Part shown: one piece after another, positions 1 through 37,580 of the stretch
How positions within the stretch are numbered: the stretch's first letter is position 1
How the letters are laid out: each line of letters begins with the position of its first letter
Assembly: GCA_017624835.1 (NCBI GenBank)
Contig: JAGAMG010000017.1
Coordinates: 1-37,580 of the forward strand
Source of the DNA: Lachnospiraceae bacterium
Lineage (GTDB): Bacteria; Bacillota; Clostridia; Lachnospirales; Lachnospiraceae
Direction of reading: 5' to 3'
Length of the DNA: 37,580 nt
The notes under the pieces: model-generated
What the model was told of the DNA's origin: nothing
What the model saw: the letters and a program-made list of their open reading frames with translations, nothing else
Databases searched by the model: none
Program-made: the position numbers and the translations under genes

Positions 1-1
1 A

Positions 2-550
2 CATCACCATGACCATGATGAGCACTGCACCTGCGGCTGCCATGACCACGAACATCATCACGACCACGAGCACGAGCATGACCACGAACATCATCATGAG
101 CACGAGCATCATCACGACCACGAGCACGAGCATGACCACGAACATCATCATGAGCACGAGCACCATCATGAGCACGAGCATCATCATGAGCATGAACACC
201 ATCACGAGCATGACCAGGATGAGCATTGTACCTGCGGTTGCCATGACCATGAGCATCATCACCACCATCATCATGCAGACGAGGTATTTACTAGTTGGGG
301 AATGGAGACGCCTAATGTTTACAGCATGGAGGAGATTCAGAAGATTTTGGAAGCTCTGGACAGTGGGGAGTATGGCATGGTTTTGCGTGCTAAGGGGATG
401 GTACCTGCTGAGGACGGAACATGGATTTATTATGATTATGTGCCGGAAGAAGCAGATGTTAGAACTGGAAAGCCTGAGGTGACCGGTAAGATTTGTGTGA
501 TTGGTTCCAAGCTTGATGAGAGCAAGCTGGCTGTTTTATTCCGCAAATAG
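2..550 (+). CDS. CobW/COG0523-family GTPase, C-terminal part with His-rich metal-binding region
   Basis: The reading frame is open from the left edge, so only the last 182 residues are visible and the GTPase domain lies outside. The first ~90 residues are almost entirely His, Asp and Glu, with a CTCGC cysteine box at each end of the run (codons at 26-40 and 226-240). After it comes a typical CobW C-terminal domain (FTSWGMETPNVYS, YGMVLRAKG, WIYYDYVP, ICVIGSKL), complete to the stop. COG0523 proteins are GTP-dependent metallochaperones; a His-rich insert of this kind is usually tied to zinc (established for some members). The His-rich DNA is itself a tandem repeat of about 54 bp. A second CobW-like gene follows 37 bp later and a ZIP transporter lies 2.4 kb on, which supports a zinc role. 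An overlapping open frame from base 9 is a shadow of the repeat. Confidence 0.9.
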   Translation, partial: HHHDHDEHCTCGCHDHEHHHDHEHEHDHEHHHEHEHHHDHEHEHDHEHHHEHEHHHEHEHHHEHEHHHEHDQDEHCTCGCHDHEHHHHHHHADEVFTSWGMETPNVYSMEEIQKILEALDSGEYGMVLRAKGMVPAEDGTWIYYDYVPEEADVRTGKPEVTGKICVIGSKLDESKLAVLFRK

Positions 551-587
551 TGTGTTTGCGTAAATGATGGATGGAGATGAAAGTAAA

Positions 588-1517
588 ATGAAGCCTGTAT
601 ATATGATTAACGGTTTTCTGGAAAGCGGAAAAACGGAATTTATTACCTTTACATTGGATCAGCCTTATTTTCAGATTAAGGGAAAAACCTTGATTATTCT
701 TTGTGAAGAAGGAGAAAATGAGTATGATGAAAAGCTTCTTGCAAAGAGTAAGGCTGTGGTAGAGTTGATTGAGGAGGAAGAGGATTTTACCGCTTCCAAG
801 CTTATAGAGTTAGAGAAAAAACACAAACCGGAGCGTATTATTATTGAATATAACGGTATGTGGAATTTTAAAAATGTAAAGCTGCCCTGGCATTGGAAAA
901 TAGAGCAGCAGATTACAACTATTGATGGTTCCACTTTTCCCATGTACTACACCAATATGCGTTCCCTGCTTGCAGAAATGGTAAGAAAGTCAGAAATGAT
1001 AATTTTTAATCGTTGTGACGGTATTGAGGATTTGAATGTTTATAAGAGAAATATTAAGGCAGTAAATCCTTCCGCAGATGTTATTTTTGAAGATTCCAAC
1101 GGGGAGATTGATGAAATCTTTGAAGAGGATCTTCCCTACGATTTGAATCAGGAAATTATAGAACTGGATAATCAGGGCTACGGTATCTGGTATTTGGATT
1201 CTATGGATCATTTGGAGCGTTACATTGGTAAAAAATTACAATTTGTAGCCATGGTATTGAAGCCGGAGGATTTCCCGGAGGGATATTTTGTACCGGGACG
1301 TATGGCAATGACCTGTTGTGCGGATGATATGGCATTTTTAGGTTATGCCTGTGAGTTTGCAGGCGCAGGAGCCTTAAAGCAGAAGGAATGGGTAAAAGTG
1401 ACAGCTACGGTTGCCAAGGAATATTGGGAAGATTATAAGGGAGAAGGTCCCGTGCTTCATGCAATCAGCGTAGAGAAAACAAAGGCACCTAAGGATGAAG
1501 TAATCAGCTTTGTTTAA
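588..1517 (+). CDS. CobW-like GTPase fused to a DUF1980/TIGR03943-like C-terminal domain
   Basis: About 309 residues. The N-terminus holds a P-loop, GFLESGKT, right after the first strand, as in CobW/COG0523 GTPases. The middle is a degenerate GTPase core (IIEYNGMW, IIFNRCDG; the latter resembles the NKxD region with RCD in place of KxD). The last ~90 residues (YIGKKLQFVAMVL, VPGRMAMTCCADDMAFLG) resemble the C-terminal domain of DUF1980/TIGR03943 proteins, which keep a CCaxD motif. I chose the ATG at 588 because GGAG at 573-576 is well placed; an ATG at 564 is in frame and would add eight residues. The gene is 37 bp after a His-rich CobW gene and probably in the same operon. Function is inferred as metal delivery; the substrate metal is not shown by the sequence. 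Confidence 0.8.
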   Translation: MKPVYMINGFLESGKTEFITFTLDQPYFQIKGKTLIILCEEGENEYDEKLLAKSKAVVELIEEEEDFTASKLIELEKKHKPERIIIEYNGMWNFKNVKLPWHWKIEQQITTIDGSTFPMYYTNMRSLLAEMVRKSEMIIFNRCDGIEDLNVYKRNIKAVNPSADVIFEDSNGEIDEIFEEDLPYDLNQEIIELDNQGYGIWYLDSMDHLERYIGKKLQFVAMVLKPEDFPEGYFVPGRMAMTCCADDMAFLGYACEFAGAGALKQKEWVKVTATVAKEYWEDYKGEGPVLHAISVEKTKAPKDEVISFV

Positions 1518-1570
1518 GTAGTCTTTATATATGAGAAGCTGATGCCGGAAATCATGGAATGGGATAAACT

Positions 1571-2869
1571 ATGAATCGTAATACTATAGTACAAAATAAT
1601 GATGCCCAAAAGACGGGATGGAAAAGCGCATGGTTGGAGGAAAGCAGAGCGGGAAGAGTTGTTTTTCTGACAGCGTTATTAATCTATACAGGAATTATGC
1701 TGTATCTATTTATTATGCAGTGCTTTGAGGTGCCTGTCTTTCGGTCTGACATGCCTGATTATGTAAAAGAAGTGGCCGGTATTAAGGGGGATTATGAGTT
1801 TCCATACCCCCTTTTCTTTGTTACTGCCAAAATTTTTGCTGTAATCATGGGAGCACCGGTGGCAGTTGCTGTGGTAACTGCATTGTATAACAGTTTTGGT
1901 TTATGTGTTGCCAAATATTACATGGGCAGGGAAGTGAAAACTTTTGTAAACTATAAAGGATTAAGCAAGAACAAACATGTAGCTATAGATATAGCTGTTA
2001 CGGTAGCCGTATTTGTGCTGTTTTTGCTTTCTCATTTGTATTCCCCCAAGAATACAGCATTTTTTGGCTTTGATTATGCCTATCGTTGTATGGGAATTTA
2101 TACGCCGAATCCATTTTGGAATGCTACCTATATGGCAACCAGACCCTTTGCCATTATTTGCTTTTTTGAGGCGGCAAGAGTGCTTCGGGAATATGAAAAG
2201 GATTTTTCCTGGAAAAACTGTATGCTTTTTGCGGTAAGTCTCTTTTTAACAACTTTGGCAAAGCCCAGTTATACCTTGGTTATATTGCCTTTGTTAGCGA
2301 TTATATTGATTTTTCATTTGATAAGAAGTAAGGGAAAGAGCTTTCGCAATGCATTTTATTTCTGTGTAACCATGATTCCTACGGGATTGGCTTTGTTATA
2401 TCAGTATTCGGGAGTTTTTACCGGTATCAATGTAATGGGTGAGGAAACAGGAATCGGTATTGCTTTTGCCAAGGTATGGAGCAATTATTCCAAGAATATT
2501 CCATTAAGTATTTTGATGGGAATGGCACTTCCTATTGGGGTATTGGTAATAAATTATAAGGAATTTTTGAAGAATTATATTTACCGGTTTGCCTGGTGGA
2601 ATTACCTGGTGGGTATGATAATGTTTTTGTTGCTATATGAAAAAGGATTTCGTATGCTTCATGCCAATTTTTCCTGGGGATATATGCATGGCATGTTTGC
2701 AGTATTCTTTATTACATTGATTTTGGTAATCAAAAATACCATTCAATGGTGGAAAAGTTATAAGATGGTGTTTGTAGCAGCAGAATGGGCAGTGCTTCTG
2801 TATCATTTGGTCTGCGGGATTAACTTTTTGGTGTATGCATTGGGTGGAAATGATTTGGCAGGATTTTAG
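1571..2869 (+). CDS. Polytopic membrane protein, possible GT-C-type glycosyltransferase
   Basis: A 432-residue protein with about ten hydrophobic segments. A cytoplasmic N-terminus of ~30 residues is followed by a first membrane helix and then an acidic extracellular-type loop (RSDMPDYVKE), a layout seen in GT-C glycosyltransferases that place catalytic acids after the first helix. I do not recognise a named family. The ribosome binding site is weak (GGGATAA before the ATG). It sits 53 bp after the CobW-DUF1980 gene and 118 bp before the ZIP transporter, but nothing in the protein suggests metal transport. A second protein of broadly similar design lies at 19650-21203. The glycosyltransferase idea is inference only. 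Confidence 0.6.
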   Translation: MNRNTIVQNNDAQKTGWKSAWLEESRAGRVVFLTALLIYTGIMLYLFIMQCFEVPVFRSDMPDYVKEVAGIKGDYEFPYPLFFVTAKIFAVIMGAPVAVAVVTALYNSFGLCVAKYYMGREVKTFVNYKGLSKNKHVAIDIAVTVAVFVLFLLSHLYSPKNTAFFGFDYAYRCMGIYTPNPFWNATYMATRPFAIICFFEAARVLREYEKDFSWKNCMLFAVSLFLTTLAKPSYTLVILPLLAIILIFHLIRSKGKSFRNAFYFCVTMIPTGLALLYQYSGVFTGINVMGEETGIGIAFAKVWSNYSKNIPLSILMGMALPIGVLVINYKEFLKNYIYRFAWWNYLVGMIMFLLLYEKGFRMLHANFSWGYMHGMFAVFFITLILVIKNTIQWWKSYKMVFVAAEWAVLLYHLVCGINFLVYALGGNDLAGF

Positions 2870-2987
2870 AGAGAAAATGTGTAACCTTTCAAGAATTGTT
2901 TGCATAGAATACAGTAGATTTTTGCGAACAGATGGAGTGAAAGGTGAGAGGATAAAGATTTAGTAATAGATAAGGAGGTAGAAGAAT

Positions 2988-3764
2988 ATGGGATTTTTAA
3001 TGGCATTATTGCTTCCTTTTGCGGGAACATGCGCAGGTGCTGCCTGTGTATTTTTCCTTAAAAAACAGATTAGTATGAATCTGCAGAGAGTGTTCACCGG
3101 ATTTGCAGCAGGCGTTATGGTAGCTGCGTCCGTGTGGTCTTTGTTGATACCGGCAATGGATATGAGTGCAGACATGGGGAAATTATCTTTTGTCCCCGCG
3201 CTGGTGGGTTTCCTGCTGGGTATTCTTTTTTTGTTGTTCATGGATAGCCTGATTCCTCATTTACATGTGGGCAGTGAAAAGCCTGAGGGTAAAAAAAGTA
3301 ATCTGGGAAGGACTGCTATGCTGATGCTGGCGGTAACTATCCATAATTTACCGGAAGGCGCAGCCTGCGGAGCTATTTTGGCGGGTGTATTGAGTGGTGA
3401 CAGTGGGGTAACCATGGCTGGAGCCATTACCCTCAGTGTGGGAATCGCCATTCAGAATTTCCCGGAGGGAGCTATCATTTCATTGCCCTTACGCAGTGAA
3501 GGGCATAGCAGAGGAAAATCCTTCCTTTTGGGAGCATTATCCGGTATCGTAGAGCCCTTGGGAGCTTTGTTGGCGATTATGCTTGCAAGTATTGTAACCC
3601 CCATTTTACCCTATATGCTTGCTTTTGCAGCGGGAGCCATGATTTATGTAGTGGTGGAGGAATTGATACCGGAGGCAAGCGAGGGCGGACATTCTAATCT
3701 GGGAACCATAGCATTTTCGGTGGGATTTGCTTTGATGATGGTGTTGGATGTAGCCTTGGGTTAA
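2988..3764 (+). CDS. ZIP-family metal (zinc) transporter
   Basis: A 258-residue membrane protein of the ZIP family, which imports zinc and related divalent metals into the cytoplasm. About eight membrane segments are visible. The signature metal-site helices are intact: HNLPEGAACG in TM4 and NFPEGAIISLP in TM5, the pair that forms the binuclear metal centre. The loop between TM3 and TM4 is short (HLHVGSEKPEGKKSN) and holds two histidines. An AGGAGG site lies 10 bp before the ATG. Length agrees with bacterial ZupT/GufA-type ZIPs. Its position near two CobW-type metallochaperone genes makes zinc the most likely substrate. Confidence 0.92.
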   Translation: MGFLMALLLPFAGTCAGAACVFFLKKQISMNLQRVFTGFAAGVMVAASVWSLLIPAMDMSADMGKLSFVPALVGFLLGILFLLFMDSLIPHLHVGSEKPEGKKSNLGRTAMLMLAVTIHNLPEGAACGAILAGVLSGDSGVTMAGAITLSVGIAIQNFPEGAIISLPLRSEGHSRGKSFLLGALSGIVEPLGALLAIMLASIVTPILPYMLAFAAGAMIYVVVEELIPEASEGGHSNLGTIAFSVGFALMMVLDVALG

Positions 3765-3800
3765 GAAACAAAGGATGGATTAAAAAAGGAGAAGCATGCT

Positions 3801-4571
3801 GTGGCATTGGAAAATGAAAAGGAATTACAACAGTTAAAAAATCGATTCCGGGATTTGGCGGATAAATCCTTTCAGCAGAATATGTTTACCTTTACAGGAT
3901 TTTTGGGATTAAGTGAGCAGGATGCATTCTGGCAGGTGGAGCGGGAACTTCACTTTGCCGGATGTGTCCTGTTTGGCGGTTATGAGGGAGCGGACAGAGT
4001 GATGGTTCGCTTCGGAAATGAGGCTGATTTGGGTTATGAAGTACCCTTTCCGATTTGCTGTATTCATATCCGCCCATTGGTTGCAAAATTTGCAGACAAG
4101 CTATCCCATCGGGATTTTTTAGGTGCGCTAATGAATCTGGGAATTGAGCGGAGCACAATTGGTGACATTAAGGTGGGAGACAAAGAAGCATATCTTTTCT
4201 GCCAGGAATCCATTGCAGAGTATATATGTGAAAATCTGGGACAGATTAAGCATACTCATGTAAAGTGTGAGGTAACAGAGAATTTTGCAGAGGTTGCTCA
4301 GGAGGAGCCGGAGAATAAAACGATTCAGGTCTCGTCCGCAAGAGTGGATGCAGTCATCGCAAAGGTATATAATAAATCAAGAAATGATTGTCTTGAGCTA
4401 TTTCGGACGGGCAAGGTGTTTATAAATGGCAGATTGTGTGAAAATAATTCAAGACTTTTAAAAACCGGAGAAACCGTAAATGCCAGAGGGTATGGGAAGT
4501 TTGTTTTGGTAGGAGAACCCAGGGAAACCAGAAAGGGGAAGTTTGCCATAGAGGTTTCCGTTTTTAGATAG
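3801..4571 (+). CDS. ylmH: YlmH-type RNA-binding protein with C-terminal S4 domain
   Basis: A 256-residue protein. The N-terminal ~170 residues match the YlmH family (FTGFLGLSEQ, FGGYEGADRVM, LGALMNLGIERSTIGDI), and the C-terminal part is an S4 RNA-binding domain (SSARVDAVIAKVYNKSR through GYGKFVLVG, residues ~180-245). YlmH of Bacillus subtilis lies next to cell-division genes and binds ribosome-related RNA; that context is absent here. The start is a GTG at 3801, placed 9 bp after GGAG at 3788-3791; an out-of-frame ATG at 3796 is ignored. The gene is 36 bp downstream of the ZIP transporter and 17 bp before the next gene, so co-transcription is likely. Confidence 0.87.
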   Translation: MALENEKELQQLKNRFRDLADKSFQQNMFTFTGFLGLSEQDAFWQVERELHFAGCVLFGGYEGADRVMVRFGNEADLGYEVPFPICCIHIRPLVAKFADKLSHRDFLGALMNLGIERSTIGDIKVGDKEAYLFCQESIAEYICENLGQIKHTHVKCEVTENFAEVAQEEPENKTIQVSSARVDAVIAKVYNKSRNDCLELFRTGKVFINGRLCENNSRLLKTGETVNARGYGKFVLVGEPRETRKGKFAIEVSVFR

Positions 4572-4588
4572 GATAGGGAGGCGATAGG

Positions 4589-5638
4589 ATGTATTCTTCT
4601 TATACGGCAGTGCATTGGTTGTTTTTCTTTTATTTTTATTGCTTTTTCGGATGGTGCTTTGAATCTACATATGTATCTTTGAAATGTAAGCGTCTGGTAA
4701 ACAGAGGATTTATGAGAGGACCTTTTTTGCCGCTGTATGGCAGTGGAGCAATTATGATGCTGTTGGTGTCCATGCCCTTTCAGGAGAATCTGTTTTTAGT
4801 TTATGTGGTGGGCTGTATTGGTGCCACTGTTTTGGAGTATGTAACAGGTGTTGCCATGGAAGCCATATTTAAGGTGAGATATTGGGATTATTCCAATCAG
4901 AGGTTTCATTTTCAAGGTCATATTTGTCTAAGCTCTTCTTTGGCATGGGGGGTTTTGACCATTCTGATGACGGAGTGGATGCACAAGCCCGTGGAGCGTT
5001 TTGCCATGGGAATACCCTTATCAATATTGACTGTATTTATTATGATTGTAACGGCAATTGTATGTGCAGACTTTGCCCTTTCCTTTAAGGCTGCCCTTGA
5101 CCTGAGAGATGTGCTTATCAAGATGGAAAAGGCGAAGCAGGAGCTTATGCATGTACAGAAGCGTTTGGATGTAATTATTGCTTTAACCAATGAGGAACTG
5201 GCGGCGCGGAAGGAAGCATTGTCTGAAAGCTTAACGCAACGTAAAGAAGAGTGGAATGAGAACATCGAGGAACACCTCGAGAAAATGGAGAATCGCGTAG
5301 AAAAGATAGAAAATCATGTAGATGAAATGCGAGAACGCGTGGAGCTTCGAGTGGATGAATTAAAAGGAAATATTGAGGATAGATTACAGGGAATCCGTAA
5401 GCTTATACAAAACGGAGAGTATAAGAGGTTGGAAAATCTGCGTGAGGAACTGTTTGAGTTAAAGCATAAATATATGGGTATCTTGGAAGAGAGGGAGCGC
5501 TTAAGCCGTTTAAGAGGTTTCTTCCAACGAGATATGTTGCGTGCCCATCCAACCATGAGTTCTTCAAAATTCCGTGAGGCTTTGGAAGAATTGAAGGAGA
5601 AGGCAGCGCAGCGTTTAGAGAAGGATAGTGAAGAATAA
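4589..5638 (+). CDS. PF06541 (putative ABC-transporter type IV) membrane protein with long coiled coil
   Basis: A 349-residue protein. Residues ~1-170 carry about five membrane helices of the PF06541 family (FFGWCFESTYVSL, NRGFMRGPFLPLYGSGA, EYVTGVAMEAIF, RYWDYSNQRFHFQGHICL), found widely in Clostridia and labelled putative ABC transporter permease although no transport has been shown. Residues ~175-345 are highly charged and heptad-like, with repeats such as EKMENRVEKIENHVDEM and EKAAQRLEKDSEE, so a long cytoplasmic coiled coil is predicted. GGGAGG at 4575-4580 serves the ATG. A strong hairpin with a T run follows the stop. A small paralogue of the membrane domain is encoded at 12695-13186 on the other strand. 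Confidence 0.82.
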   Translation: MYSSYTAVHWLFFFYFYCFFGWCFESTYVSLKCKRLVNRGFMRGPFLPLYGSGAIMMLLVSMPFQENLFLVYVVGCIGATVLEYVTGVAMEAIFKVRYWDYSNQRFHFQGHICLSSSLAWGVLTILMTEWMHKPVERFAMGIPLSILTVFIMIVTAIVCADFALSFKAALDLRDVLIKMEKAKQELMHVQKRLDVIIALTNEELAARKEALSESLTQRKEEWNENIEEHLEKMENRVEKIENHVDEMRERVELRVDELKGNIEDRLQGIRKLIQNGEYKRLENLREELFELKHKYMGILEERERLSRLRGFFQRDMLRAHPTMSSSKFREALEELKEKAAQRLEKDSEE

Positions 5639-5656
5639 AGGTTTCTTTGTAATGTG

Positions 5657-5687
5657 AAAAGTGGCGTCACTAGGCGCCATTTTTTCT
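5657..5687 (+). terminator. Rho-independent terminator after the PF06541 gene
   Basis: AGTGGCG (5660-5666) pairs with CGCCATT around an 8-nt loop, with one G-T wobble, and is followed directly by a run of T. It ends the transcription unit that includes the ZIP, YlmH-type and PF06541 genes and isolates it from the two-component system. Confidence 0.8.
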
Positions 5688-5764
5688 TAATCAAATCTTA
5701 AACTTTTCCCTTATTTTTTGTTAAAACATTATTTGCTAAGATAGACCCATAGAGGAGGCGGAAT

Positions 5765-6454
5765 ATGTACAATATACTGATTTGTGATGATGAAAAGGAT
5801 ATCGTAAATGCTTTAAAGATTTATCTTTACGATTCCAATTATACTTTATTTGAAGCTTACAACGGCAAGGAAGCACTTGGAATTATCCGAAATAATGAGA
5901 TTCACCTGGTACTGATGGATATTATGATGCCGGAAATGGATGGGATTGAGGCAATGGTAAAGATTCGGGAGATTAGTAATGTTCCTGTGATTTTGCTTAC
6001 TGCCAAAAGTGAGGACTCGGATAAGATTCTGGGGCTTACTGTGGGGGCGGACGATTACATTACCAAGCCCTTTAATCCTGTGGAGGTTGCGGCAAGGGTA
6101 AAATCTCAGCTTCGCAGGTATATGCAGCTTGGCGGTGGAAATGTCCGTTCGGAGGTAATGCGGGTAGGTGGCATTGAATTGGATGATAAGGAAAAGACCG
6201 TTACCTTGGATGGGGAACCGGTAGCACTTACCCCTACGGAATATGATATTTTGAAGCTGCTGATGCAAAATCCCGGTCAGGTGTTTTCACCCAAGGAAAT
6301 CTACACCAAAATCTGGAATGATTTGCCCTATGGAAGTGAAAATACAGTAGCGGTACATATTCGACATCTTCGTGAGAAACTGGAAATTAACCCTGCAGAG
6401 CCAAGATACATCAAGGTGGTCTGGGGACAGGGGTACAAATGTGAGAAGATTTGA
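5765..6454 (+). CDS. OmpR/PhoB-family response regulator
   Basis: A 229-residue two-domain response regulator. The receiver domain shows the acidic pocket ICDDE (D8, D9), phosphoacceptor D52 in LVLMDIMMPEMDG, and the conserved lysine in DDYITKPF. The C-terminal ~100 residues are a winged-helix DNA-binding domain (LTPTEYDILKLLMQNPGQVF, VAVHIRHLREKLE, YIKVVWGQGYK). GGAGG at 5755 gives a strong ribosome binding site. The cognate histidine kinase begins 10 bp after the stop, so the pair is one operon. The kind resembles VanR-type regulators of Clostridia that respond to envelope stress, but the target genes cannot be told from here. Confidence 0.95.
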   Translation: MYNILICDDEKDIVNALKIYLYDSNYTLFEAYNGKEALGIIRNNEIHLVLMDIMMPEMDGIEAMVKIREISNVPVILLTAKSEDSDKILGLTVGADDYITKPFNPVEVAARVKSQLRRYMQLGGGNVRSEVMRVGGIELDDKEKTVTLDGEPVALTPTEYDILKLLMQNPGQVFSPKEIYTKIWNDLPYGSENTVAVHIRHLREKLEINPAEPRYIKVVWGQGYKCEKI

Positions 6455-6464
6455 GAGGTAGCAT

Positions 6465-8711
6465 ATGAGGAAGAAGGATGGAGTAGAAAGAAAAAAGCTG
6501 ACAGGAAGTACCTTTGCCAAGATAGTAGCCTACTTTTTACTTGGTATTAGTTGTCTGGTAGGAAGTATGGCAGCAATTTTTACCATTCATATGGCAGTGG
6601 AAGAGGTATATAGTTATGGAGATTCCATGATTGGCTGGAGAAATTGGGCAAAACAGAGTATGTACTCAGAGGCAATCAATGATTTGAGTATGTTTTATCA
6701 CATGAAATGGCCGGATGACCCTGAAAAATTGGAAGAGACCTTAGCTGAGTTTTGTGAGAATAAGAATATCCGTATTGAGGTTTGGAAGCATTATCCGGAT
6801 AGGGAGAAGGATGGGGAATGCGTTATAAGTAATTATGACGGGTTTGATACGGATTATTCTTATTATAGATATTTTACGGAATTTGAGCAGGTGGAGAGAA
6901 AGACGGAGAATGAACCGGCTGAAGAGGAAAAGCCGATAGCTGAGGAAGAGCCTAAGGTAGAGCCCAAGGAAGAACTGCAACCTAAAACTCTTCCGGAGCA
7001 GGATTCCAACGGTGAAACAAATATACCGGTGGAGGTTCCGGAAAGTAATGTGGTTTTATTAGATGAGACAATCGGTATTGATACTGCAGGTGGAACAAAT
7101 TATGTAAAGGTGGAGGAAATTGTAGAAGAACAAGAAGTAGAAGAAAAAGAAGTAGAAGCGCAAGAAGTAGAAGCACCGTCGGAACCCGTCATGGAAGAGG
7201 TTCAGTATGTGTTGACCGGCTATATAGATTCTAAATTCCCTGTTTATGATGAATATACTGTTGCATACGAGAATGCGGAGCGGTTATGGGTACATCGGTA
7301 TGAATTTCCAATGGTAGCGTTGGTTTGTATCTTGATCAATTTGATTCTTTTTATCTTTTTAATGTGTGGTGCCGGGCATAAAAATGGTAAGGAGGGAATT
7401 ACGCCCAGCATACTTGCGCCCATTCATTTGGATATCTTTACAGGAATATTTGGTATTGTGGCATGCTTATGCTTAGTTGGTATAGTGGAGTTCTTTCAGT
7501 ATAGTAAAGATGTATTGAACTTGGCCTTAGGTGCCGGAACCTGTTCGTTTTTGGGAATATGGTGCACCATCTACTGCGCAGAGGTAGCATCCAGATTCAA
7601 ATGTGGACAGTGGTGGAAGCATACAATTATTTATTTCGTATTACGAGCTGTCGGCAGGATGCTTAGATTTGTTTGGAAGGTATTGGTAATGCTGGTTAAG
7701 GGGATTCCTTTAATGGTAAATACTGTGATTGTTTTGATAGTCATTACTTTTGCAGAGTTTATGGGCTTGTGTATCTGGGGAGCTTATGATGAATTAATTA
7801 TTATCTGGTTTTTTGAAAAGCTGATATTAGTGCCGGTTGTTCTTTATATTGCTCTTATGTGTAAGAAACTACAGGAAGGCAGCAAGGCTTTGGCAGATGG
7901 AAATTTGGCTTATCAGGTGGATACCTCTAAGATGTTGCTGGATTTTAAAGCCCATGGAGAAAACCTCAATCACATCGGTCAGGGAATTTCCAAGGCAGTA
8001 CAGGAGCGTATGAAGAGTGAGCATATGAAAACGGAGCTCATTACTAATGTGTCCCATGATATTAAGACCCCTCTTACTTCCATTATTAATTATGCAGATT
8101 TGTTGGGAAATGTGGCAAAGGAAGAAAATCACTTGGATAAAGAGAAGGTAGCAGAGTACAGCGAGGTGCTTTTGAGACAGTCCAAGCGTCTGAAAAAGCT
8201 TTTGGAGGATTTGGTAGAGGCTTCCAAGGCAACTACCGGAAGTATTGAAGTAAAGATGGAAAAATGTGAGGTGGGTGTGCTTTTATCCCAGGCAGTAGGA
8301 GAATATGAGCCTCGCTTTTGGGAAAAACAGTTGGAATTGATTGTAAAGCAGCCCCAGGAGCCCGTTTGGATTATGGCGGATGGCAGAAGGCTTTGGAGAG
8401 TTTTTGATAATCTTCTAAATAATGTCTGCAAATATGCTCAGGAAAATACCAGAGTGTATCTCACAGTGGAGCCTAAGGATGCTCAGGTGGAAATAATCTT
8501 CCGTAACATGTCCAAATATGCTTTGGATTTAACAGGGGAAGAATTGGAGGAACGCTTTGTAAGAGGGGATAAATCCAGACATATGGAGGGAAATGGCTTA
8601 GGACTTTCCATTGCCAAGAGTCTGGTGGAATTGCAGAACGGTACTCTGGAAATTATTACAGATGGGGATTTGTTTAAGGTGATTTTGCGGTTTCCTATGT
8701 TGAAGAATTAA
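6465..8711 (+). CDS. Sensor histidine kinase with Glu-rich extracytoplasmic region and several membrane helices
   Basis: A 748-residue kinase, partner of the preceding regulator. A first membrane helix (~residues 20-45) leads to an extracytoplasmic region of ~235 residues; its second half (~140-247) is extremely rich in Glu, Pro and Val with short repeats (EEQEVEEKEVEAQEVEA). About five further helices follow (~282-470), more than in a usual two-helix kinase. The catalytic core is complete: H-box SHDIKTPLTSIINYADLL with H531, N-box VFDNLLNNVCKYA, and G-box GNGLGLSIAKSL. The core resembles VanS-like kinases. Signal and targets are unknown; the acidic stretch could bind cations or basic peptides, which is inference. 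Confidence 0.92.
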   Translation: MRKKDGVERKKLTGSTFAKIVAYFLLGISCLVGSMAAIFTIHMAVEEVYSYGDSMIGWRNWAKQSMYSEAINDLSMFYHMKWPDDPEKLEETLAEFCENKNIRIEVWKHYPDREKDGECVISNYDGFDTDYSYYRYFTEFEQVERKTENEPAEEEKPIAEEEPKVEPKEELQPKTLPEQDSNGETNIPVEVPESNVVLLDETIGIDTAGGTNYVKVEEIVEEQEVEEKEVEAQEVEAPSEPVMEEVQYVLTGYIDSKFPVYDEYTVAYENAERLWVHRYEFPMVALVCILINLILFIFLMCGAGHKNGKEGITPSILAPIHLDIFTGIFGIVACLCLVGIVEFFQYSKDVLNLALGAGTCSFLGIWCTIYCAEVASRFKCGQWWKHTIIYFVLRAVGRMLRFVWKVLVMLVKGIPLMVNTVIVLIVITFAEFMGLCIWGAYDELIIIWFFEKLILVPVVLYIALMCKKLQEGSKALADGNLAYQVDTSKMLLDFKAHGENLNHIGQGISKAVQERMKSEHMKTELITNVSHDIKTPLTSIINYADLLGNVAKEENHLDKEKVAEYSEVLLRQSKRLKKLLEDLVEASKATTGSIEVKMEKCEVGVLLSQAVGEYEPRFWEKQLELIVKQPQEPVWIMADGRRLWRVFDNLLNNVCKYAQENTRVYLTVEPKDAQVEIIFRNMSKYALDLTGEELEERFVRGDKSRHMEGNGLGLSIAKSLVELQNGTLEIITDGDLFKVILRFPMLKN

Positions 8712-8754
8712 AAAATTACGCCCGGAAGCTACCTGAAAAGGTGCAACCGGGCGT
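8711..8754 (-). terminator. Terminator between the kinase gene and pyrI, best for the minus strand
   Basis: ACGCCCGG (8718-8725) and CCGGGCGT (8747-8754) are perfect inverted repeats of 8 bp, with a smaller inner ACCT/AGGT stem. On the minus strand the hairpin is followed by a T run (A-rich at 8710-8717 on the plus strand), so it terminates pyrBI; it may also stop plus-strand readthrough from the kinase gene. Confidence 0.83.
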
Positions 8755-8759
8755 TTCCA

Positions 8760-9197
8760 TTAGTTTTTCGCTGCTTCAGAATATTTTTCTTCACAGTACT
8801 TACAACGGTATACTTCTTTTTTCTCGTCAGCCAGAACAAAGATGTGAGGAAGTCCCTGCTCGATGGAAGTAATACATCTGGGGTTGTGACATTTGATAAC
8901 ATTTTTAATCTGCTTGGGAAGGACAAGCTCCTTTTTAGCTACGATTTCACCGTTTTTAATTACATTTACGGTGATGTTGTGGTCGAGAAATGCCAATACA
9001 TCCAAATCCATAGTATCAATATCACATTCTACCTTCAAAATATCTTTCTTTCCCATTTTGTTGCTACGGGCATTTTTGATAATTGCAACAGTACAGTCCT
9101 GCTTATCTAACTGTAAATGCTCGTACAGGGAAAGGCTTTTGCCGGCTTTAATATGGTCGAGAACGAAGCCTTCTTCGATTTTTCCTACATTTAACAT
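8760..9197 (-). CDS. pyrI: Aspartate carbamoyltransferase regulatory subunit
   Basis: A 145-residue protein, the regulatory subunit that binds nucleotide effectors and holds the PyrB trimers together. The allosteric domain (VGKIEEGFVLDHIKAGKSL, KMGKKDILKVE) and the zinc domain (KCHNPRCITS ... YRCKYCEEKY) are both visible with all four zinc cysteines. AGGGAGG lies 6 bp before the ATG. It follows pyrB by 17 bp in one operon. Since pyrB upstream is frameshifted in this sequence, PyrI would have no partner unless the frameshift is an assembly error. Confidence 0.96.
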   Translation of the reverse strand: MLNVGKIEEGFVLDHIKAGKSLSLYEHLQLDKQDCTVAIIKNARSNKMGKKDILKVECDIDTMDLDVLAFLDHNITVNVIKNGEIVAKKELVLPKQIKNVIKCHNPRCITSIEQGLPHIFVLADEKKEVYRCKYCEEKYSEAAKN

Positions 9198-9214
9198 AAG
9201 TAATCCTCCCTTTT

Positions 9215-10128
9215 TTAAACTGTGATTTCAAGTAGTGTCAATATCAATGCCATTCTTACATAAACACCGTACTGTGCCTGCTTGAAATAGGCGGCACGGG
9301 GGTCATCATCCACTTCCACAGAAATCTCATTTACTCGGGGAAGGGGATGGAGCACCAGCATATCTTCTTTGGCAAGAGCCAGCTTGTCTTTGTCCAGAAT
9401 GTAAAAGTCTTTCAAACGAATATAGTCTTCTTCGTTGAAGAAACGTTCCTTTTGAACGCGAGTCATGTAGAGGAAGTCTAGCTGGGGCATTACATTTTCC
9501 AGACGAATCACTTCTTCATAGGGAATATTCTTTTCCTTTAGCATATCGGTAATATAGTCGGGTACTCGTAACTCCTGGGGGGAGATAAAGATAAAACGAA
9601 TCCCTTCATAGCGAACCAAAGCATTAATCAGAGAGTGAACGGTACGACCGAATTTCAAGTCACCGCACAGACCGATAGTAAAGTTGCTTAAGGTGTTTTT
9701 CATGCTGCGGATGGTAAGCAAATCAGTTAAGGTCTGGGTGGGATGCTGATGTCCGCCGTCACCTGCGTTGATTACAGGAATACCGGATTTTTCAGCGGCA
9801 ACCATGGGCGCACCCTCTTTGGGATGACGCATAGCGCAGATATCTGCATAGGCTGAAATTACACGGATGGTATCGGATACACTTTCACCCTTGGTAGCAG
9901 AAGAGGAAGCTGCATCGGAAAGCCGATAACACGTCCCCCCAATCTGGTCATTGCAGATTCAAAGCTTAAACGGGTACGGGTGCTGGGCTCGTAGAAGCAG
10001 GTTGCAAGAATTTTGTCATCACAGGCATGCGCATACTTTTTCGGATTTTTTTCAATATCGTTGGCAAGGTCGAAGAGCTTGTCCAATTCTTCTGTTGTAA
10101 AGTCCAAGGGACTCATTAAATGTCTCAT
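9215..10128 (-). pseudogene. pyrB: Aspartate carbamoyltransferase catalytic subunit, interrupted by a one-base frameshift
   Basis: PyrB transfers the carbamoyl group to aspartate in pyrimidine synthesis. Two open pieces in different frames make one full-length protein: the N-terminal part (9859-10128, start ATG at 10128 with GGAGG 5 bp before; [10 protein letters not shown], carbamoyl phosphate motif STRTRLSFE) and the C-terminal part (9215 to beyond 9832; [30 protein letters not shown]). Near 9919-9921 the minus strand reads GGC TTT CCG where GGC TTT TCC GAT is expected; adding one base to the run of three restores [16 protein letters not shown] and the rest. All else is conserved, and pyrI downstream is intact, so a sequencing or assembly error, or a very recent mutation, is likely. 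Confidence 0.9.
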
Positions 10129-10177
10129 ATTTCCTCCATTCTGCCATTTTGGCAACTGTTTTTCATAGAAAGCTGCA

Positions 10178-10209
10178 TAGAAAAGCCGAAGAGAAAAATC
10201 CCTTCGACT
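10178..10209 (-). terminator. Terminator of the nitroreductase gene
   Basis: On the minus strand, AGTCGAAG and CTTCGGCT (plus-strand 10202-10209 and 10184-10191) form an 8-bp stem with one G-T pair and are followed by TTTTCT. It lies directly downstream of the nitroreductase stop and separates that gene from pyrB. Confidence 0.72.
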
Positions 10210-10214
10210 CTTAT

Positions 10215-10751
10215 TTACTTATAGGATAATAAATCCTCCACAGTTTTACGTCTGGGAGCAACGGGAGCTTCAGCGGGATAGCCAATAGGAATTAAGGCAA
10301 TTAAATCTCTATCCTCGGGAATCTCCAATAATTTAGAAGCTTCTTCATGGTCAAAAATACCCATGATAACAGTTCCAAGACCCTGCTCATATGCAGCGAG
10401 ACAAAATGCTTCGCTGGCAACACCTGCATCATACATCTGCCAGGAGTCACCACGATGAGTGGTATGGGAACCGTCTCTTTCAAAACCACTTCTGCCCTTG
10501 ATAACAGTAACTGCAATTACCATGGGAGCGTTTTCCATAATCTTTCCGTTATTGGGGAAAGTGGAAGTACATGCAGCAAGCTTTGCTTTGGTCTCACCTT
10601 CTACAGCAATGTAGCGGACAATCTGAGTGTGTTTCCAGCTGGGAGCGTAGGAAGCTGTTTCAACAATCTGTTCCAACAATTCATGGGAAACAGGCTGTTC
10701 GGTAAATTGACGAATACTTCTGCGCCCTGTAATACATTCTTTTGCGGTCAT
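10215..10751 (-). CDS. Nitroreductase-family flavoprotein
   Basis: A 178-residue member of the FMN-dependent nitroreductase family. The FMN phosphate-binding start is clear ([15 protein letters not shown]), followed by [15 protein letters not shown] and the C-terminal [23 protein letters not shown] typical of the group. These enzymes reduce nitro compounds, quinones or enones with NAD(P)H; the substrate here cannot be told. GGAGGG sits 7 bp before the ATG, and a good promoter lies upstream. It is a single-gene unit with its own terminator. Confidence 0.92.
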
Positions 10752-10780
10752 GAATCTGCCCTCCTGAATACATTTTTATT

Positions 10781-10809
10781 ATGATACCATTTCTGGGCGG
10801 GAGTTGCAA
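10781..10809 (-). promoter_or_regulatory. Sigma-A-type promoter of the nitroreductase gene
   Basis: Read on the minus strand: TTGCAA, a 17-bp spacer, then TATCAT, ending 30 bp upstream of the start codon. Both boxes are close to consensus. Confidence 0.65.
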
Positions 10810-10877
10810 TTGGTTATTTGTAGAAATATGAATATTTTTTGCGAGAAATGACAGAGCATTCTATTATGAAATCTTCC

Positions 10878-10906
10878 TTGCTGTTTATAGAGAAATAGGG
10901 TATACT
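10878..10906 (+). promoter_or_regulatory. Sigma-A-type promoter of the PH-domain gene
   Basis: TTGCTG, a 17-bp spacer and TATACT, about 90 bp upstream of the start. The leader between them holds a perfect 7-bp hairpin (GAAATCC/GGATTTC, 10930-10946, 3-nt loop) with no T run, so it is not a terminator. Confidence 0.65.
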
Positions 10907-10996
10907 ATGAAGTAATGAGAAGCGGCGAGGAAATCCTACGGATTTCTAAGTTTGGCTCGGGAGTTTCTGTAATTATACAATGAAAGGATGACAGCC

Positions 10997-11371
10997 ATGG
11001 AATTTGTTGAAAGAAAACGCTGGGTATTTTTGGGATTGCCTTTTACATTTACAAAGTATACCATTAAAGAGGATATGCTTACCATTCAATCCGGTTTGTT
11101 AAAGACGGTTGAAAATGATTGTTATATGTATAAGGTGCAGGATGTACAGCATACAGCCACTTTGTTTGAAAAAATGTTTAAGCTGGGGACTATTGTATGT
11201 CATACCGGTGACACCACTCATCCGCAGTTGGTGTTGGAGCATATTAAAAATTCCAAGGTGATTAAGGATTTTATCTTAAAACAGTCCGAGGAAGCAAGAA
11301 TTAAGAGACGTACAGTGAATATGCTGGATATTGGTTCCGGTGATATGGCTGATATGGATGAAGTAGAATAA
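10997..11371 (+). CDS. Small PH-domain-like protein
   Basis: About 124 residues. The core (KYTIKEDMLTIQSGLLKTVENDCYMYKVQDVQHTATLFEKMFKLGTIVCHTGDTTHPQLVLEHIKN) matches the bacterial PH domain (bPH2/YdbS-like) seen in many small Firmicutes proteins, but without the membrane helices that normally precede it. The charged C-terminus is ~30 residues. I prefer the ATG at 10997 because AAAGGA is 8 bp upstream; an in-frame ATG at 10988 overlaps that site. A hairpin with a short T run separates it from the MATE gene. The binding partner is unknown. Confidence 0.75.
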   Translation: MEFVERKRWVFLGLPFTFTKYTIKEDMLTIQSGLLKTVENDCYMYKVQDVQHTATLFEKMFKLGTIVCHTGDTTHPQLVLEHIKNSKVIKDFILKQSEEARIKRRTVNMLDIGSGDMADMDEVE

Positions 11372-11383
11372 AAGGATTTCATG

Positions 11384-11413
11384 AGACGGGGCCTTAACAG
11401 GTCCTGTCTTTTA
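11384..11413 (+). terminator. Hairpin with short T run between PH-domain and MATE genes
   Basis: AGACGGGGCCT (11384-11394) and AGGTCCTGTCT (11399-11409) form an 11-bp stem with two G-T pairs and a TAAC loop, followed by TTTT. It lies only 15 bp before the MATE start codon and close to its ribosome binding site, so it may be a partial terminator or limit MATE expression. Confidence 0.6.
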
Positions 11414-11427
11414 GGGAGAAGAAATTT

Positions 11428-12804
11428 ATGGAACTTGATATGACGAAGGGCAAGCCTGCCGGATTAATTGTAAAATTTATTATTCCTATTATCATAGGAA
11501 ATATTTTTCAGCAGATGTATAGTATGGTGGATACCATTATTGTGGGACGTTTTGTTGGCGTGGATGCTTTGGCGGCGGTTGGAGCAACCGGCTCCATTAC
11601 TTTTTTGATTTTGGGATTTACGCAAGGTATGACAACGGGTTTTACGGTTTTGACAGCTCAACGCTTTGGTGCAGGAGACCGGGAAGGAATGCAGAAAAGT
11701 ATCGGAAGTGCAGCAGTGCTGTCCGTGATTGTTACCATTGTGATGACCATTATCAGTATGTGCGGAATGGATTGGTTGCTTACTGTGATGAATACGCCGG
11801 ACAATATTTATGATATGACCAAGTCCTATATTATGATTATCTGTGCCGGTATTTGCTGTAATGTATTGTATAATTTATTGGCAAGTATTTTGCGAGCCAT
11901 CGGAAATAGTGTGGTACCGCTGGTGCTTTTGTTGATTTCCTCAGTAACTAATATTGTATTAGACTATGTACTGATTGTTTATGGAAATATGGGAGTAGCA
12001 GGAGCAGCCTATGCAACTATTATTTCCCAAGGCTTATCCGGTGTACTTTGTCTGATTTATATTATGAAGGCAGTCCCCACTCTACATGTGGAATGGCGGC
12101 ATTATAAATTGGAGGAGCAGTGTGTACGCAATCAGCTTTCTGTGGGAATCCCCATGGCATTACAGTTTTCCATTACAGCAATAGGAACGATTTTGGTGCA
12201 AACGGCGCTGAATTTGTTAGGTTCTACTGTAGTAGCATCCTATTCTGTATCCTGCAAGGTGGAGCAGTTGGTAACACAGCCTTTCGCAGCAATGGGAGTT
12301 ACCATGGCTACCTATTGTGCTCAAAATCGTGGAATTAATGACTTAAACAGAATTCAAAAGGGTGTGAAGGTTGCCAATATTATGTCCGGCATTTATGCAG
12401 TGATTATTTTTGGAGTAGTATATCAGATATTGCCTTATGCAATTCGTCTGTTTATTACAGAGGATATTGAATTGGTTTATGGTTATGCCAAGACCTATAT
12501 TATAATTTGCGGCGTGTTCTTTATTCCCTTGGGAATGATTTTTATTTTCCGCAATGCCCTGCAGGGATGCGGATTTGGTTTTATGCCCATGATGGGTGGT
12601 GTGGTAGAGCTTGTCAGCCGATGTGTGGCGGCTTTTGTGGCAGCAAAGCTGCTTAGCTATGAGGGTGTCTGTCTGGCAAATGCCAGCGCATGGCTTACAG
12701 CGGGAATTTTCCTCTGGATTGCTTACCGTGTGCTGATGAAGAAGATGGTGGCTGATAAAAAGCTGCATCAGCAACAGATGGAGACAGAATCCGCTCAAAT
12801 ATAA
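11428..12804 (+). CDS. MATE-family multidrug/cation efflux transporter
   Basis: A 458-residue polytopic protein with the usual twelve membrane helices in two pseudo-repeated halves. Family features are plain: IPIIIGNIFQQMYSMVDTIIVGRFVG at the N-terminus, GATGSITFLILGFTQGMTTGFTVLTAQ, and the second-half QNRG and FRNALQG motifs. MATE proteins export drugs or metabolites using a proton or sodium gradient; the substrate is unknown. GGGAGAAG lies before the ATG. Its last 110 bp overlap the antisense end of the next gene. Confidence 0.93.
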   Translation: MELDMTKGKPAGLIVKFIIPIIIGNIFQQMYSMVDTIIVGRFVGVDALAAVGATGSITFLILGFTQGMTTGFTVLTAQRFGAGDREGMQKSIGSAAVLSVIVTIVMTIISMCGMDWLLTVMNTPDNIYDMTKSYIMIICAGICCNVLYNLLASILRAIGNSVVPLVLLLISSVTNIVLDYVLIVYGNMGVAGAAYATIISQGLSGVLCLIYIMKAVPTLHVEWRHYKLEEQCVRNQLSVGIPMALQFSITAIGTILVQTALNLLGSTVVASYSVSCKVEQLVTQPFAAMGVTMATYCAQNRGINDLNRIQKGVKVANIMSGIYAVIIFGVVYQILPYAIRLFITEDIELVYGYAKTYIIICGVFFIPLGMIFIFRNALQGCGFGFMPMMGGVVELVSRCVAAFVAAKLLSYEGVCLANASAWLTAGIFLWIAYRVLMKKMVADKKLHQQQMETESAQI

Positions 12805-13186
12805 GTCCTGCTCCAAACCAAAAGGGAGCATAATCCAAACGGATTAATCTGCGGATATGCCAGCGGCAGTGTCCATAGTCCCAGGGACAGAGTTTGTGTT
12901 TAGAAAGAAGACTTCCGGTCAGAAATTCTGTAGAAAAAATCAGGCTCATATAGGTGATTCCCCGTATCCAAAAGGGTTTGTGACGAAGCAGGCGGCTGAT
13001 GGGAGTTAGAAATGCAGCACAGCCGTAGATGGGGAACATCCATAGAGAGGTTTGTCCTCGAAGCTCCATGTTTCTGCATCGGAGTGAATGGAGTGCGGTA
13101 AAGATAATTTCCATACACCAGCCAATGGTACCACAGCGGATAAAATCCTTTGTAAATTTTGGTAAGATTCTTTTTATGGTATTCAT
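12695..13186 (-). CDS. Small PF06541-like membrane protein, convergent overlap with the MATE gene
   Basis: A 163-residue protein. Residues ~10-130 look like the PF06541 membrane domain (GTIGWCMEIIFTAL, LRGQTSLWMFPIYGCAAFL, IRGITYMSLIFSTEFLTGSLL, CPWDYG, RLDYAPFWFGAGLIFERIL), the same family as 4589-5638 but without its coiled coil. The final ~30 residues (SPSVADAAFYQPPSSSSAHG...) are low complexity, lie antisense to the MATE 3' end and do not look like the family; the original stop was probably lost. The ribosome binding site is moderate. Function unknown. Confidence 0.72.
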   Translation of the reverse strand: MNTIKRILPKFTKDFIRCGTIGWCMEIIFTALHSLRCRNMELRGQTSLWMFPIYGCAAFLTPISRLLRHKPFWIRGITYMSLIFSTEFLTGSLLSKHKLCPWDYGHCRWHIRRLIRLDYAPFWFGAGLIFERILSPSVADAAFYQPPSSSSAHGKQSRGKFPL

Positions 13187-13292
13187 GGGTAAAGAGTCCT
13201 TTCCGAAAAGATAATTTGAAATTATTATGGGCTGTTTGAAAGAAATTTAATCATATCAGAATAGATTTTGTAATAGGGATAATGAGGTTATT

Positions 13293-14579
13293 ATGAACTA
13301 TAATGAAGCATTGGAATATGTGGAATCCTTAAATCAATATGGTATTGTACCGGGACTTGAAAGTATTCGGGAGCTGTGTAGGCGCATGGGGAACCCTCAG
13401 AATGGTCTTAAATTTGTCCATATTGCGGGAACCAACGGTAAAGGTTCGGTACTTGCTTATGTTTCCACTGTTTTACGTTGTGCAGGATATAAGGTGGGAA
13501 GATATATATCGCCTGTTATTTTTGAATATAGGGAAAAGATTCAGGTAGGAAAGCGTTCCATATCCAAGGCAGCATTATGTGAAGGGTTGGAGTTAATTCA
13601 AGGGATATGTGAGGGAATGGTAAAGGATGGTTTTCATCATCCTACTCCCTTTGAGGTGGAAACGGCTTTGGCTTTTTGGTATTTTGCAAGAGAAGCATGT
13701 GATATTGTGGTATTGGAAACGGGTATGGGTGGAAAAATGGATGCTACTAATCTGATAGCCACTACTCAGATAGCAGTGCTTACTTCTATTGGAATGGATC
13801 ATATGCAGTTTTTGGGGAAGAATTTGGAAGAAATTGCAGCTCAGAAGGCTGGAATTATCAAAGATGGCTGCGCTGTAGTAAGCCTGTTGCAAAAGCCGGA
13901 GGCTATGTCCGTTATTGAGAACCTTTGCAGTCAAAAGAATTGTGACCTTTGGGTGGCTGATTCCGGGAAAGCAACCCATATTCGCTATGGTATGGAAAAG
14001 CAGTCCTTTGATTATGCTGATTACAAAAAGCTGGAGATTACTTTGGCAGGAAAATTTCAGATAGATAATGCAGTATTAGCAATAGAGGTACTAAAAGCAC
14101 TTGGTAAACGAGGATTTCCGGTCTCGGAGAAGACACTTCGAAAGGGACTTAAGGAAACACAGTGGAGAGGAAGATTTTCCTTACTTGCAAAAAAGCCTTA
14201 TTTTATTGTGGATGGTGCTCATAATGAGGATGCAGCACAAAAATTGGCAGATTCCATAGAATTCTATTTTACAAACAGGCGAATTGTTTATATAATGGGA
14301 ATATTAAGAGATAAGGATTATGAGAAGGTCATTGGGTTAACGGAAAAGTATGCAGACCAGATTATTACAGTGACTCCACCCAGTCCGCGTGCAATGCATT
14401 CCTACGAGTTGGCGCAGGAGATTGCAAAGGTGCATCCTAATGTGAGCGCAGTGGATAGTCTGGAAGAGGCTGTAGAAATGAGTTACCTTCTGGCAGGAAA
14501 GGATGATGTAATTATCGCCTTTGGATCCTTATCCTATTTGGGAAATTTGATGAATTTGATAGAACATAGAAAGAAATAA
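13293..14579 (+). CDS. folC: Bifunctional folylpolyglutamate/dihydrofolate synthase
   Basis: A 428-residue Mur-ligase-type enzyme that adds glutamate to dihydropteroate or folates using ATP. The P-loop HIAGTNGKGSVLAYVS is at ~residues 43-58, followed by GRYISPVI, the metal-binding ETGMGGKMDATN region, and the C-terminal domain (WRGRFSLLAKKPYFIVDGAHNEDA, IMGILRDKDY). Length is normal for FolC. It is the first gene of a five-gene plus-strand folate operon; the next gene begins 55 bp after its stop. Confidence 0.96.
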   Translation: MNYNEALEYVESLNQYGIVPGLESIRELCRRMGNPQNGLKFVHIAGTNGKGSVLAYVSTVLRCAGYKVGRYISPVIFEYREKIQVGKRSISKAALCEGLELIQGICEGMVKDGFHHPTPFEVETALAFWYFAREACDIVVLETGMGGKMDATNLIATTQIAVLTSIGMDHMQFLGKNLEEIAAQKAGIIKDGCAVVSLLQKPEAMSVIENLCSQKNCDLWVADSGKATHIRYGMEKQSFDYADYKKLEITLAGKFQIDNAVLAIEVLKALGKRGFPVSEKTLRKGLKETQWRGRFSLLAKKPYFIVDGAHNEDAAQKLADSIEFYFTNRRIVYIMGILRDKDYEKVIGLTEKYADQIITVTPPSPRAMHSYELAQEIAKVHPNVSAVDSLEEAVEMSYLLAGKDDVIIAFGSLSYLGNLMNLIEHRKK

Positions 14580-14634
14580 CATATGTTATATATGAAAAGT
14601 AGTGTATTGTTACAAGGAGAAAGGCTGAGACAGT

Positions 14635-15195
14635 ATGATAAATCATGAAAAAGTGAAAGAAGCAATTAAAATGCTTTTAGAGGGCATTGGCGAGGATGTA
14701 AACAGGGAAGGCTTGTTGGATACACCGGATAGAATTGCCAGAATGTATGAAGAAATCTGTGGTGGCATGGATGAGGATGCGGGAGAGCATTTAAGTCGAG
14801 TGTTTTCCGTAGATAATAATGAGATGGTATTGGAAAAGGATATTGTATTTTATTCCACCTGCGAGCATCATTTAATGCCTTTTTATGGAAAGGCTCATGT
14901 GGCCTATATTCCGAACGGAAAGGTGGTAGGTTTAAGTAAGCTTGCCAGAACCGTGGAGGTTTATGCAAAACGTTTGCAGATTCAGGAGCAGATGACAGGA
15001 CAAATTGCAGAAGCAATTATGGAACATTTAGAGCCCCAGGGCGTTATGGTTATGTTGGAGGCAGAGCATATGTGCATGACTATGCGTGGCATCAAAAAGC
15101 CCGGAAGTAAAACTGTAAGCATTGCCTGTCGTGGATGCTTTGAGGAGGATGTGAATTTACAGAATCGCTTTTTCCAGATGGTAAAGAATGGATAA
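14635..15195 (+). CDS. folE: GTP cyclohydrolase I
   Basis: A 186-residue enzyme that opens GTP to 7,8-dihydroneopterin triphosphate, the first step to folate. The zinc and catalytic signatures are intact: [39 protein letters not shown], and [12 protein letters not shown] with the second zinc cysteine. Length matches type I enzymes. AAGGAG precedes the start. It is in the folate operon directly before an HD phosphohydrolase gene. Confidence 0.97.
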
Positions 15196-15222
15196 ATAAA
15201 AGAAAGCAGTGGTATAGAATAT

Positions 15223-15705
15223 ATGGACAGAGTTGATAAAATATTAAAGCATCCTTTGTTTCAAAAAAATTTAGAGGAAAATAATACGGCAGAAGCAGAC
15301 AGACGCTTCTGCCGTCATGATATCCGTCATTTTTTAGATGTGGCACGGATTGCCACCATTTTAAACCTGCAAGAAAACTTGCAAATTTCAAAAGAATTGG
15401 TTTATGCGGCTGCATTATTGCATGATTTGGGTAAACATATGCAGTATTCAGAAGGGATTCCTCATGAAAAATCCAGTGCAGAAATTGCACCATTTATCTT
15501 AAAGGATTGTAATTTTGACGAAAAAGAAACGTGTGTTATTGTTGAAGCTATTCTGACACATAGGGATGAAAAGGTTGCTACAGAAAGAAATTTAAAAGGA
15601 ATACTTTACAGGGCAGATAAGGCAAGCAGAGCCTGTTTTGCCTGTGAAGCAGAGGCGGATTGTAACTGGAAGGAGGGAAAGAAGAATCTTACTATTAAAT
15701 ACTAA
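15223..15705 (+). CDS. HD-domain phosphohydrolase in the folate operon
   Basis: A 160-residue HD-superfamily protein. The metal ligands expected of an active enzyme are visible: H36 (IRHFLDVAR), H67-D68 (LLHDLGKH), H81, H113 (ILTHRDEK) and D132 (RADKASR). A short cysteine cluster follows (C138, C141, C147 in RACFACEAEADCNW). It lies 27 bp after folE and 76 bp before folP, exactly where a dihydroneopterin triphosphate dephosphorylating enzyme would be needed. The operon has no Nudix gene for that step. Archaeal MptB shows that HD enzymes can act on related pterin phosphates. The role is inferred from position; a general nucleotide phosphatase is the alternative. Confidence 0.85.
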   Translation: MDRVDKILKHPLFQKNLEENNTAEADRRFCRHDIRHFLDVARIATILNLQENLQISKELVYAAALLHDLGKHMQYSEGIPHEKSSAEIAPFILKDCNFDEKETCVIVEAILTHRDEKVATERNLKGILYRADKASRACFACEAEADCNWKEGKKNLTIKY

Positions 15706-15781
15706 TATTGCTGTAAGCGATATTATGGATGATAGGACTTGAGTAACAGGATTATAATGACAGGAAGGACGATATATAGGA

Positions 15782-16594
15782 ATGAGAATAGGAAATAGGG
15801 AGTTTCATACAAAAGAGCATACCTATGTAATGGGTATTTTAAACATGACGCCGGATTCTTTTTCCGATGGGGGAAAATGGAATGACAGGGATAGAGCCTT
15901 GTATCATGTGGAGTCCATGATATCGGAAGGTATGGATATTTTGGATATTGGCGGAGAGTCCACCAGACCGGGATATACTCTTCTTTCTGAGGAAGAGGAA
16001 ATAGAGCGGGTGGTGCCCGTTATTGAGGCGGTAAAGAGTCGATTTGATATTCCGGTTTCTCTGGATACCTATAAAGGGAAGGTTGCAGCGGCAGGTATTC
16101 TGGCGGGAGCAGATATGATTAATGATATTTGGGGACTAAAATATGATGATAAAATAGCGAATGTTATTTCTGAGAGTAAGCTTCCTTGCTGTTTAATGCA
16201 CAATCGTAAGGAGAATTTCTATCAAAATTTTGTGCAGGAGGTTAGAACAGAACTGACTGAGTCAATCAAAATTGCAGAGGAAGCAGGTATTTCGGAGGAT
16301 AAAATTATTTTAGACCCGGGAGTTGGATTTGGAAAAAGCTATGAGCAGAATTTAGAGATTATTAATTCCATGGAAGAATTAAAGACTTTGGGTTATCCCC
16401 TGTTATTGGGCTGTAGCAGAAAATCTGTAATTGGATTAACACTGGATTTACCTGTGGAAGAACGGTTGGAGGGGACTTTGGTAACCACTGTTATGGCAGT
16501 GATAAAGGGTTGTAGCTTCGTGCGGGTTCATGATGTAAAGGAAAATGTAAGAGCAATTCGTATGGCAGAAGCAATATTGAGAGCAAAGGTATAG
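15782..16594 (+). CDS. folP: Dihydropteroate synthase
   Basis: A 270-residue TIM-barrel enzyme that joins 4-aminobenzoate to hydroxymethyl-dihydropterin pyrophosphate; the sulfonamide target. Both family signatures are present: MGILNMTPDSFSDGGKW near the N-terminus and DIGGESTRPGYT. Further along are SLDTYKGKVA, INDIWGL, LDPGVGFGKSYEQN, GCSRKS and the C-terminal FVRVHDVKEN. The Shine-Dalgarno AGGAAGG is 13 bp from the ATG, a little far. It is part of the folate operon. Confidence 0.97.
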   Translation: MRIGNREFHTKEHTYVMGILNMTPDSFSDGGKWNDRDRALYHVESMISEGMDILDIGGESTRPGYTLLSEEEEIERVVPVIEAVKSRFDIPVSLDTYKGKVAAAGILAGADMINDIWGLKYDDKIANVISESKLPCCLMHNRKENFYQNFVQEVRTELTESIKIAEEAGISEDKIILDPGVGFGKSYEQNLEIINSMEELKTLGYPLLLGCSRKSVIGLTLDLPVEERLEGTLVTTVMAVIKGCSFVRVHDVKENVRAIRMAEAILRAKV

Positions 16595-16638
16595 TAAGTG
16601 TATGTATGAATGAGCATAAAATGAAAGGGAGAAGGCGC

Positions 16639-17493
16639 ATGAAGAAACAGAGTATGGTAGCAAGAAAAAATATGGACGAAATCAGAATCGAAAATTTAGA
16701 AGTGTATGCTTATCATGGAGTGTATCAGGAGGAAACTGAAAAGGGACAGCCCTTTTTTGTAAATGCAGTGTTATATACGGATACAACGCCGGCAGCGTTG
16801 ACGGATGAGCTTACTTTGGCTACGAATTATGGTGATGTTTGTCATTTTATTTCAGAATGGATGAAGGAGCATACCTGTCAGTTGATTGAAACGGTGGCGG
16901 AGAATGTGGCAAGGGAGATTCTGCTAAGATATCCTTTGATATTGGAGGTGGATTTGGAAATCCGTAAGCCCAAGGCACCCATAGGTCTGCCCTTTGGCTG
17001 TGTATCGGTAAAAATTCATCGTAGCTGGCATACGGTATATTTATCAATTGGTTCCAATATGGGGGATAGACAGCAGTATTTGGAACAGGCAATTGATGCA
17101 CTAAGGGATCATGCTCAAATAAAGGTTGGAAGAGTTTCGGAGTGGGTGAATACGAAGCCTTACGGGGAAGTGGAGCAGCAGGATTTTTTGAATGGAATTG
17201 TAGAAATACATACTTTGTTGACTCCACAGGAGCTTTTGGAGGAATTACACAGAATTGAAGCGGCAGCCGGTAGAGAACGTCTGGTGCATTGGGGACCCAG
17301 AACCTTGGATTTGGATATTGTTTTCTATGATGATTTGGTTTATGAAGCAAAGGATTTAACAATTCCCCATGTAGATATGGCAAATCGTTATTTTGTGTTA
17401 AAGCCCTTAAGTCAAATGATTCCCTACTATGTGCATCCCGTTATTGGGAAAAACGTGAATCAGTTATTGCAGGAATTAAATAGCGCTGAGTAA
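16639..17493 (+). CDS. folBK: Fused dihydroneopterin aldolase and HPPK (FolB-FolK)
   Basis: About 284 residues in two domains. Residues ~10-135 are dihydroneopterin aldolase (IRIENLEVYAYHGVYQEE, TNYGDVCHFI, LIETVAENVAREIL, KPKAPIGLPFGCVSV). Residues ~140-280 are 6-hydroxymethyl-7,8-dihydropterin pyrophosphokinase (VYLSIGSNMGDRQQYL, WVNTKPYGEVEQQDFLNG, HWGPRTLDLDIVFYDD, IPHVDMANRYFVLKPL). The fusion carries two successive steps before FolP. I prefer the ATG at 16639 because AGGGAG is 7 bp upstream; an in-frame ATG at 16606 would add a basic stretch of 11 residues. The 3' end overlaps the convergent Gx transporter gene by 53 bp. Confidence 0.95.
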   Translation: MKKQSMVARKNMDEIRIENLEVYAYHGVYQEETEKGQPFFVNAVLYTDTTPAALTDELTLATNYGDVCHFISEWMKEHTCQLIETVAENVAREILLRYPLILEVDLEIRKPKAPIGLPFGCVSVKIHRSWHTVYLSIGSNMGDRQQYLEQAIDALRDHAQIKVGRVSEWVNTKPYGEVEQQDFLNGIVEIHTLLTPQELLEELHRIEAAAGRERLVHWGPRTLDLDIVFYDDLVYEAKDLTIPHVDMANRYFVLKPLSQMIPYYVHPVIGKNVNQLLQELNSAE

Positions 17494-17956
17494 ATTGAGC
17501 ACATAACCCGGTGAAAAGACCGGTCAAAATAGCACTAAGGAGCAGAAAGGGAAGATATACCAATACTCCCGGAACCTCTGTAATCAGGTAGGCTACTGCC
17601 AATTGCCCCAGATTGTGGAAAATGGCACCCACAATGCTTATCAGAAAAAGGTAATGACCTTGCAGGAGCCTGTGGATGAGAAGCATTGCTGCAAAACAGA
17701 GTAATCCCCCCGCCAGGCTGTACAGCAGACTGATTGCCTGACCAAAGAAAAAGGAAGCAAGCAGGATACGCATAAGGAGTACAAGGAGGGTATCCTTAGG
17801 GGAATAATTGTGTAAGACAACAAGTGTTATTATATTGGCCAATCCCAATTTGATACCCGGAATGGGAATTAGCGTGGGAATTGCATTTTCGATAGTGAAA
17901 ATAATAAGTGCCAGAGTAGTAAAAAGTGCGAGAGTAGTTATTTTATTTAGTTTCAT
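17441..17956 (-). CDS. Gx transporter family membrane protein (heptaprenyl diphosphate synthase component I-like)
   Basis: A 171-residue membrane protein with about five helices. The start IENAIPTLIPIPGIKLGLANIITLVVL is the hallmark of the PF07456 family, variously called Gx transporter or heptaprenyl diphosphate synthase component I. It is probably an S-component-like transporter or quinone-related membrane protein. It lies 51 bp downstream of a NusG-domain-II gene on the same strand, with an apbE gene just beyond in the opposite direction, a grouping common in Firmicutes flavin and extracellular electron-transfer loci. The last 53 bp overlap folBK. Confidence 0.87.
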   Translation of the reverse strand: MKLNKITTLALFTTLALIIFTIENAIPTLIPIPGIKLGLANIITLVVLHNYSPKDTLLVLLMRILLASFFFGQAISLLYSLAGGLLCFAAMLLIHRLLQGHYLFLISIVGAIFHNLGQLAVAYLITEVPGVLVYLPFLLLSAILTGLFTGLCAQFTQRYLIPAITDSRFSQ

Positions 17957-18006
17957 TGTTTTTTTAAAATTCCTTTTGTATTGGTAGTAAGTAACATGAA
18001 TAAATA

Positions 18007-18474
18007 TTAGTAGGTTATAATATCGGGGGTTATGTTATGCTCTTCCATAGGTTTTGAGGAAGACGTATCAGAGTTTTCCAGTCGTATCTGTATTACCAAG
18101 CGGTTTGGCAGGCAGGTGATAGGAATCTGTGAGGTGCTGATAAAGCCTTGGTTGACACAGAGCTTATCGGGACAATCGGCAGAAAGGATTCCAATACTTC
18201 CCGGGCGGACTTCAATGGTGTTTGTATGTTCTCCTTCTCCATAAATGGTGAAGGTAAAAGGCTCGGTAACGGTGGTCAGGTCAATACTTTGTTTTAATTG
18301 CCCATTTTGGTAAATATCTGCATACAAGAAGGAAGAGTGTATGCTATTTGCACCGGCGGCAATCCATATGATACAGCCAAATGTAAGGAGCAAAAGAAGA
18401 ATGATTAATAGCAGGGCAACTTTTTGATACCCCAAAGGGGTTGTGTTCTTCTTTGAGGAGAAATTTTCCCACAT
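18007..18474 (-). CDS. Membrane-anchored NusG domain II (DUF1312) protein
   Basis: About 155 residues. After a short cytoplasmic start comes one membrane helix (VALLLIILLLLLTFGCIIWIAA), then an extracytoplasmic NusG domain II-like region (ADIYQNGQLKQSID, TNTIEVRPGSIGILSADCPDKLCVNQGFIS, PITCLPNRLVIQI). The family retains the DCPdklCv and ITCLPNRL cysteine motifs seen here. I chose the ATG at 18474 for its AGGAG site; an upstream in-frame ATG at 18576 would overlap the divergent apbE gene. Its partner genes suggest a role beside flavin transfer or electron export; the biochemical function is not known to me. Confidence 0.85.
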   Translation of the reverse strand: MWENFSSKKNTTPLGYQKVALLLIILLLLLTFGCIIWIAAGANSIHSSFLYADIYQNGQLKQSIDLTTVTEPFTFTIYGEGEHTNTIEVRPGSIGILSADCPDKLCVNQGFISTSQIPITCLPNRLVIQIRLENSDTSSSKPMEEHNITPDIITY

Positions 18475-18559
18475 AAAATAAAGCTCTCCTTTCTGAATAT
18501 ATAAAGGTAAAATAATAGGTGCAATAAACATATTCAGTATAGCAAAAAGGATATATAAA

Positions 18560-19624
18560 ATGAAGATGTTTTTCAAAAAAACAGGTACTATGCAGGCATT
18601 GGCAGTGCTTCTGTTAATTGGCGGGACATGCTTGTTTTGTGGTTGTAGCAGGCAAACTCAAAGAATACAAATGGTGGATACTGCCATGGGAACCATTGTT
18701 AGTCAGACTCTTTATATAGAGGGGAGGACAATAAGGGAACAGCAGGACATTGTACAGGAAATTTTATTCTGTATCCATGATTTGGAGCAACAACGTTTGT
18801 CCTGGCGGCTTTCCGGTTCGGAAATTTATGAAATTAATGCTAATGCGGGAGAAGAGAATGGAATAGGGCTTTCACCGAAGTTATCCGAGCATTTGAATGC
18901 TTGCTTGAGAGTGTCGGAAGCATCTCAGGGAGCCTTTGATATTACCATCGGTGATGTGGTGCGTTTGTGGGATATTGACACATGGGCAGGAAAAGAAGAA
19001 ACAAAAGGATTTGTAATACCTTCTGAATCGGAGATAAATGCAGCATTAGAAAAAACGGGATATCAAAAGATTAGCTTACAGGATAATCGGATTATTCTTC
19101 CCAAACCTTTACAATTAGATATGGGTGCTGTGGGAAAGGGAATTGCATTGGATGAAATTAAGCAAATACTGGAGGAGTATGAGGAGATTACAGGTGCAGT
19201 TGTTTCGGTAGGAGGAAGTATATTAACCTATGGCACGAAGTCTGATGGGAGCTTATGGAATGTAGGGATTGTGAATCCGTCAGAAACTTCGGAAAATATA
19301 GGTGTTTTAAAGCTTGAGGGAGGTTGGTGTGTTTCTACATCGGGGGACTATGAGCGTTTTGTGGAAAAGGATGGCGTAAGGTATCATCACATTTTAAATC
19401 CGGAAACAGGATATCCTGCGGAGAGTGGAGTGCGTAGTGTGACGATTGTAACGCAGAATGGTTTGTTAAGTGATGCGCTATCCACAGCCTGTTTTATTTT
19501 GGGAGAAGAAGAGGGATTGGCGTTGGCAGAAGAATTTGAAGCAGAAGCGTTATTCGTGTTAGAGGATGGTCGGATATCCATGACGGAAGGGATGCAGCAA
19601 TTTTTTGAATTAACAGTGGAATAG
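18560..19624 (+). CDS. apbE: FAD:protein FMN transferase (ApbE family) lipoprotein
   Basis: A 354-residue lipoprotein that moves FMN from FAD onto Ser/Thr of exported redox proteins. The N-terminus is a lipoprotein signal with lipobox FCGC. Catalytic family motifs follow: VDTAMGTIVSQTLY, AFDITIGDVVRLWDI, LDMGAVGKGIALDEI, GAVVSVGGSILTYG, and VSTSGDYERFVEKDG with HHILNPETGYPAESGV. AAGG is 9 bp before the ATG. It is divergent from the NusG-domain-II gene, with start codons 85 bp apart. No obvious flavinylated target (DGx[S/T]GAT-type protein) is encoded in this window. Confidence 0.95.
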   Translation: MKMFFKKTGTMQALAVLLLIGGTCLFCGCSRQTQRIQMVDTAMGTIVSQTLYIEGRTIREQQDIVQEILFCIHDLEQQRLSWRLSGSEIYEINANAGEENGIGLSPKLSEHLNACLRVSEASQGAFDITIGDVVRLWDIDTWAGKEETKGFVIPSESEINAALEKTGYQKISLQDNRIILPKPLQLDMGAVGKGIALDEIKQILEEYEEITGAVVSVGGSILTYGTKSDGSLWNVGIVNPSETSENIGVLKLEGGWCVSTSGDYERFVEKDGVRYHHILNPETGYPAESGVRSVTIVTQNGLLSDALSTACFILGEEEGLALAEEFEAEALFVLEDGRISMTEGMQQFFELTVE

Positions 19625-19649
19625 AAAACAGAGAATAAGGGATAAATGT

Positions 19650-21203
19650 ATGATGACAAAACTAGCGGAATGGAAAAATAAATACGGAATGCAGTTGTGG
19701 AAGGGGATTGTAGTGCTACTCTTTCCCACGATTTTATGTGGTGTTTTTTGTGCAATCAGAGGAACTGCATTATCAGAAATGTATGCACCGGATTCTTTTA
19801 ATAATGATAGCTTTTTTTATTTTAAGATGGTGCAGGGAGTGATTGAAAACGGTTTTCCGAAAGGATATTTTGGTTTTGATGAGAGCAGGGCTCTTGTAGG
19901 AAGCTTTGGAGTATGGAGTCCCCTGATATTGACGCCATGGGCAATATGGGGAATGCTATTTGGCTGGGGTTATGCAAGTGCTTTTGCCTGCAATATTGCT
20001 TTCTTTTCCTTTGCATTGCTGGTGTTTGTGTTATTATCCAGAATGGAATGGAAGGGAATATGCAGTATGATTTGTATGCTTTCTTTGATTCCCAGTCTGC
20101 CCCTGCATTTACTGTCTTGTTTGCCGGAGGCCAATTTGCTGTCCTTTGTGGTTCTGTTTTTGGGACTGGCAGTGGGAATACAGTATACCGGACGAAAGCA
20201 GCTTTATCTTGCTTGGATGGCAGTAATATGCATTTTCTTGACAATTATCCGCCCCTTTATGATTATTTTGACGGTAATTCCCTGTTATTATTTGTGGAAG
20301 GAAAAGAGAAAGATAGGAATACTATATTCCCTGGTTTTGATAGGAATGTGTGGTGGGCTGTATTTGTTGGGAAGCCACTATTTTTCAGCACCTTATTTTT
20401 TTGAAATATTGAATTTTTCTTTCTTCCAATATTTATTACAGGGGCAATGGTATGCAGCATATAGATTTCTGAAGGAATGTGTGAAAGATATCATTCCTAC
20501 GATTCTTTGGTTCATGAAGGAAGCCTTTGATTATGGACTGACGGCAGGAACTCATTATGTGATTGCGGTGTTGACTACTGTAATTTCTCTGTATCATTTG
20601 TTTTTTGATAAGAAATCGAACCATAAAATAATACATTTTATGCTTGTTATGATGAACGCTGCCATTGTTTCCTCAATTTTATTGGTATATCGTCAGGTAA
20701 ATGAGGGTGGAAGACATATTTTCCTTTTTGCAATTGCCGGATGCATGATAGCTTGCTTGGAGAGCGGAAAAATATCCTATACTGCCAGAGGAATTTGTGT
20801 AGTAATATTTATGGTAATTATTGGTAGGGGTGCGATGGTGCCCACGGATTATGATATTCCTATTCAGAAGGAATATACCAAAAATATTATTACCTATTGG
20901 GAAAATGCATTTCAGGAAAAAAATTTTGAAATGTCGGATGGGATAGGATATGAAAATACCTTAATTTGGTGTTTGGGGGCAAGCTATAATGAATTATACG
21001 GAACACCTCCGGGAATTGGAGTAAGTTGCTGCTCAGAATGGTATTTGACGAATCATTTTTCAGAAATAAAATGTAGATTTATTGCGATTCCGTCGGGCAG
21101 TACATTGGATATAATGTGCAATGAAGCGGGATATGAAGAAATCGGAAGGTCGGCACAAATGGTTATCTATGAGAGATTTCGTTTGTCTAACGAAGCAAAG
21201 TAG
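19650..21203 (+). CDS. Large polytopic membrane protein, GT-C-like
   Basis: A 517-residue protein with about eleven hydrophobic segments. After the first helix an acidic stretch (SEMYAPDSFNNDSFFYFKM) and a soluble loop with GFDESRALVGSFGVWSPL follow, and the last ~120 residues form a mostly soluble C-terminal domain (YWENAFQEKNFEMSDGIGYENTLIWC...). This resembles the plan of GT-C glycosyltransferases, but I cannot name a family. It is 25 bp after apbE and 28 bp before the ArsR gene. Two ATGs (19650 and 19653) are possible starts. Confidence 0.65.
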   Translation: MMTKLAEWKNKYGMQLWKGIVVLLFPTILCGVFCAIRGTALSEMYAPDSFNNDSFFYFKMVQGVIENGFPKGYFGFDESRALVGSFGVWSPLILTPWAIWGMLFGWGYASAFACNIAFFSFALLVFVLLSRMEWKGICSMICMLSLIPSLPLHLLSCLPEANLLSFVVLFLGLAVGIQYTGRKQLYLAWMAVICIFLTIIRPFMIILTVIPCYYLWKEKRKIGILYSLVLIGMCGGLYLLGSHYFSAPYFFEILNFSFFQYLLQGQWYAAYRFLKECVKDIIPTILWFMKEAFDYGLTAGTHYVIAVLTTVISLYHLFFDKKSNHKIIHFMLVMMNAAIVSSILLVYRQVNEGGRHIFLFAIAGCMIACLESGKISYTARGICVVIFMVIIGRGAMVPTDYDIPIQKEYTKNIITYWENAFQEKNFEMSDGIGYENTLIWCLGASYNELYGTPPGIGVSCCSEWYLTNHFSEIKCRFIAIPSGSTLDIMCNEAGYEEIGRSAQMVIYERFRLSNEAK

Positions 21204-21231
21204 AGTATACTAAAGGATGAGGTGATAATTG

Positions 21232-21576
21232 ATGGAAGGAAATACATACATTTATTTAACAGAGGAATTGATTGAAAAAATTGATGAAAAAATGCCCCCC
21301 GAAGAGGAAATGCAGGATTTGGCAGAATTTTTTAAAGTATTTGGGGACCCAACCAGATTAAAGATATTAAATGTATTACTCTGCTCAGAAATGTGTGTTT
21401 ATGATATTGCGTCTGTATTGGGGATGTCTCAATCAGCCATTTCCCATCAGCTTCGGGTATTAAAGCAAATGGATTTAGTAAAAAACAGGCGGGAAGGAAA
21501 AACCATTTTCTATGCTCTTGCAGATACTCACATCAGTACCATACTAAGTCAGGGACTGGATCATATCGAAGAATAA
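21232..21576 (+). CDS. ArsR/SmtB-family metal-responsive repressor with SmtB-type alpha-5 zinc site
   Basis: A 114-residue winged-helix repressor. The recognition helix region SQSAISHQLRVLKQMDLVKNRREGK is typical. The metal sites can be read directly: at the alpha-5 helix D, H at +2, H at +13 and E at +16 (ALADTHIS...DHIEE) match the spacing of D104-H106-H117-E120 in Synechococcus SmtB, a zinc site. The alpha-3 box is MCVYDIA, one cysteine instead of CVC, so the cadmium/lead site is degraded. GAGGTGAT precedes ATG 21232. No operator or metal exporter is adjacent; the 3' end overlaps the AraC gene by 16 bp. Confidence 0.92.
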   Translation: MEGNTYIYLTEELIEKIDEKMPPEEEMQDLAEFFKVFGDPTRLKILNVLLCSEMCVYDIASVLGMSQSAISHQLRVLKQMDLVKNRREGKTIFYALADTHISTILSQGLDHIEE

Positions 21577-22772
21577 GACGAGTTGGTTTTTCTAAATTTA
21601 TCACGATATTTCTGTGGTGATAAAGAATATTTCTTTTTAAATGCAAATGTAAAGTGACTTTGAGAAGAAAATGCCAAATAATTACTTATTTCAGACAAAG
21701 AAAAGACGGAATGACGTAATAGAAAGGCAGCTTCTTCTAATTTGTAATGCATAATGCATTCGGATACCGGTATGGGATGATATTCTGAAAAATGTCTGGT
21801 GATGGTTCGGTTACTTAAGTTACAATGTTGAGCTAAATCAGTAATTGTAATTTTTGAACAAATGTTATCCTGAATATATTTCAGGCATTTCATTACCACA
21901 GGAGAATCGGATTGAGCCCTTGCCAGAGGAATCATTTGTTTGCAGTAGTCAATGGAAATTTGTCTGCATAGTTCACTTAGATTCTCAAGAGAGGTTATGG
22001 CTGTTGTTTTTGCAACATAGGTATCAAAAATAGGAAAAGCTTTTTGCAAGTCAAGTCCTGCTTCCAAAGTAGCGACACAGCATAGTGTGGCATACACAAA
22101 GAAAAGCTTCATCAAGTCTTCTGCAGAAGAAGGAGACATTTCAAGTGTCGCAAAGAGAGATGTCTGCTGAAATGCAGTTTCTACGTCATTTATATTCCCA
22201 TTTTGAATCATTTTAAGTATTTTTTTCTGAAAGTTTATGGACTCATTTATACTCATATAATGTGGTTCATTTACATCATTGTGTGTGTGCGGTAAATCTG
22301 TATTTGGAAAGCATACATGATTCGCCAATAATTCTTCTATAGAAATACTTTCCCCAAATAGTAACTGAATAAGTAAAGATAAATTGCTGACAAATTGGGT
22401 TAGGGATATTCGTGGGCTTTGTTGCATAATGCGATACAAATGTATCAAGTCCTCCGGAATATAGTCGTTTTGAATGGTAGAGTAGAATTCTCTGTAGGTC
22501 ATGGGCATTGAGTTAACCGGACCAATCATGACATTTGTATTTTTATCTAACTGTAGTAAAGCAAAAAAACAGGAGGATGAGGAATAGAGTAGGGGATAAT
22601 GTGAACTGCACTGTTTGTTTTTTATGGCTTTACAGCAAAGTGATAGTGTTTGAGGTGCGCATTCCATAGAAGCAATATAAGGATAGCGCAAAATATCCTT
22701 TGGGGTATTATCAAATACACAAAGACGTAAAAATGAATTTTTGATACAATTGTTTAAAATAACGGTATGCAT
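21561..22772 (-). CDS. AraC-family transcriptional regulator with long N-terminal domain
   Basis: A 403-residue protein. The last ~100 residues are an AraC DNA-binding domain with two helix-turn-helix units (ITITDLAQHCNLSNRTITRHFSEYH and SLSEISNYLAFSSQSHFTFAFKKKYSLSPQKYR). The first ~290 residues are an unassigned, mostly helical sensory region with many cysteines. The ATG at 22772 has no clear Shine-Dalgarno, so the start is uncertain. It is divergent from a chemoreceptor gene, with only 60 bp between them, and two direct repeats of ATACTGAA 20 bp apart lie in that gap. Confidence 0.87.
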   Translation of the reverse strand: MHTVILNNCIKNSFLRLCVFDNTPKDILRYPYIASMECAPQTLSLCCKAIKNKQCSSHYPLLYSSSSCFFALLQLDKNTNVMIGPVNSMPMTYREFYSTIQNDYIPEDLIHLYRIMQQSPRISLTQFVSNLSLLIQLLFGESISIEELLANHVCFPNTDLPHTHNDVNEPHYMSINESINFQKKILKMIQNGNINDVETAFQQTSLFATLEMSPSSAEDLMKLFFVYATLCCVATLEAGLDLQKAFPIFDTYVAKTTAITSLENLSELCRQISIDYCKQMIPLARAQSDSPVVMKCLKYIQDNICSKITITDLAQHCNLSNRTITRHFSEYHPIPVSECIMHYKLEEAAFLLRHSVFSLSEISNYLAFSSQSHFTFAFKKKYSLSPQKYRDKFRKTNSSYSSI

Positions 22773-22798
22773 ACTGAAAATTATTGCTGTATACTGAA
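22771..22798. promoter_or_regulatory. Candidate AraC operator: direct repeat in the divergent gap
   Basis: ATACTGAA occurs at 22771-22778 and again at 22791-22798, within larger similar blocks (GCATACTGAAAAT and GTATACTGAATAT). The 20-bp spacing of direct repeats suits AraC-family proteins, whose two helix-turn-helix units bind on one DNA face. The first copy overlaps the regulator's own start codon. This is inference from pattern and position. Confidence 0.4.
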
Positions 22799-22832
22799 TA
22801 TTCTGAAATTGTAAGGCAGAGGAGGACTCACT

Positions 22833-24884
22833 ATGATTAAAAACCTGAAAATGAAAACAATGCTTACAAGTGTAATATCATTAGTAACAGTTATTTGCAT
22901 TACTTTGTTGTATCTGAGTACCCGGGCGGGAATGACTGGTTTGATGAAAAACTCAGCTATGGAGCATATGGAACTTGCATTGAATGCACAAGCTATTTTA
23001 ATTGAAGAGTATATAGCACATCAAGAGGATTTGTTGAAGGAATTTAGTGTGAACCCTACGATTGCAGATTATTTGCAAAATCTGTCCAATGCTCCAAAGC
23101 AAAAAGCGGCTCAGGACTATACTCAGATATATTATTCCTATTTGGAGAATTGGGAAGGCTTATATGTTGGGGAATGGAATACGCATGTAGTAACGCATTC
23201 CAATCCTCAAGTGGTAGGTATTACAACCAGAGAAGGAGAACCCTTAAAAGCACTGCAAGCTTCCATGGAGGCTGCTGATGGAGTATATAACGCCGGTATT
23301 ATTGTTTCTCCTGCTTCGCAGAAATTAACGCTTTCCATGTATTGTCCTGTTTATGGAGAGGATAAAAAAACAATTATTGGTTTTGTGGGTGGTGGACCAT
23401 TTGCAGAAACCTTAGAGACTATTTTGAATAATTTAAAGGATGAAAAGAATGAGTCTATAAAGTACACTATGATAAATGTGGAATCAGAAATTTACATTTT
23501 TGATGAAGATAAGTCCTTGATTGGTAGCAAAATTGAGGATGGGATGATGTTAAAGGTAATTGAAGATATCAAGACAAATACAGAATCTGATATAGGAAAC
23601 ATTACATATCAGGATGAAAATGGAGTCAAATATATTGTAGCTTATCAATACGATGAAGAACATGGTTGGGCAGTAATTTCTCAGGATAGTGAAAAGCATT
23701 TATATGCAGAGGTTTACAAAATGATGCAGGAATTGGGAGTAATATGCGTATTTTCCTGTGTTATGATTGCTGTATTAGCCTGGCTGTTTATACATATTAG
23801 TACTAAGCCGTTGGTCTACGTAACGGGGGCTTTATTAGATTTAAAAAATTTAAAAATTCGGAAAGATAATAGATTGGAAAAGTATATCAACGCTAAGAGT
23901 GAAGTGGGACAAATTGCTACGGCTTTGGATTCTCTTAGTGATTCCTTTAAGGATATTATTGAAACATTGGGGGAATGTTCGGATTCTTTGACCAGATCCG
24001 CAACAAAGATGACAGATTCTTCCGAAACATTAATGCTATGTGTAGAAGAGAATGCCAATGCCACAGAGCAATTTACGGAACATACGGAAAGAATTAATGA
24101 AACAGTAAAGCGAGTGGATGATGGGATTGGAGAAATTGCAGAGGTTGTTTCACAAGTGGAATCAAAGATTCGCATTGGTAATACAAGAAGCGTTGATTTG
24201 ATGAAACAGGTTGTAGAGATGAGAAATCTTGCCAGTGCTTCTTTAGATAATACCAATATAAAGATAGAAGAAAATCATAATGCAATTCAGGCGGCAATGG
24301 TAAATTTGCAGTCACTTACCCAGATTGATGAAATGGCAAAACAGATTTTGGATATTACAAGCCAGACAAATTTGTTGTCGCTGAATGCTTCCATAGAAGC
24401 AGCACGAGCGGGTGAAGCAGGACGCGGATTTACAGTGGTAGCAGGAGAAATTGGCAATTTGGCAAATAGTTCTTCTCATACGGCAACGGAAATTCAAGCT
24501 ATTTGTAGTGAAACAAGACAGAATATTGCTAAGGTACAGGAGTGTTTTGATAATATTATTAACTTTATGCAAAATGATATTAAGGTACAGTTTGAATCCT
24601 TTGTAACTGCAACCAATGAATATAATACATCAATTGCTGAAATTCAGGAAATTATTCGGGAAATGAGTGAATGCTCCGATATTTTTGTACAGGCTGTTTC
24701 TGATATTCAGAATCAGATAGACAGTGTGCAAAGTAATCCTTCAGAAGTAAATATAAGCACCGATGATATGATGAGTAAGGTTGGTCAGACAAGGCAAACT
24801 ACAGAAGATTTATCAGAAATTGCCAAAGCAAATGAAGGAAATGCCATGTCTATCAGAAAAATTATTAGTCGTTTTTCTTATTAG
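22833..24884 (+). CDS. Methyl-accepting chemotaxis protein with extracellular Cache-type sensor
   Basis: A 683-residue transmembrane chemoreceptor. One helix at ~residues 10-30, an extracytoplasmic region of ~270 residues of dCache type ([68 protein letters not shown]), a second helix (~300-320), a HAMP-like segment, and a signalling domain with the hairpin tip ([36 protein letters not shown]). GAGGAGG serves the ATG. No other chemotaxis gene is near, so it is an orphan receptor; control by the divergent AraC protein is likely. Confidence 0.94.
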
Positions 24885-24901
24885 GATAATTGAGCAAAGA
24901 G

Positions 24902-24934
24902 AAAGAGGAGTTGCATTATTGCAACTCCTCTTTT
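24902..24934. terminator. Bidirectional terminator between the chemoreceptor and DUF5050 genes
   Basis: A perfect 14-bp stem (AAAGAGGAGTTGCA at 24902-24915 with TGCAACTCCTCTTT at 24920-24933) around a TTAT loop, with T runs on both strands. It serves both convergent genes. The last codons and the stop of the minus-strand gene lie inside the stem. Confidence 0.93.
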
Positions 24935-25941
24935 GCGGCTTCTCTGGCAGCCACGAAGATATCTACGCTATTACTTCCCAGATAGCTGTGATACAGAGTG
25001 GTATCATTACCAAATTCTTGGAAGTATACAAATGCGGAAGTAATGTTAATATTGGTGTAATTCCCTTCGGCTAAAACAAATTGATTAGAACCGTCGGTCA
25101 GCATACAATTTAAGCTGGGCGAGGTGCCGTTTTTTTGATAATAAATATATCCCTTTCCTACGTTAAAGCAGTCAACACGGTCATCGGTCAGTACTTCTAC
25201 TACATTTTGAGATAAGGAGTAGCGGCAAAGTCTGTAATCATTGGCAACATCCATGTAGTATACATAATCGCCTTCTACAATGGGATTCCAGATATTACCT
25301 TCCCAAATGACATTGGATACATGAGTAGCGGTATCAAGGGCATGTAAGTAATGCTCAGTCTGGGTGCCATTGTAGTAGATGGTGCCGTTTACAGCACAGG
25401 CGGGATTGATGATGTAGTCGGCTAAATGGATCTGCTCGGACTTGTCAATCTTCATTTTATCAAAGGAAGGGGTTGCGTCATCACCTGTAAGCAGGTAAAG
25501 GTGGTTGTCTACCAGCTGGGCATTGATGACAGTATCTCTGGTAAGTCCTGTGACAGAACTGCCATCAAGTTTGCAACGGTTGAAGGATTTGGGGACGCGT
25601 ACACTGCCCAAACCGGAATCACCGGAGGTGCCAAGGCTATAATAGTAGAGGAATTCTCCACCTGCAAGGATATTGCATGAGTTGGAATTGTTGAGCTTTT
25701 CTAAGTTACTTTCGTCTACGCCCATGGAATAGAGGTGGCCGTTGTCGAAGGAGTTGGCAAAGTAGACTTTGCCGTTGTATTCACAGAAAAGACCGGAATT
25801 GTTTAGGTTGCCGGCAGAGTTGCCGATGGTGCCCGGGGGATTTTCGGGAATACGCTCGCCAAAGATAATGAAGAGGGTGAGGGCTGCTATGAGTAGAACG
25901 AAGATGATTGCTGTGATGATGTATGCTTTTTTGTTTTTCAT
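24916..25941 (-). CDS. Membrane-anchored DUF5050 (beta-propeller-like) protein
   Basis: A 341-residue protein. The start at 25941 (MKNKKAYIITAIIF) has AGGAGA 8 bp upstream and leads into one membrane helix; the frame is open upstream to 26166, but that extension only translates GC-rich repeats. The exported part consists of repeated four-strand units (GKVYFANSFDNGHLYSM, GEFLYYYSLG, GTIYYNGTQTEHYLHAL, GDYVYYMDVANDYRLCRY, GKGYIYYQKNG), the DUF5050 pattern, which predicts a beta-propeller outside the cell. It is a single gene ending in a bidirectional terminator; function unknown. Confidence 0.85.
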   Translation of the reverse strand: MKNKKAYIITAIIFVLLIAALTLFIIFGERIPENPPGTIGNSAGNLNNSGLFCEYNGKVYFANSFDNGHLYSMGVDESNLEKLNNSNSCNILAGGEFLYYYSLGTSGDSGLGSVRVPKSFNRCKLDGSSVTGLTRDTVINAQLVDNHLYLLTGDDATPSFDKMKIDKSEQIHLADYIINPACAVNGTIYYNGTQTEHYLHALDTATHVSNVIWEGNIWNPIVEGDYVYYMDVANDYRLCRYSLSQNVVEVLTDDRVDCFNVGKGYIYYQKNGTSPSLNCMLTDGSNQFVLAEGNYTNINITSAFVYFQEFGNDTTLYHSYLGSNSVDIFVAAREAAKEELQ

Positions 25942-26403
25942 GGGTGGGTTCTCCTGTGTGTTTTTGTTGTGGGGCGTGCCTACGCTGCGCTGGGCACGGT
26001 TGAATGGTGCGCGCACTTCCGCTGCGCTGGGCGCGCGGAATGGTTGAGGCGCGCCTGCGCTGCGCTGGGCGCGGTTGAATGGTGCGCGCACTTCCGCTGC
26101 GCTTAGTGCGCTGGGGAGTGGGGAGGGGTGAATGTTCCGCTCACCGCGCCATTCGCAAAGCCGCACCTGCGGTGCTCTCCGCTGCTTCGCAGCTATCTTT
26201 GCTCATAAGAAGGCGCTCCTTCCATAGTCTGTATCAGTGGCAAATTCATGCGAGCATGATTTGCCACTGGTACAGACTATGGATGAGCTGGTAAATTAAA
26301 TTATACCTCTCTTCCGGCTTGCTATCAAGTTTGTTTTGGTATAAGATATTAATTAAATGATATTGTGGCTATAGTATTGCTGCAGGAGAAAGGATAAAAT
26401 AAA
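25942..26403. repeat. Repeat-rich intergenic region: GC-rich 75-bp repeats and hairpins
   Basis: This 462-bp gap is unlike its surroundings. From 25981 to 26103 it is very GC-rich: a 48-bp block (25981-26028) recurs with two changes at 26056-26103, a 75-bp period, with GCGCGC-rich sequence between. Small perfect hairpins follow (GCACC TGC GGTGC near 26164; GCTGC TTC GCAGC near 26181). Then comes a large inverted repeat (26221-26283, listed separately) and an A+T-rich leader to pheA. Base composition and repetition suggest an inserted genome-wide repeat element. No T-box or other known riboswitch is seen. Confidence 0.75.
26221..26283. repeat. Large inverted repeat upstream of pheA
   Basis: TCCATAGTCTGTA at the left end matches the reverse complement of TACAGACTATGGA at the right end; inside, CAGTGGCAAA pairs with TTTGCCACTG and CATGC with GCATG. 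The stem is about 29 bp with one G-T pair and one bulge, and the loop is only GA. Neither strand has a T run directly after it, so it is not a simple terminator. It could be a MITE-like or REP-like element or an mRNA structure. Confidence 0.9.
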
Positions 26404-27528
26404 ATGGATTTATTGGAATTGCGGGATAAACTTGATGTGATAGATGCTCAGATTGTGGAGCTGTATGAGAAGAGGATGGATATCTGTAGTCAGGTGGCGG
26501 ATTATAAGATTAAGAATGGGAAAAAGGTGTTTGATAGGGTTCGTGAGCAGGAGAAGCTGGCGAAGGTGAAGTCTTTGACGCATAATGAGTTTAATGGTCA
26601 CGGAATTGTGGAGCTGTTTGAGCAGATTATGTCCATGAGTAGAAAGCTGCAGTATCAGTTGCTTGCTGCTAATGGCAGTGAGGGAAGGCTTCCTTTTATT
26701 GGAGTGGACGAGCTGGAGACAAGAAAGGCAAGAGTGGTATTTCAGGGAGCAGAGGGTGCTTATTCTCAGGCGGCTATGATGCAGTATTTTGGGGATGAAG
26801 TGAATAGTTTTCATGTGGATACCTTTCGGGATGCGATGAGTGCCATTGATGAGGGGAGTGCGGATTTTGCGGTGCTTCCTATTGAAAATTCTACGGCGGG
26901 AATTGTAAATGAAATTTATGATTTGCTGGTGGAATATGAAAATTACATAGTGGGTGAACAGGTTATCCGTATTGAGCATTGTCTGTTAGGTGTTCCGGGG
27001 ACTAAGATTGAGGATATTAAGACGGTGTATTCCCACCCCCAGTCCCTGATGCAGAGTGCGAAATATCTGGCAGATCATGATTGGCAGCAGATTAGTATGC
27101 AGAATAATGCTTTTGCAGCCAAGAAAGTGGCGGATGAAAAGGATATGACTCAGGCAGCCATTGCCAGTGAGCATGCAGGCAAGGTTTATGGTCTGGAGGT
27201 TTTGAAAAAAGGGGTAAATCATTCCGGAACCAATTCTACCAGATTTATTATTGTTACTAACCAGAAAATTTTTAAGAAGGATGCGGGAAAGATAAGTATT
27301 TGTCTGGAGGTACCCCATGAGAGTGGTTCCCTGTATCATATGCTTTCCCACTTCATTTATAATAACCTGAATATGACGAAGATTGAAAGCCGTCCCATGC
27401 CGGATCGCAATTGGGAGTACCGCTTCTTTATTGATTTTGAAGGAAATCTTTCCGATGGTGCAGTAAAAAATGCGCTCAGAGGACTTCGGGATGAAGCCAG
27501 AAATATGAAAATTCTGGGTAATTACTAA
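26404..27528 (+). CDS. pheA: Bifunctional chorismate mutase / prephenate dehydratase
   Basis: A 374-residue enzyme that makes phenylpyruvate from chorismate. Residues ~1-90 are an AroQ-type chorismate mutase (LRDKLDVIDAQIVELYEKRMDI, RVREQEKLAKV). Residues ~110-285 are prephenate dehydratase (FQGAEGAYSQAAMMQYF, FAVLPIENSTAGIVNEIYDLL, YSHPQSLMQ, HSGTNSTRFIIV with the catalytic TRF). The last ~80 are a regulatory ACT domain (LEVPHESGSLYHMLSHF, ESRPMPDRNWEYRFFIDF) with the ESRP phenylalanine-binding motif, so feedback inhibition is expected. AAAGGA precedes the ATG. Confidence 0.96.
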   Translation: MDLLELRDKLDVIDAQIVELYEKRMDICSQVADYKIKNGKKVFDRVREQEKLAKVKSLTHNEFNGHGIVELFEQIMSMSRKLQYQLLAANGSEGRLPFIGVDELETRKARVVFQGAEGAYSQAAMMQYFGDEVNSFHVDTFRDAMSAIDEGSADFAVLPIENSTAGIVNEIYDLLVEYENYIVGEQVIRIEHCLLGVPGTKIEDIKTVYSHPQSLMQSAKYLADHDWQQISMQNNAFAAKKVADEKDMTQAAIASEHAGKVYGLEVLKKGVNHSGTNSTRFIIVTNQKIFKKDAGKISICLEVPHESGSLYHMLSHFIYNNLNMTKIESRPMPDRNWEYRFFIDFEGNLSDGAVKNALRGLRDEARNMKILGNY

Positions 27529-27579
27529 TATAAATAAAAAGGAAAATACAAAAGGAATTCTAACAGGAGAAAGCTTGGA

Positions 27580-28866
27580 ATGAGAGAACAGGAATTAATT
27601 GTTTATAGAAATTTTGAAGATGGTGAATTGCTGTATGACATGGCATTTTTGATGTCCCATTATAATGATGAGTATTATAATCAAGAGGATTTGACGGCAC
27701 TTTTTTATGAGTGCATTCATCAGTTGATTGATTTGGCAGGAAATTACGGTTTCCATGGGAATTTGTGGCATTGTTATTTGGCAAATCTTTTGGTAAATAA
27801 TGAGAACAGCTATAGCTGTGGCTGTGAAATCCGTGGGGAGATTGAGGGAACCATTAATGCGGCTGCGCTGCATGATATTGTGATTTTTAAGGAATTTTAT
27901 GATTTTGATTTTAAGCCGGTGGTGGAAAAGCTTCATGTGCCGGAGTTTGCTTTAATTGAAAATTATGAGAGCAGTAAGCAGGAGAGTAAGGTTTATAATA
28001 CCAGAATCTGCGCTCGTATTTGTGAATTGGCAGAGAAATTCTGTCAGGATAATACGCCGGAGGAAATGAAGGCTACCTTGACAGAGTTTTATAAGGAATA
28101 TGGCGTAGGTAAGTTTGGTCTGCATAAGTCCTTCCGTGTCATGCATGATGAGGAGGGTGTGCATATTGTACCGATTTTGAATATTGCCCATGTGCATCTG
28201 GATGATTTGGTGGGCTATGAGATTCCCAAGAAGAAGCTGACGGACAATACCAATGCCTTTGTAACCGGTAAAAAGGCAAACAACTGTCTGTTATTTGGTG
28301 ATGCAGGTACGGGCAAATCCTCCTGTATTAAGGCAATTGCCAATGAATATTATGACAGAGGACTTCGTATTATTGAAATATATAAGCATCAGTTCCAAGA
28401 TTTGAATGAGGTAATCAGCCAGATAAAGAAGCGAAATTACAAATTTATAATTTATATGGATGATTTGAGTTTTGAGGATTTTGAGATTGAATATAAGTAT
28501 TTGAAGGCTGTGATTGAGGGCGGTTTGGAAAAGAAACCGGCAAATGTACTGATTTATGCTACCTCCAACCGTCGTCACCTGATTCGTGAGAATTTCAGTG
28601 ACAAGGAGGAAATACGTCAGGATATGCATACCGGGGATACGGTACAGGAGAAGCTGTCCTTAGTATCACGCTTTGGTGTAACCATTTATTTTGGCGCTCC
28701 TAATAAAAAGGAATTCCAGAATATTGTGAAGACTCTGGCAGAGCGTTATGACATTACCATGCCGGAGGAGGAGCTTTTATTGGAAGCAAATAAATGGGAG
28801 CTTGCCCATGGGGGACTTTCCGGCAGAAGTGCCCAGCAGTTTATTGACTATTTGTTAGGTTTTTAA
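27580..28866 (+). CDS. DUF815-family AAA ATPase
   Basis: A 428-residue protein. The C-terminal ~250 residues are a P-loop ATPase of the DUF815 family: Walker A GDAGTGKSS at ~240-248, Walker B IIYMDDLSFE, sensor-like LIYATSNRRHLIREN and a C-terminal arginine-rich segment (GGLSGRSAQQFIDYLL). The N-terminal ~180 residues are helical and less conserved. The molecular role of the family is not established to my knowledge. It lies 51 bp after pheA and 22 bp before ppx, so it is probably co-transcribed with the polyphosphate genes. Confidence 0.9.
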   Translation: MREQELIVYRNFEDGELLYDMAFLMSHYNDEYYNQEDLTALFYECIHQLIDLAGNYGFHGNLWHCYLANLLVNNENSYSCGCEIRGEIEGTINAAALHDIVIFKEFYDFDFKPVVEKLHVPEFALIENYESSKQESKVYNTRICARICELAEKFCQDNTPEEMKATLTEFYKEYGVGKFGLHKSFRVMHDEEGVHIVPILNIAHVHLDDLVGYEIPKKKLTDNTNAFVTGKKANNCLLFGDAGTGKSSCIKAIANEYYDRGLRIIEIYKHQFQDLNEVISQIKKRNYKFIIYMDDLSFEDFEIEYKYLKAVIEGGLEKKPANVLIYATSNRRHLIRENFSDKEEIRQDMHTGDTVQEKLSLVSRFGVTIYFGAPNKKEFQNIVKTLAERYDITMPEEELLLEANKWELAHGGLSGRSAQQFIDYLLGF

Positions 28867-28888
28867 CACACAAAAGTAGGAGTACATT

Positions 28889-30436
28889 ATGAGTATCAAA
28901 ACCTTTGCTGCAATTGATGTGGGCAGCTTTGAGCTGACCATGAAGATATTTGAATTTTCCGGGAAAAACAGTATGCGCGAGCTGGATTGTATCAGCCAGC
29001 ATATTGATTTGGGAACGGATACCTATGCGGAAGGCAAAATCAGCAATGAAAAGATGGATGAGCTTTGCCGCACCCTGAAGGAGTTCTCCGATATTATGAA
29101 ATCCTATCAGGTTTCTGCTTATCGTGCCTATGGAACCAGTGCCATTCGGGAAACCCAGAACACCCTGATTATTCAGGATCAGATTGAGCAGCGTACGGGG
29201 ATTCGTGTAGAGATTTTGAGCAATTCGGAGCAGCGTTTTTTGGATTATAAATCCATTGCATCCAAGGGGGAGAGCTTCCGCAAAATTATTGAAGGAAAAA
29301 CTGCCATTGTGGACATCGGAGGCGGTAGTATTCAGTTGTCTCTTTTTGATAATGATACCTTGGTTTCTACCCAGAATTTACGCCTTGGAGTGCTTCGTAT
29401 TCAGGAACTTTTGAATCATTTAAATGCTAAAAGTACTCAGTTGGAAAATCTCATTGATGAAATGGCAACAGCTCAGCTTGCTACCTATAAAAAGCTTTAT
29501 TTGAAGGATAGAGAAATCGAAAATATTATTATTGTGGATGACTACATTTCTCCCTGGGCAGTAAAAAGATCACGTCAGGGAGAACACAGGTCAGTCATTC
29601 TAAAAAATGAATTTGAAGGGCTTATGAAGCTTCTTAAAAATAACGGAACCACTGAAATTGCAAAGACCATGGATATTGCAGAGGAGAAGGTTCCATTGGT
29701 ATTTATCAGTGCGGTGCTGACCAAGCGAATTGCGGAGCTTATGGGAGCAAAGCAAATTTGGGCGCCGGGAGTAACCCTGTGTGATGGTATTGCTTATGAA
29801 TATGCAGAACAGCATAAGATGTTTAAGGGAGAGCATGATTTTGAGAAGGATATTATTGCCTGTGCCATGAACATCAGTAAGCGTTATAATGGCAGCAGGA
29901 AGCGGGCAGAGACCTTGGAGAAGCTTACTGCAACTATTTTTGATAGTATGAAGAAGGTGCATGGATTAGGTGCCAGGGAGCGTCTGTATCTGCGACTTGC
30001 GGCAATTTTACATGACTGTGGTAAGTATATCAGCATGCGAAATATAGGGGAAACCTCTTACAATATTATTATGGCAACGGAAATCATCGGACTTTCCCAT
30101 GCAGAAAGAGAAATTGTGGCAAATGTGGTGCGTTATAATCACAGCGCCTTTGCTTATTATGACGGAATGAAAAACGGCGGGACAAAGCTGGATAGAAACA
30201 GCTATTTGGTGGTAGCAAAGTTGACGGCTATTTTGCGGCTTTCCAATAGCATGGATAGAAGTCATAAGCAAAAGCTAAAAGGGGTTCAGGCATCGTTACG
30301 GGATAATCAACTGATTCTTACTGTGAATACCATGGAGGATATTACTCTTGAAAGTGGTTTTTTCCGTGCAAGTACAGAGTTTTTTAAGGAAGTATACAGT
30401 GTGGAGCCGGTTTTAAAACAGAAGAAGAATTTCTAA
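28889..30436 (+). CDS. ppx: Exopolyphosphatase / GppA-type phosphatase with C-terminal HD domain
   Basis: A 515-residue protein. The N-terminal ~300 residues are the Ppx/GppA actin-like ATPase fold (AAIDVGSFELTMKIFEF, YGTSAIRETQN, IVDIGGGSIQLSLFD, LRLGVLRIQELL). The C-terminal ~200 residues are HD-like (ILHDCGKYIS, VVRYNHSAF), as in longer Ppx proteins. It degrades polyphosphate from the ends, or hydrolyses pppGpp; these are hard to tell apart by sequence, but the ppk1 gene 25 bp downstream favours polyphosphate. AGGAG precedes the ATG. Confidence 0.92.
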   Translation: MSIKTFAAIDVGSFELTMKIFEFSGKNSMRELDCISQHIDLGTDTYAEGKISNEKMDELCRTLKEFSDIMKSYQVSAYRAYGTSAIRETQNTLIIQDQIEQRTGIRVEILSNSEQRFLDYKSIASKGESFRKIIEGKTAIVDIGGGSIQLSLFDNDTLVSTQNLRLGVLRIQELLNHLNAKSTQLENLIDEMATAQLATYKKLYLKDREIENIIIVDDYISPWAVKRSRQGEHRSVILKNEFEGLMKLLKNNGTTEIAKTMDIAEEKVPLVFISAVLTKRIAELMGAKQIWAPGVTLCDGIAYEYAEQHKMFKGEHDFEKDIIACAMNISKRYNGSRKRAETLEKLTATIFDSMKKVHGLGARERLYLRLAAILHDCGKYISMRNIGETSYNIIMATEIIGLSHAEREIVANVVRYNHSAFAYYDGMKNGGTKLDRNSYLVVAKLTAILRLSNSMDRSHKQKLKGVQASLRDNQLILTVNTMEDITLESGFFRASTEFFKEVYSVEPVLKQKKNF

Positions 30437-30461
30437 GGCAATAGAAAGGTATGGTAATCGT

Positions 30462-32591
30462 ATGGGTGAAAAGGATTTTCGTAATCCAAAATATTATACA
30501 AACAGAGAGTTAAGCTGGGTGCTTTTTAATCATCGTGTCTTAAATGAAGCAAGGGATAAGAGCATCCCTTTGTTTGAGCGTTTAAAATTTTTAAGCATTA
30601 CAGCATCCAATCTGGATGAATTTTTTATGATTCGTGTGGCATCCCTAAAAGATATGGTAAATGCCGGATATGAAAAAAAGGATATTGCAGGAATGACACC
30701 TTTAGAGCAGCTTACGGCTTTACATGAGTCGATTCATGAATTGGTGGAATTGCAATATACCACATACAATCATTCTCTGCTCCCGCTATTGGAAAAAAGC
30801 GGGCTGTGTGTTATCAGACAGCATGAGCAGTTATCGGAGGATGAGGGAGCATATGTGGACCAATATTTTGAGGACAATGTATATCCTGTATTGACTCCCA
30901 TGGCAGTGGATTCTTCCAGACCATTCCCTCTGATTCGCAATAAGTCATTGAATATCGGAGCAATGGTGCGCAAGAAAAATACGGAAGAGGAGCTGGAATT
31001 TGCTACTGTGCAGGTTCCCAGTGTGCTAAGTCGTATTGTACAGTTACCCACGGAGGGAAAAGCGAAAAAGATTATTTTGTTGGAAGAAATTATTGAGAGA
31101 AATATCCATAAGCTTTTCCTGAATTATGATATTGTTTGTGCTCATCCTTTCCGTATTATGAGAAATGCAGATTTAACCATTGATGAGGATGAGGCGGCAG
31201 ATTTATTAAAGGAAATTGAAAAACAGTTAAAGATGCGTCAGTGGGGAGAAGCTATCCGTTTGGAAGTGGAAGCGGGTATGGATAAGCGCTTGCTGAAAAT
31301 CATCAAAAAGGAATTGAACATAGAAGGACAGAGCCTTTATGAGATAGAGGGACCTTTGGATTTGACAGTGCTTATGAAGCTGTATGGTTTGGATGGCTTC
31401 CAGCATTTAAAAACTCCTAAATTTGAGCCACAGCAGGTACCGGAGCTGCCGGCAGGCTGTAATATTTTTGAGGAAATCCGTAAAGGAGATATTTTGCTCC
31501 ATCATCCCTACCAGACCTTTACGCCTGTAGTAGATTTTATTCGTCAGGCAGCAAAGGATCCTGAGGTGCTTGCGATTAAGCAGACTTTGTATCGTGTCAG
31601 TGGTAATTCACCGATTATTGCGGCATTGGCACAGGCGGCGGAAAATGGCAAGCAGGTAACGGTTTTAGTAGAGCTGAAGGCTCGTTTTGATGAAGAAAAT
31701 AATATAGTATGGGCAAGAATGCTGGAAAAGGCAGGCTGTCATGTTATTTATGGTCTGGTGGGATTAAAGACCCACAGCAAGATTACTCTTGTGGTAAGAA
31801 GAGAAGAGGACGGTATCCGCAGATATGTACATCTGGGAACCGGAAATTATAATGATGCCACAGCAAAATTATATACGGATGTAGGCTTGTTGACCTGCGC
31901 AGAGACTATCGGAGAGGATGCTACGGCGGTATTTAATATGCTGTCCGGTTACTCTGAGCCCAAGTTTTGGAATAAGCTGTCTCTGGCACCCCTTTGGTTA
32001 AAGGATAAATTTCTGCATCTTATTGCCAGAGAAAAACGATATGCCAAGGAAGGGCGTCCGGCACATATTATAGCCAAAATGAATTCCTTATGTGATCCGG
32101 ATATTATTGCAGCCCTTTATGAGGCAAGTGCGGCAGGAGTAAAAATTGATTTGATTGTCAGGGGAATATGCTGTTTGAAGGTTGGCATTCCGGGAGTCAG
32201 TGAAAATATTACCGTACGCTCTATAGTAGGAAATTTCCTGGAGCACAGTCGTATTTTTTATTTCAAGAATGATGACCACTATGAGATTTACTGTGGTAGT
32301 GCGGATTGGATGCCCAGAAATCTGGAACGTCGTGTGGAGATTTTATTCCCCGTTGACCGTCCCGAATTAAAGGAAGAGCTTTTGCATATACTGATGAATC
32401 AATTGAATGATACCGTTAAGGCGTCGGTACTTCAGGCGGACGGAAAGTATGAGAAGGTGGACAGAAGAGGGAAGGCTATGTTTGTTTCCCAGGAGGCATT
32501 TTGTAGGGAAGCTATGGAAAAGGCAAAAATGTCCGGGGAAGAGCCGGTGCATACAAGCAGAAGGTTTGTGCCGGAGACACATCAGGAGTGA
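30462..32591 (+). CDS. ppk1: Polyphosphate kinase 1
   Basis: A 709-residue enzyme that builds polyphosphate from ATP. The N-terminal domains are intact (YTNRELSWVLFNHRVLNEA, SNLDEFFMIRVASLKD), followed by the kinase domains with LVELKARFDEENNIVWARMLEKAGCHV, the catalytic-histidine segment LKTHSKITLVVR, HLGTGNYNDATAKLYTDVGLLT and the second histidine in FLEHSRIFYF, then GSADWMPRNLERRVEILFPV. Normal length for PPK1. It directly follows ppx; the pairing of synthesis and breakdown enzymes in one operon is common. Confidence 0.96.
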   Translation: MGEKDFRNPKYYTNRELSWVLFNHRVLNEARDKSIPLFERLKFLSITASNLDEFFMIRVASLKDMVNAGYEKKDIAGMTPLEQLTALHESIHELVELQYTTYNHSLLPLLEKSGLCVIRQHEQLSEDEGAYVDQYFEDNVYPVLTPMAVDSSRPFPLIRNKSLNIGAMVRKKNTEEELEFATVQVPSVLSRIVQLPTEGKAKKIILLEEIIERNIHKLFLNYDIVCAHPFRIMRNADLTIDEDEAADLLKEIEKQLKMRQWGEAIRLEVEAGMDKRLLKIIKKELNIEGQSLYEIEGPLDLTVLMKLYGLDGFQHLKTPKFEPQQVPELPAGCNIFEEIRKGDILLHHPYQTFTPVVDFIRQAAKDPEVLAIKQTLYRVSGNSPIIAALAQAAENGKQVTVLVELKARFDEENNIVWARMLEKAGCHVIYGLVGLKTHSKITLVVRREEDGIRRYVHLGTGNYNDATAKLYTDVGLLTCAETIGEDATAVFNMLSGYSEPKFWNKLSLAPLWLKDKFLHLIAREKRYAKEGRPAHIIAKMNSLCDPDIIAALYEASAAGVKIDLIVRGICCLKVGIPGVSENITVRSIVGNFLEHSRIFYFKNDDHYEIYCGSADWMPRNLERRVEILFPVDRPELKEELLHILMNQLNDTVKASVLQADGKYEKVDRRGKAMFVSQEAFCREAMEKAKMSGEEPVHTSRRFVPETHQE

Positions 32592-32601
32592 GGATTGAAG
32601 C

Positions 32602-32916
32602 ATGGAAAATAAATCAGTAAACAATGAATTGGTAGAAAGCGAACTTGAAAAAAATGAGTTATTGGATACCGACTTGATGGAGTACGAAACCTTTGAAATG
32701 GAAATGGGTGAAGAAGTCAAGGAATTTGCCATTATAGAAGAATTCAAGGTAGAAAACAAGCATTATGTGGCGGCTGCGCCTGTGGTGGATGATACCATAA
32801 GTGCTGATGGTTGTTATCTTTTCCGCAGTCTGAAGATTGAGAATGAAATCTGCATTGAAAAGATTGCAAGTAAGGAAGAGTATGAAAAGGTGTCAGAGGT
32901 ATATATGGCATTGTAA
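32602..32916 (+). CDS. DUF1292-family small acidic protein
   Basis: A 104-residue acidic protein that starts 10 bp after ppk1. The N-terminal ~40 residues are Glu-rich and variable; the rest fits DUF1292 (EFKVENKHYVAAAPV, CYLFRSLKIENEICIEKIASKEEYEKVSEVY), a widespread Firmicutes family without known function. GAGGA overlaps the ppk1 stop. Translational coupling to ppk1 is likely. Confidence 0.8.
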   Translation: MENKSVNNELVESELEKNELLDTDLMEYETFEMEMGEEVKEFAIIEEFKVENKHYVAAAPVVDDTISADGCYLFRSLKIENEICIEKIASKEEYEKVSEVYMAL

Positions 32917-32963
32917 GAGCTTTGGGAATGCTTTTGTAAATATTCGTAAGAAGGAAGAAAATC

Positions 32964-33590
32964 ATGAAGATTATATTAGGTTCGGCTTCACCCAGAAGAC
33001 GTGAATTGTTGGCGCAGATTGGATTGGAGTTTGAGGTTTTGGTTAGTAATGTGGAAGAACAGGTAACTTCCACTGTGCCCTATGAAGTGGTGGAAGAATT
33101 GTCCGTTCAGAAGGCTGAGGGTGTGTTGGAATTGTTGCAGAAGCAGGAAACTTTGCTGGTTATTGGCGCAGATACTATTGTTGCCTGTGATGGACAGATT
33201 TTAGGAAAGCCAAAGGATGCAGAGGATGCTAAAGCTATGCTTCGCAAGCTCCAAGGACGCGCCCATGAGGTGTATACCGGGGTGACAGTGTTGTATGTTG
33301 AAAAATCCAGTGTGGAAATTCCCGGGGATAAAAGCATTTTGGGGGAGGATGGTACTTTGAAGGTACAGCGACATACCTTCCACGAGGCAACCAAGGTGGT
33401 CTTTTGCCCTATGAGTGAGGAAGAGATTTCTGCATATGTGGCAACCAGTGACCCTTTGGACAAAGCAGGAGCCTATGGCATCCAGGGGCTTTGTGCAAGG
33501 TATATTCAGGGAATTGAAGGTGATTATAACAATGTGGTAGGTCTTCCGGTGGGCAGACTTTATCAGGAAATAAAGCATTGGCTTGAGTAA
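32964..33590 (+). CDS. maf: Maf-family nucleotide pyrophosphatase
   Basis: A 208-residue Maf/YhdE protein, a house-cleaning nucleoside triphosphate pyrophosphatase linked to septum inhibition in Bacillus. Signatures are ASPRRRELLAQIG at the N-terminus, IGADTIVACDGQILGKPKD, GRAHEVYTGV and the C-terminal KAGAYGIQGLCARYIQGIEGDYNNVVGLPV. It is slightly longer than the usual ~190 residues because of an insert at ~115-140 (KSSVEIPGDKSILGEDGTLK). AGAAGGAAG serves the ATG. Confidence 0.94.
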   Translation: MKIILGSASPRRRELLAQIGLEFEVLVSNVEEQVTSTVPYEVVEELSVQKAEGVLELLQKQETLLVIGADTIVACDGQILGKPKDAEDAKAMLRKLQGRAHEVYTGVTVLYVEKSSVEIPGDKSILGEDGTLKVQRHTFHEATKVVFCPMSEEEISAYVATSDPLDKAGAYGIQGLCARYIQGIEGDYNNVVGLPVGRLYQEIKHWLE

Positions 33591-33631
33591 GCCAAAGTAG
33601 GATATTAAGCGACTAAGGATGGCATAAAGTG

Positions 33632-34282
33632 ATGAAGAAGGCAGTTATTTTTGATTTGGACGGAACCCTATCGGATTCCATTAATAGTATAAAATATTGT
33701 GGAGATAGGGCGCTGGCACCTTTTGGGATTGGTCCCTTTGAGACAAAGCAGTATTGTTATTTTGTAGGGGATGGTGCCGCCAATCTGGTAAAGAGAGCTT
33801 TGATTGCCGGAGGGGATGAAGAGCTTGTGCATTTTGAGGAGGCATTTTCCCTGTATAAGGAAATCTTTAGGGACAATTGTATGTATCAGGTAAAACCCTA
33901 TGATGGGATCAGGGAATTGCTTGCCAAATTAAAGGAAGCAGGGGTAAAAATAGCGGTGCTTTCCAATAAACCCCATGTGGAAACCATCCGTGTAATTGAG
34001 ACCCTGTTTGGCAAGGAGTATTTTGATGTAATACAGGGACAAAAGGAAGGAGTTGCCATTAAGCCAAGCCCGGAAGGAGCATTTCAGGTTTTAGAGCAGC
34101 TTTCTTTGTCCCCGGAAGAAATTCTGTATCTGGGGGATACCGCTACCGATATGAAGACCGGAAAGGGTGCAGGAGCCTTTACAGTTGGTGCACTCTGGGG
34201 GTTTCGAGAGCGCCGGGAACTGGAGGAAAGCCATGCAGATGCCATTATTGGGCATCCGTTGGAGTTATTGGAGTACTTGTAG
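33632..34282 (+). CDS. HAD-family phosphatase (phosphoglycolate phosphatase-like)
   Basis: About 216 residues, a HAD hydrolase with cap domain. Motif I is IFDLDGTLSDS, motif II VLSNKP, motif III KPSPEGAF, motif IV LGDTATDM. The overall form resembles Gph/PpaX-type phosphatases, which remove phosphate from phosphoglycolate or pyrophosphate; substrate not proven. A GTG at 33629 and the ATG at 33632 are both possible starts; AAGGA is at 33615-33619. It ends the cluster that began at pheA, before the tandem repeat array. Confidence 0.9.
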   Translation: MKKAVIFDLDGTLSDSINSIKYCGDRALAPFGIGPFETKQYCYFVGDGAANLVKRALIAGGDEELVHFEEAFSLYKEIFRDNCMYQVKPYDGIRELLAKLKEAGVKIAVLSNKPHVETIRVIETLFGKEYFDVIQGQKEGVAIKPSPEGAFQVLEQLSLSPEEILYLGDTATDMKTGKGAGAFTVGALWGFRERRELEESHADAIIGHPLELLEYL

Positions 34283-34705
34283 TGGTATATTGGTAATAGA
34301 ACTTCTTAAATAGAGAAGAAAGTTACCAATTTTATTGAAGGAAATATGTAAAAATTGGTAAGTGATGAAGATGCTTTACCAATATAGAAGTAGAAAAGCA
34401 TAAAAAGTTGGTAAAGTATGAAGCAAGTATACCAACCTAGAAGTGAGAAAAGCATAAAAATTGGTAAAGTATGAAGCAAGTATACCAAGTTAGAAGTGAG
34501 AAAAGCATAAAAGTTGGTAAAGGACAAAGCAAGTATACCAACCTGAAAGTAGAAAAGCAAAAAAAGTTGGTATCAAGTGAAGAATACATACCAACTTAAA
34601 ATCGGAAAATAACCAACAGGTTGGTAAAATGCCAAGAAACTCTCAAAAGCAAGTAATTGATAAATGTAATATGGTAAGGCGATAACAGATAGGAGATGGG
34701 AAGCT
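34283..34705. repeat. Tandem array of 53-bp units, each with a TTGGTA-N16-TACCAA dyad, upstream of yvcK
   Basis: Units start at 34355, 34408, 34461, 34514 and 34567, exactly 53 bp apart, with a sixth half-unit at 34621. Each begins with a 28-bp block whose ends are TTGGTA and TACCAA, and continues with a conserved ~25-bp A-rich part (AGAAGTGAGAAAAGCATAAA). A looser copy, ATTGGTAA-N26-TTACCAAT, lies just before at 34289-34330. The second and third units differ in only a few bases; the outer ones diverge more. No gene is credible here: 53 is not a multiple of three and the reverse open frame is low complexity. Confidence 0.95.
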
Positions 34706-35659
34706 ATGAAGAGAAAAGTAGTAGTGTTAGGCGGTGGAACCGGTTCTTCCACACTTCTGCGAGGATTAAAGGAATTTCCATTAGATATAACAGCAATTGT
34801 TTCCGTATGTGATGATGGCAGCAGTACGGGAGTGCTGCGGGAAGAGTTTAGCATTCCGGCTGTGGGAGATATTCGAAGAGTATTGATTGCTTTATCTGAG
34901 ACAGAGCCTTTGGTAATGAAGCTATTTAATTATCGTTTTCATACGACCAGTGATTTGGACGGACATACCGTGGGCAATCTTTTACTTACGGCATCCTCTG
35001 AAATTACAGGAAATCTGTCCGATGGGATTGAGGCTTTAAGTAAAGTGTTTAACTTGAAAGGAAAAGTAGTGCCGTTGACAGAGGATAATGTGGTTTTGAT
35101 GGGAGAAATGTCGGACGGAAGTATTATTGAAGGGGAGCATCATATTACCCAGAACCATAATGGAATCAAGCGAGTTTTTTATAAGGAGAATCCCATGCCT
35201 ACCAGGGAAGCTATCAAGGCATTGGAGGAGGCTGACTTAATTTTGCTCAGTATGGGAAGTGTATTTACCAGCATTATTCCTAATTTGATTTGTGATGAAA
35301 TATTGGATGCCATTGATAGAAGTAATGGTAAGATTATGTATGTCTGCAATATGGTAACGCAGCCCGGAGAAACAGAAGGCTTTAAGGTGTCCGACCATAT
35401 CAAATTATTGAATCAATATCTCGGAAAACGTAAGATTGATGTAGTCATTGCCAACAGTGGAGAAATTGATGAGAATATGGCAAAACGGTACGAATCTCTG
35501 GAGCAAAAAGACCCGGTAGAATTAGACAAAGAAGAAACAGAAAATCTGGTGGAACGGTTGATTTGTGATGATTATGTAACGGTAAAAAATAATTTGTTGC
35601 GTCATAATGTATTGAAGCTTGGTATGCATATATTCGGGTATATGCTGGAGCAGAAGTAA
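34706..35659 (+). CDS. yvcK: YvcK/CofD-family gluconeogenesis factor
   Basis: A 317-residue CofD-like protein. The N-terminal nucleotide-binding loop VVVLGGGTGSSTLLRGLKEF is followed by VCDDGSSTGVLREEFSIPAVGDIRRVL, HTVGNLLL and the C-terminal ICNMVTQPGET-like block (YVCNMVTQPGETEGFKVSDHI). In Bacillus YvcK binds UDP-sugars and affects cell-wall precursor supply on gluconeogenic carbon. GGAGATGG precedes the ATG. The usual neighbours rapZ and whiA are not here. A repeat array lies directly upstream and an inverted repeat directly downstream. Confidence 0.95.
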   Translation: MKRKVVVLGGGTGSSTLLRGLKEFPLDITAIVSVCDDGSSTGVLREEFSIPAVGDIRRVLIALSETEPLVMKLFNYRFHTTSDLDGHTVGNLLLTASSEITGNLSDGIEALSKVFNLKGKVVPLTEDNVVLMGEMSDGSIIEGEHHITQNHNGIKRVFYKENPMPTREAIKALEEADLILLSMGSVFTSIIPNLICDEILDAIDRSNGKIMYVCNMVTQPGETEGFKVSDHIKLLNQYLGKRKIDVVIANSGEIDENMAKRYESLEQKDPVELDKEETENLVERLICDDYVTVKNNLLRHNVLKLGMHIFGYMLEQK

Positions 35660-35684
35660 AAGCTTATATATTCTGTAGATTCTT

Positions 35685-35745
35685 ATATAGCTTATTGTAA
35701 CCCAAAGTGATATTATGTCAAAATGGGAGTTGCAATAAGCTATAT
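35685..35745. repeat. Inverted repeat downstream of yvcK
   Basis: ATATAGCTTATTGTAACCCA (35685-35704) and the right arm (TGGGAG then TTGCAATAAGCTATAT, to 35745) form a stem of about 20 bp with one G-T pair and a short bulge around a ~20-nt loop. An A+T stretch with few consecutive T follows, so it may be a weak terminator or a small mobile-element relic. The rest of the gap to 35854 shows no gene. Confidence 0.8.
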
Positions 35746-35854
35746 TTATAATTATAATATTCATATCTTTAAGCATTAGCTTTTCAGCTTGGTCAAGGCG
35801 TTCGCCAAAAATTCCAAGTAAAAATGAAATAATTGAATACGAAGGAGAGTTTGC

Positions 35855-36379
35855 ATGGAAAGTATTAGTATGGAAAAGGAACTGTCCCGATATAATTTGG
35901 AAGGGAAATGGAATGATTATGTGGGTATTCAAAAGGAGGTATTGCGAGTACTTCGACAAGAAGGTTTTTTTATGGATAATGAAATTATTAATAAGAAAAC
36001 GGGAATGCTGATTAAGATAAACACGAAAGGAATAAAGGAAACGTTGGGGACGGGCAAACGTTTCCAAGCATTACCGAAAAAACTGAAGCAATATAAAATT
36101 GCAACTTTACTACATTTGAAACAAATTATTGAAAATGCAGAATTGCTTGCAGACTAGGTTGAAAATAAACATGAAAAAAATGGTTATATGTTTGCGTATT
36201 TTGCAAACGAAATATTGCTGGATGATAAAGTGGTTTCCATTAGAATCTCTGTAAAGAAAAAAATATCTTCAAATTGGTTTTGGATACATAATATTGATGA
36301 AAATAAAAAAGTCCTGAATTACTCGACCCATCAGTAAGATGGAATTAAAAGAGATCCAAAACTTTTAATTAATAAATAA
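35855..36379 (+). pseudogene. Decayed phage-type nuclease-like ORF (PBECR/LPD type) with two in-frame stops
   Basis: The open part (35855-36157, 100 residues, GGAG site upstream) reads NKKTGMLIKINTKGIKETLG, RFQALPKKLKQYKIATLLHLKQIIENAELLAD. After a TAG at 36155 the same frame continues as VENKHEKNGYMFAYFANEILLDDKVVSIRISVKKKISSN (split at hyphen-free points only for reading), then FWIHNIDENKKVLNYSTH, and after a TAA at 36335 as DGIKRDPKLLIN to a final TAA at 36377. This coherent layout resembles phage-associated BECR-fold nuclease-like proteins of Clostridia, from memory. Two different stops argue for a pseudogene, not recoding. The first ORF alone may still be expressed. Confidence 0.6.
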
Positions 36380-36426
36380 CACATTTTCTTTTTCGTGTCA
36401 ATAAAAGCTTGAGTTTCCAAAACAGA

Positions 36427-36455
36427 TTGTAAAAAAGGAAGTATTATAATATAAT
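36427..36455 (+). promoter_or_regulatory. Sigma-A-type promoter of the DUF1848 gene
   Basis: TTGTAA, a 17-bp spacer and a perfect TATAAT, about 35 bp upstream of the start codon. The stretch 36380-36426 before it shows nothing else. Confidence 0.7.
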
Positions 36456-36490
36456 TTATTGGATAAATACTATCTAAAGGAATGTCAAAT

Positions 36491-37453
36491 ATGATACTGA
36501 ATACCGGAAGCAGAACGGATATCCCGGCGTACTACAGTGATTGGTTTTACAATCGCATAAAAGAGGGCTATGTACTTGTGCGCAATCCTTACAACCCTAC
36601 CTTGATAACAAAATATCTTCTGAATCCGGAACTAGTGGATGTGTTGGTGTTTTGCACCAAAAATCCCATTCCATTCCTAAATAAAATGGCTAATACAGAT
36701 TTAGGAGAAATGCTGTTGAAATATGATACCTTTTGGTTTGTAACCATTACACCCTATGGTGAGGATATAGAGCCCTTTGTGCCACCAAAGGAACGGGTAA
36801 TGGAAGCCTTTAGGGAGCTTTCACGGATTGTCGGAAGTAATAAAATCAGTTGGCGATATGACCCGATTTTTATTTCAGGAAAATATTCCATGGATTATCA
36901 TATAGAACAATTTGAATATATGGCAAAAAAACTTGCAGGGTATACTAAACAATGTGTGGTAAGCTTTATTGATTTATATGAAAAGACGAAACGTAATTTT
37001 GGTGGTGTACGCAGTGTTACCTCTATGGAACAGGAGCAATTGATAGAGGCTTTTTCACAGATTGCAGAAAAATATGATTTGCAAATCCATTTATGCTGTG
37101 AAAATCTCGGGCTGGTAAGAGCCAATGTAGATTCGGATGGTTGCATGTCCCAAGCGGTATTTGAGAAAGCCATAGGCTGTAAATTAGATGTACCTAAAAA
37201 GAAAACTGCCCGCAAGGACTGCAATTGTTTGTTGGGAGCGGATATTGGAGCGTATAATACCTGTGGGCATGGATGCCTATACTGTTATGCCAATTATGAT
37301 AGAAAAACAGTGCTGGAAAATATGAGACGGCATAATCCTGCATCTCCTTTGCTGGTAGGAGATGTGAGAGAAGAGGATGAAGTGAAAATGGCGGAGCAGA
37401 AATCATGGAAAAATGGGCAATTAGATATTTTTGATATACTATCCCGTCTTTGA
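36491..37453 (+). CDS. DUF1848 protein with C-terminal radical-SAM-like cysteine motif
   Basis: About 320 residues. I prefer the ATG at 36491 (AAAGGA 9 bp upstream) over 36482. The N-terminus MILNTGSRTDIPAYYSDWF and VLVFCTKNPIPFL, TITPYGEDIEPFVPPKERV and SWRYDPIFISGKYSMDYH are standard for DUF1848. Near the C-terminus is CGHGCLYCYANY, with C258, C262 and C265 in CxxxCxxC spacing, preceded by a further CNC. That motif equals the cluster motif that opens SplB/COG1533 radical SAM proteins, so a [4Fe-4S] cluster is likely. Function is unknown. It stands alone with its own promoter and terminator. Confidence 0.88.
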   Translation: MILNTGSRTDIPAYYSDWFYNRIKEGYVLVRNPYNPTLITKYLLNPELVDVLVFCTKNPIPFLNKMANTDLGEMLLKYDTFWFVTITPYGEDIEPFVPPKERVMEAFRELSRIVGSNKISWRYDPIFISGKYSMDYHIEQFEYMAKKLAGYTKQCVVSFIDLYEKTKRNFGGVRSVTSMEQEQLIEAFSQIAEKYDLQIHLCCENLGLVRANVDSDGCMSQAVFEKAIGCKLDVPKKKTARKDCNCLLGADIGAYNTCGHGCLYCYANYDRKTVLENMRRHNPASPLLVGDVREEDEVKMAEQKSWKNGQLDIFDILSRL

Positions 37454-37471
37454 CAGTTTGATAGACAAAAT

Positions 37472-37513
37472 AATCGCTACAAGCCTTTAAATTCAAGGTC
37501 TGTAGCGATTTTG
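37472..37513 (+). terminator. Terminator after the DUF1848 gene
   Basis: AATCGCTACA and TGTAGCGATT pair perfectly, extended by CCTT/AAGG across a two-base mismatch, with a TAAATTC loop and TTTT after the stem. The remaining 67 bp to the window edge show no feature. Confidence 0.85.
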
Positions 37514-37580
37514 GGTTTCGTTTTACAATGTAGTAATTTATCTCCCTTTGCTATTTTTTTGAATTTCTTTCATCTTTCGT

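Follow-up and report, generated by a model that had tools for sequence, protein, structure and literature searches.

The intergenic region between a HAD-family hydrolase gene and a YvcK/CofD-family gene of a Lachnospiraceae bacterium carries a tandem array of 53-bp units with inverted arms, lying in a stretch of 37,580 nucleotides (the whole of which is hereafter referred to as the window), which raises the question of whether so regular an array is a local switch for yvcK, a landing site for a protein with a wider role, an RNA element or a neutral repeat. A dyad search of the window with TTGGTA-N16-TACCAA and 0 mismatches returned five dyads at a step of 53 bp (Table 1), and TRF reported a period of 53 bp with 85% matches at 34349-34572, which bears out the five full units of exact period described in the first-pass annotation. 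With ≤2 mismatches the window yields nine dyad matches, whereas 100 shuffles average 2.0 and peak at 6; the array consists of the five exact dyads, and the dyads of its two middle units (units 2 and 3) are identical. The edges had been described as a half unit and a looser flanking copy. The looser copy is indeed found on the left, 66 bp ahead of the first regular unit, whereas on the right the TTGG at 34621 lies one base off phase and the pattern decays beyond it. Both ends of the array are bounded by a joining segment (CCAA at 34326, TTGG at 34621), and the array can thus equally be read as six CCAAY-N23-RTTGG dyads. The yvcK gene lies 111 bp downstream. No Rfam family was found in the window at gathering score, and a promoter scan of the yvcK strand found no promoter-like site.

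Table 1. Array dyads and flanking genes in the window, numbered from the first nucleotide of the whole stretch.
Feature	Positions	Strand	Basis
HAD-family hydrolase gene, upstream, co-directional	33629..34282	+	Pfam PF13419
Loose left-edge dyad TTGGTAA-N26-TTACCAA, outside the 53-bp phase	34289..34328	+	Read from sequence
Joining dyad 1, CCAAY-N23-RTTGG type (CCAAT...ATTGG)	34326..34358	+	Read from sequence
Unit dyad 1, TTGGTA-N16-TACCAA	34355..34382	+	0 mismatches
Joining dyad 2	34379..34411	+	Read from sequence
Unit dyad 2, TTGGTA-N16-TACCAA	34408..34435	+	0 mismatches
Joining dyad 3	34432..34464	+	Read from sequence
Unit dyad 3, TTGGTA-N16-TACCAA	34461..34488	+	0 mismatches
Joining dyad 4	34485..34517	+	Read from sequence
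Unit dyad 4, TTGGTA-N16-TACCAA	34514..34541	+	0 mismatches
Joining dyad 5	34538..34570	+	Read from sequence
Unit dyad 5, TTGGTA-N16-TACCAA	34567..34594	+	0 mismatches
Joining dyad 6, one base longer	34591..34624	+	Read from sequence
YvcK/CofD family gene, downstream, co-directional	34706..35659	+	Pfam PF01933

Other features of the window were recorded alongside the array. YvcK was not found in 15 members of the genus, and matches of 39-45% were obtained in four of nine genomes from the order's other families; the gene may have been acquired here, or the genus may have lost it or carry a strongly diverged form. A 54-bp/18-bp repeat (41-210) precedes a short CobW_C-like ORF and a cobW-family gene, and a minus-strand DUF5050 ORF begins with a 37-bp tandem repeat (25972-26103).

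Searching the source genome (GCA_017624835.1; 2.93 Mb in 55 contigs, 84.8% complete, 0.53% contamination) with the two-unit pattern TTGG-N20-CCAA-N25-TTGG-N20-CCAA and ≤2 mismatches gave 45 matches, and the reversed pattern gave 0. Nine arrays were identified on nine contigs (C1, C11, which is the window, C23, C33, C37, C39, C45, C47 and C49), totalling about 51 units. In a spacing-free scan for the dyad, neighbours less than 1 kb apart occurred, among the matches listed, only at multiples of 53. Single sites outside arrays look rare in this genome: the site pattern, which detects only six of the nine arrays, has 32 matches, of which 31 fall within arrays. The sole exact dyad lying apart from the arrays, at C47:2327, has no array around it and was excluded. 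Three of the array loci hold other short purine-rich tandem repeats in the same intergenic region (L022, about 5120-5290; L028, about 5690-5940; L026, about 5900-5990), with units such as CCGAAGAAGTCTTAAG and GCTGAGATAAG.

The same unit was then traced in a scan of 84,980 species, one genome per species, in which contigs below 3 kb were absent and the source genome was possibly not included. The 30 stretches obtained are distributed over ten other assemblies, of which nine bear the title Lachnospiraceae and the tenth Clostridiales. All ten are metagenome-assembled, and the hosts named in some of their titles are deer, goat and sheep. Eight carry the same site, one (E04__bin383) carries a CTTGGC/GCCAAG variant at 53 bp, and one (RUG14246) is ambiguous, its locus L046 holding a distinct 53-bp tandem repeat with TTTGGAAG/CTTCCAAA arms at 5-191. 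Two-unit counts with ≤1 mismatch in the ten assemblies were 53, 17, 13, 10, 6, 4, 3, 3, 2 and 2, with a control of 0 in each. E04__bin383 and RUG14246 were left out of the unit statistics, and the rows for L038 (variant half-site), L046 (ambiguous repeat) and L029 (no array) were dropped, the analysis covering 37 loci, nine from the source genome and 28 from other assemblies. R4203 contributes 11 of these loci, in which the pairs L053/L055 and L032/L048 share array units at contig ends and are probably two sides of one array, so that it has fewer than 11 arrays.

A consensus derived from 44 arrays and sub-arrays (180 units), and again from the 37 loci (211 joining dyads), reads CCAAY-n-AAA-n5-GAAAA-n5-AAWW-n-RTTGG on the purine-rich strand, followed by a 20-bp spacer, and holds about 32 bits per 53 bp. 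The 25-bp joining segments had been noted as conserved in the window, and across the 37 loci the joining dyad, which is centred on an A-tract, is in fact more ordered than the unit dyad and the most ordered part of the repeat. RTTGG and CCAAY half-sites alternate in orientation at 24 and 29 bp, RTTGG-to-RTTGG distances peak at 53, 106, 159 and 212, and 147 of 172 pairs of successive joining dyads ≤120 bp apart are spaced at 53 bp, with ten more at 52 or 54, in loci that had themselves been selected by a 53-bp pattern. Runs contain from 2 to 12 units. Most of the twelve arrays displayed begin and end in a joining dyad; L022 begins with a unit dyad and L048 is truncated by the contig end. Since 53 bp is about 5 x 10.6, we infer that all dyads lie on one face of the helix. 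Intrinsic curvature imposed by the A-tracts was considered and set aside, the 10.6-bp rhythm being faint: helical phasing of A+T within the unit is weak (P about 0.01-0.04), with the strongest harmonic elsewhere and a better fit near 9.5 bp.

Carriers are scattered. Two of 61 genomes in a genus sample matched, namely the source genome and one whose only match lies in a direct repeat of two copies that differs in sequence, and two of 397 in a family sample, the source genome and (by coordinates) SIG299. On a GroEL tree of 29 rows, built from 29 of 30 loci with the fragment G108 excluded and ten rows labelled as carriers, the carrier label requires four changes, a value not reached in 500 shuffles (mean 8.5), and only two of the changes are forced by well-supported branches. 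TRF found no 53-bp array in 400 kb of one complete genus relative, or about 10% of its chromosome. At the density of the source genome a stretch of this length should hold about one array, which makes this a weak test for a different half-site in the genus. Viral contigs gave no match to the exact three-unit pattern, and a second pattern matched one stretch, inside a predicted ORF and without tandem repeat, that was taken as chance. A blastn search of plasmids and phages with the window array gave no match.

Comparison of the array loci indicates that the core of the unit outlasts its interior. Outside the core, units of the same array have an identity of 0.63, units from different arrays of a genome 0.456 and units from different genomes 0.385, compared with 0.33 for shuffled sequence, so the arrays are not recent copies of one element, while half-sites, A-tracts and the 53-bp period are kept even as unit interiors diverge strongly between arrays. 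The base beside RTTGG leans to one type per genome (A/T in 33 of 35 for SIG299; T/A in 16 of 18 for R1692; G/C in 38 of 65 for R4203, with T/A in 13; T/A in only 25 of 53 for the source genome), as if a putative binder had shifted its specificity. One array locus is common to R4203 and R5355, with flanks of 82-90% DNA identity apart from one patch of 72%, and there the non-core units are only 0.427 identical, the interiors having been replaced with core and period kept. For the R4203 copy, seven of ten other R4203 loci are closer, at 0.45-0.56 among the loci listed; the nearest arrays to the R5355 copy (L035) are in other genomes, and within-genome homogenisation is therefore not general. Both species also retain, in the interval from infA to the array, a stretch of partial conservation that contains long complementary segments (L035, 6366-6690; L049, 5072-5530) and is possibly an uncharacterised structured element.

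Elsewhere, arrays are present in one genome and missing at the same place in another. Sequence of R5355 matching six other R4203 array flanks (64-95% protein identity) showed no array within about 1.5 kb on each side, some flanks being comparable on one side only, and held one isolated dyad. At L025 the source genome has a five-unit array where two relatives have a short gap between the same two genes, and no array was present in 12 stretches that cover, in four relatives, at least one side of six source array loci. In close relatives homology at the groES region stops about 40 bp ahead of the first unit dyad of the source array, and no such dyad was found in the groES stretches examined in 29 other genomes, comprising genus relatives and other carriers. 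The first-pass annotation had proposed that a dyad absent from all relatives, with copy changes that do not preserve the arms, would mark a neutral minisatellite. The outcome is mixed, as the genus relatives examined are without arrays and carriers in several lineages preserve arms and period; the latter argues against a neutral minisatellite.

The arrays lie between genes, with a called ORF overlapping part of the array in 4 of 37 loci, and the flanking genes scanned (23 in the source genome and 20 in other genomes) are mostly unrelated. The eight further arrays of the source genome adjoin a His_biosynth-family gene and FBPase; htrA-like and clpX-like genes; groESL and a MatE gene; a phospholipid-methyltransferase-like gene; NUDIX and CAAX-protease genes; a response regulator; TraX and TetR genes; and a chemotaxis receptor. 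MatE transporters recur as neighbours, at three loci. Orthologues of the genes beside seven of the nine arrays map to 1.29, 2.17, 2.33, 2.54, 2.66, 3.40 and 3.78 Mb of the 4.08-Mb complete chromosome of a relative, which stands in for the source genome's own gene positions and in which the skew flips near 2 Mb. Nine arrays between unrelated genes, together with those of scattered relatives, point to putative protein landing sites rather than to a local yvcK switch. Among individual neighbours, a PHP-domain gene lies beside the arrays of L035 (5123-5884) and L057 (3840-4673), with an orthologue near L049 (2264-3031), in three genomes in all, and a streptomycin adenylyltransferase match (PF04439) is found near the array of L051 (5726-6610; assembly RGIG4203).

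The arrays are also strand-oriented. The upstream gene has the purine-rich strand as its sense strand in 26 of 29 cases, as does the downstream gene in 29 of 33, and the richer strand exceeds 0.65 purine in 28 of 37 arrays, compared with 1 of 46 control intergenic stretches. Co-directional flanks are the norm, being found in 198 of 220 control gene pairs, and 19 of 25 arrays have both flanks in the sense direction. When orientation is assigned with a leave-one-out profile, 35 of 37 arrays point in the direction given by local GC skew; the two exceptions are near-symmetric, as are three of the 35. L025, the sole array between genes that are lagging-strand by orthology, has no clear orientation. 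Gene direction and replication direction cannot be separated here as the cause of array orientation.

An RNA with serial hairpins had been among the initial proposals, and pairing was examined in both stems. Within arrays, double changes restore a Watson-Crick pair in 8 of 23 cases for the unit stem, where shuffles average 8.8 of 22.9, and in 3 of 19 for the joining stem, where they average 4.6 of 16.8. With G-U included the values are 12 (shuffled 12.2) and 10 (7.4, a level reached in 148 of 1000 shuffles), and a slightly different count of the joining stem gives 7 of 16. Sense-strand mismatches, summed over four variable stem positions, comprise 53 G-U and 51 A-C. Across arrays the arms of the unit do match better than shuffled partners, at 0.68 versus 0.31 for the base beside RTTGG and 0.63 versus 0.42 for the next inner base, which is read as a mark of genome-specific half-sites; a hairpin would give the same. 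An edge dyad of L049, AGTCGGGC...GCCCGACT, looks compensatory. The window array folds better than its shuffles, with z of -5.3 for the sense strand and -7.1 for the antisense strand. Promoter and terminator scans gave no counts clearly above shuffles; long-stem hairpins were missed by these scans, and three were folded instead. A terminator-like hairpin lies after the arrays of L023 and L027 and before that of L022, the L025 array falls between two genes that are closely spaced in relatives, and the L028 array is upstream of the groES region, a variety of placement that does not fit one RNA role.

We compared the arrays with known repeat systems. Integron attC sites have R-boxes of the consensus RYYYAAC/GTTRRRY, and the R4203 half-sites ACCCAAC...GTTGGGT fit it; the arrays differ in lacking gene cassettes, in their 53-bp spacing and in that most source-genome half-sites fall outside the attC consensus, and none of 15 genomes searched had an integron integrase above the cut-off. 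A CRISPR array was rejected, since adjacent units are alike throughout (0.63-0.69 outside the core), with no alternation of identical repeats and unrelated spacers. BOX, RUP and similar small interspersed repeats have defined modules and high similarity between copies, whereas the 53-bp arrays share core and period only. Like the arrays, these pneumococcal elements are short intergenic repeat families of a low-GC Gram-positive (PMC3049150). The centromere-like site of the F plasmid, parS_F (sopC), bound by ParB_F (SopB), is described as twelve 43-bp repeats with ten 16-bp inverted repeats (PMC6238139), and thus resembles the arrays as fixed-length tandem repeats holding inverted repeats at fixed spacing. 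The 53-bp arrays nevertheless have another period, half-site and dyad spacing, are absent in most relatives, and are scattered over the chromosome, as the orthologue positions between 1.29 and 3.78 Mb in the relative indicate, where ParB/parS sites cluster near the replication origin or sit on a plasmid. No partition gene was present among the 43 neighbouring genes scanned. A literature search by titles and abstract openings, in a collection with few subscription papers, listed nothing on such arrays in Lachnospiraceae.

Several explanations can be weighed against these observations. A transcribed RNA element, whose serial hairpins with purine-rich loops would act in untranslated regions on mRNA stability or as a protein scaffold, draws on the purine-rich sense strand, the matching arms, the folding of the window array and the L049 dyad; we consider it improbable, given that compensatory changes within arrays do not exceed shuffles, G-U is about as common as A-C, the antisense strand folds better, the L022 array follows a terminator-like hairpin and the window has no Rfam match. 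The regulatory platform for yvcK envisaged in the first-pass annotation was not supported, and an operator array for this one gene now seems scarcely credible: proximity and co-directional genes speak for it, but such gene direction is usual in control pairs too, many unrelated genes have a similar array beside them, and the scan of the yvcK strand found no promoter-like site. Expansion by slippage without function would account for the identical middle dyads, the variable copy number and the company of other purine-rich tandem repeats in the source genome. Such a neutral minisatellite is very improbable and already hard to hold, because half-sites, A-tracts and period recur at unrelated loci in nine assemblies including the source, with controls at 0, and because the sole orthologous array pair kept core and period through replacement of its interiors.

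The main rival, which we regard as possible without favouring it, is a selfish or domesticated repeat of REP/BIME type, in which a transposase-like enzyme would spread palindromes via single-stranded DNA on the lagging-strand template, slippage would keep them in tandem and the conserved core would be the enzyme's recognition site. BIMEs are described as alternating, regularly spaced palindromic units between genes, REPs are also found singly and as doublets, and REPs and BIMEs bind several proteins, with BIME-2 binding DNA gyrase (PMC2817692). The arrays share the dispersed palindromic units, regular spacing, alternating half-sites and intergenic placement, and their strand orientation and sporadic distribution, with compared loci of relatives lacking the array, fit as well. 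They differ in their fixed period, in an orientation that follows GC skew, in arrays of one genome that are not near copies, in the rarity of single sites, as far as a pattern that sees six of nine arrays can tell, and in number, as REP/BIME copies usually exceed 100 per genome with singles and doublets included. No GTAG-type head stands out in the consensus. Y1_Tnp (PF01797; RAYT/IS200 family), the transposase expected in the genome alongside such repeats, had no match in six of the ten carriers searched, the source genome and the array-richest among them, though it matched in four, the assemblies being incomplete.

The reading that we consider best, at a probability of about 0.5, is that the arrays are ordered, strand-oriented binding platforms for a putative clade-specific DNA-binding protein. 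The initial proposal of a phased-dyad protein-binding array thus survives in its general form, as half-sites and the 53-bp period are kept across diverging arrays, and loses its tie to yvcK. A dedicated protein, as a dimer or higher oligomer, would read the half-sites as DNA; the 53-bp period would place successive sites on one face, copies would bind side by side, and the result would be one ordered, directional nucleoprotein platform. Its role would more likely be chromosome-level, in organisation or at the boundaries of replication or transcription units, than the regulation of a single gene, because neighbours differ and arrays occur in 3' regions, upstream of genes and between two genes that are closely spaced in relatives. 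Arrays would arise and expand by unit turnover, with selection for binding keeping core and phase. The sporadic distribution counts against this binding-platform reading, since a purely structural role would then be dispensable. It is rather unlikely, in our estimate, that the arrays go further and form chromosome-wide, replication-oriented 'satellites', at which a clade-specific binder of fast-evolving half-site specificity (mostly CGTTGG, AGTTGG or TGTTGG per genome) would build directional nucleoprotein blocks that organise the chromosome or mark boundaries; they would then correspond, in bacteria, to the chromosome landmarks that repeats form, with gain and loss at individual loci.

Site arrays with precise phasing and strand orientation thus form a dispersed family in scattered Lachnospiraceae, and the enzymes that explain comparable repeats were not matched in many carriers, six of ten being without a transposase match and none with an integrase over the cut-off. 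If the arrays are selfish, they would represent a repeat family spreading without RAYT in several hosts. If a dedicated protein reads them, it becomes possible to test a new way in which bacterial chromosomes are organised or partitioned, and either way a two-unit fragment provides a defined bait sequence.
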